A stretch of 64,000 nt of DNA, taken from positions 62,001-126,000 of the forward strand of contig NZ_CANLTR010000002.1 in the NCBI RefSeq assembly GCF_947494055.1. Direction: 5' to 3'. The stretch comes from an uncultured Jannaschia sp. (GTDB lineage: Bacteria > Pseudomonadota > Alphaproteobacteria > Rhodobacterales > Rhodobacteraceae). The translations under genes were made by a program, and so were the position numbers. Position 1 is the first letter of the stretch; each line of letters begins with the position of its first letter. A model generated the notes under the pieces. The model was not told the origin of the DNA. It saw only the letters and a program-made list of their open reading frames with translations, and ran no database searches. This document shows, piece after piece, positions 1 through 64,000 of the stretch.

Positions 1-788
1 CCCCGCGGATCGGCCTTCGGCGTCGCCGAGAGAAGCGCCTTGGCGTAGGGATGCTTCGGCGCGCCGAACACCGCGTCCTTCGTCCCCCGCTCGACCGCGC
101 GGCCGAGATACATGACGATCACGTCGTCGGCGACGTGGCGGACGACGCTCAGGTCGTGGCTGATGAAGAGGTAGGCCAGATCCAGCCGCTCCTGCAGGTC
201 GACGAGGAGGTTCAGGATCGCCGACTGGATCGACAGGTCGAGCGCGGAGACCGGCTCGTCCAGCACCAGAACCTTCGGGTCGAGCATCAGCGCGCGGGCC
301 ACCGCGATCCGCTGGCGCTGCCCGCCGGAGAACATGTGCGGGTAGCGGTCGAAATGCTCGGGACGCAAGCCGACGAGGCGCAGCATCTCGCGCGCCTTCT
401 CCTCGCGCTTGGCCTTCGACATCTTCGGGCGGTTGATGACGAGCGGCTCCATCAGGATCTGGCCCACCCGTTGTCGCGGGTTGAGCGAGCCGTAGGGGTC
501 CTGGAAGACGATCTGGACCGAGGCGCGCAAGCTCGCCCAATCCTCCGGCCGGACATCCTTGCCGTCGAGCGTCAGCCGGCCCGCTGTCGGCGCCTCGATC
601 ATCGTGACGACGCGGGCGAGCGTGGACTTGCCGCAGCCGCTTTCGCCCACGACGGCGAGGGTCTTGCCGGCATAGAGGTCGAAATCGACCCCGCCGAGGG
701 CACGAAGCGTCCGGCTCTGCCGCAGGAACCCGCCGCGGACCTCGTAATGGCGTTCGAGCGCGCGGGCGGTCATGACGGGGGCGTTCAC
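1..788 (-). CDS. dppF: Dipeptide ABC transporter ATP-binding protein DppF (C-terminus cut by window edge)
   Basis: One of the two cytoplasmic ATPases that power the dipeptide importer encoded just upstream. Visible are Walker A (GESGCGKST), the Q-loop (VFQDPYGSLNPRQ), the signature LSGGQ-like FSGGQRQR, Walker B (VLVLDEPVSALD) and the switch His in FISHDLSVV. Reading runs off the left edge after a KADPRG segment, so the C-terminal oligopeptide-transporter domain is partly missing. I chose the GTG at 788, whose bases overlap the dppD stop (GTGA), which suggests translational coupling. An in-frame ATG at 773 is the alternative and gives a protein five residues shorter. It is the last visible gene of the dpp operon. 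Family assignment is very secure; peptide specificity is inferred from the DppA neighbour. Confidence 0.92.
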   Translation of the reverse strand, partial: MNAPVMTARALERHYEVRGGFLRQSRTLRALGGVDFDLYAGKTLAVVGESGCGKSTLARVVTMIEAPTAGRLTLDGKDVRPEDWASLRASVQIVFQDPYGSLNPRQRVGQILMEPLVINRPKMSKAKREEKAREMLRLVGLRPEHFDRYPHMFSGGQRQRIAVARALMLDPKVLVLDEPVSALDLSIQSAILNLLVDLQERLDLAYLFISHDLSVVRHVADDVIVMYLGRAVERGTKDAVFGAPKHPYAKALLSATPKADPR

Positions 789-1762
789 GAGGCGATCCTC
801 TGGTCGGTGTTGCGTGGGTAGAAGCAACGCGCGTAGCCCAGATCGGGGCCGAGGGGCGGCGGCGGCTCCGCCCGGCACCTGGCGTCGGCGAACTTGCAGC
901 GCGGCGAGAAGAGACATCCCTTCGGGCGGTCGAACTGCCCCGGCACGACGCCGGGGATGGTCGGCAGCCGCCGTTCCGTCGCCCGCTCGGGCAGCGCGTC
1001 GAGGAGCGCGGCCGTATAGGGGTGGTGCGGGCTGTCGAAGAGCGGCACGACCGGCTGCTCCTCGACCTTCTGGCCGGCATATTGCACGCTCACCCGTTCC
1101 GCCGTCTCCGCCACCACGCCCATGTCGTGCGTGATGAGGACGAGGCCCATTCCCGTGTCCTTCCTCAATCCGGCCAGCAGGTCGAGGATCTGCGCCTGGA
1201 TCGTCACGTCGAGCGCGGTCGTCGGCTCGTCCGCGATCAAGAGCTTCGGCCGGCAGGCGATCGCCATGGCGATCATCACGCGCTGGTTCATGCCTCCGGA
1301 AAGCTGGTGCGGGAAGGCCGAGAGGCGACGCTCGGGGTCGGGGATGCCGACCTGCTCGAAGAGCTCGATCGCGCGGGCGTGCCGCGCGCGCCGGCCGAGG
1401 CCGAGGTGGAAGCGCAGGGCCTCCTTGATCTGCCAGCCGACGGGGAAGCAGGGGTTGAGCGACGACATCGGCTCCTGGAAGATCATCGCGAGGTCGTTGC
1501 CGATGATCCGCCGGCGCGCCCTGGCCCCGATCCGCAGCAGGTCCTGGCCGTCGAACGTCATCTCGTCGGCCGTCACCGTCGCCGTCCAGGGAAGCAGGCC
1601 CATCAGCGCCAGCATGGAGACGGACTTGCCGGAGCCGCTCTCCCCGACGACGGCGAGGATCTCGCCGGCATCGACGTCCTGATCGACGGAATCGACGGCA
1701 CGGAACTTGCCCGAGGCCGTGGCGAAGTCGACGCTGAGATTGCGGATGCGGAGTAGCGACAT
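785..1762 (-). CDS. dppD: Dipeptide ABC transporter ATP-binding protein DppD
   Basis: 325-residue ATPase subunit of the peptide importer, normal length for the family. It carries Walker A (GESGSGKS, about residue 37), the Q-loop (MIFQEPMSSLNP), signature LSGGMNQR, Walker B (LLIADEPTTALD) and switch His (ITHDMGVV). The C-terminal oligopeptide-transporter segment contains the Cys pair of GCLFSPRCKFADARC, a feature of DppD/OppD proteins. The ATG at 1762 lies five bases after the dppC stop and its last codons overlap the GTG start of dppF. It should form a heterodimer with DppF beneath the DppB-DppC membrane channel. Nothing looks damaged. Confidence 0.94.
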   Translation of the reverse strand: MSLLRIRNLSVDFATASGKFRAVDSVDQDVDAGEILAVVGESGSGKSVSMLALMGLLPWTATVTADEMTFDGQDLLRIGARARRRIIGNDLAMIFQEPMSSLNPCFPVGWQIKEALRFHLGLGRRARHARAIELFEQVGIPDPERRLSAFPHQLSGGMNQRVMIAMAIACRPKLLIADEPTTALDVTIQAQILDLLAGLRKDTGMGLVLITHDMGVVAETAERVSVQYAGQKVEEQPVVPLFDSPHHPYTAALLDALPERATERRLPTIPGVVPGQFDRPKGCLFSPRCKFADARCRAEPPPPLGPDLGYARCFYPRNTDQRIAS

Positions 1763-1767
1763 GACGG

Positions 1768-2672
1768 TCAGCTCCGTTTCAGCTTGGGGTCGAGCGCGTC
1801 GCGCAGCCCGTCGCCCATCAGGTTGATCGCCAGCACGGTGACGAGGATGGCGAGGCCGGGGAAGGTCACGACCCACCAGGCGCGCAGGATGAACTCGCGC
1901 GCCTCGGCCAGCATCGTGCCCCATTCCGGCGTCGGCGGCTGCGCCCCCATGCCGAGGAAGCCGAGCGCGGCGGCGTCGAGGATCGCGGTCGAGAAGGAGA
2001 GCGCGGCCTGCACGATGATCGGCGCAAGGCAATTCGGCAGGACGGTCACGAACATCAGCCGGAAGTAACCGGCGCCGACCACCCTGGCCGAGGTGACGTA
2101 GTCCTTCTGACGCTCGGACATGACGCTTGCGCGGGTGAGGCGGACGTAATGCGGCTGGAGCACGATGGCGATGGCGATCATCGCGTTCAGGAGCGACGGC
2201 CCCAGCACCGCGACCAGCACCAGCGCGAGGAGGAGCGACGGGAAGGCCAGGATGATGTCCATGATCCGCATGATGATCGCGTCGAGCCAGCGTGGCGCAA
2301 ACCCGGCCACGAGGCCCATGAGGATGCCGCCCGTGGCCGCGATGGCGACGACGACGACACCGACGAAGAAGGAGAACCGCGCGCCGACGATCAGACGCGA
2401 GAGCAAGTCGCGGCCGAGCGGGTCGGTCCCGAGGAAGAAGCGCCATTCCCCGCCGGCTTGCCAGACGGGCGGCTGGAGCGTCGCGCTGCGGAACTGCGCG
2501 GTCGGGTCGTGCGGCGCGATCCAGGGGCCGAACAGCGCGAGGAATGCGAAGACGGCGAAGATCGACAGGCCGATCACAGCGCCCCGGTTCTCCCGGAAGT
2601 AGAACCAGAACTCACGCAGGCGGCCGGGGCGTTCCTCGACCATCGCGGCTTCGGCGGAAAGGGCCTCGTCCA

Positions 2673-2673
<1 letters not shown>
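1768..2673 (-). CDS. dppC: Dipeptide ABC transporter permease DppC
   Basis: 301-residue inner-membrane permease. A cytoplasmic N-terminus is followed by the first helix (about residues 32-52), then the OppC_N and BPD_transp_1 regions with five further helices. The EAA-type coupling loop is visible in the stretch around ASVMSERQKDYVTSARVVGA. The highly conserved segment FLGTDPLGRDLLSRLI near residue 82 is typical of DppC/OppC periplasmic loops. The ATG at 2673 shares one base with the dppB stop (TGATG), so translation is probably coupled. With DppB it forms the channel for peptides delivered by DppA. Confidence 0.94.
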
Positions 2674-3673
<1,000 letters not shown>

Positions 3674-3680
<7 letters not shown>

Positions 3681-4783
3681 GGCAGCACCGTCAGCTCCTT
3701 CGGGAATTGGGTGAGCGACACGCAGCCGTCCTCGGTGACCAGCACGTCGTCCTCGATCCGCACGCCGAACCGGCCGGGCGCGTAGAGGCCGGGCTCGTTG
3801 GTGAAGACGGTGCCCGCGTCGAGTGCCGCGTGGTTGCCGCGCATAATGTAGGGCGCCTCGTGCACCTCGCGGCCGAGGCCGTGGCCGGTCTTGGTGCGAA
3901 TGCGATCGGCGAAGGGCGAGGCTTCGAGCACACCGGTCACCGCGTCGTCGATCTCGTGCGCGGTGATGCCGGCGCGCGTGACCTCGAAGCCACGCCGATT
4001 GGCGCGAAGCACGGTGTCGTAGACTTCCCGCGCCTCGTCGCTTGCATGGCCGAAGAACACGGTGCGGGTGATGTCGGCCGCGAAGCCGCTTACGCGCGCG
4101 CCGAAATCGAAGAGGAGCGCGTCGCCGGGCGCGATCGCGTAATCCGCCCGCGCCTTCGCGTGGGGGCGGGCCGAATTGTCGCCCGCCGCGACGATCGGGC
4201 CGAAGGCCAGCGCCTCGGCCCCTTCCGCGAAGAGGTTGGAGACGAGCGACCGTTCGATCTCCGCCTCGCTCTGTCCCGCCCTTATGCCTTCGAGCGTCCG
4301 CGCCAGCGCGCGTTCGGACACGTCGATCGCGGCGCGGAGCGCGTCGAGTTCGCCGGCGGTCTTGACGGTGCGGAGCCCGGAAATCTCGGCCTCGGCATCG
4401 ACGATCCGCAGGTCCGGCTGCGCCCGGAGGAGCGCGTGGTGCACGAAGACGCGCATCACCTGCCCCTCGACGGCGAGCGAGGCGATCCGCAGATGCGACA
4501 GGAGCGCGTCGAACGCCGCGACGTAGCCGTCCTGATCGCGCCAGTCGAACACGGCACCCTCGAACCCGATCGCGTTCCAGGAGCCGAGCTCGAGGTTCGG
4601 GACAACGGCCGCCGGGGCGGCCCCGGCGGGGACGACGATCAGGAAAGGGCGTTCGTGGCTCGAGAAGGGATGCGGCACGACGCGGGCGAAGTTCGGGCCG
4701 GGCACGAGCGCGACCGCGTCGACGCCCAGGGTCCGGGCGATCTGCGCGTAGGGTTCGAGACGGTCAGACAGGGTATCCGGCAT
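3674..4783 (-). CDS. M24-family metallopeptidase (Xaa-Pro aminopeptidase/dipeptidase type)
   Basis: 369-residue cytoplasmic peptidase with a creatinase-like N-terminal domain and a C-terminal pita-bread domain. All five metal ligands of M24 enzymes can be read: two Asp in LFDFGARVSGFAADITR, His in TGHGLGREVHE, Glu in TNEPGLY and Glu in RIEDDVLV. The family cleaves Xaa-Pro bonds or Xaa-Pro dipeptides. I chose ATG 4783 (MPDTLSDRL) because upstream in-frame residues are an Arg-rich tail that also forms a hairpin. The gene sits between dppA and dppB and overlaps dppB by seven bases, so it is part of the transport operon and likely processes imported peptides. Exact substrate (proline dipeptides or another imidopeptide) cannot be told from sequence. 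Confidence 0.88.
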
Positions 4784-4803
4784 CGGGGTGCTCGCGGAAT
4801 GGG

Positions 4804-4836
4804 TCCGCCGGCGACGCACGAAGCGCCGCCGGCGGA
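4804..4836 (-). promoter_or_regulatory. GC-rich hairpin between dppA and the M24 peptidase gene
   Basis: TCCGCCGGCG at 4804-4813 is the exact reverse complement of CGCCGGCGGA at 4827-4836, with a 13-base loop. It lies in the 63-base gap after the dppA stop, inside the operon. There is no T-tract, so it is more likely an mRNA-stabilising or partial-termination stem than a full terminator. Confidence 0.6.
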
Positions 4837-4846
4837 TAGGGTACAA

Positions 4847-6442
4847 TTACTCGGACAGGCCGACCTGGTTGAAGATGTGGCCGCCGAGCGGGTGGACGAC
4901 GTAGCCCTCCACTTCGGGGCGCATCGTCATGAACACGACCGAATGCGCGATCGTGGCCCAAGGCGCCTGCTCCTTGAAGATGACCTGCGCCTCCTCGTAG
5001 AGCGGCGTGCGCTCCTCCTGCGTGGACTTCGTCTTGGCTTCCTGGATGACCTCGTCGAAGGGCTCGTGGCACCAGTTCGCGCGGTTCGAGTTGCCGACCG
5101 CGTCGCAGCCCAGAAGCACGGCGAGGAAGTTGTCCGGGTCGCCGTTGTCGCCGGTCCAGCCGAGCAAGACGGCGCCGTCACGGTCCTCCGCCTTGGAGCG
5201 CTCGAGATATTCCCCCCACTCGTAGGACACGATCTCGACGTCGACGCCGACCTGTGCGAAATCCTCCTGGAGCAGCTCGGCCATGCGGCGGGCGTTCGGG
5301 TTGTACGGACGCTGCACCGGCATCGCCCAGACCTTCATCGACAGGTCGGTGACGCCCTCCTCCTCGAGCATCGCGCGGGCGGCCTCGGGGTCGTATTCGT
5401 CATCCTCGACCGCGTCGTTGTAGGACCACATGGTCGGCGGAATCGGGTTCTTGGCGACCTCGCCCGAGCCCTGGAACACCACGTCGATGATGGCGTCCTT
5501 GTCGATGGCCATGTTGAGGGCCTTGCGGACGTTCGGATTGTCGAACGGCTCCATGTTCGTGTTGTAGGCGAGGTAGCCGACGTTGAGCCCCTCCTGCTCC
5601 ATCACGACGATGTCCTCGGCATCCTTCATCGCCTGCACGTCGGCGGGGTTCGGATAGGCCATGATGTGGCACTCGCCGGCCTGCACCTTCTGGTAGCGCA
5701 CGGAAGCGTCGGGCGTGATCGCGAAGATCAGCGCCTCGACCTTGGCCGGGTCGCCCCAGTAATCCTCGTTGCGCAGGTAACGGATCACCGCGTCCTTCTG
5801 GTAGGCCTGGAAGGTGAACGGGCCGGTGCCGACGGGCTGCTGGTTCAGCATCTCGGGCGTGCCGGCCTCCATCATCGCGTCGGCATATTCCTTCGACAGG
5901 ATGGACGCGAAATCCATCGCCATGTTGGCGATGAAGGGCGCTTCGGGCCGCGTGAGATTGAAGCGGACGGTGTAGTCGTCGACCTTCTCGATGCTCTCGA
6001 CGAGGTCGGGCATCGACATGCTCTCGTAATACTCGAACGTGCCGCCGGAGACGGAGTTGTAGGGGTTCTCGGAATTGCCCTGACGGTCGAAGCTGAAGAT
6101 CACGTCGTCGGCGTTCAGGTCACGGGTCGGCGTGAACTGGTCGTTCGAGTGGAACTGCACGCCCTCGCGCAGCTTGAAGGTGACCGTCATGCCGTCGTCC
6201 GAGACTTCCCAGCTCTCGGCGAGGCCGGGCACGACCTCGGTGGTGCCGGTCTTGAACTCGACGAGCTTGTCGTAGAGCGGGTGGCTGGAGGCGTCGAAGG
6301 TCGTGCCCGCGGTATAGAGCGCGGGGTCGAATCCTTCGGGCGAGCCTTCCGAGCAATAGACGAGCGATTGCGCGCTTGCCGCGGACGCGCCGAGCGTCGC
6401 AAGCAGCACCGCGGTCGCGATATCACGTTTCATTGGCATCAT
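4847..6442 (-). CDS. dppA: Periplasmic dipeptide-binding protein DppA
   Basis: 531-residue substrate-binding protein of SBP family 5. An N-terminal signal peptide ends near AASAQ (about residue 25). The mature start reads LVYCSEGSPEGFDPALYTAG, almost the E. coli DppA sequence, and the later SWEVSDDGMTVTFKLREGV block is also typical. It binds peptides in the periplasm and delivers them to DppB-DppC. Tandem ATGs at 6442 and 6439 (and MKR at 6433) all lie after GGGAGA, so the exact start is uncertain by three codons. It is the first gene of the operon; a hairpin follows its stop codon. The long divergent spacer upstream should hold its promoter. Confidence 0.93.
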   Translation of the reverse strand: MMPMKRDIATAVLLATLGASAASAQSLVYCSEGSPEGFDPALYTAGTTFDASSHPLYDKLVEFKTGTTEVVPGLAESWEVSDDGMTVTFKLREGVQFHSNDQFTPTRDLNADDVIFSFDRQGNSENPYNSVSGGTFEYYESMSMPDLVESIEKVDDYTVRFNLTRPEAPFIANMAMDFASILSKEYADAMMEAGTPEMLNQQPVGTGPFTFQAYQKDAVIRYLRNEDYWGDPAKVEALIFAITPDASVRYQKVQAGECHIMAYPNPADVQAMKDAEDIVVMEQEGLNVGYLAYNTNMEPFDNPNVRKALNMAIDKDAIIDVVFQGSGEVAKNPIPPTMWSYNDAVEDDEYDPEAARAMLEEEGVTDLSMKVWAMPVQRPYNPNARRMAELLQEDFAQVGVDVEIVSYEWGEYLERSKAEDRDGAVLLGWTGDNGDPDNFLAVLLGCDAVGNSNRANWCHEPFDEVIQEAKTKSTQEERTPLYEEAQVIFKEQAPWATIAHSVVFMTMRPEVEGYVVHPLGGHIFNQVGLSE

Positions 6443-6972
6443 GCATTCTCCCAGTTGGACGTTCCGCCGACCGGCGCGAAGACCGGTCGCGAAGGGCGGA
6501 CTTGCTGCCGCTCCGGCGATCCTGAACCCTCAGGCGCCGGACCGCCACCGTTCTTTACGCGAGCCTCGCCCGGAGTTCGAGAGGCGGCACGGGACGTCAC
6601 TTTGCGGTCGCCGCGATCGTCCAGCTGCCGGGGACTGGCAATCGCTCCGGGGGTTTCGCAAGTGCGAACGTCTCGCTGCGCTCGGCCGGCATGGACGCGT
6701 ATTCGTCCGCCCGAAATGGGCCCGGCACGCCGATCGCGCGAATGAAACTGGGCCATTCGAGCTTGCACGCGGCCTCGACGTCGAAGCGCGAAGCCATGCC
6801 GGCGGCGATCCGGTATCAGGCGACCGGCACCCTTCCGACGCGGCGCGACCGTGCCGCGGAGATACCGTGTCCCACGCCCGTCTCGTCGACCGGATGTGAA
6901 GGAACATCGGTCGGCGGATCGTGTTCGGCTGGTCTGGAACGTGCATTCCTTAACCAGCCGATGGAGCTCGAC
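6443..6972. other. Divergent intergenic region upstream of dppA and the PfpI gene
   Basis: 530 bases without a convincing gene. It must contain the promoters for dppA (leftward) and the PfpI gene (rightward). One minus-strand reading frame at 6597-6797 (66 codons, starting MASRFDVEAACKLEWPSF) has a protein-like composition, but no recognisable domain and no clear ribosome-binding site. I treat it as possible but unsupported. Confidence 0.4.
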
Positions 6973-7542
6973 ATGCAACTCGATGGAAAGAAGATCGCGA
7001 TCCTCGTCGCGCCGCGCGGCACGGAGGAGCCGGAATTCGTCAAGCCGAAGGAGGCCGTGGAGGCCGCCGGCGGCACCGTGACCGTCGTCAGTCTGGAAGG
7101 CGGTACCGCCAGGACGGTGAACGGTGACCTCGATCCGGGCGGCGAATACCAGATCGACAAGACGGTCGGCGAGGTCTCCGCCGACGAATTCGATGGGCTC
7201 GTCATTCCCGGCGGCACGGTCGGTGCCGACAAGCTGCGGGCCGATGCGGACATCGTGTCCTTCGTGCGCGCCTTCTTCGAGCAGTCGAAACCCGTCGGCG
7301 CGATCTGTCACGGGCCCTGGACGCTGGTCGAGGCGGACGTGCTGAGCGACCGCAAGCTCACCTCCTATCCGTCGCTGCAGACGGATATCCGCAATGCCGG
7401 CGGCACCTGGACGGACGCGGAGGTGGTCGTCGACCACGGCCTCGTCACCAGCCGCAATCCGAACGACCTGCCGGCGTTCTGCGACAAGATCGTCGAGGAG
7501 TTCGCCGAAGGTCGCCACGAGGCGCAAAGCCTGAGCGCCTGA
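6973..7542 (+). CDS. DJ-1/PfpI family protein (PfpI/YhbO-like)
   Basis: 189-residue cytoplasmic protein of the type 1 glutamine amidotransferase-like PfpI group. The nucleophile elbow AICHGPW places the reactive Cys at residue 112 next to His113, and the conserved acidic residue is in the GTEEPE loop near residue 20. Family members are described as intracellular proteases or as protein/nucleotide deglycases and are usually stress-related. I chose ATG 6973 because GGAG lies six bases before it; an ATG at 6961 is in frame but overlaps that ribosome-binding site. It is followed after 55 bases by a secreted esterase, possibly co-transcribed. Length is normal for the family. Confidence 0.88.
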   Translation: MQLDGKKIAILVAPRGTEEPEFVKPKEAVEAAGGTVTVVSLEGGTARTVNGDLDPGGEYQIDKTVGEVSADEFDGLVIPGGTVGADKLRADADIVSFVRAFFEQSKPVGAICHGPWTLVEADVLSDRKLTSYPSLQTDIRNAGGTWTDAEVVVDHGLVTSRNPNDLPAFCDKIVEEFAEGRHEAQSLSA

Positions 7543-7597
7543 ACGCTCACCCTTTCGCCGGTCCTTTCCGGCCAAACCTAGACAAGAGAGCCTTTTC

Positions 7598-8638
7598 ATG
7601 ACGAACCCGATTTACGCCACGCTCGCCGGCCTTACGCTGGCCCTGCCGCTGACCGCGACGGCCGAGCAGCACACGTTGCCCGAGGGGGAGGTCGTGCTGT
7701 CGCCCGATACGCAAGCCTTCATCGACAGCATCGCCGACGCCCCGCCGATCAACACGCTGCCACCGGAGGAGGCGCGGCAGGTCCTCATCGACACGCAGAC
7801 CGGCGCGGACGTCGAGATGCCCGCCGCCTCGGTCGAGGAAATGACGCTCGACATCGGCCCGACGGGCAGCGTCACGGTCCATGTCGTCCGTCCCGACGGC
7901 ACGGAGGGCGAGACGCTGCCCGGCGTGGTCTACTTCCACGGCGGCGGCTGGATCCTCGGCAACTTCACCACGCACGAACGGCTGATCCGCGAGCTCGCCG
8001 ACCAGTCGGGCGCGGCGATGGTGTTCGTCGATTACGCCCCTGCCCCCGAGCAGAAGCATCCCGTCCAGCTCGAGCAGGATTTCGCGGTGCTCCAGCATGT
8101 CGCCGAGAATGCCGGCGAGTACGGGATCGACCCGGAGCGGCTGGCACTGGCCGGCGATTCCGTCGGCGGTCAGATGGTGGCCGTCGTGGCGCAGATGGCG
8201 AAGGAGGAAGGCCCGGAACTCGACGCGGTCGCGATGCTCTATCCCGTCACCACGGCGAACCTGACGAGCGAGTCCTACGAGCTCTTCGCCGACGGCCCGT
8301 GGCTCAGCAAGGCGTCGATGGAATGGTTCTGGAACGCCTACCTGCCGGAAGACGCCGATGCGTCGGACCCGATGATCTCGCCGCTGAACTACAGCGAGGA
8401 CGAACTGGCCGACCTGCCGCCCGCGCTGGTCATTACCGATGCGAACGACGTGCTGCGCGACGAGGGCGAGGCCTTCGCGGCGAAGCTTGTCCGGGCGGGC
8501 GTACCGACCGAGCAGGCGCGTTACGAGTTCACCATGCATGACTTCATGATGCTGAACCCGCTGGCCAAGACTCCCGCGACGGAAGCTGCGATCGAGCAGA
8601 CGGCCGGGTTCCTTCGGGATCACCTATCCGCCGAGTAA
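7598..8638 (+). CDS. Secreted alpha/beta hydrolase (hormone-sensitive-lipase type esterase)
   Basis: 346-residue esterase/lipase. An N-terminal signal peptide (hydrophobic residues about 4-20, cleavage near TATAE) sends it to the periplasm or outside. The oxyanion-hole motif HGGGW lies at about 114-118. The nucleophile elbow GDSVGG puts Ser188 as catalytic, with likely Asp284 (TDANDVLRDE) and His314 (TMHDFMML) completing the triad. These features define the HSL family (family IV esterases), which cleave short acyl esters. The gene follows the PfpI gene on the same strand and is followed by a strong hairpin terminator. The natural substrate cannot be deduced. Confidence 0.87.
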   Translation: MTNPIYATLAGLTLALPLTATAEQHTLPEGEVVLSPDTQAFIDSIADAPPINTLPPEEARQVLIDTQTGADVEMPAASVEEMTLDIGPTGSVTVHVVRPDGTEGETLPGVVYFHGGGWILGNFTTHERLIRELADQSGAAMVFVDYAPAPEQKHPVQLEQDFAVLQHVAENAGEYGIDPERLALAGDSVGGQMVAVVAQMAKEEGPELDAVAMLYPVTTANLTSESYELFADGPWLSKASMEWFWNAYLPEDADASDPMISPLNYSEDELADLPPALVITDANDVLRDEGEAFAAKLVRAGVPTEQARYEFTMHDFMMLNPLAKTPATEAAIEQTAGFLRDHLSAE

Positions 8639-8661
8639 AGGGCCCGCGTCCCTATCGAAGA

Positions 8662-8692
8662 CAGAACGCCCGGCTTGAAGCCGGGCGTTCTG
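8662..8692. terminator. Bidirectional terminator between the esterase and the convergent molybdoenzyme gene
   Basis: CAGAACGCCCGGCTT (8662-8676) is followed after one base by its exact reverse complement, giving a 15-bp arm inverted repeat. It lies 23 bases after the esterase stop and 56 bases after the convergent gene's stop. The T-rich side is poor on both strands, but the position between convergent stops supports a shared terminator. Confidence 0.75.
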
Positions 8693-8747
8693 CGTTCCGC
8701 AGGCGCGCCCCGACCGCTTGACAGCGACCGGAGCGCGACAGCATCTC

Positions 8748-11039
8748 TCAGGCTTCGATCCGCACCGGCGCGCCCTTATAGGCCGGCGTCTGTGACTTGG
8801 TCTCGTGGTAGGCGAGCGGCACGAGCGGGTTCAGCTCCGGATAGTAACCCGCCACGCATCCGTCGGGCAGATCGTAGGGCGTGACCGTCAGCCCCCTGAC
8901 GCGCCGATCTATGTCGTCGTCGTAGGTCGAGACGAGCGTCACAATCTGCCCCTTGGAGAGACCGAGCCGGGCCATCTCCTCCCGGTTGACCAGAACGATG
9001 TCGCGCGAGCCTTCGAGGCCCCGCAACCGGTCGGAGAAGCCGTAGATCGTCGTGTTGAATTGGTCGTTCGACCGCAGCGTGACGAGCGTCATCACGTCGC
9101 CGCCCCCCATATCACCCAGGGCCGAAATCACCGTCGGCGCGGTGAATCCCGCTTTCCCGCTCTCCGTCTGCCACGTCCGGTCGCGTGCGGAATTACCGCG
9201 ATAGAAGCCGCCCGGCTCGAACATGCGGGCGTTAAAGTCGCGGAAATCGTCCGGATAGCTCTCCTCGATCAAGTCGCGGATGCGGGCGTAATCACCGGTC
9301 CAGCCGGCCCAATCGACCTTCGGGTTGGGCTCCAGCGTCGCAGCGGCCAAGCCCGCCACGATGTCAATCTCGGATTTCAGATCGCCCTCGGGCGCGCGGG
9401 CCTTGCCGATCGATCCGTAGATGTGGCTGAGCGAGCATTCGATGGTGACGGCCTGCGGCCCCGTCGCCTGCAAATCTTCCTCGAGACGCCCGAGGCAGGG
9501 AAGCAGGTAGGTCTCCTTTCCCGGGCAGAGGTGTGTGCGGTTCAGCTTCGTGGCGATGCAGACCGACAGGTCGAGATCGGGCCAGGCCGCCTCCATCCGT
9601 TCCCGGTCCGGGAGTGCGCGCACGAGGTTGCCGCCGAGCAGGATCATCGCCTTCACCCGACCGTCGAGCATCCCCTCGCAGGCATGCACGGCGTTCAGTC
9701 CTTCGTCGCGCGGGGCGGTGAAACCGAACATCTTCTCCATCTTGTCGAGGGGCACGAGCTTGGGCTTCTCGGCGATGCCCACGGTCCGCTGCCCCTGCAC
9801 GTTCGAATGCCCGCGCACCGGGGAGATCCCCGTGCCCGGCCGCCCGATATTGCCGCGCAGCATCAGGAAGTTCACCAGCATCCCGAGGTTCTGCCAGCCG
9901 TGGACATGCTGGGTCAGGCCCATGCCGTAGATGCCGATCACCTTGCGCGCGTTCAGGTAGACGTCCGCCGCGGTCCGCAGCATCTCTTGCGTCAGGCCCG
10001 AGGCCCGCTCGATCTCGGACCATTGCATCGCCCGGACGGCTGCGACCATCTCGTCGAAGCCGGTCGTGTGGGTGCTAATGAAGTCGTGGTCGAGCACCTC
10101 GTGCGGCGCCGCATCCTCGGCCTCGAGGACGACGCGGATCATTCCGGCCAGCGCCGCGATGTCGCCGCCCGGGCGGACCTGGAAGTAATGCGTGGAGATC
10201 TTGGTTGGCTTGCCCACCGTCATCTGTAGCGGGTTCTGCGGGTCGACGAACTCGATCAGCCCCTTCTCGCGCACCGGGTTGAAGGTCACGATCTTGCAGC
10301 CCCGGTCGACCGCCGCCTTGAGCGGGTGCAGGAAGCGCGGCGAGTTCGAGCCGGTGTTCTGTCCGAAGAAGAAGATCGCGTCGCATTCGTCGAAGTCTTC
10401 GAGCACGCAGGTTCCGACCGGCGAACCGATCAGCTCGTCGAGGCCCACGCTCGTCGTCTCGTGACACATGTTCGAGCTCTGCGGCAGGTTGTTGTGACCG
10501 TAGAGCCGCGCGAAGAGCTGGTAGAGATAGGACGCCTCGAGCGAGGCATGGCCGGACGAGTAGAAGACCGTCGATTTCGGGTCGAGCCGCTTCAGCGCCG
10601 CGCCGATCGCGGCGAAGGCTTCCTCCCATTCGACGCGCACGTAGCGATCCTGCGTGGCATCGTAGCGCATCGGGTGGGTCAGACGCCCCTCGCGCTCGAG
10701 CTCGTAATCCGGACGGTCCCGCAGCTCGGACAACGTGTGCGCCGCGAAGAAATCGGGGCCGGCCCGATGCGAGGTCAATTCATGCAGCGTCGCCTTGGCA
10801 CCGTTCTCGCAGAACTCGAAGGCATGCGGATTGGCCGGCTTCGCCCACGCGCAGGAGGTGCACATCACGCCTTCCGGCTTGTTCTGACGCGCCAGCGTGC
10901 GGGCCGCGTCCCCGCTGTCCCATTCCTTGCCGAAGATCCGCGTGATGCCCTCGAGCGAGCCCCATCCACCGGCGGCGTTCTCGTATTCCGGCGTGTTCTC
11001 GTCGTGCTCCGTCGGATCGTGTCTGTCGGTATCGGCCAT
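8748..11039 (-). CDS. FdhF/YdeP-family molybdopterin oxidoreductase (formate dehydrogenase-like)
   Basis: 763-residue soluble molybdenum enzyme close in length to E. coli YdeP. The N-terminus holds three Cys (C60, C63, C77: CTSC...FCENG) instead of the four-Cys 4Fe-4S motif of classical FdhF. The likely Mo ligand is C192 in SSNMCHETT, encoded by an ordinary Cys codon. Molybdopterin-domain blocks follow (FFFGQNTGSNSPR, GIYGMGLTQHVHGWQN, RGHSNVQG), and the C-terminal bis-MGD binding domain ends in PAYKGAPVRIEA. ATG 11039 was chosen because GGGGA precedes it; the frame is open further upstream but crosses the fdhD promoter. No electron-transfer subunit is adjacent. fdhD is divergent, fitting a need for sulfurated cofactor. 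True substrate (formate or other) is unproven. Confidence 0.88.
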   Translation of the reverse strand: MADTDRHDPTEHDENTPEYENAAGGWGSLEGITRIFGKEWDSGDAARTLARQNKPEGVMCTSCAWAKPANPHAFEFCENGAKATLHELTSHRAGPDFFAAHTLSELRDRPDYELEREGRLTHPMRYDATQDRYVRVEWEEAFAAIGAALKRLDPKSTVFYSSGHASLEASYLYQLFARLYGHNNLPQSSNMCHETTSVGLDELIGSPVGTCVLEDFDECDAIFFFGQNTGSNSPRFLHPLKAAVDRGCKIVTFNPVREKGLIEFVDPQNPLQMTVGKPTKISTHYFQVRPGGDIAALAGMIRVVLEAEDAAPHEVLDHDFISTHTTGFDEMVAAVRAMQWSEIERASGLTQEMLRTAADVYLNARKVIGIYGMGLTQHVHGWQNLGMLVNFLMLRGNIGRPGTGISPVRGHSNVQGQRTVGIAEKPKLVPLDKMEKMFGFTAPRDEGLNAVHACEGMLDGRVKAMILLGGNLVRALPDRERMEAAWPDLDLSVCIATKLNRTHLCPGKETYLLPCLGRLEEDLQATGPQAVTIECSLSHIYGSIGKARAPEGDLKSEIDIVAGLAAATLEPNPKVDWAGWTGDYARIRDLIEESYPDDFRDFNARMFEPGGFYRGNSARDRTWQTESGKAGFTAPTVISALGDMGGGDVMTLVTLRSNDQFNTTIYGFSDRLRGLEGSRDIVLVNREEMARLGLSKGQIVTLVSTYDDDIDRRVRGLTVTPYDLPDGCVAGYYPELNPLVPLAYHETKSQTPAYKGAPVRIEA

Positions 11040-11159
11040 TGCGCTGTCCCCTCGTTCAAGATCCTCGTCAATGTCGGACGGAGCTGGACGTCCGGCTCGC
11101 GTGACGTAGTTTCGACGGAATACCAAGCCAGAACTTTCTGCAAGCCGCGGGGGATCGCC

Positions 11160-12008
11160 GTGAAAGACCAGAGCGTGACAGCCGGGCTCGACGAGCGCGT
11201 CACGGACCACGGCGCCGACCTGACGCGCCGCGTTCGGTTCACCCGGATCTCGATGGAGGACGATCCGCGCGATCAGGTTCGCGACGTCGCCGTGGAGGTT
11301 CCCGTATCGATCGAAGTGAACGGTATCGGCATCGCAGTGATGATGGCGACGCCGGACGCGCTCGACGAATTCGCCGTGGGCTTCGCGCGCGCAGAGGGCC
11401 TGATCGACCGGGCGGACCAGGTGGCGGGTATCGACCGGCACCGGCATTCGCTTGGCTGGATCGTGCGGATGCGTGTCGATGCGACCGCCACGGCCCGCGT
11501 CCTCGCGCGTGCCCGAACGCGGGTCACGGAGACGGCCTGCGGCCTATGCGGTTTGGAGAACCTCGAAGCGCTCGCCGCTCCCTTGCCGCGGATCTCCCGC
11601 CCGATGCGCATCGCGCCCTCTGCCATCGGAGCGGCTCTCGACCACATCCGCACTCTGCAGGATCTCGCGCGCCGCACGTCGGCCACCCATGCGGCCGCGC
11701 TCTGCGACCCATCGGGCGAGATCGTCCTGATGCGCGAGGATGTCGGCCGCCACAACGCGCTCGACAAGGCGATCGGCGCCGGCATGCTTTCCGGGTTCGC
11801 CTTTCCGGACCTGTTCGCGCTCGTCACGTCTCGGCTGTCATTCGAGCTGGTCGAGAAGGCCGCGCGCGCCGATCTGGGCGCGCTCGTCGCGATGTCGGCG
11901 CCGACCTCGCTGGCGCTCGACCGCGCCGCCGAAGCCGGGCTGCCGGTGATCGCCTCGGCGCGTCCGGACGGCGCATTGGCGTCGCTCATCGGGCCGCTCG
12001 CAGACTGA
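11160..12008 (+). CDS. fdhD: Formate dehydrogenase maturation sulfurtransferase FdhD
   Basis: 282-residue cytoplasmic protein. FdhD relays sulfur from a cysteine desulfurase to the molybdenum cofactor of formate-dehydrogenase-type enzymes. The functional CxxC is present (ETACGLCG, C127 and C130), as are the conserved MATPDALDEFAVGF and REDVGRHNALDKAIG blocks. The start is a GTG at 11160 preceded by GGGGGA; this gives the usual length, and no closer ATG fits. It is divergent from the FdhF/YdeP-like gene across 120 bases, so the two probably share a control region. It is the obvious maturation partner of that enzyme. Confidence 0.92.
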   Translation: MKDQSVTAGLDERVTDHGADLTRRVRFTRISMEDDPRDQVRDVAVEVPVSIEVNGIGIAVMMATPDALDEFAVGFARAEGLIDRADQVAGIDRHRHSLGWIVRMRVDATATARVLARARTRVTETACGLCGLENLEALAAPLPRISRPMRIAPSAIGAALDHIRTLQDLARRTSATHAAALCDPSGEIVLMREDVGRHNALDKAIGAGMLSGFAFPDLFALVTSRLSFELVEKAARADLGALVAMSAPTSLALDRAAEAGLPVIASARPDGALASLIGPLAD

Positions 12009-12159
12009 AGGGTGCTTGAGTCAGTACCGGGCTGAGCGGTGCAGGTTGACTGGCGCATCAGGGTCTCGACGGTGGGTCTTGCTCAATGGGGGTCAGCCCG
12101 GGTGCTGTTGTCGTCCCGGATCGCTCGTCGGCGGTGACGTCCAGTTCATCGCCAGATCG

Positions 12160-12530
12160 GATTGGATCGCCAGAACGATGCGCAGCCTCAGGGCTTCGTC
12201 GCAGGCCAACTACTTGACGACGCCATGAAACACGACGACGAGCCGGGCGCCTCAACCTGCGCCTCTGTCGTCGTCGGTGCGGTCAACCCGCTTGGCTATT
12301 ACGACTGGACAAGCCAGTCCTGCCGATCTCGACAACAGGATCGTCGCGGCCCAAGCTACTCGCGCCGGCGTGGTCCTGCCCGGCACAATCTACAACTTCG
12401 ATCTGGTCTGCATGCCTCTGTCGAACGAGAACGGTCGCAATGGCCCCGCAGGCGTCAGGGCCGCATCCGCCGCAAGATGGAGGCGCGCCTCCAAGCCGCT
12501 GCGCTGGACGTGTCCCCGTTCGTTCAGGGC
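12160..12530 (+). pseudogene. Remnant of an NAD-dependent epimerase/dehydratase (NmrA-like) gene
   Basis: Three short blocks of an SDR-type epimerase can be read in order but in different frames. The first is DDAMKHDD near 12217 with VVVGAVNPLGYYDW at about 12267-12310; intact homologues read GDAM..DDV and VHAVNPPGYRNW. The second, one frame over, is LDNRIVAAQATRAG plus VVLPGTIYNF (about 12330-12400). The third, in the first frame again, is GRIRRKMEARLQAAALDV (about 12460-12515). The Rossmann N-terminus and the C-terminal half are absent. I infer a decayed gene with at least two frameshifts. Base 12009 to the glpK stop otherwise holds nothing recognisable. Assignment rests on remembered family motifs, not on alignment. 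Confidence 0.6.
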
Positions 12531-12655
12531 GCTAGCGACTCAATCGGCTCAGGAGCACGACCGAGCCGGTTCGCGCAAGGTAAGGCGCCGGCGGGCCGGC
12601 GCTTGGAGTGCATCGTCACAGGACGCGTAGCAACGACAATGCTCGCGCACGAAGA

Positions 12656-14146
12656 TTACTCTCCAGTGCCAATGACCGCTCGAATTGCGGCGTTCCACGC
12701 GGCCAGCTTCCGGTCGCGGGTCTCGGGCGGCATCTGCGGCGTGAATTGCCGGTCCAGGGACCAGGACCCGGCGAAAGTGTCGAGCTCCGGGTAGACGTCC
12801 GCGCCACGCCCGGCGAGCCAGCCCGCACCGAGCGCGGTCGTCTCGAGGATGGCGGGCCGGTCGACGCGGGCGTCGAGGATGTCGGCGAGGAATTGCAGCG
12901 CCCAGTCCGATGCACTTAGGCCGCCGTCGACGCGCAGCGCGGTGTCCGCCTCCGGTGTCCAGTCGGCACGCATCGCCTCGAGCAGATCGCGTGTCTGGTA
13001 GCCGACGCTCTCCAGCGCGGCACGGGCGAACTCGGCCGGGCCGGTGGCGCGGGTCAGCCCGAAGATCGCGCCGCGGCAATCCGGGCGCCAGTACGGCGCG
13101 CCGAGGCCGGTGAACGCGGGAACCAGGACGACGTCCTGCGACGGGTCGGCACGTGCGGCGAGGTCCTGTGTCTCTTCCGCCGCGCGGATCAGCCCGAGCC
13201 CGTCGCGCAGCCATTGCACGACCGCGCCGGCCACGAAGATCGACCCTTCGAGCGCGTAGGTCGGCTGGCCGTCGAACTGGTAGGCGATCGTGGTGAGCAG
13301 CCGGTTCTGCGACCGGACCGGCTCCGTCCCGGTGTTGAGGAGCGCGAAGCAACCCGTGCCGTAGGTCGACTTGACCATGCCGGGGCGGAAGCAGGCCTGC
13401 CCGATCGTCGCGGCCTGCTGGTCGCCGGCGACGCCGATGATCGGGATCTCGCGGCCGAAGAGGTCGGGGCGGGTCGTGCCGAACTGCGCGTCGGTGTCGC
13501 GAACCTCGGGCAGGAGCGAGGTCGGGACGCCCAGCATCTCGCACATCTCCGCCGACCAGCGGCCTGCACGGATGTCGTAAAGGAGGGTGCGGCTCGCATT
13601 GGTCGCGTCCGTCGCGTGGACGGCGCCGCCGGTGAGGTTCCAGATCAGCCAGGAATCCACCGTGCCGAAGGCCAGTTCGCCTGCCTCGGCCCGCCCACGG
13701 GCGCCGTCGACATTGTCCAGAAGCCAGCGGATCTTGGTGCCGCAGAAATAGGGGTCGATCAGCAAGCCGGTGATGTCGGTGACGGCCTCTTCGTGACCCG
13801 CTTCGCGTAACTCGGCGCAGAGCCCGGCGGTCCGACGGTCCTGCCAGACGATGGCGTTGTGGATCGGGCGGCCCGTCCTGCGGTCCCAGATCAGCGTCGT
13901 CTCGCGCTGATTGGTGATGCCGATGGCGGCGATGTCGGCCGGCCGGATGTTCGCCCGCTCGATCGCCGCGCGACAGGTGGCGGCGGTGGTGGACCAGAGG
14001 TCGGCGGGGTCGTGCTCGACCCAGCCGCTCCGCGGGAAATGCTGGGGGAACTCCTCCTGCGCCAGTGCGGCGATCTTCATCTCGCCGTCGAAGACGATGG
14101 CCCGCGAGGAGGTGGTGCCCTGGTCGATGGCCAGAACGTGCGTCAT
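12656..14146 (-). CDS. glpK: Glycerol kinase
   Basis: 496-residue FGGY-family kinase phosphorylating glycerol to sn-glycerol 3-phosphate with ATP. The N-terminal signature [12 protein letters not shown] and the glycerol-contact block [16 protein letters not shown] are intact. The FGGY motifs [22 protein letters not shown] and [10 protein letters not shown] are also present. Length is that of E. coli GlpK. It is the last gene of the glycerol operon, after glpV, separated by a strong hairpin. Its product feeds GlpD encoded at the operon's head, so uptake, phosphorylation and oxidation are all encoded here. Confidence 0.96.
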
Positions 14147-14179
14147 GGGATCGGCCCCGTACGTGGAAAGGTCTCGGAT

Positions 14180-14203
14180 GGCCGGGGCCCGAAGGCCCCG
14201 GCC
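14180..14203 (-). promoter_or_regulatory. GC-rich hairpin between glpV and glpK
   Basis: GGCCGGGGCC (14180-14189) and its exact reverse complement GGCCCCGGCC (14194-14203) enclose the tetraloop CGAA. It begins seven bases after the glpV stop and lies upstream of glpK. No T-tract follows. It probably protects the binding-protein mRNA or attenuates glpK. Confidence 0.7.
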
Positions 14204-14210
14204 GGTGGCG

Positions 14211-15926
14211 TCACTGCCAGGACTGGATCAGCTCGTCGTAGGAGACGGTCTGCGGTTCCTCGTCCTCGTTCTCGAGGGCCGGCTTCGGCGCGCCGGCTTC
14301 GTCGAGCCAGACCTGCGGGTCCTGCTCCTCGTTGAGGACCGGACCCAGGTCGCCCTGCACGCCGGCCCGCTCGAGGCGGGACATCACGTCCTCCATGTCG
14401 GCGCAGAGCTGGTCGAGCGCCTCCTGCGAGGTCTTGGCGCCGGACATCGCGTCACCGATGTTCTGCCACCAGAGCTGCGCGAGCTTCGGGTAGTCAGGCA
14501 CGTTCGTCCCCGTCGGCGACCACTGCGTCCGCGCCGGCGAGCGGTAGAACTCGACCAGGCCGCCGAGGTTCGGCGCCCGCTCGGTGAAGTGATCCGAGTC
14601 GATCGTGCTCTCGCGGATGAAGGTAAGACCCACGTCCGACTTCTTCACGTCCACCGTCTTGGAGGTCACGAACTGCGCGTAGAGCCAGGCGGCCTTGGCG
14701 CGGTCGTCGGGCGTGGAGTCGAGGATCGTCCAGGAGCCGACGTCCTGGTAGCCGACCTTCATTCCCTCCTCCCAGTAGACGCCGTGCGGCGAGGGGGCGA
14801 GGCGCCACTTGGGCGTGCCGTCCTCGTTCATGACCGCCTCGCTGTCGACGAGCGGCGCCACGAAGGTGGTGTACATGAACATCTGCTGCGCGATGTCGCC
14901 CTGCCCCGGCACCGGGCCGGCTTCGGAGAAGGTCATGCCCGCGGCCTGCGGCGGCGAATAGTTCTGCAGCCACTCGATCGCCTTGTTGACGGCGTAGACC
15001 GCCGCCGGCGAGTTCGTCGCCCCGCCGCGTGCCATGCAGGCACCCACCGGTTGCGAGTTCTCGTTGACGCGGATGCCCCATTCGTCGACCGGCAGGCCGT
15101 TCGGCTCGCCCTTGTCGCCCATGCCGGCCATCGACATCCAGGCGTCGGTGTAGCGCCAGCCGAGCGACGGGTCCTTCTTGCCGTAATCCATGTTGCCCCA
15201 GACCGAAGTCGGCTCGCCCTCGATGTAGGACATGTCGCGGCCCGTGAAGAACTCGGCGATATCCTCGTAGGCGGCCCAGTTCACCGGCACGCCGAGCTCG
15301 TAGCCGTATTCATCCTGGAAGTCGGACTTGGTCTGCTCGTCGTTGAACCAGTCGTAGCGGAACCAGTACAGGTTCGCGAATTGCTGGTCGGGCAGCTGGT
15401 AGAGGTTTCCGTCCGGGCCGGTCGTGAACTGCGTGCCGATGAAATCGTCGAGGTCGAGGGTCGGCGAGGTGACGTCGGCGCCCTCGCCCGCCATCCACTC
15501 GGTCAGGTTGCGCGCCTGACCGTAGCGCCAATGGGTGCCGATCAGGTCGCTGTCGTTGACGAAGGCGTCGTAGACGTTCTGGCCCGACTGCATCTGCACC
15601 TGCAGGCGCTCGACGACGTCGCCCTCGCCGATCAGGTCGTGGGTGACGTTGATCCCGGTGATAGCCGAGAAGGCCGGGGCCAGCACCTGCGCCTCGTATT
15701 CGTGCGTGGTGATCGTCTCGGAGACGACGTTGATGTCCATCCCCTGGAAGTCCGCGGCGGCGTCGATGAACCATTGCATCTCGGCTTCCTGCTCCTCGCG
15801 GGTCAGGGTCGAGACGTCGCCGATCTCGGCGTCGAGGAATTGCTGCGCGGCCTCCATGTCGGCGAAGGCCGGCGGCGCGACGAGCGCGAGCGCCACGGCG
15901 GCGGTGGAAGTGAGTAATCGGTTCAT
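14211..15926 (-). CDS. glpV: Glycerol ABC transporter periplasmic binding protein GlpV
   Basis: 571-residue SBP family 1 protein with a signal peptide ([22 protein letters not shown], cut near residue 22). It is unusually long for sugar-binding proteins, as known for GlpV. Trp/Tyr-rich blocks such as [10 protein letters not shown] and [12 protein letters not shown] are typical of this clade. It would capture glycerol in the periplasm for GlpPQ. The gene order glpD-S-T-P-Q-U-V-K matches the Rhizobium leguminosarum glpSTPQUV system, which is the main evidence for glycerol specificity. The start has GGGAGGAC upstream. A stem-loop after its stop may raise its expression relative to glpK. Confidence 0.93.
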
Positions 15927-15984
15927 GGTGTCCTCCCTTTGGAACCTTTGGTTGTGCTGCGGCTCTCCTCGTCCGCAGGTCGGG

Positions 15985-16260
15985 CTACACCCAGCGGAAC
16001 ACCGCCGCGGCGTAGACGAGGCAGACGGCCATCGCCCAGGGCTGAGGCCCGAGTTCGAGGCCGAGCCAGAACAGGTTGATGAAAGCCGATCCGAGAAGCG
16101 TGATGAAGAGCCGGTCGCCCCGCGTCGTCTCGATCCGAAGCACGCCCTGCCGGGGCGTCTCGGGTCGCCGGATCGCGAGGATCGTGAAGACCACCAGGAG
16201 CGCCGCGATCGTGACGAAGAAGGCCGCCGTGGGCCAGGTCCAGGCCATCCAATTAAGCAT
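15985..16260 (-). CDS. glpU: Small membrane protein of glycerol transporter, DUF2160 (GlpU)
   Basis: 91-residue protein with three hydrophobic segments (about residues 8-28, 50-68 and 72-90) and no soluble domain. It matches DUF2160 proteins that always sit between the permease and binding-protein genes of GlpSTPQUV systems. Its function is unknown but it is part of the transporter operon. The ATG at 16260 overlaps the end of the inserted small gene by eight bases rather than following glpQ directly, as it normally would. Confidence 0.9.
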   Translation of the reverse strand: MLNWMAWTWPTAAFFVTIAALLVVFTILAIRRPETPRQGVLRIETTRGDRLFITLLGSAFINLFWLGLELGPQPWAMAVCLVYAAAVFRWV

Positions 16261-16627
16261 GGCGCGGCTCGTACTCTACTTCATCGCTGTCCTCATCCTG
16301 AGTGGAGCGATGAAGTGGTTTGTTGCTTTCCAATGCCCATAAGTGGCCGGTTTTATTCTTACCTCGAGCTCCAACCTCGATGAGCAGGCGCTTAGTATCT
16401 TCATCGTTCGCCCCGATGACATGCTTTAAGGTCTCGAAGGTCCTCCATTCAGCTCGGCGCCCCGATTGCGTAGGAGGCATGTTTTTAGGCGTCAACATCC
16501 TTCGTAACATCTCTTTCTGGCGATCCTCCAAGCGCTTTTTAGGCCTGTCGGTGTTCCACCATTGATATCCGAGTTGGAGTCCTGCGACGATAAGACCGCC
16601 AAACATCGCAGCAAAGAATTCGCTCAT
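16253..16627 (-). CDS. Hypothetical membrane-anchored protein inserted in the glycerol transporter operon
   Basis: 124-residue protein, not recognised as any named family. It starts with one predicted transmembrane helix (about residues 4-23, AAMFGGLIVAGLQLGY) and then a charged, probably cytoplasmic region. Around residues 58-95 there is a conserved-looking block (EWRTFETLKHVIGANDEDTK, then LLIEVGARG and WALESNKPL). The tail is acidic. Base composition is clearly lower in G+C (near 50% by eye) than the flanking glp genes, suggesting foreign origin. Yet the ATG shares a base with the glpQ stop and the stop lies inside the first codons of glpU, so it is translationally woven into the operon. 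No glycerol role can be claimed. Confidence 0.75.
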   Translation of the reverse strand: MSEFFAAMFGGLIVAGLQLGYQWWNTDRPKKRLEDRQKEMLRRMLTPKNMPPTQSGRRAEWRTFETLKHVIGANDEDTKRLLIEVGARGKNKTGHLWALESNKPLHRSTQDEDSDEVEYEPRHA

Positions 16628-17520
16628 CACACCCTCCCCAGGGCGAAGCCCTTGGCGATGTAGTTGCGGACGAACCAAATCACGAGCGCGCCCGGAATGA
16701 TGGTGAGCACGCCCGCCGCGGCCAGGACGCCCCAATCCACCCCCGCCGCGCCCACGGTGCGGGTCATCGTGGCGGCGATCGGCTTGGCGTTCACGCTCGT
16801 CAGCGTCCGCGACAGCAGCAGCTCCACCCAAGAGAACATGAAGCAGAAGAACGCGGCGACGCCGATGCCAGACGCGATGAGCGGCATGAAGATCCGCACG
16901 AAGAAGCGCGGGAAGGAATAGCCGTCGATATAGGCCGTCTCGTCGATTTCCCGCGGCACGCCCCGCATGAAACCTTCGAGAATCCAGACCGCCAGCGGCA
17001 CGTTGAAGAGGCAATGCGCCAGCGCCACGGCGATATGCGTGTCGAAGAGCCCGACCGCCGAATAGAGCTGGAAGAACGGCAGCGCGAACACGGCCGGCGG
17101 CGCCATGCGGTTCGTCAGAAGCCAGAAGAACAGGTGCTTGTCGCCGATGAACGAATACCGCGAGAAGGCGTAGGCCGCGGGCAGCGCGACGGCGAGGCTG
17201 ATCGCCGTGTTCATCACCACGTAGATGAGCGAGTTGACGTAGCCCATGTACCAGGACGCGTCGCTCAGGATCGTCTCGTAATTCGCGAAGGTCAGGTTCC
17301 GCGGCCAGAGCGAGAAGGTCGAGAGGATCTCGGTGTTGGTCTTCAGGCTCATGTTCAGCAGCCAGTAGATCGGCAGCATCAGGAACAGGAGGTAAAGCCC
17401 CATCACCACGGCCGACCCGTTCGGCCGGAAGCGCCGGCGCGTGCGGCTCCCGGTGCGGTCCGCGGTGACGCGGCCGGGGATCGAGGCGGCGCCGGGGGCG
17501 GAGGCGGTCGTATCGGTCAT
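16627..17520 (-). CDS. glpQ: Glycerol ABC transporter permease GlpQ
   Basis: 297-residue inner-membrane permease (MalG-like, BPD_transp_1). A Thr/Ala-rich cytoplasmic tail precedes the first helix at about residues 36-56, and five more helices follow. The EAA coupling motif can be read in VPREIDETAYIDGYSFPRFF. ATG 17520 overlaps the glpP stop (ATGA). It pairs with GlpP to form the channel served by GlpS and GlpT. Name follows the glpSTPQUV order; it is unrelated to the phosphodiesterase also called GlpQ. Confidence 0.92.
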   Translation of the reverse strand: MTDTTASAPGAASIPGRVTADRTGSRTRRRFRPNGSAVVMGLYLLFLMLPIYWLLNMSLKTNTEILSTFSLWPRNLTFANYETILSDASWYMGYVNSLIYVVMNTAISLAVALPAAYAFSRYSFIGDKHLFFWLLTNRMAPPAVFALPFFQLYSAVGLFDTHIAVALAHCLFNVPLAVWILEGFMRGVPREIDETAYIDGYSFPRFFVRIFMPLIASGIGVAAFFCFMFSWVELLLSRTLTSVNAKPIAATMTRTVGAAGVDWGVLAAAGVLTIIPGALVIWFVRNYIAKGFALGRV

Positions 17521-18388
17521 CGGACGCCGTCCCTTTTGTCGAGGTTGGTCATCACGGTGTAGAACACCCACGAAACGAGCAGGATCACGAGGAAATACAT
17601 CAGCGAGAAGGCTGCCGCGGGACCGAGGTCGAACTGGCCGAGGGCCATCTTCACGAGGTCAATCGACAGGAACGTCGTCGCGTTTCCCGGCCCCCCGCCG
17701 GTAACCACGAACGGCTCGGTATAGATCATGAAGCTGTCCATGAACCGCAGCAGGATGGCGATCATCAGCACGCCCGACATCTTCGGCAGCTCGATGTAGC
17801 GGAACACCTTCCACCGCGACGCCTGGTCGATCTTGGCGGCCTGGTAATAGGCGTCGGGGATTGAGCGGAGCCCGGCATAGGCCAGAAGCGCCACAAGCGA
17901 CGTCCAGTGCCAGACATCCATCACGATCACGGTCGCCCAGGCCGCGATGAAGCCCTGCGTGTAGTTGTAGTCGATGCCGATCGCGTCGAGCGTGTAGCCC
18001 AGCAGGCCGATATCGACCCGCCCGAAGATCTGCCAGATCGTGCCGACCACGTTCCACGGAATGAGAAGCGGCAGCGACATCAGCACCAGGCAGAACGACG
18101 CCCAGACCCCGCTCTTGGGCATGTTGAGCGCGACGAAGATGCCGAGTGGCACCTCGATCGCGAGGATGATCGCCGAAAAGACGAGTTGCCGGACGAGCGC
18201 GTTCCACATCCGGTCGGAGGCGAGCATGTCGCGGAACCAGTCGAGTCCGGCCCAGAAGAAGACGTTGTTGCCGAACGTGTCCTGCACCGAATAGTTCACG
18301 ACGGTCATCAGCGGGATGACGGCCGAGAAGGCCACCAGTACCAGCACCGGCAGGACGAGGAACCAGGCCTTCTGGTTGACGGTCTTCA

Positions 18389-18389
<1 letters not shown>
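17517..18389 (-). CDS. glpP: Glycerol ABC transporter permease GlpP
   Basis: 290-residue MalF-like permease with six helices; the first is at about residues 9-29 and the last near 258-282. The EAA loop is visible at AYYQAAKIDQASRWKVFRYI, and the FVVTGGGPGNATTFLSID segment is typical of the family. ATG 18389 shares one base with the glpT stop; a GTG immediately before it is an alternative. It overlaps glpQ by four bases. Heterodimerises with GlpQ in the inner membrane. Confidence 0.92.
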
Positions 18390-19483
<1,094 letters not shown>

Positions 19484-19484
19484 G

Positions 19485-20573
<1,089 letters not shown>

Positions 20574-20589
20574 CTCGGTCCTCCTCCCG

Positions 20590-22188
20590 CTACTCGGCCG
20601 CCGACTGGCGGGAGATCCGCGCCCGGGCTTCGCTCATCCACGCGTCCAGCCGCTCGATCTGCACGTCCGTCAGGCGCAATCCCAGCTTCGACCGGCGCCA
20701 CACGACGTCTTCCGCCGTGCGCGCCCATTCCCGTAACATCAGCCACTCGACCTCGCGCGCCGTCAACGTCGCGCCGAACGGCTCGCCAAGATCCGCCGCG
20801 CCTTTCGCGCCGTCCAGCATGTCCCAGGCCCCGGTCCCGTAGGCCCGGATCATCCGGCGACAGGCGTAATCGTCGAGAAATGGATGCTCGGCCTTCAGCC
20901 GCGCGACCAGTTCGCCGACCTCGTCCACGCCGAAATCTCCGCCCGGCAGGGGCACACCCGCCGTCCATTGACCCTTCACCACATCGAGATGCGCGCCGAT
21001 CTTCTCCAACGCGCTTTCCGCCAGACGACGATAGGTCGTGATCTTGCCCCCGAACACGTTCAGAAGCGGCGCGCCGCCTTCGGAATCGACCCGCAACGTG
21101 TAATCCCGCGTCGCGGCCGAAGCGGATTGCGCGCCGTCGTCGTAGAGCGGCCGCACCCCGGAATAGGACCACACCACATCCGCCTCGGTCACGTCCCGCT
21201 TCAGGTAGGCGTTGACGAAGTCGAGCATGTAGTGCCGTTCCTCGGGCGTGCAGACCGGCTTCACGTCCGGATCCTCGTGCTCCTGGTCGGTGGTTCCGAT
21301 CAGGGTGAACTCCTCCTCGTAGGGGATCGCGAACATGATCCGGCCGTCCGTTCCTTGGAAGAAATAGCACTTGTCGTGGTCGAAGAGCCTGCGGGTGACG
21401 ATATGCGACCCGCGCACGAGGCGCACGCCCTCGCGGCTGTTCGAGCGGACCTTGGTCCGGATGACGTCGCCGACCCAGGGCCCGCCGGCATTTACCAGCA
21501 TCCGGGCCCGGATCTCCCGCGTTTCCTCGCTTTCCCGGTCCACGAGCTTGACGACCCATAGGTCGCCGTCCCGACGTGCCTCCGTCACCTTCGTCCGCGT
21601 CAGGATGGTGGCGCCCCGCGCTTCCGCATCGCGGGCGTTGAGCACGACCAGACGGGAGTCTTCGATCCAGCAATCGCTGTATTCGTAGGCCGTCTCGAAC
21701 CGATCCTTCAACGGCGCCCCTTCCGGCGTGCCGCGCAGGCGGATCGTCTCCGTCCCGGGCAGAATCTTCCGGCCGCCCAGGTTGTCGTAGAGAAACAGGC
21801 CGAGCCGGATGATCCAGGCCGGGCGCCGGCCCTTCGTCCAGGGCATCACCGCATTGAGAATACGCGAGGTCGGCGTTTCCCCCTCGAACCGCATGTCCTT
21901 ATGGTAGGGCAGCACGAACCGCATCGGCCAGGAGATGTGCGGCATCGCGCGCAGGAGCGTCTCCCGCTCGATCAACGCCTCCCGCACCAGTCGCACCTCG
22001 AAATACTCGAGATAGCGCAGCCCGCCGTGGAACAGCTTGGTCGAGGCCGAGGACGTGGCCGAGGCGAGGTCGTTCATCTCGGCCAGCGTGACCGTCAGCC
22101 CCCGGCCGGCCGCATCGCGGGCGATGCCGCAGCCGTTGATGCCGCCGCCGACGATGACGAGATCCTGGATGTCCCCGTTGTCGAACAC
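20590..22188 (-). CDS. glpD: Glycerol-3-phosphate dehydrogenase (FAD, aerobic)
   Basis: 532-residue membrane-associated flavoprotein oxidising glycerol 3-phosphate to dihydroxyacetone phosphate and passing electrons to quinone. The FAD dinucleotide fold is at the N-terminus (DLVIVGGGINGCGIARDAAG). Other typical blocks are SSASTKLFHGGLRYLEYFE, VNAGGPWVGDVI and VFGGKITTYRRLAE. I chose GTG 22188, which lies four bases after GGGGAGGG. The frame is open far upstream, but those residues are antisense to glpR. First gene of the glycerol operon, divergent from glpR across a 210-base control region with GlpR-like repeats. Confidence 0.95.
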   Translation of the reverse strand: MFDNGDIQDLVIVGGGINGCGIARDAAGRGLTVTLAEMNDLASATSSASTKLFHGGLRYLEYFEVRLVREALIERETLLRAMPHISWPMRFVLPYHKDMRFEGETPTSRILNAVMPWTKGRRPAWIIRLGLFLYDNLGGRKILPGTETIRLRGTPEGAPLKDRFETAYEYSDCWIEDSRLVVLNARDAEARGATILTRTKVTEARRDGDLWVVKLVDRESEETREIRARMLVNAGGPWVGDVIRTKVRSNSREGVRLVRGSHIVTRRLFDHDKCYFFQGTDGRIMFAIPYEEEFTLIGTTDQEHEDPDVKPVCTPEERHYMLDFVNAYLKRDVTEADVVWSYSGVRPLYDDGAQSASAATRDYTLRVDSEGGAPLLNVFGGKITTYRRLAESALEKIGAHLDVVKGQWTAGVPLPGGDFGVDEVGELVARLKAEHPFLDDYACRRMIRAYGTGAWDMLDGAKGAADLGEPFGATLTAREVEWLMLREWARTAEDVVWRRSKLGLRLTDVQIERLDAWMSEARARISRQSAAE

Positions 22189-22241
22189 GCGGCCCTCCCC
22201 GCCCGATGCGCTCGCAATCGTGATAGCGCCAGCCGCGCGAT

Positions 22242-22284
22242 AACGAAAGGGGTTTGTGCGCGTTTTCGTTCTTTTGCGAACGAA
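22242..22284. promoter_or_regulatory. Probable GlpR operator cluster between glpD and glpR
   Basis: TTCGTTC (22265-22271) and GAACGAA (22278-22284) form a perfect inverted repeat with a six-base spacer. A further AACGAAA copy lies at 22242-22248, so TTTCGTT half-sites occur in both orientations. DeoR-family GlpR operators are known to use TTTCGTT/AACGAAA-like sites. Position, in the divergent promoter gap next to glpR itself, supports autoregulation and control of the operon. A further GGAACGAACC lies near 22350. Confidence 0.6.
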
Positions 22285-22398
22285 GAGGGCCATTTCGGAG
22301 ACCGGTCGCATGTCGTTTTGCCTGTCGAAAGACGTCGAGCTTTGTCGATTGACAGGAACGAACCGATCCGCGCATTTTCGCGCCGGGAGGGACTGCCC

Positions 22399-23205
22399 AT
22401 GTCGCAATCGTTCCGCCAGCCCGAAATCATCGAGATCGCCCGGCGCGACAGGATGGTTACGGTCGACGGTCTGGCCGCGCATTTCGGGGTCGCGTTGCAG
22501 ACGATCCGCCGAGACCTCTCCGAACTCGCCGAGGCCGGGAAGCTCGAGCGCGTGCATGGCGGCGCGGTCCTGCCCTCGCGGGTGATCAATATCGGCTACG
22601 AGGATCGCCGCGAGCTGAACCCTGAGGCGAAGGCCGCGATCGCGCGGGCCTGCGCGGCGGAGATCCCGAACGACTGTTCCGTCTTCCTCAATATCGGCAC
22701 TAGCACCGAGGCCGTCGCGACCGAACTGCTCGACCACGAGAACCTGCTCGTCGTCACGAACAACATGAACGTCGCCAACATCCTCGGCCAGAACGCCGCG
22801 TTCCGCGTCATCGTGACCGGTGGCGTGCTGCGGCGCTCCGACGGCGGGCTGGTGGGCGACGTGGCGATCTCCACGATCCGGCAGTTCAAGGTCGATATCG
22901 GCGTGATCGGTTGTTCGGCGCTGGATGCGGACGGTGACATCCTGGACTACGACCTTCAGGAGGTCGGGGTGAGCCAGGCGATCCTGCAGCAGTCGCGGCG
23001 CCGGTTCCTCGTTGCCGACCATTCCAAGTTCCAGCGATCCGCCCCGGCCCGTATCGCCGGGCTCGCGGAAATCGATGCCTTCTTCACCGACCGTCCCCCG
23101 CCCGACGAACTGGAGTCGCGCTGCCGCGACTGGCACACACGCGTGGTCACTGGTGCGCAAGCGAAGGACGTGGAGGCATCGAACCTTCGAGCGGACCGCG
23201 ACTGA
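22399..23205 (+). CDS. glpR: DeoR-family glycerol regulon repressor GlpR
   Basis: 268-residue transcriptional repressor. The N-terminal DeoR helix-turn-helix spans about residues 6-57 ([20 protein letters not shown], then the family-typical LERVHGGA). The C-terminal DeoRC effector domain resembles sugar-phosphate isomerases and contains the [10 protein letters not shown] block. Glycerol 3-phosphate is the known inducer for GlpR proteins. ATG 22399 follows GGGAGGGAC. Divergent from glpD, it most likely represses the glp operon through the repeats in the shared gap. Confidence 0.93.
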
Positions 23206-23245
23206 GGCGAGCACTGCCTTACGATCTTTGTCATCCCCAGCTTTA

Positions 23246-23262
23246 GCCGCCGTCGGGGCGGC
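23246..23262 (+). terminator. Weak hairpin downstream of glpR
   Basis: GCCGCC (23246-23251) and GGCGGC (23257-23262) form a short GC stem 40 bases after the glpR stop. No T-tract follows. Possible weak terminator separating glpR from icd. Confidence 0.3.
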
Positions 23263-23344
23263 GGGCGAGGCAGTTCCGGGCCGTTCCTCGTTGACCCCGG
23301 CCGCGCCTCCGGTCAGACGGTTGGCAAAGCAGGAGGACCGGACC

Positions 23345-25579
23345 ATGACCGCGCAGAGCACGCCCGACATCATCTACACCAAGGTCGACGAGGCGCCGCA
23401 GATCGCCTCCGCCTCGCTCCTGCCGATCATCCAATCCTTCGCCGCGTCCGCCGGCATCGCGGTCGGCACGCGCGACATCTCGCTCGCCGGCCGTATCCTC
23501 GCCGCATTCCCGGAAGCGCTGAGCGAGGACCGGCGGCAATCGGACGACCTCGCGGTGTTAGGTGATCTCGTGAAGACGCCGGATGCGAACGTCATCAAGC
23601 TCCCGAACATCTCCGCCTCCGCGCCGCAGCTCACCGCCGCGATCCGCGAGTTGCAGGCGCAGAACTACGACCTGCCGGACTATCCGAACGATCCGCAGAC
23701 TGACGCGGAGCGCGACGTCCGTGCCCGCTACGACGCGATCAAGGGTTCGGCCGTGAACCCCGTCCTGCGGGAGGGGAACTCCGATCGGCGCGCCGCCGTG
23801 GCCGTCAAGCGATACGCGATGGCCAACCCGCACTCGATGGGCGAATGGTCCGCCGACAGCCGCACGCGCGTTTCCACCATGTCGGAGGGCGACTTCCGTT
23901 CCAACGAGACCTCGGTCATCGTCACTGCGGCGCAGGCCGGCCCCGCGCGGATCGAGCTCGAGACGGCGAAGGGCACGCAGGTCATGAAGGAGGGCGTGTC
24001 CTTCCCGGAAGGCACCGTGGTCGACGCGACCTTCATGTCGGCCCGTGCGCTGGACCGCTTCCTCGCCGAACAGATCGCGGCGACGAAGGACGAGGGCACG
24101 CTCTTCTCGCTCCACCTCAAGGCGACGATGATGAAGGTCTCCGACCCGATCCTCTTCGGTCATGCGGTCCGCGAATACCTCAAGCCCGTCTTCGAGGCGC
24201 ACGGGCCTGCGTTCGAAGCCGCGGGCGCCGATCCCAATTCTGGCCTCGGCGCCCTCTTCGCGCGCGTGGACGACATGGCGGACGGCGCCGCGATCCGCTC
24301 CGAGATCGACGCCGTCCTGGCCGACCGGCCGCCGCTCTACATGGTCGATTCCGACCGCGGGATCACCAACCTTCACGTTCCGTCCGACGTCATCATCGAC
24401 GCCTCGATGCCGGCGTTGATCCGCGCTGGCGGTAAGGGCTGGGGTCCGGACGGCGAACCGGCCGATGCCAACTGCGTCATCCCCGACAGTTCCTACGCGG
24501 CGATCTACCGGGAGGCGATCGACTACTTCAAGGAGACCGGCGCGCTCGATCCGGCGACGGCCGGCACGGTGCAGAATGTGGGCCTGATGGCGCAGAAGGC
24601 GGAGGAATACGGCTCCCACCCGACGACGTTCGAGGTTCCCGCGGACGGCACGATGCGCGTGGTTGCGGCCAACGGCGACGTCCTGCACGAGCATCGCGTG
24701 GAGGCGGGCGACATCTGGCGTTCGGCCAATACCAAGAAGGCGCCGATCGAGGATTGGGTGAAGCTCGCCATCGAGCGACAGGCGGCGGAGAACTGCGAGG
24801 CGGTTTTCTGGCTCGACGAGACGCGGGCCCACGACGCGCAGCTGATCTCGCTGGTGAAGCCCCTGCTCGACGCGGCGGGCGTCTCCGACAAGTTCCGTAT
24901 CATGGCGCCCGGCCCTGCTACCCGCGCCGCGTTGGAGACGATCCGCGCGGGCAAAAACCACATCGCGGTCAGCGGCAACGTGCTGCGCGACTACCTTACC
25001 GACCTGTTCCCGATCCTCGAGCTCGGCACCTCGGCCAAGATGCTCTCCGTGGTCAAGCTGATGAACGGGGGCGGCCTCTTCGAGACCGGGGCGGGCGGCT
25101 CCGCGCCCAAGCACGTCCAGCAGCTTCTGGAGCAGAACCACCTTCGCTGGGACTCCCTCGGCGAGTTCTGCGCTCTTGGGGAAAGTCTGCGGCTTCTTTC
25201 GGAGACGACGGGTAACGCGAAGGCGCGCGTGCTGGGCAACGCCGTCGACGTCGCGACGCAGGGCATCCTTGACGACGACCGCTCGCCGGGCCGCAAGGTC
25301 GGTCAGCCGGACAACCGCGATAGCCACTATTACTTCGCCCGCTACTGGGCCGAAGCGCTCGCCGCACAGGCGGACGACCCGGAGCTTGCGCAGCGGTTCG
25401 CCCCGATTGCCGAGGCGCTCGCGGAGAAGGAGGATACCATCCTTTCGGAGCTTCGTGCCGGCCGTGGGCAGGCCATCGACCTCGGCGGCTATTATCACAC
25501 CGACGCCGACAAGACCGCGGCGGTGATGCGCCCCTCGTCCACCTTCAACGACGTAATCGCGCGTATCGCCGACGCCTGA
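23345..25579 (+). CDS. icd: NADP-dependent isocitrate dehydrogenase, monomeric type
   Basis: 744-residue enzyme of the TCA cycle converting isocitrate to 2-oxoglutarate, CO2 and NADPH. The size, and the N-terminal [20 protein letters not shown], mark the large monomeric class (IDH-I of Azotobacter and Corynebacterium) rather than the homodimeric class. Conserved blocks include [40 protein letters not shown] and [13 protein letters not shown] 23345 follows AGGAGG closely. Transcribed alone from its own spacer. Downstream lies a long region of decayed sequence. Confidence 0.95.
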
Positions 25580-25836
25580 GCAGTTGATTGCCGAACGGTT
25601 CGCGGCTTGCGGGCGTCAATCGAGACGAATGGCGCCCAATCGGCACTGAGCGGCGCGTCTGCCTCCGCGTCGGCAGATTGGATCGTTGTCGATGATGTCG
25701 CTCGTCGAATGCGTCTGTTCGACGAAAAGACGTAGTTTGCGCTCCAATATCCGCATGTTGGCCACGATGGCGATGGCGTCTTTGAAGAGGCTGACGGGCG
25801 ACGACGAAGTCGCAAACCCTTGACCACTCCTAAACG

Positions 25837-26985
25837 ATGCAAGGCGCCATCGAACCGTCCTGCGCCGTCGCGTGGATGGAGGGGACTGGCTCGACGTCAA
25901 ATTGGATACGCAGGGCGTCTATCCAGACCGTGCGGCCATCGCGGAGATGCTCGGCTTGCCCCCGGCGCAGGTTCGGATCTCGCATCGACCCAGTCCGTGC
26001 TGCTACGGCCATGACAGCGGGGACGACGCAGCCGCCGACGCGGCGCTGATTGTGCGGGCCTATCCCGGCAGACCGATCCGATTGAGTTCGATGTGCGAAC
26101 AACTCCTCAGTTCGAAGCCCTTTGGATTCTCTGTGACAACAGACGTGGTGGCGACCCTGAACGCGGACCGGCGCATCACGCGCTGAGCCTACGACTTGTG
26201 GAGCTGCGCCCATTCCACCCGATCCGGCGGCGCGGGGGACAAACTGCCCGTGACGATGCTGGGCGACGCGGTCGCAATCAAGTATCCGGACCTTCGCATC
26301 GTCCCGCCGGCCTGAACGACCGGAACGCAATGCCGCGCTACACGATCCCGAACGAGCGCATCCTCTGACATTTCGTCAACGACATGCCGCTCCACATCTC
26401 CGCCCTGCGCGCGCTCGGAGCGTTCGGCAACGTCGTCGAGCGCGAGGGCGTCATAGACGAGTTGGTGATCCTAGCCTGGGCTGGCTCAATCGCGTTCCGC
26501 CCGCGCCATCTCCACGACCCGCGGGCCATCGCCGTGATCGAACGAGCGGCGCGCGAGTTCGGCTGGTCGTCGGGTTCCCTGCCCCTGAATGGCGGCGGCA
26601 GCTTCGCCTCCGTGCGCTTCAAGAGCATAGCAACCTATCTCCCTTCGGCGTCGGGCTCGAGCCCGAGAGCAGGCGCATCAAGGTGAGTCGTGTGGTCGCC
26701 GTGACCGACAGCGGGGCCGCGGTGTACCCCGATGGTATCTGCATCCAGACCAAGGGCGGGATCGTGCAGGGGCTGAGCTGGGGGATTTACGAAGAGGTGA
26801 TCCTCGACCGCATCACCGTCACCTCGATCGGCTGGTCAAGCAACCGATGTTGCCCATCGAGACGGTGCCGGATACAATCGACGTGTATGTCATCGCCCCC
26901 CGGACGCGCCGTTCCTAGGCGGGCAAGGCCACCCAGGGCCCGGCGATCACCAGTGAAATCCGCAGCGCCCGCAGGCGCCTCTTGA
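25837..26985 (+). pseudogene. Decayed molybdenum hydroxylase large subunit (nicotinate/isoquinoline dehydrogenase type)
   Basis: A run of family blocks is readable in order across three frames. They are AIEPSCAVA near 25840, LDTQGVYPDRAAIAEMLGLP and CCYGHDSGDDAAADAALI up to 26085, and ATLNADRRITR followed by TGA (26184-26186) and AYDLWSCAHSTRSGGAG. Further along come RNAMPRYTIPNERIL, another TGA (26366-26368), then HFVNDMP and LHISALRALGAFGNV. Last are AFRPRHLHDPRAIAVIERAA, VYPDGICIQTKGGIVQGLSW and IDVYVIAPPDAPFLGG near 26880. Intact relatives are xanthine-dehydrogenase-family molybdopterin subunits oxidising N-heterocycles or aldehydes. The N-terminal part is absent, and at least three frameshifts and three stops are visible. 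The first TGA sits where homologues have Trp (TGG to TGA). Clearly non-functional. Confidence 0.8.
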
Positions 26986-27209
26986 CCCACATTGCCCCCG
27001 ACGCGCGACAAGGTCCTCAGGGTATTGGGAACGCCGTAGAGCCTCCGCATCCCACCTTCTCCGGGGTCTTGCGAACGGGACAGGATCGCGCGGATGAAGA
27101 CCCGGCTGGAGATGCGGTTCGTCCCGGCGGCGAGGCATTTCGCCGCGTCGCGTCCCGTGCGGCAAGGCCGGGCTATTTCTTTCGACGACAGGCGACCAAC
27201 GAGACAAAC
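26986..27209. other. Spacer between the pseudogene and the ABC1 kinase gene
   Basis: About 220 bases with no recognisable gene or hairpin. It presumably carries the promoter of the ABC1 kinase gene and the last, unreadable part of the decayed molybdenum hydroxylase. Confidence 0.35.
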
Positions 27210-28559
27210 GTGAACGACGACGAACTAAACGCGACGCGCGCCCCTGGCCTTCCGGTGCCCTCAAGCCGGCTCGCCCGGCTCGCCCGGCTCGGCTCCACCG
27301 GCGCGGGCGTGGCCGGCCGTGTCGCGGCCGGCGGGCTGGCGGAACTCGGCCGCGGGCGCCGGCCGCATCTGCGCGACCTGGTGCTTACGCCCGGCAACGT
27401 TCGCCGCGTGACCGACCAGCTCGCCGATATGCGCGGCGCGGCGATGAAGCTGGGCCAACTCCTGTCGATGGATGCGGGCGAAGTGCTGCCACCGGAGCTG
27501 GCCGCGATCATGGCGCGCCTGCGGGCGGGGGCGGAGGCGATGCCGCCGGCACAGCTCCGCCGCGTGCTCGACCGCGAATGGCCCCCAGGCTGGCTCGGCG
27601 CCTTTGCGCGCTTCGACGTCCACCCGATCGCCGCCGCCTCCATCGGACAGGTTCACCGGGCGGTGCTGAAGGGCGGACCGACGCTCGCGATCAAGGTCCA
27701 GTATCCCGGCGTCGCGGACAGCATCGACAGCGACGTGGCGAATGTCGGCGCGTTGATGCGGATGTCTGGCCTCCTGCCCCGCGGCTTCGACCTCGCGCCC
27801 TATCTTGCCGAAGCGCGCGCGCAGCTTCACGCCGAGACGGACTACGCAGCCGAAGGTGCCCATCTTGCCCGGTTCGGCGGTTTGCTCGGGGGGGACGACC
27901 GCTTCGCCGTGCCGGACTTCGTGGGGGAATGGTCGACCCGCTCGGTCCTGTCGATGTCGTTCATGCCGGGCGATCCGATCGAGACCGTGGAGCACGCGTC
28001 GCAGGCGATCCGCGACCGGGTGGCGCGGAACCTGATCGAACTGACGCTCCGCGAGCTCTTCGATTTCGGCTGGATGCAGACCGATCCGAATTTCGCGAAC
28101 TACCGATGGGACGCGGAGGGCGGGCGGATCGTGCTGCTCGATTTCGGCGCGACCCGGCGGATCACGCCGGAGGTGGCCGACCTGCACCGCCGCCTCCTTA
28201 CCGCGGCGCTCGACGGGGATCCGGCGACGCTGCGTGCGCTGGCGGCGGAGGTCGGCGTGATCGGTCCGGACACGTCCCCTGCCCATGCGAACCGCCTCGT
28301 CGCCATGGCCGAAATCGCCTGCGCCGAACTGCGCCGGAACGAACCGCTCGACATCGCGGCGCTGGACCTGCCGCGCCGGATGCAGGCCGAGGCGCTCGCT
28401 CTGGCCGAGGACGGGCTCGTTCCGCCGCCGCTCCCGATGGATGCGCTGCATGTCCAGCGGAAGATTGCCGGCATGTACCTGCTGGCCGCCCGCCTGCGCG
28501 CGCGCGTTCCCGTGCGAGAGCTGGTCGAAGCGCATCTCGGGCGCACCGGTCCGAACTAG
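27210..28559 (+). CDS. ABC1/UbiB-family atypical kinase
   Basis: 449-residue protein of the ABC1 (ADCK/UbiB/AarF) family. The family-defining KxGQ motif is present (MKLGQLLSMD, K80). The Ala-rich loop replacing a normal P-loop reads AAASIGQVHRA, and the catalytic Lys is in AIKVQYPG. The DFG-like metal motif is in VLLDFGATRRI. Family members support ubiquinone biosynthesis or lipid homeostasis. The start is GTG 27210, preceded only by a weak GAGAC element, so it is less certain; the length is normal. It is convergent with the cupin gene, and the two stop codons share the palindrome CTAG. I do not assign ubiB, because this 449-residue form lacks an obvious C-terminal membrane helix. Confidence 0.85.
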   Translation: MNDDELNATRAPGLPVPSSRLARLARLGSTGAGVAGRVAAGGLAELGRGRRPHLRDLVLTPGNVRRVTDQLADMRGAAMKLGQLLSMDAGEVLPPELAAIMARLRAGAEAMPPAQLRRVLDREWPPGWLGAFARFDVHPIAAASIGQVHRAVLKGGPTLAIKVQYPGVADSIDSDVANVGALMRMSGLLPRGFDLAPYLAEARAQLHAETDYAAEGAHLARFGGLLGGDDRFAVPDFVGEWSTRSVLSMSFMPGDPIETVEHASQAIRDRVARNLIELTLRELFDFGWMQTDPNFANYRWDAEGGRIVLLDFGATRRITPEVADLHRRLLTAALDGDPATLRALAAEVGVIGPDTSPAHANRLVAMAEIACAELRRNEPLDIAALDLPRRMQAEALALAEDGLVPPPLPMDALHVQRKIAGMYLLAARLRARVPVRELVEAHLGRTGPN

Positions 28560-29098
28560 CCTTCGGGTATCGCGCCCCACGCCTTCGGAAGCGGCCCGTC
28601 CCGACCGTAGATCGGGTCCGTTCCGGGTCGGGGGACGGCGGCGATCCGGTCGCGCACCGCGCCGTCATGGGGCGCTTCGGCCCGGACGGTATCGTACTCC
28701 TCCTGACCGGGCGGATAGGCGCCGCAGATCTGGAAGTCTCCGCTCGCCGTGATTTGGCAATGCCCGATCCCCGGCGGAATGACGATGACGTCCCCGGCCG
28801 CGACGGGCACCTCCTCGCCCGCTGGCCCACCGAGCATCAGCCTAGCCTCGCCGGTCGCGACGGCCAGAACCTCGTGCGCGTTCGGGTGATAGTGATGGTA
28901 GGGAAAGACCTGCCAGACCCAGCTGCCGCCCCACCCGTTCGCCTCCAGAAGCGCCGTCACCGCTCGGGGGGCGGCCCCGTTCCCAAGTGCGCCGCGCATC
29001 AGGACCACGGACAGGTCTGGATTGTTCGGAACGGTCCCATCATCGGCGAAGCGGAGTTCGCGTATCGTGATCTCCGCCATGGGAGCGACATTCGCCAT
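28556..29098 (-). CDS. Cupin-domain protein (YjlB-like)
   Basis: 180-residue single-domain cupin. The signatures FPYHHYHPNAHEVLAV and GDVIVIPPGIGH supply the usual metal-binding His/Glu set. The N-terminal FADDGTVPNNPDLSVVLMRG and the NGWGGSWVWQ block match the YjlB group, whose function is unknown. ATG 29098 follows AAGGA with good spacing; an ATG at 29080 is the alternative. It ends in a four-base convergent overlap with the ABC1 kinase gene. A metal-dependent enzyme or sensor are both possible. Confidence 0.82.
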   Translation of the reverse strand: MANVAPMAEITIRELRFADDGTVPNNPDLSVVLMRGALGNGAAPRAVTALLEANGWGGSWVWQVFPYHHYHPNAHEVLAVATGEARLMLGGPAGEEVPVAAGDVIVIPPGIGHCQITASGDFQICGAYPPGQEEYDTVRAEAPHDGAVRDRIAAVPRPGTDPIYGRDGPLPKAWGAIPEG

Positions 29099-29409
29099 CG
29101 CATTTCCTTGGGTCATTCCAGCCTCTCCCATGCTCCGGGATCCCATCCCGCGGCGCCTCTTTCATTCCGTTCGACACGGGAACCCGCCGCGAAGAGACCT
29201 GCCGCCGCGCAGACATATTTCCGTATCAACCACCGTCGAGGGCCCGTCGTCCCGTCACGACCCCGGCGCAGCATCCGACGCGCACAACTCTCCTAGAGGT
29301 TTAGGAAAGAATGGCCGACGTGCCGCGTTTCGGCCGCATTTCGCGGAGGATTCCTTTAACACCTCGACGTAGAACCTTTCGCGGACGTTTGACCCAAGGA
29401 CACCCGCGA
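29099..29409. other. Divergent spacer between the cupin and the GGDEF-EAL gene
   Basis: About 310 bases without a gene. It should contain the leftward promoter for the cupin and the rightward promoter for the GGDEF-EAL/BLUF pair. No clear operator repeat was found. Confidence 0.35.
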
Positions 29410-31056
29410 ATGCTGGATCTATCTAAGACATTGCCCACGAAGCGTTCGGCCGGTGCACCATCCTCCGGACCGGCGCGCGCCTTCGAGGCGTCGTTCGCTC
29501 TGGTGAACGTGGACACGTCCGGTCGCGTGATCTTTGCCGACCCGAAATTCTGCGCCCTGCTCGGCCTGGGTGGTGGCGACGACCCGGCGGGGCGCGCCCT
29601 CCGCGACGTGGCCCCCGGCACGGCGTTGCCCGGGGCCGGCCCCGTCCAAGCCGGCTTCGCCTCGACCCTCACGGACGCGGACGGCCGGGAGCATTCCGTC
29701 GCCTGGACATTCACGGGACCGAACGGCTTCGTCGGTCTGGTCGCCACCGGCGCCAGCGCCGATATCCGCAGCGCCTTCACCCTGGACGAGCTGACCGGCC
29801 TGCCCAACCGGGCCGCCCTGATCCCCGCCTTCGGCGCCATGCTCGAACGCGGCAGCATGCCGGACACCGCGCATGTCGCAGCCTGCCTCGATCTGGACCG
29901 GTTCAAGCGCGTGAACGATTCCCTCGGGCATGCCGCCGGGGACGAACTCCTGCGGAAGGTGGCCAAGCGGTTGTCGGGCTCGATCCGGCCCTCGGACGTC
30001 GTGCTCAGGATGGGCGGCGACGAATTCACGATCCTGTTCGCGAATTGCAGGCCCGAACTCGTCGAATCCCTCGCGACGCGGATCATCGACGTCATCTCGC
30101 GCCCCTTCGTCGTGCACGGCCATCAGGTCTCGGTCGGGACGAGCGTCGGCCTCGCCATCCTGCAACCGGGCGAGACCGACGTGGCGGACCTGCTGCGCCG
30201 GGCGGACGTGGCGCTCTACCAGAGCAAGAATGCCGGTCGTGGCCGCTTCAGCTGGTTCGAGGAAGGCATGCTCGCCGCGCTGAACGAGCGCCGGCTGCTG
30301 GAGACCGAGCTGCGCAAGGCGCTGCTGCTCGATCAATTCGAGCTGGCCTATCAGGCGCAGTTCGATTTCGGCACGGACTCGGTTTCCGGCTTCGAGGCGC
30401 TGATCCGCTGGCGCCACCCGGTGCGCGGCCTCGTCTCGCCGGCCGCCTTCATCCCGATCGCGGAGGAGACGCGCGAGATCCTGAAGATCGGCGCCTGGGT
30501 CCTCGAGGAGGCCTGCCGCATGGCCATGACCTGGCCCGCCGGCATCACCGTCGCGGTCAACGTCTCGCCGGTGCAGTTCGAAGCGGAAGGCTTCGTGGAA
30601 AGCGTCCGGGCGGCGCTGACGGCGTCGGGGCTGCCGCCGACGCGCCTCGAGCTCGAACTGACGGAATCGGTCCTGCTCACCAACGACGACCTGGTGATCG
30701 AACGCATGCACGCGCTGCGCGATCTCGGCGTCAGGCTGTCGCTCGACGATTTCGGAACGGGATATTCCTCGCTCAACTACTTGCGGAAATATCCCTTCAA
30801 CAAGGTCAAGATCGACCAGTCCTTCGTGCGCGAGCCCTTTGCGGACGAGAACGCCCACCACATCGTCACGGCTGTGGCCGGCCTGGGCGCGTCGATGGGC
30901 ATGACCGTGATCGCGGAAGGCGTCGAGACGGAGGAACAGCTCGACCGGATCCGCGGACAGGGCTGCTCGGCCGCCCAGGGCTATCTGTTGAGCCGCCCGA
31001 TCCCGGCCGCGGACATCGCCACCTATCTCGCCGCGTCGTCGACGCGCGAGCGCTGA
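29410..31056 (+). CDS. Bifunctional diguanylate cyclase/phosphodiesterase (PAS-like, GGDEF, EAL)
   Basis: 548-residue cytoplasmic c-di-GMP protein without membrane helices. A PAS-like region spans about residues 25-115. The GGDEF domain has an intact catalytic motif at 202-206 (RMGGDEF) and an inhibitory-site RxxD five residues before it (RPSD, 193-196). The EAL domain starts near 305 and keeps EAL (329-331), NVSPVQF, ELTES, the metal loop DDFGTGYSS, KIDQSF and AEGVET. So both synthesis and hydrolysis of c-di-GMP look possible, and which dominates is unknown. ATG 29410 follows AGGA. A BLUF photoreceptor gene begins 29 bases downstream, so blue light is the likely controlling signal. Confidence 0.93.
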   Translation: MLDLSKTLPTKRSAGAPSSGPARAFEASFALVNVDTSGRVIFADPKFCALLGLGGGDDPAGRALRDVAPGTALPGAGPVQAGFASTLTDADGREHSVAWTFTGPNGFVGLVATGASADIRSAFTLDELTGLPNRAALIPAFGAMLERGSMPDTAHVAACLDLDRFKRVNDSLGHAAGDELLRKVAKRLSGSIRPSDVVLRMGGDEFTILFANCRPELVESLATRIIDVISRPFVVHGHQVSVGTSVGLAILQPGETDVADLLRRADVALYQSKNAGRGRFSWFEEGMLAALNERRLLETELRKALLLDQFELAYQAQFDFGTDSVSGFEALIRWRHPVRGLVSPAAFIPIAEETREILKIGAWVLEEACRMAMTWPAGITVAVNVSPVQFEAEGFVESVRAALTASGLPPTRLELELTESVLLTNDDLVIERMHALRDLGVRLSLDDFGTGYSSLNYLRKYPFNKVKIDQSFVREPFADENAHHIVTAVAGLGASMGMTVIAEGVETEEQLDRIRGQGCSAAQGYLLSRPIPAADIATYLAASSTRER

Positions 31057-31085
31057 TTCTCTACCTCGACTAAAAGGATGACGAA

Positions 31086-31541
31086 ATGACGATCCTGCAA
31101 CCCGACCTCCTGCGGCTCGTGTATTTCAGCCGCAATCGCATTTCCCGGCCTGACTGCGAGATGATCTGGGAGATCGATCAGATCCTCGAGACGTCGCAGG
31201 TCAACAATGGCCGCGCCGGCGTCACCGGCGCGCTGATCTTCAACGACGGCGTGTTCGGGCAGGTCCTCGAAGGTCCGAAGGACGCGGTGGAGGAAACCTT
31301 CGAGCGCATCCAGCTCGACGAACGGCACCATGACGTGACCCTGCTCGACATCACGCCGATCGACGAACGCAGCTTCGCGGACTGGTCGATGGGGTTCGTC
31401 GGGTCGCACAGCCTTCGCGCCACCTACGAAGTGCAGACCAAGGTGACGGATTTCGACATCTCGCGCCTCGACGGCGATGAGATCTTCAAGATGCTTCTCC
31501 TGCTCACGCTGAAAAACGAGGTTACCGCGAAGGCGGCCTGA
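31086..31541 (+). CDS. Stand-alone BLUF-domain blue-light photoreceptor
   Basis: 151-residue protein consisting of a BLUF domain plus a short C-terminal helix. BLUF binds FAD and changes its hydrogen bonding on blue light. The key residues are all there by position: Tyr13 (LVYFS), Asn41 (NNGRAGVTG), Gln59 (FGQVLEG), and Trp100 and Met102 (ADWSMGF), matching AppA Tyr21, Asn45, Gln63, Trp104 and Met106. There is no output domain, so it must signal by protein contact. AAAAGGA precedes ATG 31086. It lies 29 bases after the GGDEF-EAL gene and is almost certainly co-transcribed, so that protein is its probable partner. Confidence 0.93.
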   Translation: MTILQPDLLRLVYFSRNRISRPDCEMIWEIDQILETSQVNNGRAGVTGALIFNDGVFGQVLEGPKDAVEETFERIQLDERHHDVTLLDITPIDERSFADWSMGFVGSHSLRATYEVQTKVTDFDISRLDGDEIFKMLLLLTLKNEVTAKAA

Positions 31542-31861
31542 TCCCGCCGAGGTGTACCCTGCCATTCGACGCGCTTCGGGCGCCGCTGCCTGTTGCCGGC
31601 GACGGCGCCTCTCCGCGGCCAGTCACGACACCCCGCGCTACCGGGTCCGTGCGTGGACCTGGCGTTCGTCAAATCACCGGCGCGACTCGCGCCAACGCCT
31701 GTCCACCCGCATGTGCGATGCCCGCTCGTGCGACCCGGAGAGGTGGGCCGGCTCGTATCATGCGGAGCCCGCAGGCGCTTAAACTCCGGAGACACGACGC
31801 CAGCCATCGACGTTGCCGTCTGGACATTTAGGTTGCGGTCCGTACCCGACACGGACCCGCC
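31542..31861. other. Spacer upstream of the MFS transporter gene
   Basis: 320 bases between the BLUF gene and the transporter. No gene, RNA or strong hairpin was recognised. Presumably carries the BLUF terminator and the transporter promoter. Confidence 0.35.
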
Positions 31862-33298
31862 ATGCCCCGAGCCTCTTCCCCCGATCCCGCCTCGCGACGC
31901 AAATGGGCCGCTGCGGCCGTGCTGCTGCTGGCGAACTTCATGAACCTGATCGACATCACCATCGTGAATGTCGCCCTGCCCTCGATGCAGGAGGAACTCT
32001 CGGCGCCCCCGAACCTCATCGAATGGATCGTGGCGGGCTACACCTTCTCCTTCGCGCTGCTCTTGCTGCCGGCCGGGCGGATGGGCGACCTCTACGGGCG
32101 CCGGAGGATGTTCGTGGCCGGGATCGTGATCTTCACGGTGGCCTCCCTCGTCTGCGGACTCGCGCCTAGCGTCGGCACGCTGGTCGGCGCACGGGTGGTG
32201 CAGGGCATGGGGGCCGCGATCATGACGCCGCAGACGCTCGCGCTGGTGCCGCGCCTGTTCCCGCCCGAGCAGCGGGGCGCGGCCTTCGGTCTCTTCGCGC
32301 TCACGGCGGGGCTCGCCTCCGTCACCGGGCCGATCGTCGGCGGGCTCCTGATCGGGGCCGATCTGTTCGGGCTGACCTGGCGGCCGATCTTCCTCGTCAA
32401 CATCCCCCTCGGAATCGCGGCGCTGGTCGGCGCGTTCCTCTTCGTGCCACGCGCGGAGGGGGATGCGCGCCTCGGCACCGACGGGATCGGCATCCTTCTG
32501 GCGGGGCTGGCGATGCTCGCGGTGCTGGTTCCACTGATCGAGGCGCCCGCGCTCGGCTGGCAGGCTTGGATGATCGCGCCGATCCTCGCGGCCATTCCGC
32601 TCGGCTGGGGATTCCTGCACTGGCAACGACGGCAGGAAGCGCGCGATCGGCCGCAGCTCCTGCCGATGCGGCTCGCACGATCCGGCCCGTTCCTGACCGG
32701 CGGATTGCTCAGCGCGGTCCTGTTCTCGGCGGCGCCGGCCTATTTCTTCACGATCGCGCTCTACCTGCAATCGGGCTACGGGCTCTCGCCGCTGCAATCG
32801 GGCCTGACGACGACGCCGTTCCCGCTTGGCGTGCTGGTTGCCTCGGCCACGACCGGATGGTTCGGGTCGCGGTGGATGCGCGGGCGCGTCGTGGGCGGCG
32901 GGCTCCTCTTCGCGGCGGGCTTCGTCGGACAGGGCTGGGCCGTCATGGGCATGGGTGCCGAGATCTCCTGGCTGCGCATGGCGCCGTGGTTCTTCCTCGG
33001 CGGCCTCGGCCTCGGCAACATCGTCTCGCCGCTCTACCAGATCGCGCTGGCCGCCGCGGGCGACAACGAAACCGGGTCCGCCTCGGGCGCGGTACAGGCG
33101 ATCCGTCAGGTCGGCATCGCCTTCGGCGTCGCCATCATGGGTGGCCTGTTCTTCACGATCCTGGGCGACGCGGCGCAGGGCGATCAGGCAGCCTACCGCG
33201 CGGCGATGCTCGGCGCGATCGCCTATGCCTGTCTCGTGGCGCTCACCATCGTCGCGACGCCGTTCTTCGCGCCGATGCAGATGACCGAGGAGGGCTGA
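31862..33298 (+). CDS. DHA2-family MFS drug/metabolite exporter (EmrB/QacA type, 14 helices)
   Basis: 478-residue inner-membrane antiporter. The helix-1 motif FMNLIDITIVNVALPSMQ is the DHA2 hallmark, and the MFS loop motif between helices 2 and 3 reads AGRMGDLYGRRRMF. Motif C is seen in LFALTAGLASVTGPIVGGLL. Hydrophobic segments fit 14 helices. Family members expel drugs, dyes or metabolites using the proton gradient. No membrane-fusion partner (EmrA) and no local TetR/MarR regulator are adjacent, so substrate and control are unknown. It ends seven bases before the convergent DUF421 gene. Confidence 0.9.
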   Translation: MPRASSPDPASRRKWAAAAVLLLANFMNLIDITIVNVALPSMQEELSAPPNLIEWIVAGYTFSFALLLLPAGRMGDLYGRRRMFVAGIVIFTVASLVCGLAPSVGTLVGARVVQGMGAAIMTPQTLALVPRLFPPEQRGAAFGLFALTAGLASVTGPIVGGLLIGADLFGLTWRPIFLVNIPLGIAALVGAFLFVPRAEGDARLGTDGIGILLAGLAMLAVLVPLIEAPALGWQAWMIAPILAAIPLGWGFLHWQRRQEARDRPQLLPMRLARSGPFLTGGLLSAVLFSAAPAYFFTIALYLQSGYGLSPLQSGLTTTPFPLGVLVASATTGWFGSRWMRGRVVGGGLLFAAGFVGQGWAVMGMGAEISWLRMAPWFFLGGLGLGNIVSPLYQIALAAAGDNETGSASGAVQAIRQVGIAFGVAIMGGLFFTILGDAAQGDQAAYRAAMLGAIAYACLVALTIVATPFFAPMQMTEEG

Positions 33299-33305
33299 GG
33301 CATCC

Positions 33306-33824
33306 TCATGTGCCCGCGTCGGCATGCGGGTTCTGCTTCTTCTGCTCGCCGTCGATGACCGAGAAGGAGCCGTCAGATTCGAGAATCACCGCCGCGATGT
33401 CCTTCAGGCCCCTCTGCCCCTCGGTGCGCACCACCGTCTCGAGCTCCGCCTTCGTGACGCGGGCACGGCGCATCGCGTCGTGGAGCGGCGCGCCGTCGCG
33501 AAGCAGTAGCGTCGGCTCGGACCGGACAGCATGCGCGAAGCGTTCGGAGCGCACCGACAAGGTCGTCACCGCGTATTGCAGCACGATGAGGAGGACGAGC
33601 GCGGTCGCCCCTTCGGCCAGCGCGACGCTCTCGCTCAGCAGGATCGAGGCAAGCGTCGAGCCGAAGGCGACCGTGATGACGAGGTCGAAGGCGTTGAGCT
33701 TGGCGAGCGTGCGCTTGCCCGAGACCCGGAGCGAGAAGACGAGGAACACGTAAGCGAGCGTGCCCACGATGAGCGTTCGCACGATCCCGCTCCAGCTTTG
33801 AAAGAACATCTCGGACCAGTTCAT
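33306..33824 (-). CDS. DUF421 membrane protein (YetF-like)
   Basis: 172-residue protein with three N-terminal membrane helices (about residues 13-32, 42-62 and 68-88), followed by a cytoplasmic DUF421 domain. Conserved blocks visible are FSLRVSGKRTLAKLNAFDLV, EPTLLLRDG and the VRTEGQRGLKDIAAVILESD segment that ends such domains. Function of the family is unknown. A normal-sized member. It is separated by 56 bases from the end of the iron alcohol dehydrogenase gene upstream, and may be read through from that operon. Confidence 0.88.
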   Translation of the reverse strand: MNWSEMFFQSWSGIVRTLIVGTLAYVFLVFSLRVSGKRTLAKLNAFDLVITVAFGSTLASILLSESVALAEGATALVLLIVLQYAVTTLSVRSERFAHAVRSEPTLLLRDGAPLHDAMRRARVTKAELETVVRTEGQRGLKDIAAVILESDGSFSVIDGEQKKQNPHADAGT

Positions 33825-33880
33825 GGGCGCCTCCGTTCGCGTTCAACGACCCGCTCGCCGGGATTGTTTCGCCCAGCCCG

Positions 33881-35026
33881 TCAGATCACCCGTTCGAACA
33901 GGTCGCGCAGTCCGTCCGCGGTCAGCTCGACCGGGTTGCCGCCGCAGGACGGGTCGCGCAGCGCCATCGGCACGAGTTCGTCGATCCGCGCGGGATCCGC
34001 GCCGAGATCGCGCAGGCGCTTGGGCACGCCGAAGCCGTCGTTGAACCCGTCCACGAAGGCGCGGAACCCGTCGAACCCGCCCTCGATGCCGAGATAGGGG
34101 GCGGCGCGGTCGAAGCGGTCGCGGATGGCATCGGCGTTGAAGTCCAGCACGGCGGGCATGCAGATGGCGTTGGTGGTGCCGTGATGGGTGTTGAACACGG
34201 CTCCGATCGGATGGCTCAGCGCATGGATGGCGCCGAGCCCCTTCTGGAACGCGACCGCGCCCATCGAGGCCGCCGACATCATGTGCGTGCGCGCCTCGAG
34301 ATCGTCCGGTTCGGCATAGGCTCGGGGCAGATTCTCGATCACCAGCCGCATTCCCTCCAGCGCGATGCCTTGGCTCATCGGATGATAATGCGGCGAGGAG
34401 AACGCCTCGACGCAATGCGCGAACGCGTCGAGGCCGGTGCCCGCGGTGATGTGCGGCGGCATCCCCACCGTCAGTTCCGGGTCGGCCAGCACGATGGTCG
34501 GCAGGACCTTCGGGTGGAAGATGATCTTCTTCTCGTGAGTCTGCGCGTTCGTGATGACACTGGCCCGGCCGACCTCCGATCCGGTACCCGCCGTCGTCGG
34601 CACGGCGATGATGGGCGCGATGGCATCGGCATCGGCGCGCGTCCACCAATCGGCCACGTCCTCGAAATCCCAAACCGGGCGGATCTGACCCGCCATGAAC
34701 GCGACCATCTTGCCGAGGTCAAGGCCCGAGCCGCCGCCGAAGGCGATCACCCCGTCATGCTCGCCCGCGCGGTAAGCTGCGACGCCGGCGGCGAGGTTCA
34801 CCTCGTTGGGGTTCGGATCGACCTTGGCGAAGATCGCCGGGGCGAATCCTGCCTCCTCGAGAATGGTCAGCGCCCGCGCCGTCACCTCGAGTTTCGCCAG
34901 CCCCCGGTCGGTCACCAGGAGCGGGCGTTGCATCCCCGCCTCGATACAGGCCTGCGGCAGTTCCGCGATCCGGCCGGCACCGAAGCGGATGGCGTTGGGA
35001 TAGGACCAGCGGCCGGCAAGCGTCAT
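33881..35026 (-). CDS. Iron-containing alcohol dehydrogenase
   Basis: 381-residue group III alcohol dehydrogenase. The NAD(P)-binding loop reads FGGGSGLDLGKMVAF. The metal site is supplied by AGTGLDAFAHCVEAF and ALSHPIGAVFNTHHG, which hold the expected Asp and His ligands. The ATG at 35026 overlaps the aldehyde dehydrogenase stop (ATGA), so the two are translationally coupled. In the pathway I infer for this operon it would oxidise an alcohol to an aldehyde handed to the neighbouring dehydrogenase. Substrate cannot be read directly. Confidence 0.9.
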   Translation of the reverse strand: MTLAGRWSYPNAIRFGAGRIAELPQACIEAGMQRPLLVTDRGLAKLEVTARALTILEEAGFAPAIFAKVDPNPNEVNLAAGVAAYRAGEHDGVIAFGGGSGLDLGKMVAFMAGQIRPVWDFEDVADWWTRADADAIAPIIAVPTTAGTGSEVGRASVITNAQTHEKKIIFHPKVLPTIVLADPELTVGMPPHITAGTGLDAFAHCVEAFSSPHYHPMSQGIALEGMRLVIENLPRAYAEPDDLEARTHMMSAASMGAVAFQKGLGAIHALSHPIGAVFNTHHGTTNAICMPAVLDFNADAIRDRFDRAAPYLGIEGGFDGFRAFVDGFNDGFGVPKRLRDLGADPARIDELVPMALRDPSCGGNPVELTADGLRDLFERVI

Positions 35027-36399
35027 GGCGAGACCTTCAGATGGTAGGATTTCGGGCGGGTGAGGTTGTGGTAGCCGATCACCGAGAGCCCACCGCCCCG
35101 CCCGGTATCCTTGCAGCCCGTCCAGCACAGGCCGGGGTCGAGATAGTCGGCGCGGTTCAGGAACACGGTTCCGGTCTCGATCCGATCGCTGAGCGCGGCT
35201 GCGCGCACCTCGTCCGCCGACCAGAGGCTCGCAGTCAGGCCGTAGCGCGAGTCGTTCATCAGGCGCACCGCCTCGTCGTCGTCTTCCACGCGCATGATGC
35301 CGACCACGGGGCCGAAGCTCTCCTCCCGCATCACGTCCATGTCGTGCGTCACATCCGTCAGGACCTGCGGCCCGAGATATGCGCCGCCGTCGTCGGCCGG
35401 GTCGGTCTCGAGATGCGCGGTCGCGCCCGCCGCGACGGCCGCCTCGGTCTGTGCGCGGACATGCGCTGCGAAGCGGGCATGGGCCATCGGCCCGATGGTC
35501 GTCTCCCGGTCGAGCGGGTTGCCCAGCACCTGCGCCTGCGCCCAGGCCACGGCGCGCTCGACGAACGCGTCGTAATGCCGGTCGTGGACATAGATGCGCT
35601 CGATCCCGCAGCAGCATTGCCCGGAATTGAACATCGCCCCGTCCATCAGCGTGTCCACGGCCGCGGCGACGTCCGCGTCCTCCATGACGTAGCCCGGATC
35701 CTTGCCGCCGAGCTCGGTCGCAACGGGAACGAATGTGCCGGCCGCCGCGCGCTCCATCGCCTGACCGCCCGCGACGGAGCCGGTGAAGTTCACCGCGTCG
35801 AAGGTTCGTGCGCGCAGCAGCGCGTCGGTCGTGTCGTGGTCGAGGAAGACGTTTTGGAACACCGCATCCGGAATGCCCGCCGAATGGAAGGCCCGCGCCA
35901 TCCGCTCGCCAGCCAAGAGTGTTTGCGTCGCGTGCTTGAGCACCACCGCGTTGCCCGCGATGAGGGCGGGCGCGACCGTGTTGATCGCGGTCATGTAGGG
36001 GTAGTTCCAGGGCGCGACGACGAAGACGACGCCCCAAGGCAGCCGGCGGATGTAGCGGTGGAACTTGTTGTCCGAGCCGACCTCGATATCGGCCAGCGCG
36101 GTGGCGGCGATGTCGGCCATGTAGCGGCCGCGCTCGGCGAAGCCCGCGAACTCGCCGCCGTAGCGGACCGGGCGGCCCATCTGCCAAGCGAGCTCCGGCA
36201 CGATCTCGTCGTTCATCGCGCCGACCGCCTCGATCCCCGCAAGGACGAGGCGGACGCGCTCGTCGAGGGGACGCGCGGCCCACTTTGCCTGCGCGCGCCG
36301 CGTTTCGTCCACGGCCGACCGGGCCGCATCGAAGTCCATCGCGGGACGTTCGGCATAGACCGATCCGTCGACCGGCGAGATACATTGCAGCATTGTCAT
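35023..36399 (-). CDS. NAD(P)-dependent aldehyde dehydrogenase
   Basis: 458-residue ALDH superfamily enzyme. The coenzyme-binding APWNYPYM segment is near 130, the general base is Glu229 (ATELGGKDPG) and the catalytic Cys is Cys263 in NSGQCCCGIER (GQxC motif). Three consecutive Cys at the active site are unusual but the catalytic position is filled. Sequence style resembles the Sad/YneI semialdehyde dehydrogenases. ATG 36399 follows GAGGGA, four bases after the glutamine-synthetase-like stop. It overlaps the iron alcohol dehydrogenase, suggesting sequential alcohol to aldehyde to acid oxidation. Confidence 0.91.
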   Translation of the reverse strand: MTMLQCISPVDGSVYAERPAMDFDAARSAVDETRRAQAKWAARPLDERVRLVLAGIEAVGAMNDEIVPELAWQMGRPVRYGGEFAGFAERGRYMADIAATALADIEVGSDNKFHRYIRRLPWGVVFVVAPWNYPYMTAINTVAPALIAGNAVVLKHATQTLLAGERMARAFHSAGIPDAVFQNVFLDHDTTDALLRARTFDAVNFTGSVAGGQAMERAAAGTFVPVATELGGKDPGYVMEDADVAAAVDTLMDGAMFNSGQCCCGIERIYVHDRHYDAFVERAVAWAQAQVLGNPLDRETTIGPMAHARFAAHVRAQTEAAVAAGATAHLETDPADDGGAYLGPQVLTDVTHDMDVMREESFGPVVGIMRVEDDDEAVRLMNDSRYGLTASLWSADEVRAAALSDRIETGTVFLNRADYLDPGLCWTGCKDTGRGGGLSVIGYHNLTRPKSYHLKVSP

Positions 36400-36403
36400 T
36401 CCC

Positions 36404-37768
36404 TCACGCCTGCTCGAAGCCGCGCGCGATCTCCCAGTCAGTGACGGCGCGGTCGAACTCCTCCTGCTCCCATTCGGCGGCGCGGGTGTAGTGGTCCACC
36501 ACCGCGTCGCCCATCGCGGCCCGCAGCATCTTCGACTGCCGGAGCGTCTCGGTCGCGTCGCGCAGCGTGCGCGGGATCTCGGCCACGCCCTTGGTCTCGT
36601 AGGCGTCGCCCTCCGACGGGTCGGGCAGCGGCAGCTCCGCCTCGATCCCCGCGATGCCCGCGGCCAGAAGCGCGGCCTGCGCGAGATAGGGGTTCACGTC
36701 CGAGCCCGGCACCCGGCACTCGACTCGCACGCCTTTAGTACCTGCCCCGCAGAGGCGGAACCCGGCGGTGCGGTTGTCCACCGACCAGACGGTGCGCGTG
36801 GGCGCGAAGGTGCCCGGCGCGAAGCGCTTGTAGCTGTTGACGTAGGGCGCGAGGAAATACGTGATCTCGGGCGCGTGTTCCAGCACGCCCGCCATGAAGT
36901 GCCGCATCAGCGGCGACATGCCGTACTCCGCCCCCTCCTCGTAGAAGGCGGGCGCGCGGTCCTTCGTCAGCGACATGTGGACGTGACCGGCCGAGCCGAC
37001 CTTGTCGGAGGCCCATTTCGGCAGAAACGAGGCCGAACAGCCTGCCGCCCAGGCGCTCTCCTTGATGGCCTGCTTGGCGATCGTGTGGTTGTCGGCGCAG
37101 TCGAGCGCGGGGGCGTGGCGGATGTTGAGCTCCTGCTGGCCCATCTCCGCCTCGCCCTTGGTCGTCTCGACCGGGATGCCGGCGGCTCGCAGGTGATTGC
37201 GGAGCGGCCGCAGGATCGGCTCCTCCTTGGTGGTCTGGAAGAGGTTGTAATCCTCGTTGAAGCCGTTGAGCGGGACGAGGTTGCGGTAGCCGTCCTTCTG
37301 CAGGCTGCGGTAATCGCCCTCGAAGAGGAAGAATTCGAGCTCGGTCGCCATCGTCGCCGCGTAGCCCATCTCCGCCAGCCGGGCGATCTGCGCCTTCAGG
37401 ATCTGCCGTGGCGAATGGGCGATCGGCGAATGATCGTGGTGGTCGAGCACGTCGCAGAGGACGAGCGCGGTGCCCGGCAGCCACGGCATCGGTCGCAGCG
37501 TGTCGAGATCGGGGACCAGCGCGTAGTCTCCGTAGCCCTGCCGCCAGCTCGTCGCGGCATAGCCCTCGGGCGTGGCCATAATCAGGTCGGTGGCAAGGAG
37601 GTAGTTGCAGCAATGGCTCTCCTCCACGCCATGTTCGAGGAAGTCGTCGACGTGGAAGCGCTTCCCCATGAGCCGCCCCTGCATGTCGACGAGGGCGACG
37701 AGGACGGTGTCGATCTCCCCGGATTTGGCCAGCTTGCGGAGGCCGTCGAGGGTCAGGGTGCCGGGCAT
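36404..37768 (-). CDS. Glutamine synthetase-like ligase (probable gamma-glutamyl-amine synthetase)
   Basis: 454-residue GS-fold ligase. Metal and substrate blocks are present: ATELEFFLFEG, GEAEMGQQELNIRH, GSAGHVHMSL and the RVECRVPGSD region. It lacks the adenylylation-loop Tyr context of housekeeping GlnA and is shaped like PuuA/GlnA3/GlnA4-type enzymes, which join glutamate to polyamines, ethanolamine or other amines using ATP. AGGAG lies just before ATG 37768. Placement between a TRAP importer and two dehydrogenases argues for catabolic activation of an imported amine rather than nitrogen assimilation. The amine is unknown. Confidence 0.86.
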   Translation of the reverse strand: MPGTLTLDGLRKLAKSGEIDTVLVALVDMQGRLMGKRFHVDDFLEHGVEESHCCNYLLATDLIMATPEGYAATSWRQGYGDYALVPDLDTLRPMPWLPGTALVLCDVLDHHDHSPIAHSPRQILKAQIARLAEMGYAATMATELEFFLFEGDYRSLQKDGYRNLVPLNGFNEDYNLFQTTKEEPILRPLRNHLRAAGIPVETTKGEAEMGQQELNIRHAPALDCADNHTIAKQAIKESAWAAGCSASFLPKWASDKVGSAGHVHMSLTKDRAPAFYEEGAEYGMSPLMRHFMAGVLEHAPEITYFLAPYVNSYKRFAPGTFAPTRTVWSVDNRTAGFRLCGAGTKGVRVECRVPGSDVNPYLAQAALLAAGIAGIEAELPLPDPSEGDAYETKGVAEIPRTLRDATETLRQSKMLRAAMGDAVVDHYTRAAEWEQEEFDRAVTDWEIARGFEQA

Positions 37769-37792
37769 GGAATGCTCCTTCGAGATTGCGGT

Positions 37793-37818
37793 GGGGCGGC
37801 CCGTTGCGGGGCCGCCCC
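37793..37818 (-). promoter_or_regulatory. GC-rich hairpin between dctP and the GS-like gene
   Basis: GGGGCGGCCC (37793-37802) and its exact reverse complement GGGCCGCCCC (37809-37818) enclose a six-base loop. It lies directly after the binding-protein stop and before the ligase gene, inside the operon. No T-tract follows. Likely mRNA-stability or attenuation element. Confidence 0.68.
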
Positions 37819-37824
37819 CTGTCG

Positions 37825-38862
37825 TCAGCCGTTGGTGTAGGGCGCGCCGGCCTGGTTGATGACCTGGTTGTAGTCGCGGAAGATCGAGACGATGCGCTGC
37901 TCGACCTCGCCTTCCTGCGCAATCTCGTCCCAGAAGGTCCGGGCGGCCTCCTCGACTTGCATCCATTCCTCGGCCGGCACGGAGCGCAGTTCCAGCTTGT
38001 CGCCCTGCGCGCGCAGCCGCGCCTCGCCGCCCCAGTACCACTGGTTGCGGTAGGTGTGGCCCGCCTCGATCCCGGCCATGACGACCGATTTCAGATGCTC
38101 CGGCAACTCCTCCCAGCGTTCCTGGTTCACGAAAAACGACCCGATCCAGGCGCCGGAGATGTTGTTCGTCAGGAAGTAGTCGGTCACGTCGGCCCAGCCG
38201 ACGGTGTAGTCCTCGGTGATGCCCGACCAGGCCATGCCGTCGAGCTCCCCCGTCTGCACCGCGACCTCGGCGTCCTCGTAGGGAATGTTCACCGGCACGA
38301 CGCCGAACTGCGACAGGAAGCGCCCCGCCGTCGGGAAGGTGTAGAGCTTGAGCCCATCGAGGTCCGAGACGCTGGTGATCTCGCGCGTGGTGTTGAAGTT
38401 GCAGGGATCCTGCCCCGCCGCCGAGAGCCAGGCGACACCGACCTTGGCGTATTCCTCGCGCCAGATATCGGCAAGCCCGTACTGGTTGAACAGCACCGGC
38501 ACGTCGAGGATGTGCTTCGTGGCGAACGGGAAGTAGCCGCCGAACTGTCGCGTCGGCGTGGGCGAGGCCATCGAGTCGTCGTCGGAATGCACCCCGTCGA
38601 GCGTGCCGCGCTGGAGCGCCTGGAAGAGCTCGCCCGTCGGCACGATCTGATCGGCGTAGAACAGCTCCACCTGCAGCTCGCCGTTGGCGTTCGCATTGAT
38701 GTAGTCGATGACGGGCTTCGTCACCTGTTCGCCGAGCGCGGCGCCGGCATAGGTCTGGAACCGCCACTGGATCGTCTCCTGCGCGCGCACGAGCGCAGGG
38801 GTGGCGAGGGTCGCGGGCGCGGCGAGTGCGGCGCCGCGGAGGAACTTGCGTCTTGAGGTCAT
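37825..38862 (-). CDS. TRAP transporter substrate-binding protein (DctP family)
   Basis: 345-residue periplasmic receptor. It has a twin-arginine-type leader (TSRRKFLRGAALAAPATLA) with likely cleavage near LVRAQE, so it may be exported folded. The mature domain begins IQWRFQTYAGAALGE and shows DctP/YiaO-type blocks, with the MAWSGITEDYTVGWADVTDY region typical of the DctP7 group. It delivers substrate to DctQM using the sodium gradient. A hairpin follows the stop. Substrates of this subgroup are usually organic acids, but the operon context points to an amine-containing molecule. Confidence 0.9.
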   Translation of the reverse strand: MTSRRKFLRGAALAAPATLATPALVRAQETIQWRFQTYAGAALGEQVTKPVIDYINANANGELQVELFYADQIVPTGELFQALQRGTLDGVHSDDDSMASPTPTRQFGGYFPFATKHILDVPVLFNQYGLADIWREEYAKVGVAWLSAAGQDPCNFNTTREITSVSDLDGLKLYTFPTAGRFLSQFGVVPVNIPYEDAEVAVQTGELDGMAWSGITEDYTVGWADVTDYFLTNNISGAWIGSFFVNQERWEELPEHLKSVVMAGIEAGHTYRNQWYWGGEARLRAQGDKLELRSVPAEEWMQVEEAARTFWDEIAQEGEVEQRIVSIFRDYNQVINQAGAPYTNG

Positions 38863-38931
38863 GGTCGTCTCTCCTGTCGGTTGGTTGGAACGGGCCGGTT
38901 CGTCCGACCGCTGGTTATTGGAACGTGTGCC

Positions 38932-40260
38932 TCATCCACCGTAGACTTGGTCCGGCAGCCAGAGCGCGATCTGCGGAAAGATCATCACCAGGGCCAGCGC
39001 CAGGATCATCACGAAGACGAAGGGCACGATGGAGCGGTAGATGTCGCGGATGCCGATCTCGGGCGGGGCCATCGCGCGCATCAGGAACAGGTTGTAGCCG
39101 AAAGGCGGCGTCATGTAGGCGATCTGGCAGGTGATCGTGTAGAGCACGCCGTACCAGACCAGGTCGAAGCCCAGCTCCCCTACCAGCGGCACGTAAAGCG
39201 GCGCGACGATCACCAGCATCGCCGTGTCGTCGAGGAACGTGCCCATGGCGAGGAAGCTGAGCTGCATCAGGATCAGGATGACCCAGGGGGACAGGCCCCA
39301 CTTGTCGGTGAACAGGTCCTCGATCGCCTTCACCGCGCCCAAGCCGTCGAACACCGCCCCGAAGGCCAGCGCGGCGAGGATGATCCACATGAACATGCAG
39401 GTGATGCCGAGCGTCTGGCGCAGGCAGGTCTCGAAGACGGGCCAGGTCATCCGCCGTTTCGCCAGCGCCGCCACGAGGGCCGCGAGCGCGCCGATGGCCG
39501 AGCTTTCCACCAGCGAGGTCCAGCCGTTGACGAAGGGCACCATCATCACCGCGAAGATCCCCACCGGCAGCAGCCCGGCACGCAGGAGGCGCAGCTTCTC
39601 CGACATCGGGATCGCCGCCCGTTCACCTTCGTCGAGGACCGGGCCGAGCGACGGGTTCAGCCGGCAGCGGACCCAGATGTAGACGACGAACAGCCCTGCC
39701 ATCATCAGCCCCGGCACCGCTCCGGCGAGCCAGAGCTGCCCCACCGGTTGCCGCGCGATCATCGCGTAGAGGACGAGCACGACCGAGGGCGGCACGAGGA
39801 TGCCGAGGGAGGAGCCGGCCTGGATCACCCCCGTCACCATCAACTTGTCGTAGTTCCGCTTCAGCAGCTCCGGCAACGCGATGGTCGCCCCGATCGCCAT
39901 GCCCGCGACCGACAGCCCGTTCATCGCCGAGACCAGCACCATCAGCCCGATCGTCCCGATGGCGAGCCCGCCGGAAATGCCGCCCATCCAGACGTGGAAC
40001 ATCCGGTAGAGATCGTCGGCGATCTTCGATTCCGAGAGCACGTAGCCCATGAACACGAACATCGGCAGCGTCAGAAGCGGATACCACCGCATGACCTTGA
40101 TCGCCGCCGCGAAGCCGATGTCATAGCCGCCCCGGTCACCCCACAGCAGGACCGCCGCCACCACCGCGACGAAGCCGATCGCCCCGAACACCCGCTGCCC
40201 GGTGAAGAGGAGCAGCATCATGCTCGCGAACATCAGCCCGGCGATCAGCTCATAGGGCAT
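38932..40260 (-). CDS. TRAP transporter large permease (DctM)
   Basis: 442-residue inner-membrane protein with about 12 helices, the normal DctM length. The N-terminal FTGQRVFGAIGF, the central GLSVAGMAIGATIALPELLK and the QAGSSLGILVPPSVVLVLYA motif are typical, as is TPPFGYNLFLM near the end. It forms the sodium-coupled transport channel with DctQ. It overlaps dctQ by 11 bases. A 69-base gap separates it from dctP. Confidence 0.93.
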   Translation of the reverse strand: MPYELIAGLMFASMMLLLFTGQRVFGAIGFVAVVAAVLLWGDRGGYDIGFAAAIKVMRWYPLLTLPMFVFMGYVLSESKIADDLYRMFHVWMGGISGGLAIGTIGLMVLVSAMNGLSVAGMAIGATIALPELLKRNYDKLMVTGVIQAGSSLGILVPPSVVLVLYAMIARQPVGQLWLAGAVPGLMMAGLFVVYIWVRCRLNPSLGPVLDEGERAAIPMSEKLRLLRAGLLPVGIFAVMMVPFVNGWTSLVESSAIGALAALVAALAKRRMTWPVFETCLRQTLGITCMFMWIILAALAFGAVFDGLGAVKAIEDLFTDKWGLSPWVILILMQLSFLAMGTFLDDTAMLVIVAPLYVPLVGELGFDLVWYGVLYTITCQIAYMTPPFGYNLFLMRAMAPPEIGIRDIYRSIVPFVFVMILALALVMIFPQIALWLPDQVYGG

Positions 40261-40795
40261 CGGCCGGCCCCTCGGTCGCGGTGCGGTCGGGCGTGCCCGT
40301 CGTCAGAAACAGCACGTCCTTTGCGAGCTCGCTCAAGGCTTGCAGCAGCATCAGCCCGATGCCCGTGCACATCACCACCTTGATCGGCCACATATAGGGC
40401 CGCCAGGCCGACGGGCTCCGCTCGCCGCCGTACTGGAAGGCGTAGATCGTGGACTCGACTCCGCCCCACATCAGGATGCCGAGATAAACGAGCAGGAACA
40501 CCACCGTGACGCAATCGGTCACAGCCTTCCGCCGGGGCGAGAGCTCGCCGTAGAACAGGTCCATCCGCACGTTCGCCCCGATCAGAAGCGCGTAGGGCCC
40601 GCCCAGCATGAAGTACCCCATCATCACGAACTGCGCCGTCTCCAGCGTCCAGAGCGAGGGCGTGCCCATCGCCTTCGACGCCGTGGACCAGAGGAGTACG
40701 CCCATCAGCGCGAAAATCCCCCACATCATCACCCGCCCGAGCCCGAGATTGACGCGGTCCACCACCGCGACATAGGCCCGGAGGGCCCGGATCAT
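40250..40795 (-). CDS. TRAP transporter small permease (DctQ)
   Basis: 181-residue membrane protein with four helices (about residues 20-40, 55-75, 92-115 and 138-158). The loop after helix 2, LLIGANVRMDLFYGELSPRR, is the DctQ signature. Its ATG overlaps the stop of the amidohydrolase gene by four bases and its end overlaps dctM. It is the small subunit of the TRAP importer. Confidence 0.91.
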   Translation of the reverse strand: MIRALRAYVAVVDRVNLGLGRVMMWGIFALMGVLLWSTASKAMGTPSLWTLETAQFVMMGYFMLGGPYALLIGANVRMDLFYGELSPRRKAVTDCVTVVFLLVYLGILMWGGVESTIYAFQYGGERSPSAWRPYMWPIKVVMCTGIGLMLLQALSELAKDVLFLTTGTPDRTATEGPADAL

Positions 40796-41538
40796 GCCGC
40801 TGCCTCGCCGAGCGCGGCGAGGGCCCGGCGCAGAACGGTCGCGAGGTGCGAGCCCATCTGCGCCGCCGTCTCCGGCCGGTCGATCAGGTCGTTGCGGATC
40901 TCGATCATCAGCGTGGGCAGGCCCCGCGCCTCGCCGTGCCGCGCCAGCGTGTAGGTCACGCCGTCGCCCGGCCCGTAGGGCGCGTTCAGCGAGGCGCGGT
41001 GGCGCGTCCCGGCCTCGGCCAGCGCGGCGCGGGCGAAGCGGTCGTCGGAATGCGACAGGAAGCCCAGCTGCACCTCCCGCCGCCGCCCGTGGAACACGGG
41101 CGTGAAGGAATGCACGGTCACCAGGGCCGGCCGGTCGGTGCGCCCGTCGAGGAGCGCGTCGAGCGCGGCGTGGAACGGGTCGTGGATACGGACGCAGCGG
41201 TCACGCCGGGCCCCGGCGTCGAGCCCTTCGTTGCCCGGCACCGCATGGCGCTCGCTCAGGGCGGGGATCGCGTCGGGCGCGGTCTCGGGGCGATTGCAGT
41301 CGTAGACGAGCCGCGAGATCGTCCCGGCGACGAGCGGCGCGTCGAGAGCCGCCGACATCGCCAGGACGACATCCCGCGCGCCGATGTCCCAGGCCGCATG
41401 CGAATGCCGCGAAGCCTCCGAGAGGCCGAGATCGCGGAGTTCGGACGGGATACGGGCCGAGGCGTGCTCGCAGACCAGCACGACCGGGCCAGCACCATCC
41501 GGTCGGATCACCTCGAAGGCGGTCCATTCGTCCCTCAT
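40792..41538 (-). CDS. N-formylglutamate amidohydrolase-family enzyme
   Basis: 248-residue protein of the N-formylglutamate deformylase family (PF05013-type). Family blocks are VLVCEHASARIPSELRDLGL, HAAWDIGARDVVLAMS, SRLVYDCNRPET, TVHSFTPVF and the late LMIEIRNDLI. Characterised members remove the formyl group in histidine breakdown, but no hut genes are here. I chose ATG 41538 (MRDEWTAF) because the upstream in-frame ATGs at 41577 and 41574 lie inside an inverted repeat that looks like an operator. It leads the operon with the TRAP, GS-like and dehydrogenase genes, so it may hydrolyse an amide formed in that pathway. Confidence 0.85.
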   Translation of the reverse strand: MRDEWTAFEVIRPDGAGPVVLVCEHASARIPSELRDLGLSEASRHSHAAWDIGARDVVLAMSAALDAPLVAGTISRLVYDCNRPETAPDAIPALSERHAVPGNEGLDAGARRDRCVRIHDPFHAALDALLDGRTDRPALVTVHSFTPVFHGRRREVQLGFLSHSDDRFARAALAEAGTRHRASLNAPYGPGDGVTYTLARHGEARGLPTLMIEIRNDLIDRPETAAQMGSHLATVLRRALAALGEAAA

Positions 41539-41564
41539 CGTGCGTTGCCCGCTTCGTCCCTGTT

Positions 41565-41582
41565 CTGTAGTCATCATTACAG
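41565..41582. promoter_or_regulatory. Probable RpiR-family operator
   Basis: CTGTAGTCATCATTACAG carries the inverted arms CTGTA/TACAG with further partial symmetry. It lies in the gap between the divergent amidohydrolase and RpiR genes, 27 bases before the chosen start of the former. TGTA-TACA-type palindromes are a plausible RpiR or GntR target. Confidence 0.5.
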
Positions 41583-41637
41583 GGCCGTCGGGCGTGTCAA
41601 GATCCCACCGGACGCCCTGCCGCGAGGGAGGAGAGCC

Positions 41638-42540
41638 GTGACCGACCGCCCCACCGAGCCGCCTGCCGGAACGCAGACCGACCGGCCGCTCGTGCGCGAC
41701 CTCCTCGAAGAGCGTCGTGGCGACCTGACCGCGGCGGAGCGCAAGCTCTCCGAGGTGCTGACGGAGGATTCGCTTCTCTCAGGCCTGCAATCCATAACCC
41801 GCGTCGCGGAAATCGCCGCGGTCTCTACACCGACGGTGATCCGGCTCGCGCGCAAGCTCGGCTTCGACGGCTTCCCTGCCCTGCAGGACGCGATCCGGGC
41901 CGACCTTGCCGCACGGATGCAGCAGCCGCTCGCAAAGCTCGAGGCTGCGCCCGAGGCCGGGCACGGGGCCCATGTGGTCACCCGGTTCGCGCAGGGCGCG
42001 GCGCGCAACATCGACCGGACACTCCGGCGGCTCGACCTCGCGGCCTTCGACGCCATCGCCCAAGACCTCGCGGCGCCGGGACGTGCGGTCCACCTCGCCG
42101 GCGGACGGATCACCCGCTCGCTGGCGCAGTATCTGGCCGACCACCTGCGCCTGATCCGCGCCGATGTGCGGCTGCTCGAGCCCGCGCCCGCGCTCTGGCC
42201 GCAAGCCGTGCTCGACATGGGGGGTGCCAGCACGCTCGTCCTCTTCGACATCCGCCGCTACGACCGCGAGATCGAGACGCTGGCCCGCCATGCCGCAGGA
42301 CGAGGGACGCGGATCATGCTGCTGACCGACATCTGGGGATCGCCCGTGGAACGGCACGCCGCGCAGACGCTGCGGGCCTCGGTCGAGGCGCAGTCGAGTT
42401 GGGATTCGACCGTGGCGCTCCTCCTCCTCGCGGAGGCGCTGGTCGCCGAGGTGCAGCGCCTCGCCCCGGGGCCGAGCGCCGCCCGGCTCGACGCGCTCGA
42501 GGGACTCGCGGGCGCGACGCCGATGTTCCGGCCGCGGTGA
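41638..42540 (+). CDS. RpiR/MurR-family transcriptional regulator
   Basis: 300-residue regulator with an N-terminal HTH_6 domain (about residues 20-95; core ITRVAEIAAVSTPTVIRLAR, then KLGFDGFPALQDAI). A C-terminal SIS sugar-isomerase-like domain spans about 125-265 (VHLAGGRITRSLAQYLADHL). GTG 41638 follows GAGGGAGGAG. It is divergent from the amidohydrolase/TRAP/GS/dehydrogenase operon and very likely controls it through the palindrome in the gap. SIS domains usually bind phosphosugars, but RpiR proteins regulating amine and amino-acid genes also exist. Confidence 0.88.
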   Translation: MTDRPTEPPAGTQTDRPLVRDLLEERRGDLTAAERKLSEVLTEDSLLSGLQSITRVAEIAAVSTPTVIRLARKLGFDGFPALQDAIRADLAARMQQPLAKLEAAPEAGHGAHVVTRFAQGAARNIDRTLRRLDLAAFDAIAQDLAAPGRAVHLAGGRITRSLAQYLADHLRLIRADVRLLEPAPALWPQAVLDMGGASTLVLFDIRRYDREIETLARHAAGRGTRIMLLTDIWGSPVERHAAQTLRASVEAQSSWDSTVALLLLAEALVAEVQRLAPGPSAARLDALEGLAGATPMFRPR

Positions 42541-42662
42541 CGTTCGGGAAAAGGGCGGCTTTACCATCCCGCTCGATCGGCGGAGCGCTGCCCCACGGCA
42601 CGTTGCGGCGCGATAGCGGACACGGATAGAGATGCGCCGGAACAAGCAGGGTGTTTCGGAAA

Positions 42663-43787
42663 ATGGCGGTAGACGATGACTGGCACCAGACCGGCGACGT
42701 GCCTCATGCGCAGGGGCGCGGCGATCCGTTCGCGGCGGCCGTGCGGTCGACCCGGATGCCGATGCTCGTCTCCGATCCACGCCAGCACGACAATCCGATC
42801 GTCTTCGCCAACGACGCTTTTCTGAAGCTGACCGGCTATGCACGCGAGGAGGTCCTCGGCCGCAATTGCCGCTTCCTCTAGGGACCCCGCACCGACCCGG
42901 AAAGGCTGAACGAACTGCGTGAGGCCATCGCGCGGGAGGAGGCGATCCAGATCGACCTGCTGAACTACCGCAAGGACGGCACGGCGTTCTGGAACGCCCT
43001 CTTCGTCGGGCCGGTCCACGGCGACGACGGCGCGGTGCAGTTCTTCTTCGCCTCCCAGATCGACGTGACCGACCGGGTCGAGGCGCAGGAGAAGGTCGCC
43101 CATCAGAAGGCGCTGTTCGAGGCCGAGGTCGAGGCGCGGACGCGGCAGCTGAAGGACGCGCTCGCCACCAACGAGCGGGCACTGGAGGAGAAGACGATCC
43201 TACTCCACGAGGTCGATCACCGGGTAAAGAACAACCTTACGATGATCGGCTCCCTCCTTCGGTTGCAGGCGAACGCGATCGACGACCCGCGGCTCGTCCG
43301 CACGCTCGGCACGATGCTCGAGCGCATCGACGCGCTCGCCACCGTCCACCGGACGCTGCACCAGAGCCCGGACATCCGCCGGTTCGACGTCGGCGGTTTC
43401 CTCCAAGGTCTGGTCGCCGACGTGCTCGCGATCGCGGGACGGACCGACATCGAGGTCGTGGACCGCATCGAGGCGGTGGATATCGAGGCAACGAAGGCCA
43501 CCGCGCTCGGCCTCGCGCTGAACGAGCTTCTGACCAACGCGGTCAAGCACGCCTTCACGGGTGGCCGATCCGGTCGCCTGACGGTCGCCGCTCGGCGCGA
43601 GGGGGATGCGGTCGTGGTCGAGCTCGGCGATGACGGTCCGGGCTTCGATCCCGGGACCGACAGCCGGTCGTTGGGGCTCGTTCTGGTCGGACGTCTGTCG
43701 CGTCAACTCGACGGTACGACGGAATGGACTAGTTCCGAACATGGGACCACGAGCAGAACCCGGTTTCGTTCAGAGCCGGCTGAATAA
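42663..43787 (+). pseudogene. LOV-domain sensor histidine kinase with an in-frame amber stop
   Basis: The reading frame encodes a LOV photosensor (about residues 25-140) and a HisKA_2-type kinase core (phosphoacceptor His186 in HEVDHRVKNN), with an HATPase domain (N-box NELLTNAVKHAF, G-box GDDGPGFDPG). The photoactive Cys69 sits in GRNCRFL. The next codon, normally CAG in the invariant NCRFLQGP, is TAG (42879-42881), and the frame then continues GPRTDPERLNEL without any other lesion. A single C-to-T change explains it. Without suppression only a 72-residue fragment is made. Start is ATG 42663 or GTG 42651. A response regulator gene follows 13 bases later. Recent nonsense mutation, sequencing error and readthrough are all possible. 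Confidence 0.85.
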
Positions 43788-43800
43788 GGGCGGTATTCCG

Positions 43801-44292
43801 ATGATGCAGGATCATGCGGGCCTGCGGATCGTCGTGGTCGAGGACGAAGCCCTCATCGTGATGGACCTTGAATTGATGATCGAGACGGAAGGGCACCGAA
43901 TGGTGGCGGATGCCCCGAGTGTGCGCGCGCTGCGCGCGCTCGATACCGATCTCGAGGTGGACGTGGCATTCGTCGATCTGCACCTCGCCGAAGGGTCCTC
44001 CGGACTCGACGCGGCCGACTACATCCGCGCGACCTGGCCCGAAGCGCTGATCGTCTTCGTGACCGCCAATCCGCGGATGCTGCTGCCGGAGATCGAACGA
44101 GGCGATGCCGTCGTTCCCAAACCCTTCTCGACCGGCGTGGTCGAGGCGGTGCTCGCGTTCCTGCACGGCGGGATCAAGGCGCCGCCGCCGCTCGTGAACG
44201 CGCCGAACGGCTTTTACATGCGGCCGGAGCTCAAGGCGCGGCTGGGCTATCGCAGGCCCGCCGCGCCCCAGTACGTCAGACGTACCGATTGA
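43801..44292 (+). CDS. Single-domain response regulator, partner of the LOV kinase
   Basis: 163-residue receiver protein with no DNA-binding output. Acidic pocket residues ([10 protein letters not shown]), phospho-acceptor Asp59 (AFVDLHL), Thr in VFVTANP and Lys107 (VVPKPFS) are all present. The tail beyond residue 125 is short and Pro-rich. It starts 13 bases after the kinase gene stop with GGGCGG upstream, so it is the natural phosphotransfer partner of that LOV kinase. Its 3' end overlaps the convergent xylA by 17 bases. Output could be protein binding, as for other kinase-linked single receivers. Confidence 0.9.
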
Positions 44293-45580
44293 CGATGTTC
44301 TCCAGGATCTCCTGCCGGCCCGAACGCGGCTGCGGATCGATCCCGGATGCCTCGGCCCGGTCCGCGATGTCGGCGAGGCTCGCATCAGGCGCGAGCATGC
44401 CGCGGGCCGTTTCGGTTTCCCAGCCGGCGTAGCGGTCCCGGCGCGGTCCTTCGAGGGCGTCGTCCGCGATCATCCGCGCGGCCGCCTCGAGTCCTTGGGC
44501 GCAGACATCCATCGCGCCGGCATGGGCCGCGATCAGGTCCTCGGGGGCCAGCGATTGCCGGCGCAGCTTGGAATCGAAGTTCGTCCCGCCCCGGCCGAAC
44601 CCGCCGCCGCGCAGGATCTCGTAATAGGCCAGCGCCACCTCGGGGACGTTGTTGGGGAACTGATCGGTGTCCCATCCGGACTGGTAGTCGTTGCGGTTCA
44701 TGTCGATGGACCCGAACACGCCGAGCGTCTGCGCCAGCGCGATCTCGTGCTCGAAGCTGTGACCGGCGAGGATGGCATGGCCCTGCTCGATGTTGAGCCT
44801 GACCTCGTTCTCGAGGCCGAACCGCTTGAGGAAGCCGTAAACCGTCGCAACGTCGTAGTCGTACTGGTGCTTGGTCGGCTCCTGCGGCTTCGGCTCGATC
44901 AGGATCTGTCCCTCGAAGCCGATCTTGTGCTTGTGCTCGACCACCATCGAGAGGAACCGGCCCATCTGCTCGAGTTCCCGGTTGAGGTCGGTGTTCAGAA
45001 GCGTCTCGTAGCCCTCGCGGCCGCCCCAGAGCACGTAGTTCTCGCCGCCCAGGCGATGCGTCACCTCCAGGCAGGCCCGCACGGAGGAGGCCGACCAGGC
45101 GAAGACGTCCGGGTCGGGGTTGGTCGCGCCCCCCGACATGAAGCGGCGGTGGGTGAAGAGGTTGGCCGTGCCCCAGAGGAGCCGCGTGCCGGTCTCCGCC
45201 ATCTTGACCTCGAAGACGTCGGCGATCTCGTTCAGGCGGCGGTGGTTCTCCTGCAGGCTGTCGCCCTCGGGCCGCACGTCATGGTCGTGGAAGGCGAAGA
45301 ACGGCGCGCGCAGGATGCGGAACATCTCGAACGCGGCATCCGCCTTGGCCTTGGCCTGCTCCATCGTGTCGTGCGGGAACCAGGGGCGCTGGAACGTGCC
45401 GCCGCCGAACGGGTCCGAGCCGTCCCAGACGAGGCTGTGCCAATAGGCAACCGCGAAGCGCAGCTGGTCTTCCAGCCGCTTGCCCGCGACCTGCCGCTCC
45501 GGGTCGTAGTGCCGGAACGACAGGCCCTCCGCGTCGGGGTCGTATTTGAGAGGTTCGATCTCGGAGAAGTAGCTGCTCAT
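44276..45580 (-). CDS. xylA: Xylose isomerase
   Basis: 434-residue enzyme interconverting D-xylose and D-xylulose, of the long (class II) type. Active-site blocks are [28 protein letters not shown], the metal-binding [16 protein letters not shown] and [22 protein letters not shown] 45580 overlaps the ThuA-like gene stop. It is the last gene of the xylo-oligosaccharide operon; no xylulokinase gene is in the window. The 3' end overlaps the convergent response regulator by 17 bases. Confidence 0.96.
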
Positions 45581-46251
45581 TGCGGTCCTCGTTCGGCTTC
45601 GGAAGATTTGGCGGCCCAGAGTAGGCCACGGCGCAGGATCTCGCGCGCCGCCGGATGCGCGAGCTCGTCCGCCTTGTGGCCCAGGGCGGAATAGAAGACC
45701 CGGCCCTGGCCATATTGGCGGGTCCAGACGACGGGCATCACGGTGCCGGAAGTCTCGGGGGCGTGCTCGCCAGAGAAGGTCGTGGTGGCGAACGTCTCGA
45801 GGCCCGGATCGACATGCAGGAAATACTGTTCGGAGCGGTAGTCGAAGCTCTCGATCCCGTCGGTGATCGGGTGGTCGGGGCGGGTGACGTCGACGCGGTA
45901 GTCGATGATGTCGCCGGGATGGGCGACCCATTGGCCGCCGACCATGAACTGGTAGGCCGGCGAGTCCCGGAACGCGTCTCCCATCCCGCCGTGGAAACCG
46001 CCGAGGCCCACGCCGCCGCGGATGGCTGCGCAGAGCCGGTCGATGTCGTCCTTGTCGGAGGCGACCTGCGTGACCATCGGCACGATCAGGGAAAAGCGCT
46101 CCAGATCCTCGGTGCCCAGGGCGCCGGCCCCTTCGATGGAGGTGACCTCCATGCCTTCGTCCCGAAGCAGGTCGGCCACGACCCGGGCGCAGGCCTCGGG
46201 CTCGTGCCCCTCCCAGCCGCCCCAGAAGATCAGTGCGCGTGCATCGCTCAT
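45577..46251 (-). CDS. ThuA-like protein (trehalose-utilisation/glutamine-amidotransferase-like fold)
   Basis: 224-residue protein with the ThuA fold. Blocks visible are [12 protein letters not shown] at the start, [21 protein letters not shown] in the middle, and [18 protein letters not shown]. ThuA proteins occur in sugar-utilisation operons, and ThuA of Sinorhizobium participates in trehalose/disaccharide breakdown, but the chemistry is not settled. ATG 46251 overlaps the upstream oxidoreductase stop. It is flanked by a Gfo/Idh oxidoreductase and xylA, so it probably acts on an oxidised sugar intermediate. Confidence 0.85.
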
Positions 46252-47324
46252 GTCAGCTCCGTTTCCAGCGGCTGCGGTCGGTCGCATTCGCTCTCGATGG
46301 TGATGGTTCTCTTCGTGTCGGCCGCGCGGTGCAGGGCGTCGATGACCTCCAGGACGTGCAACGCCAGCGCACCGCTTGCCCGGTGAGGCCGATCCTCCCG
46401 GATCGCCGCGGCCATGTCGGCGAGGCCGAGCCCGCGCCAGTTGCCCTCGCCGTAGGCGCGATCCGCGGCGGCGACGGGGTCGCCCTCCGTCAGCTCGACC
46501 TCGCCGTCGAAGCGGTTCGGATCGGGCAGGCGCATGGAGCCGTCGGTGCCGTAGATCTCCAGCGGGCTATGCCAGTGACCGATGACGTCGAAGCTCATCG
46601 CGATCTGCACGAGGGCGCCGCTTTCGAAAGCGAGAACACCGAGGACATGCGTGTCGACCTCGACCGGGACGGTTTCCCCGGCCCGTTCACCGGTCGCGAT
46701 GCGGCGTTCGTCGCGCGGCCGAGACGAGAGCGCCGCGACCTCGCGCACGGGACCGAGCAGGTTGATGAGCGCGGTCAGGTAGTACGGCCCCATATCCATC
46801 AAAGCGCCGCCGCCGGGATCGCTGTAGTAGAAGTCCGGGTTCGGATGCCAACGCTCGTGGCCCGCCACCATCATCGTCGCCGTGCCGCCGATGGGCGTTC
46901 CGATCCGCCCGCCGTCGAGCAGGGCACGGGCGGTCTGGTGGCCACCGCCGAGGAACGTGTCGGGCGCGCAGCCGATCCGCAGGCCGCGTTCCGCAGCGAG
47001 GTCCGCCAGCCCCCGCGCCTCCGCGATCGTCGCCGACAGGGGCTTCTCGAGATAGAGATGCTTGCCGGCCTCGAGCACCTGCCGTCCGACCGGCGCGTGC
47101 GCGGCCGGGATCGTCAGGTTGAGCACGATGTCGATGTCGTCCCGCGCCAGCAGTGCCTCGACCGGGAGCGCGGGCACGCCCTGCCCCGCCGCGGCCGCCT
47201 CCGCCGCCTCGGGTTTCGCGTCGGCGACGGCGCGAAGCGCGAGACCCGGCAGGCGGGCGATGTTCTCGAGATAGATGCCGCTGATGACGCCGCAGCCGAT
47301 GAGGCCGATGCCGATATCGCTCAT
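46248..47324 (-). CDS. Gfo/Idh/MocA-family oxidoreductase
   Basis: 358-residue NAD(P)-dependent sugar oxidoreductase. The N-terminal Rossmann motif is [15 protein letters not shown], the catalytic Lys lies in the family motif LEKPLS near residue 94, and [17 protein letters not shown] is typical of the second domain. These enzymes oxidise or reduce sugars and cyclitols. It overlaps the ATPase gene upstream and the ThuA gene downstream by four bases each. With ThuA it resembles the ThuAB pair of disaccharide operons, suggesting a 3-keto-sugar step. Confidence 0.88.
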
Positions 47325-48331
47325 GCCGTGACCCTCTCGATCCGCCGACCGTCCGCGTCGAAATGATGTTGCCGCGCGGGATCGGCATGCAGCCGCAGCC
47401 GCTCGCCCCCCGACAGGCGCATATGTCCCGGCAACCGGACCGTCAGGTCGCCGACCTCGTCCACCCGGACATAGGCGATCGTGTCGGACCCCAGCCGCTC
47501 GACGACCCGCGTGGTCGCCTCCAGACCGCCGGACTCTGCCACCTCCAGATCCTCGGGGCGAATGCCGATCGTGGCGATCTCCGGCCGTCCGAGCGCGCGG
47601 CCGGACACGAGGTTCATCTTCGGCGAGCCGATGAAGGCTGCAACGAAGACGGAGGCGGGCGTGTCGTAGAGGTCCATCGGCGAGCCGATCTGCTCGATCC
47701 GGCCGCGGTTCATCACCACGATCTGGTCGGCGAGCGTCATCGCCTCGACCTGGTCGTGAGTGACGTAGATCATCGTCGAGTCGATCGACTGGTGCAGTTC
47801 GGCCAGCTCCACCCGCATCTGCGTCCGGAGCGCCGCGTCGAGGTTCGACAGCGGCTCGTCGAAGAGGAACACCTTCGGATTGCGCACGATGGAACGGCCG
47901 ATCGCCACGCGCTGGCGCTGCCCGCCCGACAATTCGGAGGGCTTGCGGTCCAGATATTCCTCCAGCGCCAGAACGCGCGCCGCCTCGGCCAGCCGTGCCT
48001 CGCGTTCCGCCGCGGGCATCTTCGTCAGGCGCAGGCCGAAATCGATGTTCCGCGCCACGCTCATGTGCGGGTAGAGCGCGTAGGACTGGAACACCATCGA
48101 GATACCGCGCTTTGACGGCTCGTCCCGCGTCACGTCCGCGTCGCCGATCCGGATCGTCCCATGGGTCGGCTGCTCGAGCCCCGCGATCAAGCGCAAGAGT
48201 GTGGACTTGCCGCAGCCCGAGGGGCCGACGAGCACGGTGAAGGACTTGTCAGGCACGGTGAGCGACAGGTCGGGAATGACCGTGACGTGCCCGAAGGCCT
48301 TGGTGATGTTCTCAAGGCGGACTTCAGCCAT
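47321..48331 (-). CDS. Sugar ABC transporter ATP-binding protein (MalK/UgpC type)
   Basis: 336-residue ATPase with complete motifs: Walker A GPSGCGKST, Q-loop VFQSYALYPHM, signature LSGGQRQR, Walker B FLFDEPLSNLDA and switch His in YVTHDQVEAM. A TOBE regulatory domain follows from about residue 235. ATG 48331 overlaps the GH43 gene end by eight bases. It is the only ATPase of the operon, so it forms a homodimer under the two permeases. Confidence 0.93.
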   Translation of the reverse strand: MAEVRLENITKAFGHVTVIPDLSLTVPDKSFTVLVGPSGCGKSTLLRLIAGLEQPTHGTIRIGDADVTRDEPSKRGISMVFQSYALYPHMSVARNIDFGLRLTKMPAAEREARLAEAARVLALEEYLDRKPSELSGGQRQRVAIGRSIVRNPKVFLFDEPLSNLDAALRTQMRVELAELHQSIDSTMIYVTHDQVEAMTLADQIVVMNRGRIEQIGSPMDLYDTPASVFVAAFIGSPKMNLVSGRALGRPEIATIGIRPEDLEVAESGGLEATTRVVERLGSDTIAYVRVDEVGDLTVRLPGHMRLSGGERLRLHADPARQHHFDADGRRIERVTA

Positions 48332-49958
48332 GCCGGACCTCGTAGGTGAAGGACAGGAAATCGGCGGTCCGGCCGCGCCCGGACGTGTCGTGGGCGCACA
48401 TGCCAACGAAGGCGCCGGTGAAATTGTTGCCCGGCCCGTTCCCCGCCTCGTCCGAGATCGCGGACTGGTCGAGCACGACGCCCGTATCCTGCCAGTCGCC
48501 GTCCGGCAGCGCGTAGCGGAAGCGAAGTCCGGCCCCGTCCACGTCGCAGCCGAGGCGGAGCGTGCCTTCCTTTGGCAGCGAGATCGGCTCGATCGGATAG
48601 GCGATCCGTGCATCCGGCCAGTCGGCGGCGCAGGAATAGATCGTGAGCACGCGCCCGCCCGCCTCGTCGGCGGTGACGGCGAGGTAGTGGAACTTGTTGC
48701 GCCCGTACCAGGCGATCAGGCCGGCGAAATGCTGGTAGTCGCCGGGCGTCACGTTGATCTCCGTCTCGGCGGAATAGGCCAGCGCGTCCTGCCGGCGCGC
48801 GACGAGCGCATGCTCGAATTGCGAGCCGGGACTTTCCCGCCCGTAGAGGCGCAGCACGCCGTCCGTGACCTCGAACAGCCGGTCGCGATCGGGGTTGCGC
48901 AGCCACTGGAACTCGGGCGGCAGGCCGCCGGCGAAGGTGCGGCGCGCGGGGATGGGGTCGACCGGCGCCTCCGGCAGGTCGGGCCCGTCGATCTCGGCAG
49001 CGGGCGCGACGCCGCCCTGCGCGAGGCGCGGGAACGCCCCCTCCTCCCAGACCAGGCGCTGGATCGCGGTCTCCCGCCCCATCGGGGAGCGACGCACGTC
49101 GTCGGCGTGGATGCCTGCGCCGGTCACCGCACGTCGCGTCTCCGGCAGCGGCCGCGAGCAGAGATGCACCATGAAGTGCTCGCCATTCTGCGTCTCGACG
49201 ATGTCGGCATGGCCCGCGCGCTGAAGCAGGTGATCGGGATCGGTGTCCTTCGAGGTCAGGACGTGCTTCGCCGGGACCGTCTCGTAGGGCCCGAACAGAT
49301 CGCGCGACCGCGCCATCGTCACCGCGTGGTCGTAGCCCGTGCCCCCTTCGGCGGTGAGCAGGTAGTAGAACCCGTCGCGCCGGTAGAGATGCGGTCCCTC
49401 GACGAGCTTGTGGTCGGTGCCGCGGTAGATGTTGTGGATCTCGCCGACCAAGCGCCCCTCCTGCACCGAATATTCCTGCATCACGATCCCGCCGAACCGG
49501 TTCCCGCCCTGACGATTGTGGTTCCAGATCATGTTCAGCAGCCACTTGCGCCCGTCCGCGTCATGGAAGAGCGACGGATCGAAGCCCGAAGAGTTGAGAT
49601 GGACCGGATCGGACCAGGGCCCTTCGATCGCGGGCGCGGTGACGAGGTAGTTGTGGCTGTCCTTCCAGGCCCCGTCGCGCCGCTTCACGTCGCTGTAGAT
49701 CAACCAGAAGAGCCCGTCCGCATGGCTGAGGCACGGCGCCCAGACGCCGCCGGAATCCGGGTCGCCCCGCATGTCGAGCTGCGCCGCGCGGTCGAGCGGC
49801 CGGGTCACGAGCGCCCAGTGCTTCAGGTCGCGCGAATGATGGATCTGCACACCCGGATACCATTCGAAGGTGGAGGTCGCGATGTAGTAGTCCTCGTCCA
49901 CCCGCACGATGGAGGGATCCGGGTTGAAGCCCGGCAGGATTGGGTTCTCGATCTTCAT
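48324..49958 (-). CDS. GH43 family beta-xylosidase (cytoplasmic)
   Basis: 544-residue glycoside hydrolase with no signal peptide. The five-blade catalytic domain begins with NPILPGFNPDPSIVRV (general base Asp14). The pKa modulator is Asp127 (SSGFDPSLFHD) and the general acid is Glu187 (KLVEGPHLYRRDG), all in place. The C-terminal beta-sandwich begins near residue 325. The arrangement matches XynB-type beta-xylosidases of GH43 subfamily 11, which cut xylose from xylo-oligosaccharides. The intracellular location implies intact oligomers are imported by the adjacent ABC system. Ends eight bases into the ATPase gene. Confidence 0.92.
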   Translation of the reverse strand: MKIENPILPGFNPDPSIVRVDEDYYIATSTFEWYPGVQIHHSRDLKHWALVTRPLDRAAQLDMRGDPDSGGVWAPCLSHADGLFWLIYSDVKRRDGAWKDSHNYLVTAPAIEGPWSDPVHLNSSGFDPSLFHDADGRKWLLNMIWNHNRQGGNRFGGIVMQEYSVQEGRLVGEIHNIYRGTDHKLVEGPHLYRRDGFYYLLTAEGGTGYDHAVTMARSRDLFGPYETVPAKHVLTSKDTDPDHLLQRAGHADIVETQNGEHFMVHLCSRPLPETRRAVTGAGIHADDVRRSPMGRETAIQRLVWEEGAFPRLAQGGVAPAAEIDGPDLPEAPVDPIPARRTFAGGLPPEFQWLRNPDRDRLFEVTDGVLRLYGRESPGSQFEHALVARRQDALAYSAETEINVTPGDYQHFAGLIAWYGRNKFHYLAVTADEAGGRVLTIYSCAADWPDARIAYPIEPISLPKEGTLRLGCDVDGAGLRFRYALPDGDWQDTGVVLDQSAISDEAGNGPGNNFTGAFVGMCAHDTSGRGRTADFLSFTYEVRHG

Positions 49959-49962
49959 GGAG

Positions 49963-50793
49963 TCAGCCTTTCACGGCGCCGCCCGTCAGGCCGGCGACGA
50001 TGTATTTCTGGGCAGCGAGGAAGAAGACGACCGCCGGGATCAGCGACAGCGTCACGAAGGCGAGCGTCTGGTTCCACTGGGTCACGTATTCGCCGCGGTA
50101 CTGCATCATCCCCAGCGGCCAAGTGAATACCTCCCGCGAGTTCAGGACCACGAGCGGCAGCAGGAAGTTGTTCCAGCTCTGCACGAAGACGAACACGCCG
50201 ACGGTCGCGAGGATCGGCGTCGAGAGTGGCAGCGTGAAGCGCCAGAAGAAACGCACGTAGCCGCAGCCGTCGATATAGGCGGCCTCGAACAGCTCCTTCG
50301 GAAGCTGGGCGAAGAAGGTGCGGAACAGCAGGATGGCGAGGCTGAGGCCGAACGCCGTCTGTGGCAGGATCACCGCCCAGTAGGTGTCCAGAAGCCCCAT
50401 GTCCCGCACCTTGATGAAGAGCGGCAGGATCGCGGTGGCGAAGGGGAACATCAGCCCCAGAAGCAGGTAGGAGAACAGGAACCCCGACCCGAAGAAGCGG
50501 ATCTGCGCGAAGACGTAGGCCGCGGCCGAGCCCACCACGAGCGTCAGCAGGACCGCCGCCGACGAGATCAGGAGCGAGTTGCCGAGATAGCGCCAGAACG
50601 CGGCATCGCCGAGGATGGCGCCGTAGAATTCGAGGTTCCACGCCTCGGGCGCCGCGAAGGCCGAGGTGCGGATTTCCGCGTTGGTCTTGAAGCCGCCCAT
50701 CACGGTCGCCCAGAGCGGGGCGAGCACGAAGCTCGCCACCACGATCAGGAGCGTCAGCCGCGCGACGTTGCGCCAGACATGGGGACCGATCAT
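49963..50793 (-). CDS. Sugar ABC transporter permease (MalG type)
   Basis: 276-residue inner-membrane permease with six helices and the EAA loop in LPKELFEAAYIDGCGYVRFF. The start overlaps the companion permease by four bases and the stop is four bases before the beta-xylosidase start. It is the MalG-like half of the probable xylo-oligosaccharide importer. No defect seen. Confidence 0.92.
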   Translation of the reverse strand: MIGPHVWRNVARLTLLIVVASFVLAPLWATVMGGFKTNAEIRTSAFAAPEAWNLEFYGAILGDAAFWRYLGNSLLISSAAVLLTLVVGSAAAYVFAQIRFFGSGFLFSYLLLGLMFPFATAILPLFIKVRDMGLLDTYWAVILPQTAFGLSLAILLFRTFFAQLPKELFEAAYIDGCGYVRFFWRFTLPLSTPILATVGVFVFVQSWNNFLLPLVVLNSREVFTWPLGMMQYRGEYVTQWNQTLAFVTLSLIPAVVFFLAAQKYIVAGLTGGAVKG

Positions 50794-51722
50794 GCCGTAC
50801 CCTTCCGCATGAAGATGCGCTGGTAGAAGACCGCCACCAGCACCGCGACGACGAAGAGGACGACGCCGACAGCACTACCGAAGCCGATCCTGAGGCGGGT
50901 CAGCCCGAACTCGTAGAGGTAGGTAACGATGGTCTGGGTCTGGTTCGACGGGCCGCCATTGGTCAGCGGGATGATGACGTCGAAGACCTGCAGCGCGCCG
51001 ATGATCGCGAAGAAGGCGCTGACCGCGATGGCCGGCCGGATATGCGGAACCTGCACGTGACGCACGATCTGGGTGCGGGAGGCCCCCTCGATCCGCGCGG
51101 CTTCGATCTGGTCCTCGGGCACGCCCTGTAGCGCGGCGATGTAGATCATCATGTGGAACCCGAAATACTTCCAGACGATCACGACCATCACCGCGTAGAA
51201 GGCGAGCTCACGGTCCGCCAGGACGAAGAATTGCTCGATCCCGAGCGAGGTGGCGATGGAGGCGGTGACGCCGTAATTGCCGTCGAAGACGAAGCTCCAG
51301 ATCAGGCCGGCGGCGACCTCGGCCATGATATAGGGCACGAAGAAGATGAGCCGGAACACGGCATTGGTCGGCGTCTGACGGTAGATCAGAAGTGCGAGCA
51401 GAAGCGCCAGCGGCATCTGCACCAGAAGCGAGACGGCGACGATCTTCACCGTGTTGGCGACGGCGACGGAAAAGACGGAATGGCCGAACATCTGCTCGAA
51501 GTTGCGCAGGCCGACGAAATCCTCCGGCGCGCCGTAGCCGTTCCAGTCGTAGAAGGCGTAGACCCCCGACTCCCCGAGCGGCAGGATGACAAAGAGCGTG
51601 AACAGGATGAGCGCCGGCGGCAGCAGGATCAGCGCCGCACTCAGCCGGCCGTTCGACGCGGCCCGGCGCAGGCGTTCGCCAAGCGCCGGCCGGTGATCCG
51701 GCGGCAACGTCATGTCGGTCAT
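50790..51722 (-). CDS. Sugar ABC transporter permease (MalF type)
   Basis: 310-residue inner-membrane permease. A cytoplasmic tail (about 28 residues) precedes the first helix at about 29-50. The EAA loop reads VPEDQIEAARIEGASRTQIV and the FDVIIPLTNGGPSNQTQTIV block is typical. The gene follows the binding-protein gene after a 58-base gap filled by a strong hairpin. It pairs with the MalG-type permease. Confidence 0.92.
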   Translation of the reverse strand: MTDMTLPPDHRPALGERLRRAASNGRLSAALILLPPALILFTLFVILPLGESGVYAFYDWNGYGAPEDFVGLRNFEQMFGHSVFSVAVANTVKIVAVSLLVQMPLALLLALLIYRQTPTNAVFRLIFFVPYIMAEVAAGLIWSFVFDGNYGVTASIATSLGIEQFFVLADRELAFYAVMVVIVWKYFGFHMMIYIAALQGVPEDQIEAARIEGASRTQIVRHVQVPHIRPAIAVSAFFAIIGALQVFDVIIPLTNGGPSNQTQTIVTYLYEFGLTRLRIGFGSAVGVVLFVVAVLVAVFYQRIFMRKGTA

Positions 51723-51746
51723 CGTGATTGGTCCCTCGGGGAGTGG

Positions 51747-51772
51747 TGGCGCGCCCCGCGCGGGGCGCGCCA
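51747..51772 (-). promoter_or_regulatory. GC-rich palindromic hairpin between the sugar-binding protein and permease genes
   Basis: The 26 bases are a perfect palindrome: GGCGCGCCCCGC is followed at once by its reverse complement, flanked by T and A. It lies nine bases after the binding-protein stop. No T-tract follows. Such stems (as between malE and malF) let the binding protein be made in excess of the permeases. Confidence 0.72.
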
Positions 51773-51780
51773 GGTCCAGA

Positions 51781-53040
51781 TCAGCGGAAGTCCCAGGCTT
51801 CCCGCACCCGCGCCGCCGCTTCCTCCGGCGTCGTGGCGCCAGCGATCAGATCGGCCGAGACGTCGTTCACCGTGGCGCCGACGGAGGCCCCCAGATACTG
51901 GTCGAGGAAGACCTGGTGGTAGTCGGAGTTCTGGATGTCGCTGGCAACCTGCTGGAAGAAGGGGTTGCTCAGCGCCGAGTCGGCGCCCTCGACGATCGGA
52001 ATGAAAATCCCGCGCTCGGCAACGGTTTCCTGGTTGTCCTGGTTGAGCAGGAAGGTCAGGAAGTCCACTGCCTCGTCCGAGGCATCGGCCGAGACGGCCC
52101 AGCCGTTGATCCCGCCGAGCGTCGCACCGTCGCCACCCTCGGTCACAGGATCGGAGATCGTCGGAAAGCGCATGATCGCGAGCTGGTCGTCCGACAGGCC
52201 CACGCCGTCGGTCGCGCGCCCGCGCATCGGCAGGTAGTCCCAATCGCCCATCAGGTGGAACGCGCCCTGGCCGTCCGCGAACATGCCGGACGCGGTCTCG
52301 TAGGTCGTGCCCATCACGCCCGGCTGGAACGGCTCGAGCGCGACGAGTTCCGCCATATCCTCGCCGGCAGCGACGAACGGTTCGCTCTCGAACGTGGTGT
52401 CACCACCTTCCATGGCTGCGGTCACGACATCCGGGCCACCCTCGCGCAGGGCCAGGTAGCTCCAGTAGAAATGCACGGGCCACTTGTCCTGACCGCCGGC
52501 GATGATCGGCGTGACGCCGGCATCCTTCAGCGTCTGAACCGCCTGCAGGAGATCGTCCCAGGTCTCGATCGCGGTGTGGTCCACCCCGGCCTGTTCGGTC
52601 AGGTCGGTGTTGACCCAGAACACGACCTCGGTCGCGTAGAGCGGCAGTCCGTAGAGTTCTCCGTCAACCGTGTAGGCCTCGAGCGCGGCCTGCGGGAAGG
52701 TGGCGAGCACGTCCTCGGGAACGACATCGCCGATAGACCGCAGGAATCCGGCCTCGGCCTGCTCGCGCAGCGTCTCGCCGCCCCAGGAATAGAACACGTC
52801 GGGGCGGGCATCCGATTGCAGCAGCGTCGGCAGCTTCGACTTGTAGGCCTCGTTGGCGATGTACTCGAAGACCACGTCGATATCGGGGTGCTCGGCCTCG
52901 TAGGCCGCCTCGACCTCGGCGTAGAACGCCTGCTCCTCGTCGCCCGGCTGCACGCGGAGAATGTTCACCTCCGTCTGCTGTGCCGAAGCCGTCCCGGCAC
53001 CGAGAATCAGGGCAAGTGCGCTCGTTGCGTAAAACTTCAT
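51781..53040 (-). CDS. Sugar ABC transporter periplasmic binding protein (SBP family 1)
   Basis: 419-residue secreted receptor with a signal peptide ending near TASAQ (about residue 21). Family 1 features include HPDIDVVFEYIANEAYKSKL, DVFYSWGGETLREQ and LYGLPLYATEVVFWVNTDL. AAGGGAG precedes ATG 53040. As first gene of the transport operon, with a cytoplasmic beta-xylosidase and xylA downstream, it most likely binds xylobiose or longer xylo-oligosaccharides. The exact ligand is inferred, not seen. Confidence 0.91.
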   Translation of the reverse strand: MKFYATSALALILGAGTASAQQTEVNILRVQPGDEEQAFYAEVEAAYEAEHPDIDVVFEYIANEAYKSKLPTLLQSDARPDVFYSWGGETLREQAEAGFLRSIGDVVPEDVLATFPQAALEAYTVDGELYGLPLYATEVVFWVNTDLTEQAGVDHTAIETWDDLLQAVQTLKDAGVTPIIAGGQDKWPVHFYWSYLALREGGPDVVTAAMEGGDTTFESEPFVAAGEDMAELVALEPFQPGVMGTTYETASGMFADGQGAFHLMGDWDYLPMRGRATDGVGLSDDQLAIMRFPTISDPVTEGGDGATLGGINGWAVSADASDEAVDFLTFLLNQDNQETVAERGIFIPIVEGADSALSNPFFQQVASDIQNSDYHQVFLDQYLGASVGATVNDVSADLIAGATTPEEAAARVREAWDFR

Positions 53041-53057
53041 CGTTATTTCTCCCTTAA

Positions 53058-53079
53058 GCGGCGTATCGCGTCACGCCGC
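53058..53079 (-). promoter_or_regulatory. Leader hairpin upstream of the sugar-binding protein gene
   Basis: GCGGCG (53058-53063) and CGCCGC (53074-53079) form a six-base stem just upstream of the ribosome-binding site. It could be the lacI-gene terminator or a leader structure. Confidence 0.35.
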
Positions 53080-53174
53080 GTTTTGACTAACGTACCTCAT
53101 TTTACCGGGATGGAAAGAGGGGCGGTCACGAAACCTTCGTTCCGCAAGCGCACAGAGCGCGATCGACGTGCCTT

Positions 53175-54194
53175 TCAGGGCAGATTGTCCTGCAGGAAGA
53201 TCTCGATCCCGACGCGGTTTTCGTCCTTGTGGAACGCCTTGCCGTTCGACAACGCGACGAGCGTACGAAGCGCCGATCGGGCTTCGCGGGCGGGATCCTG
53301 GCGGATGACGGCATCGATCTTCCCGGCCAGCAGCCATCCGCGGGAATTCTCGGTCAGTTCGTGGACGACCACCGGAGGCCGCCCGCCCCGGCGGTCCAGC
53401 GCCGAGACGAGACCGCGGTTGCCGGCCCCGATAGAGTAGATACCGACGACATCGGCAGTCTGCTCGAGCAATGCCGTCAGGGTACGTTCCGCAATGGCCG
53501 CATCGTCGAACGCCTCGATCGGGTCCATGGGGGTCAGGGCGGGAAAATTCGCCCGAAGGACCTCCCGAAAGCCGCGATCCCGCTCCGCGTGGTCCTGCAG
53601 GACCATCGACCCCGCCATGACGGCGATCCGGCCGGTCGTTCCGCCGCAGAAACGCCCGAGAAGCCGGCCCGCCGTCCGGCCGGCCCGAACGTTGTTGATC
53701 CCGACGAAATGAGCGCGCAATTCCGGTGTCAGATCCGAGATGAGCGTCACCACGGGCAGGTTCCGATCCCGCAATCGTCGGACCGCCGCCCGCACGCCGG
53801 GAGAATCGACCGCCACCAGGGCGACCCCGTCACAGGTGCCCGGTTCGATCGCCGCGAGCGCGTCGTCGAGCGCGGCCGCGTCGAACGGAGGAAGGGTCCG
53901 GACCTCGACTTCCACCCCGTCGGCCACAAGCAGCCGGGAATAGGTCAGGACTTCCGCTTCGAGGTTGCGCATGAAGCTGTTGGCGCCGCCGGGCAGCAGG
54001 AACAGGAAACGAAGGATGCGGCGCCGGGACAGGTTCGCGGCCGCCGCGTTGCGGACATAGCCGAGGGATCGCATCGCCGTCTCGACCCGATCCCGCGTCG
54101 CCGCGCGAACGGAATGCCGTCCGTTCAGAACCCTGTCGACCGTCGAAAGGCTGACGCCCGCCACGCGGGCAACGTCATGTATCGTCGGTCGCAT
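53175..54194 (-). CDS. LacI-family regulator of the xylo-oligosaccharide operon
   Basis: 339-residue regulator. The LacI helix-turn-helix is at residues 3-25 (TIHDVARVAGVSLSTVDRVL) with the hinge helix region following at about 50-60. The periplasmic-binding-like effector domain (about 62-330) lies behind it; its DG motif reads GTCDGVALVAVDSPG. It is encoded 134 bases upstream of the sugar-binding protein gene on the same strand and is the obvious local regulator. The effector is probably xylose or a xylo-oligosaccharide, by context only. Confidence 0.88.
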   Translation of the reverse strand: MRPTIHDVARVAGVSLSTVDRVLNGRHSVRAATRDRVETAMRSLGYVRNAAAANLSRRRILRFLFLLPGGANSFMRNLEAEVLTYSRLLVADGVEVEVRTLPPFDAAALDDALAAIEPGTCDGVALVAVDSPGVRAAVRRLRDRNLPVVTLISDLTPELRAHFVGINNVRAGRTAGRLLGRFCGGTTGRIAVMAGSMVLQDHAERDRGFREVLRANFPALTPMDPIEAFDDAAIAERTLTALLEQTADVVGIYSIGAGNRGLVSALDRRGGRPPVVVHELTENSRGWLLAGKIDAVIRQDPAREARSALRTLVALSNGKAFHKDENRVGIEIFLQDNLP

Positions 54195-54256
54195 CGTTGT
54201 ATATCTCCGCCACTTCGTCGGAGACGCTGATAGCGAAGATTTCGGGGTTTCGAACC

Positions 54257-54270
54257 CGTTGCGTGCAACG
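54257..54270. promoter_or_regulatory. Possible LacI-family operator upstream of the regulator gene
   Basis: CGTTGC (54257-54262) and GCAACG (54265-54270) are inverted around a two-base centre, 63 bases before the LacI-type gene start. LacI proteins bind such short palindromes; autoregulation is plausible. Confidence 0.4.
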
Positions 54271-54399
54271 TTCCTTTCGGCCGGGCAACGACGGTGTCGC
54301 GAATGCCCGCATCGTTAGACGAAGCCAGTCAGCCATCCGGGCCACGGGCGTCGATCCGGAGAACCGAAACCGACGAACCCGTGCGCTTACATCGAACAT

Positions 54400-55491
54400 T
54401 CACACGCGCTGCGGCCGCTCCCCTTCTTGCTGACCCAGACGCTGGACAAGCCGTCCGATCATGTTGAGGTCGACCTCCTGCTCGACGCCACCAGCCTTCA
54501 TCGCTTCCGCCGGCATCCCGTAGACCACGCACGTCGCCTCGTTCTGTCCGACGGTCCGGGCACCGACATCACGCATTTCACGAAGGCCGCGGGCACCGTC
54601 GTCTCCCATTCCGGTCATGATGACGCCGACGGCATTGGCGCCCGCCACGCGTGCGACGGAACGGAACAGCACGTCGACCGACGGCCGATGACGGTTGACG
54701 AGGGGCCCGTCCTTCACTTCGACCCGGTAATTCGCGCCGCTGCGGATCAGCATCATGTGCTTTGCCCCCGGCGCGATCAGGGCCTGGCCCGGCAGGACGC
54801 TATCGCCCGAGACCGCCTCCTTCACCGTGATCTGGCAGAGTTCGTCGAGTCGCTTCGCGAAGCCCTTGGTGAAGGCTTCGGGCATGTGCTGCACGATCAC
54901 GATCGGCGGGGCGTTGTGGGGCAGCGACTGAAGCACGACACGCAATGCCTCGGTGCCGCCGGTGGAGGCGCCGATCGCGACCACCTTGTTCGTCGTCTGC
55001 GCCATCGCACGATGCCCGGCCGGGGCGAGCATGACATCGGCGGAGTGCTTCGTCGGCGGAGCGACACTCTCGCGTCGGGTGACACGGGCATGTGCGGCGC
55101 CCAGAACGGCGTCCTGCAGGCGGATCGACGATTCTTCCAGAAACTTCCGGGTCGAGATGTTCGGCTTCTCGATGAGATCCACCGCACCCGCCTCGAGGGC
55201 GGCAAGATAGGTCTTGCTGCCCTCCCCGACGAGCGTGGAGCAGATCACCACCGGCACCGGCTTCTGGGCCATCAGCCGGCGCAGGAAGGTGATCCCGTCC
55301 ATGCGCGGCATCTCGACATCGAGCACGATCACGTCCGGCCATTCGCGCTTCAGCCGCTCGGCGGCCTGGAACGGATCGTTGGCCGTGGCCATCACCTCGA
55401 GTTGCGGATGGGCGGAGACGATCTCGCTGATGGTCTGCCGCACGACGGCGCTGTCGTCGACGATCAGGACGCGCTTCCGATTCGCGGCCAT
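54400..55491 (-). CDS. cheB: Chemotaxis protein-glutamate methylesterase CheB
   Basis: 363-residue enzyme that removes methyl groups from chemoreceptors. The N-terminal receiver domain has Asp58 as phospho-acceptor ([10 protein letters not shown]). The C-terminal methylesterase has its catalytic triad in GASTGG (Ser), VQHMPEAFT (His) and [11 protein letters not shown] (Asp). ATG 55491 shares one base with the cheR stop. It is the last gene of the che operon. Phosphorylation by CheA should activate it, forming the adaptation feedback with CheR. Confidence 0.95.
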
Positions 55492-56342
55492 CACGCGACC
55501 TTCCGGTAGATGGAAGGCCGGACCAGTTCGAGCCCCTCCCGGCGGGCGTGGGAAGCTTCGGTATGGCCGGTCATCAGGATGCCGCCGGTGCGCAGGCGCC
55601 GATAGACGTTGTCGATGACGCGCTGGCGGATCTCCGCGTCGAAGTAGATGAGGACGTTCCGCAGAAAGACGACGTCCGCGGCGATCCCGTCGAGGCCCTG
55701 ACCGGTGGCGAGGTTTGCGGTGCGCCAGGTCGACCGCGTCCGCAGGTCCGGCACGATGCGATAGATGTCGGCAGCCTTCTTGGAGGACAGCAGGAAGCGC
55801 GGGCGCAGTTCGGACGGGATGCCGTCCGTCTCGGCGCGGGAATAGACCGCCTGCGACGCGCGATGGACGACCGGCCGCGACAGGTCGGTGCCGATCAGGC
55901 GCGGCTCGATGGCGCGCAGGCCATTGTCGCGCGCCACATGCGCGGTCATCAGCGCCGAATAGCCTTCCTGGCCCGTCGAGCATGCGGCGCTCCAGAAGAC
56001 CATCTCGCGCCCGCCCGCCCGGTCGCTGCCCTGCAGTTCCGCGAGCCCCTCCTCCAGAAGCCAGTCGTACTGTGCCTTCTCGCGGAAGAAGCTGGTCGTG
56101 TGCGTGGTCAGCGCTTCGCCGAACGCCACGCGCTCCACCATGTCGGATTTCAGAAGACGACAATATTCCGCGTAATTCGTCAGCCCGTTGGCGGCAAGGC
56201 GCCGGCCGAGACGTCCGGTCAGGAAATCGGTCCGCGTCTCGTCGAGGTTGATTCCGGTAACGGTTCTCGCCAGGCCGACAAGGTGCCGGATGTCATCGGG
56301 ACGGAGCAACGGTGCGGTCTGTGGTTGGGTCATGTCACTCAT
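55491..56342 (-). CDS. cheR: Chemotaxis protein methyltransferase CheR
   Basis: 283-residue S-adenosylmethionine-dependent methyltransferase acting on receptor glutamates. The all-helical N-terminal domain is followed by the SAM site [17 protein letters not shown]; most CheR proteins read STGEEPYS there, so two positions differ. LRNVLIYFD and GHTEASH are also present. Start at ATG 56342 (MSDMTQ) or 56333; the former gives normal length. It is coupled to cheB and lies 78 bases after cheW. Confidence 0.92.
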
Positions 56343-56420
56343 TCTGCCTAGACGGCCCGGGGGGCGGGACGATTGAATGGAATGGGCCGGCACGCGCGTC
56401 GTCGCGCGTGCCGGTCCCGC

Positions 56421-56942
56421 TCAGACGTGCTGGAAGGCTCCGGACAGGTCCATCGGGCCAGCATGGCCGAAGAGCTGATCGAGCCGGATCAGGACGATCA
56501 GATCGGATCCCGATCGGCTGATCCCCTGCAGGACCCGGCTGTCCCACTGGCCGTCGCCGACGCTGGGGCAAGGTTCGATATCCTCGGCGGAGATCTGGTC
56601 GACGTCGCGGACCCGATCGGCGAGGATGCCGAGGGGCTTGCGCGCGTCGCCTTCAGCAACCTCGATGACCACGATCCGGGCATCCTCGCCACCCTCGATC
56701 GCGGGAATGCCGAGCCGGGCCTTCAGGTCGATCACCGGGATGCTGGAACCGCGGACGTCGACCACGCCCTGCACTTCGAGGGGGGCGTTCGGCAGCGGCG
56801 TGATCTTCTGCATGTCGAGGATCTCGCGGACGTTGCTGACCTCGACGCCGAGGGTCTGGGTTCCGAGATCGAAGGTCAGGTAGGTGGAGGAGGTATCCTC
56901 CTCCTCGTCCGAATGCAGGTCGGTCGGGCTATCGTCTGTCAT
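56421..56942 (-). CDS. cheW: Chemotaxis coupling protein CheW (second copy)
   Basis: 173-residue adaptor linking receptors to CheA. An acidic N-terminal tail (about residues 1-20) precedes the SH3-like CheW fold (YLTFDLGTQTLGVEVSNVRE; VDVRGSSIPVIDLKARLG). It begins three bases after the mcp stop. A different CheW is encoded on the other side of the receptor gene. Both share the VRG motif, but only this one has the acidic tail. Confidence 0.93.
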   Translation of the reverse strand: MTDDSPTDLHSDEEEDTSSTYLTFDLGTQTLGVEVSNVREILDMQKITPLPNAPLEVQGVVDVRGSSIPVIDLKARLGIPAIEGGEDARIVVIEVAEGDARKPLGILADRVRDVDQISAEDIEPCPSVGDGQWDSRVLQGISRSGSDLIVLIRLDQLFGHAGPMDLSGAFQHV

Positions 56943-56945
56943 GGC

Positions 56946-59144
56946 TCACCCTGCGTAGCGCTGGAAGTCGGCGTCGGAGACGTCGTCGGAGAGGTCGAGT
57001 TCGAAGGCCTCGACGTCGCGGTCGTCGCGGTCGGGGGCGGCCTTCGGCTTGGCGTGGGCCGCGGCCACCCGCGGCGTCCTCGCGGGGGCGGCCGGCGCGT
57101 TGGCCGCGGCGGCCTCGATCTCGAAGTAGGAGATCACGCCGCTGAGTTGCTGCGACTGGCTGGCCAGCTGCTGGCTCGTCGCCGCCGCGGTCTCGGCGGT
57201 GTTGGCGTTCTGCTGGATCACCTGATCGAGCTCGCGGATCGCCTGGTTGATCTGCTCGGCGCCCACGTTCTGCTCCCGCGTCGAGGCCGAGATCTCGGCC
57301 ACCAGATCGGCCGTGCGCTGGATGTTCGGCACCAGCGTCTCCAGCATCCGGCCGGCCTCGCCCGAGACGTCGACCGTCTCCGCCGAGAGCTGGCTGATCT
57401 CGGCCGCCGCCTGCTGGGAGCGCTCGGCAAGCTTGCGCACCTCGGAGGCCACGACCGCGAAGCCCTTGCCGTGGCTGCCGGCGCGGGCGGCCTCGACCGC
57501 GGCATTGAGTGCGAGCAGGTCGGTCTGGCGGGCGATCTCCTGGATGATGTTGATCTTGTCGGCGATGGTCTTCATCGCGCGGACCGCGTTGGCGACCGAA
57601 TCCCCGGACTTGCGGGCATCGTCAGCGGACTGGCTGGCGATCTTCTCGGTCTGGCTGGCATTGTCGGCGTTCTGGCGGATGTTGGCGGTCATCTCCTCGA
57701 TCGAGGCGGAGGCTTCCTGCGCCGCCGAGGCCTGCTGGGTCGAGCCGCTGGAGAGCTGCTCGGCGGTCGCCGACATGCTCGAGGCCCCCTGGGCCACATG
57801 CGCCGCGCTGGCGCTCGCGTTCGAGATCACCTCGCGCAGCTTCAGCGTCATGTCGCGCAGCGCCAGACCCAGACGGTCCTCCTCCGAGCGCGGCGTCACG
57901 TCGGCACGAAGGTCGCCCTTCGCAATACGCTCGGCCGAATGGCTCATCGCCTTGAGATCGACGACCATGCCGTCCATCGCGTTCAGCAGCGTTCCGATCT
58001 CGTCCCGGCGCTTCGTCTTTGCATCGACATGGAGGTTGCCACGCGCGACCTCTTTGGCCACCTCGACAGCCCGGCCCAAACCCCGGCTGATCGTCGTGGA
58101 AAGCCAGATGGCCGCGGTGATGCCGATAAGAACTGCGACACCCCCGGCGATCAGCAGGGCCAGCCGCGCGTTGGCGAAGGTCTGGTCTGCCTCCGCATCA
58201 GCACGCGCCATGATATCGGCAGCCTCCGCCGTCATCGCGTCGCTCTCGGCGGCCATGGCACGATACAACGGCTCGAGTTCGTTCTCCATCAGGGTCGCGG
58301 CGCGCTGGTTGGTGCTCTCGCTTACGATCGCTACGAAGTTTCCGGCGGCCTCGCGATACGCCTGCCACACGGAATCGATCTCCTGAACGGCGGGAGCAAA
58401 GCGGCTTGTTCCGGCAATCGTGTAAGCCCGGGCGAGAGCGTCGTCGAAGAATTCGACCTCCGCCTCGATTATATTGCCCTGTTCTGCACGGACGTCGGGT
58501 CTGTCGGTGATGATCATCTGGTAATGCGCCGCATGTATCGCCCGGACGTTATCCATCCCGGCGTCGAGCGTCGCTTCCAGATCCACAACGTCGCTGGCGG
58601 GTGACGCAGAGGCAGCGATAATATCGCGCAGAGGCTCGATCAGCGCATCGAGCGAGGTCAGCACGGCGCTATAACCCGGCTTTAATGCGTCATTGCTGAG
58701 ATCCCGGCCCTGATTGAACGAATTGGTGAGACCCAGATCCCTGATCGTGGACTCGACTTCGACGAACCTGGTCCAATCGACGTCGAACTCTTCCATGATG
58801 CTCCGAACCTCGTCGAGGTTGGGATCGGGGCGCGCAAGTATCGCCTCGAGTGCCTCGTCGGAAAGAGTCATCTTGGCGAGTTGCTCATCGACCCTTTCGG
58901 CGAATTGCTGGGCTTCCTCGGTGTTCTCCGCCAGAAGATAGCCCCGGATCATTGCCATGGCCTCGGCCGTCTCGGACTTGAGCTCAGCCGCGCGCTCCTG
59001 AACCACTGCGTAAGTCTCGGTTATAGCTTGGAGATCATCGTTGATCCCTCGGGCTTCTTTGAAGCCGATGTAACTCGTCGCGCCGATCAGCGTGACCAAG
59101 ACCGCAAACGTCACGATCAGTTTGTTCCTCAAGCTCAGTCCCAT
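56946..59144 (-). CDS. Methyl-accepting chemotaxis protein
   Basis: 732-residue transmembrane chemoreceptor. Helix 1 spans about residues 9-29 and a large helical periplasmic sensor domain runs to about 325. Helix 2 ([20 protein letters not shown]) precedes a HAMP domain. The cytoplasmic methyl-accepting domain has the canonical hairpin tip [20 protein letters not shown]. The C-terminal extension after about 680 is Ala/Pro-rich and acidic and ends DADFQRYAG, with no recognisable CheR-docking pentapeptide. The sensor half appears lower in G+C than the signalling half, hinting at a swapped input domain. The ligand is unknown. GGTTAGG precedes ATG 59144. Confidence 0.94.
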
Positions 59145-59157
59145 GGTACCTAACCTT

Positions 59158-59640
59158 TCAGTTCTTTTGCGACTGTGACGACGTCGGCGCGAAAGCAGCT
59201 TCGGCGTCGAGCACGATGACGAGGACGCCGTCCTTCTTGGTGACGCCACGGATGAGACTGACGGGCCACCGCACCCCGAGTTCGGGCACCGGTTCGAGCT
59301 CCGCGGAAGAGATGTCGGCAATATCGTCGACATCGTCGGCCAGCATCGCGACCTTGGTGGCTTCGCCCCCGACCGTGAGGTCGAGAACCAGAACCCGGCT
59401 GCTTTCCCCGACGACGACCGGCGGCATGCCCAGTCTCTGGCGCAGATCCACGAGCGGGACGATCGCGCCCCGCACGTTGATCAGGCCAGGCGCGAACGGA
59501 TCGGCGCAGGGCGCCTGCGTCACCGGGAGGGGATCGAGGATCTCGTTGACGTGCGACACCGCGATCGCGAAAATCTCGCCGTCGAGGGTAAAGGTGAGGA
59601 TCATTTCCTCGCTTGCGTTGTCATGCCGGTCATCGGCCAT
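59158..59640 (-). CDS. cheW: Chemotaxis coupling protein CheW (first copy)
   Basis: 160-residue CheW-fold adaptor ([39 protein letters not shown]). I chose ATG 59640 because GGAGGG lies seven bases before it; an ATG at 59661 overlapping the cheA stop is also in frame and would add seven residues. It lies between cheA and mcp. Physically bridges CheA and the receptor array. Confidence 0.92.
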
Positions 59641-59657
59641 GGAAAGTCCCTCCGCGC

Positions 59658-61610
59658 TCATGCCGCCACCCGTTGCGTGCTGATCGCGCGCCGCACGACC
59701 GCGGCCGCGTCGAGGATCAGGGCGACCGATCCGTCGCCGAGGATGGTGGATCCGGCCAGACCCTCGATGTTCCGGTGATAGATCGACAGCGGCTTGATGA
59801 CGGTCTGGTACTGACCGATCACCTGATCGACGACGAGGCCCATCCGGCGTCCCTCGATGCTGGTGATCACGACACGGCGGTCGTCGGAGTCCAAGCGCTC
59901 GAAACCGAAGAGCCGGTCGAGGCTCAGGAACGGCACGAGCTCGTCGCGGATGCGCAGGATCGACCGTCCGCTCGCCCGCACGTCGTCGGACGGGGGCAGC
60001 TCGACGCATTCCTCGACGGAGGACAGCGGCACCACGAAGGATTCTTCGCCGACCTTGACCAGAAGACCGTCGATGATGGCGAGCGTCAGCGGCAGGCAAA
60101 GCGTGACCTCGGTGCCGACACCCTTCTGCGAGCGCACCTCGACGGTCCCCTGCAGATCCTCGATCACACGACGCACGGCGTCCATCCCGACGCCCCGCCC
60201 CGATACGCTCGACAAGGTCTTCGCGGTCGAGAACCCCGGCTCGAAGATCAGGCCGTAAAGCTGCTCTTCGGACAATTCGGCCTCGGGCGCGATCAGGCCG
60301 CGCTCGACGGCGCGCTCGCGGATCGCCTCGGCGTCGAGCCCGGCTCCATCATCGGCGATCGAGATCAGGACCTTGCCGCCCGATTGCCGCGCATGCAGAT
60401 CGACCCGGGCCTGTTCGGGTTTTCCGGCAGCACGGCGCGCTTCCGGAAGCTCGATGCCGTGATCGATCGAATTGCGGATGATGTGGACGAGCGGCTCGGT
60501 CAGGCTGTCGATGACGTTCTTGTCGACCTCGGTCTCGCCGCCGCGCGCCTTGAGCGTCACGGCTTTCCCGAGTTCGGTCGAAAGATCGCGGACGACGCGC
60601 CGGAACTTGGTAAAGACCGGCTCGATCGGCAGCATGCGGATCGACAGGATGGAGTCGCGCAGTCCGGATACCAGGTTCTCGATTTCCTCAGCCGTCCCGG
60701 CAAGCGCGGCGTCGCCCAGATCGCCCGCGATGCGGTTGAGACGCGCCTGCGCGATGACGAGCTCGCCGAGCTGGTCCATCAGTTCGTCGAGGCGTTGCGA
60801 CTGGACCCGGACCGAGTCCGATTTCTGGGCGGCGGGTTTATCCTCTTGCTTCGCTGCCGGCTTCGTCTGGGGCGGGGCCTTCTTCTCCGGGGCCTCCTGT
60901 ACCGGGGTGACTTGCGGGGCGGCATCCGACGTCGAGTCTTCGATCTCGATCTCGCAATCGCTGGCGAAGATGAACACCTCGTCGATCGCGTCGCGTCCCT
61001 TCGACGTGTCCAGTTCTATCGTCCACCACAGGTGGCAGACTGTCGGGTCTATCTCGCGAAGCGAGGGCACCCGGTCGTCGTGGCAGGTCACGACGGCATC
61101 GCCCAGTTCGCACAATTCGTCGAGAAGGAGGTCGAGGCGAGTTCCGTTGCGCAGGGCGAGCGCATCGGGGACGAGCCGGATGACGAAGCGCTGCTGCGAC
61201 GTCTTCTGAACCACGGGATCGCTCGCGTCGGCAGGCGACGCGTCGCCCGCCAGCTTCTCGATCTCCGTCACGAGCGCGGCCGAGGCCGGGTCGTCCTCGG
61301 CGCCCGGACCGGCGGCGATCATCCGTTCGATATGATCGCGCGACGCCAGCGAGAGCTGGATCAGTTCGGGCGTGACCTGCGCCTGGCCCTCGCGGATCTG
61401 GTCGTAGGCATTCTCGAAATGGTGGGTGAACCGCGCGAGCGCGTCGAAGCCGAACATCGCGCCCGACCCCTTGAGGGTGTGCAAGGCGCGGAAAACGGCG
61501 TCTACCGTCGATGCGGAATCCGGTTCGGCCTCGAGTTCGAGCAGTATCGCCTCGAGACCTTCCAGAATGTCGGTGGCTTCCTGAATGAAGGAATCGGCCG
61601 GACTGGTCAC
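59658..61610 (-). CDS. cheA: Chemotaxis sensor histidine kinase CheA
   Basis: 650-residue cytoplasmic kinase. P1 (HPt) holds the phosphorylatable His44 (RALHTLKGSGAMFGF). A variable domain and a Lys/Pro/Ala-rich linker (about 235-265) follow. P3 is the dimerisation region (SQRLDELMDQLGELVIAQ). P4 has the N, G1 and G2 boxes (NSIDHGIELPE, ADDGAGLDA, GRGVGMDAV). P5 is a CheW-like regulatory domain from about 510. Complete in length and motifs. It phosphorylates CheY and CheB encoded in the same operon. Four bases separate it from cheY. Confidence 0.95.
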   Translation of the reverse strand: MTSPADSFIQEATDILEGLEAILLELEAEPDSASTVDAVFRALHTLKGSGAMFGFDALARFTHHFENAYDQIREGQAQVTPELIQLSLASRDHIERMIAAGPGAEDDPASAALVTEIEKLAGDASPADASDPVVQKTSQQRFVIRLVPDALALRNGTRLDLLLDELCELGDAVVTCHDDRVPSLREIDPTVCHLWWTIELDTSKGRDAIDEVFIFASDCEIEIEDSTSDAAPQVTPVQEAPEKKAPPQTKPAAKQEDKPAAQKSDSVRVQSQRLDELMDQLGELVIAQARLNRIAGDLGDAALAGTAEEIENLVSGLRDSILSIRMLPIEPVFTKFRRVVRDLSTELGKAVTLKARGGETEVDKNVIDSLTEPLVHIIRNSIDHGIELPEARRAAGKPEQARVDLHARQSGGKVLISIADDGAGLDAEAIRERAVERGLIAPEAELSEEQLYGLIFEPGFSTAKTLSSVSGRGVGMDAVRRVIEDLQGTVEVRSQKGVGTEVTLCLPLTLAIIDGLLVKVGEESFVVPLSSVEECVELPPSDDVRASGRSILRIRDELVPFLSLDRLFGFERLDSDDRRVVITSIEGRRMGLVVDQVIGQYQTVIKPLSIYHRNIEGLAGSTILGDGSVALILDAAAVVRRAISTQRVAA

Positions 61611-61614
61611 AGCA

Positions 61615-61980
61615 TCACCCGATCAGCTTGGAGACGACGGAGACGAGCTTGTCCTCGTCGAACGGCTTCACGATCCAGCCGGTCGCGCCGGCATCCTTCG
61701 CTTCCTTCATCTTCTCCTTCTGGGCCTCGGTCGTCAGCATCACGATGGGGAGGCCGTGATACGCGCTGTTCTCCCGCACCTTCCGGATCATCTCGATCCC
61801 GTTCATGTTCGGCATGTTCAGGTCGCAGACGACGAGGTTGACGTCGTTCGAGGCGAGGGCCGACAGGCCTTCCACGCCGTCCTCGGCACCGATGACGTTG
61901 TAGCCCCGCGGCGTCATCGTGAATCCGATCATGTCGCGGATGCTCTTGGAATCGTCGACGCTCAGGATGGTCTTCGACAT
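61615..61980 (-). CDS. cheY: Chemotaxis response regulator CheY
   Basis: 121-residue receiver-only protein. Acidic pair Asp9-Asp10, phospho-acceptor Asp53 (VVCDLNMPNMNG), Thr83-Thr84 and Lys105 (IVKPFDED) are all present. Typical of alphaproteobacterial CheY proteins close to CheA. When phosphorylated it would bind the flagellar switch or another output; no flagellar genes are in this window. Lies three bases after the STAS gene. Confidence 0.94.
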   Translation of the reverse strand: MSKTILSVDDSKSIRDMIGFTMTPRGYNVIGAEDGVEGLSALASNDVNLVVCDLNMPNMNGIEMIRKVRENSAYHGLPIVMLTTEAQKEKMKEAKDAGATGWIVKPFDEDKLVSVVSKLIG

Positions 61981-61983
61981 GGT

Positions 61984-62259
61984 TCAGTCCTCTTCAGGCG
62001 TTTCGAGGGAAGTGAGGGCGGCAGCGGCGCGCGGGCCGAGGCCGAGGCAGCCCGTCGGGAAGCTGCGCGTGGTGCTGACGACGAGTTGGAGGGCGAGCGG
62101 CGTCGGCACGCCGTCATCGAGCTCGACCTCGACCCGGCTGGCCGGCTCGGCCGCGTCCAGAGCTGCAACGAGTTGCGCGTGCATTTCGGCAGCTTTGGAG
62201 ACGGAGAGGTCGGCCGGTATGGAGATCGTCGTGGGAGATATCGTGTTTGTCTCGGGCAT
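61984..62259 (-). CDS. STAS-domain protein at the head of the che operon
   Basis: 91-residue STAS-fold protein (TTISIPADLSVSKAAEMHAQ; then VEVELDDGVPTPLALQLVVS). Its central loop has Thr in the position where anti-sigma antagonists have the phosphorylated Ser/Thr. Similar small STAS genes open che operons in many alphaproteobacteria, where their function is not well defined. ATG 62259 follows GAGGA. It is the first gene of the operon, with an inverted repeat 30 bases upstream. Confidence 0.8.
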   Translation of the reverse strand: MPETNTISPTTISIPADLSVSKAAEMHAQLVAALDAAEPASRVEVELDDGVPTPLALQLVVSTTRSFPTGCLGLGPRAAAALTSLETPEED

Positions 62260-62289
62260 GACCGGGTCCTCGGAATTTCGTGGGGACCT

Positions 62290-62307
62290 TTTCCATAGAT
62301 GTGGAAA
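62290..62307. promoter_or_regulatory. Inverted repeat in the che operon promoter
   Basis: TTTCCA (62290-62295) and TGGAAA (62302-62307) are exact inverted copies with a six-base spacer, 30-48 bases upstream of the STAS start. A candidate operator or promoter-proximal site. Confidence 0.4.
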
Positions 62308-62639
62308 TGAAACGTGAATCTCCGGCCGAAAAGATGGACGAACCGGCCGACCGCCGGAGGAAAGCCGCGGGCCGGCCTCGATCCGCAAAACATGACGCCG
62401 GCAAGTGCCCCGAGCCCCCGCTCCGGAGGGTCACCTAGCCTCGATGAAGGCAGGATCCGCGTGCGGGAAAGGATGCGCGGAACGTCCTTGAGCCAAGGCA
62501 GATCCGATTGCGACGTTCCTCGGGTCAGGCCGGACAGGACGGCTCTGAATGCAGTCGAGCCCTGGCTGAATAGGTGGCCCGGAACAGGGTTTGAAGTCAG
62601 TAGTCGTCAGGCGGGCATGCCACGACATCGCAGGCAACG
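62308..62639. other. Spacer between the che operon and the histidine kinase gene
   Basis: About 330 bases with no credible gene on either strand. It contains the che promoter region and the 3' untranslated end of the upstream kinase gene. No terminator hairpin with a T-tract was recognised. Confidence 0.35.
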
Positions 62640-64000
62640 TCAGACGGCTTCCTTTGCGTCCGGCAAGCCGTCCGCCGCCTGCACCACGACGGGCACCGTC
62701 ACGGTAAAGGTCGAGCCGTTCCGCGGGACGCTCTGCACCGCGACCTGCCCCCCCATGGCGTCGACGATCGCGTCCACGATCGCGAGACCAAGACCGATGC
62801 CGCTCGCCGTTCCGCCGGCCGGGCCTTCGAGCTGCGTGAACCGACCGAAAATGCGTGCGTGCTGATCCGCCGGGATACCCGGACCGGTATCGGTCACCTC
62901 AAGCCGGAGCGATCCCCGCCCATCCCCGAGACGTTGGAGCCCGGCCTTGACGTAGACGCCGCCCGCCTCGGTGAACTTGACCGCGTTCCCCACGAGGTTC
63001 GAGACCACCTGCCGCATCCGGCGCGGATCGACGATCATCATCGTGTCGTCCTCGGCCATCGTGACGTCGAAGGCGAGGCCCTTGTCGGCCGCGGCGAGCG
63101 CGCCCATTCCGACGGCAGACCGAAGGAAGGATGCGAACGCAACCGGTTCCGGGCGCAATCGGAACACACCGGCATCGAGCTCGCTGAAGGTCGTGAGCTC
63201 TTCGATGAGGGACATCTGCGTGTCCGCGCTGGTTCGCAGAATATCGAGCAGTTCGACGTCCGCGTCGCTGGCATTCGCCATGTCCAGAAGCTGCACGGCC
63301 CCCACAATCCCGTTCATCGGTGTTCTCAACTCGTGAACGATCGTCGCCAGGAAATCCACCTTGGCCCGATCCGCCGTCTCGACGCTGGTTCGTTCGGTGT
63401 TCAGCGCCTGGTCCCGATATCGGAGACTGCGAAGCAGCGCGCGGACCGCGGCGGACATCAAGATCAACGCCGATGCCAAGAGCGCGAGGATGACGACGCC
63501 GAACAGACAATAATCCGCCCGAACCTGCGCCGAATGTTCCGTCTGATCGAGATAGGTCTGCGCGATCGCGACGATTTTGCCCGAGCCGTCGAGGACCGGC
63601 AGGTATGTCTCGCTGTAGAGGTCGGGACGTTCGGGGCGGGCCTGACCGGCCTCCACGACGGTGAAAGGCTGCCGGGTCGCGACCACGCGGGCCGCGTCCG
63701 GGTTCCGCGTCCCGGGATCCGCGCGCCTGAATGGATCGGTTGACGCGAATTGCAGGTGTCCGTCCGGACTGAAAACGCGGTAGTCGACCATGCCACCGAG
63801 ATCGCCGATCTCCTCGATGACCCGCTGTTCGGCGTCCGTGGGCATCGCGCCCTGCGCGAGTTCGGCGATCCGCGGAAGCCGGGTCGTGGCGTATTCTGCC
63901 CATTCGGTGGATCGCCGGGCAGCCTCGCGAATGACGGCGCGGTCAACGAAATGTTCGATGGTCCAGATCGCCCCACCGCACAGCGTCGCGACGAGGCACC
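62640..64000 (-). CDS. Membrane sensor histidine kinase (N-terminus beyond window)
   Basis: At least 453 residues; the frame stays open to the right edge, so the true start lies outside. The visible N-terminus contains a hydrophobic stretch (LVATLCGGAIW) that could be a first membrane helix, an extracytoplasmic PAS-like sensor region, and a second helix (CLFGVVILALLASALILM). The HisKA domain has the H-box FLATIVHELRTPMNG. The HATPase domain holds NLVGNAVKFTEAG, DTGPGIP and GIGLGLAIVDAIV. The protein ends after the ATPase domain with no receiver. Neighbouring che genes are on the same strand 380 bases downstream, but no direct link is visible. Signal and partner regulator are unknown. Confidence 0.88.
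   Translation of the reverse strand, partial: CLVATLCGGAIWTIEHFVDRAVIREAARRSTEWAEYATTRLPRIAELAQGAMPTDAEQRVIEEIGDLGGMVDYRVFSPDGHLQFASTDPFRRADPGTRNPDAARVVATRQPFTVVEAGQARPERPDLYSETYLPVLDGSGKIVAIAQTYLDQTEHSAQVRADYCLFGVVILALLASALILMSAAVRALLRSLRYRDQALNTERTSVETADRAKVDFLATIVHELRTPMNGIVGAVQLLDMANASDADVELLDILRTSADTQMSLIEELTTFSELDAGVFRLRPEPVAFASFLRSAVGMGALAAADKGLAFDVTMAEDDTMMIVDPRRMRQVVSNLVGNAVKFTEAGGVYVKAGLQRLGDGRGSLRLEVTDTGPGIPADQHARIFGRFTQLEGPAGGTASGIGLGLAIVDAIVDAMGGQVAVQSVPRNGSTFTVTVPVVVQAADGLPDAKEAV

Follow-up and report, generated by a model that had tools for sequence, protein, structure and literature searches.

Alphaproteobacterial LOV histidine kinases of the HisKA_2/HWE group combine an NCRFL-G LOV domain with HisKA_2 and ATPase domains, and an adjacent gene encodes a response regulator. 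In passages of one account of LOV photochemistry, N94 of YtvA is described as bonding to Q66, and recovery times are given for the Q66H variant; the same passages note that EL222 carries an Ala at the Q66 position, which is linked to non-Arrhenius adduct decay (PMC4161478). For AsLOV2, Q454 possibly contacts the ribityl hydroxyls and Q513 is the rotating glutamine, according to excerpts of PMC8246142. A Q66L replacement in a LOV-derived fluorescent protein is reported to lead to loss of function (PMC4041573, in part). Among open-licence papers, none was found on EL222 A79Q in a LOV context and none on nonsense pseudogenes of LOV histidine kinases.

The gene described here has the architecture of the HisKA_2/HWE group, including the adjacent regulator, and differs in that its frame is interrupted. 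It lies in a 64,000-nucleotide stretch (the window) of a contig from an uncultured Jannaschia sp. The original prediction placed an in-frame TAG after the sequence GRNCRFL of a LOV kinase, within positions 42871-42890, and this was confirmed by translation (Table 1). The frame starts with the ATG at 42663, reads MAVDDDW...GRNCRFL, then TAG, then GPRTDP..., and ends with a stop at 43785-43787. Very probably a recent nonsense mutation inactivated the kinase of an accessory two-component pair, which would make the gene an ordinary recent nonsense pseudogene.

Table 1. Features of the interrupted LOV kinase locus (positions within the window)
Feature	Position	Strand	Description	Basis
LOV-HisKA_2 histidine kinase gene, interrupted	42663..43787	+	374 codons plus final stop, one internal TAG	Translation, Pfam, orthologue 84% identical over 374 residues
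Premature TAG	42879..42881	+	Codon 73, four codons 3′ of photoactive Cys69	Translation, motif scan, alignment
Stretch 5′ of the TAG	42663..42878	+	72 codons, N-terminal half of the LOV domain	Translation, Pfam
Rest of the frame	42882..43787	+	Second LOV half, linker, HisKA_2 (EVDHRVKNN), ATPase domain	Translation, Pfam
Partner response regulator	43801..44292	+	Intact, one Response_reg domain found	PF00072 above cut-off

Cys69 and the NCRFL-G motif are present and the sequence aligns with solved LOV domains, which points to a LOV domain. The nearest PDB sequences include chains termed 'blue-light-activated histidine kinase' (6ph4, 4r3a and 3t50). Pfam places PAS_9 at residues 42-137 (77.7 bits), HisKA_2 at residues 183-255 (72.9 bits, above cut-off) and HATPase_c_2 at residues 269-363 (46.6 bits, above cut-off); the phosphoacceptor and ATPase domains of a LOV histidine kinase are therefore both found, and the frame departs from that class by its TAG at codon 73. 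Downstream of the TAG, 301 codons are open up to the terminal stop, and the earlier observation that the remainder of the kinase is open, with His and ATPase regions, stands. The partner regulator, also predicted to be intact, has a Response_reg domain (PF00072) above cut-off spanning 43807-44289, and is 79% identical to the sister copy with a dN/dS of 0.222. ARAGORN lists a tRNA-Arg at 43608-43699 inside the kinase frame; it is missing from the genome-wide Rfam tRNA list and is considered a false positive.

The closest orthologue is found in uncultured Jannaschia sp. isolate 2-243 (L077). It shares 84% protein identity over 374 residues, its frame is wholly open, and it has CAG at the codon equivalent to codon 73. 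The two loci have a common gene order, with an RpiR-like regulator upstream and the response regulator and xylA downstream (the neighbour names RpiR, xylA and hutG are labels assigned from sequence). Thus the two genes share gene order and length and differ at codon 73, CAG in the one and TAG in the other; this bears out the proposal that TAG stands in place of CAG, and the open frame at the same locus marks the stop as premature, as in a nonsense pseudogene. The same-genus genome G017 also has this kinase gene (L089). A response regulator match adjoins the kinase in all nine relatives chosen for the check.

In pairwise comparison with the sister copy, a measure blind to a short recent period, the kinase frame as a whole has a dN/dS of 0.179; the ratio is 0.127 in codons 1-72, 0.222 in codons 74-150 and 0.186 in codons 151-374, which indicates purifying selection on both sides of an isolated stop in a gene whose orthologue is open. 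Six of the seven neighbouring genes compared show values of 0.084-0.222, and the seventh, ThuA-like and a partial match, 0.481. An alignment with 79 relatives (L009-L088 minus L078) reveals nine departures of the present kinase at columns conserved at 90% or above. Eight of these also occur in the sister, which leaves the stop at position 73 as the sole private loss; the sister itself has four private departures at such columns. The putative flipping glutamine, Q132, is kept.

The distribution of other amino acid changes is less even. When changes are polarised by L009, codons 74-150 have six private to the present gene and none private to the sister, as against three and three in codons 1-73 (the stop being one of the present gene's three) and seven and eleven in the rest of the frame. 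In addition, the LOV tree gives the present gene a branch of 0.15 and the sister one of 0.06. These two features are weak evidence for a mild relaxation that would predate a 'very recent' loss, or they may be noise. Accordingly, the statement that the kinase shows no other damage holds for conserved columns, where there is no further private departure, and is tempered by the six-to-none ratio and the longer LOV branch.

The absence of another private departure at conserved columns, together with low pairwise dN/dS on both sides, implies that the lesion is very recent or that the base is in error. Such a clean pattern is expected of an erroneous base as well as of a rescued gene. Were the TAG due to a wrong base call, to misassembly or to a minority variant of a mixed population, living cells would have an intact kinase; the genome is a draft of 276 contigs (4.75 Mb; completeness 100 and contamination 0.77 by tool figures). 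This raises the question of whether the assembly contains other interruptions of the same kind. It was addressed by a comparative test in which, to either side of a stop, synonymous and BLOSUM-scored changes must favour the reading frame over the other five. The test was devised after three cruder detectors had failed and with prior knowledge that the stop at 42879 should pass. Its sample was 171 kb of the genome's own DNA aligned to G017, out of 304 kb compared, and its power is about 64%: of 766 codons drawn at random from the 31,250 in 77 validated open segments, 490 pass. Only one of 448 candidate stops absent from G017 has coding evidence on both sides, and it is the stop at 42879. In the reverse test on the sister genome, none of 417 candidates passed.

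At the tenth scale of this sample, the assembly is thus neither error-ridden nor rich in TAG-interrupted genes. The isolation of the interruption fits a single wrong base, and the lack of other passing sites in 171 kb argues against an assembly prone to such errors. Furthermore, real pseudogenes are commoner in bacterial genomes than wrong substitutions in a consensus of adequate depth. A base error or minority variant is therefore unlikely, though it deserves more weight than the other alternatives considered below. The three earlier detectors were dropped. Codon usage gave 23 sites in this genome and 31 in the sister, missed 42879 and was not discriminating. Open reading frame by open reading frame tblastn scored 32 of 130 and 22 of 131 matched frames as 'interrupted', many of them judged antisense, and did not catch 42879 in its own frame. 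Third-position substitution bias alone gave 74 and 92 sites, mostly stops common to both genomes, and also missed 42879.

The residue at codon 73 is highly conserved. Of the 79 relatives in the alignment, 78 have Gln in this column. A scan of three forward frames of 89 loci gave 92 NCRFL-type motif matches, in which the following codon is CAG 61 times, CAA 28 times, and AAG, TCA and TAG once each; as residues these are 89 Gln, one Lys, one Ser and one stop, that of the present gene. The Lys codon is in the motif of the matched gene in L030, and the Ser codon is in a second LOV-like motif in L036; these versions are possible natural photocycle variants. From its position four residues after the Cys, codon 73 would be the counterpart of YtvA Q66 and AsLOV2 Q454, which the cited passages put close to N94 and the ribityl chain. 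The 'flipping' glutamine (Q123/Q513) would, by alignment, correspond to Q132 of the present kinase, which is intact. On these partial accounts the codon 73 residue matters, yet it varies between LOV proteins and is distinct from the flipping glutamine. The original prediction had called it the invariant Gln, at the very position that tunes flavin photochemistry. High conservation is borne out, and invariance is not, as Lys and Ser occur and EL222 has Ala in the passages seen of PMC4161478. A place near the ribityl chain agrees with the second description, and the flipping residue lies elsewhere.

A stop at this position was also searched for with the pattern NCRF(L/F)-TRR-GG in 385 Alphaproteobacteria genomes. 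Three genomes matched, and only the present gene is LOV; the other two candidates, L181 and L183, are non-LOV on translation. The same motif position carries CAR at 29 sites in 23 of the 385 genomes, as pattern matches that are not each confirmed as LOV. A CCAGG context is typical of Dcm methylation, and the ancestral codon may have been in CCAGG. A deamination hot spot was not supported, as no match to TIGR00675 (cytosine-C5 methyltransferase) was present in the draft genome; the control for this model gave matches in 10 of 14.

If the TAG were read as Gln or another residue, by amber suppression or programmed readthrough, a full LOV kinase would be produced, and the conservation of the frame past the stop, with low dN/dS, is what such decoding would leave. 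The search for amber-suppressor tRNA genes, suggested as a check of the original prediction, yielded no CTA anticodon among 37 tRNAs found with the Rfam model and typed by ARAGORN. As this list is incomplete, it is no proof that such a tRNA is lacking. In the draft genome, neither Rfam matches typed by ARAGORN nor a pattern search revealed tRNA-Tyr, and some further tRNAs that would be expected were missing too, which leaves room for an unlisted suppressor; the tRNA-Tyr gene is probably divergent or lies in an assembly gap. A search pattern for tRNAs with a CTA anticodon matched at three sites, as against 19 for the reversed control pattern, and one of these is a tRNA-Arg(TCT) while ARAGORN reports no tRNA at the other two.

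Other properties of the genome also argue against decoding of the TAG. Release factor RF1 is intact (468 bits against a cut-off of 423). The 77 validated open segments are terminated by TAG 13 times, TGA 60 times and TAA 4 times, which shows TAG in use as a normal terminator. The in-frame TAG is neither conserved in orthologues and other LOV genes examined nor found to recur in other genes, within 171 kb and at about 64% power. The amber suppressor or readthrough proposal thus finds no support and is extremely improbable. The same can be said of its more specific form: an unlisted suppressor tRNA or strong near-cognate readthrough would decode the TAG, only a fraction of the kinase would be made, and a residue other than Gln beside the flavin ribityl chain would alter the photocycle. 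Were it true, it would be a striking case of a stop codon that governs both the dose of a light sensor and its chemistry; the evidence, however, points the opposite way. Nothing points to an unusual genetic code or to recoding, and the evidence against either is strong but, with tRNA-Tyr unfound and the tRNA list incomplete, not final.

A different outcome of the stop would be a restart downstream, yielding a light-blind kinase that lacks the LOV domain and still works with the regulator. The first in-frame downstream start, GTG at 43035, opens a frame of 250 residues with the HisKA_2 and ATPase domains. By eye, the 20 bases 5′ of this GTG and of the GTG at 43065 have no Shine-Dalgarno-like stretch, so that little of such a kinase, or none, would be expected. 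In frame, an ATG follows only at 43242 (codon 194), within HisKA_2, and there is no sign of selection for a LOV-less product. A working restart is accordingly very unlikely.

Of the options offered by the original prediction, a very recent loss fits best: the stop stands alone, conserved columns show no further private change, dN/dS is low on both sides, and no other interruption passed the test in 171 kb. With a recent nonsense pseudogene as the preferred reading, the consequences may be outlined as predictions from the sequence. Translation would end at RF1 after 72 residues. The resulting fragment, with only one half of the LOV fold and no kinase part, would be unstable and degraded. The full kinase would not be made, and at most traces of a protein without LOV would arise from a weak internal start. 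The regulator at 43801-44292 would keep its domain and lose its cognate light input, and light signalling through it would be lost or passed to other LOV proteins of the genome. The time since the mutation would have been too short for more lesions.

The gene is accessory. At E 1e-80 or better it is found in two of 20 same-genus genomes and in three of 394 drawn family genomes, the present genome included in both counts; in the family count five candidates were scored per genome and G017 is not listed. Three further LOV frames of the present genome are open and contain NCRFLQG, with both the Cys and the Gln; in a fourth LOV relative (L004) the motif was not found in the scan. In a LOV tree of 93 rows, with bootstrap not settled and some long branches, the present gene, L077, L009 and L078 form one clade (100/99). 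This clade adjoins Aurantimonas with weaker support (96/77) and is apart from L072 (Paracoccus) and L082 (Rubellimicrobium), a placement that would fit a gene moving between lineages.

Two related sequences also have irregular frames. In L078 (positions 2188-3302, contig 66 of uncultured Rhodobacteraceae 2B2-18-3Z), the LOV half is open and the kinase half is in another frame; it is about 80% identical to the present kinase across the first 209 of 374 residues. This copy may also be broken, or may carry an indel error. L009 is a second, open copy on a different contig of the 2B2-18-3Z assembly. In L049 (3001-4083, Novosphingobium guangzhouense) a LOV kinase frame stops about 39 codons past the start of the motif, in a match that spans residues 5-371, and this is possibly another interrupted copy.

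As in bacterial nonsense pseudogenes generally, the present gene has one premature stop, an open orthologue and an accessory distribution, in a genome with further LOV frames. It differs in having no second lesion at conserved columns, and would therefore be at the very start of decay. The locus would hold an accessory photoreceptor gene that has only just been broken, of little significance in itself, and would be an example of LOV-kinase turnover near Jannaschia. It also serves as a caution that a single stop at a conserved site does not amount to recoding.
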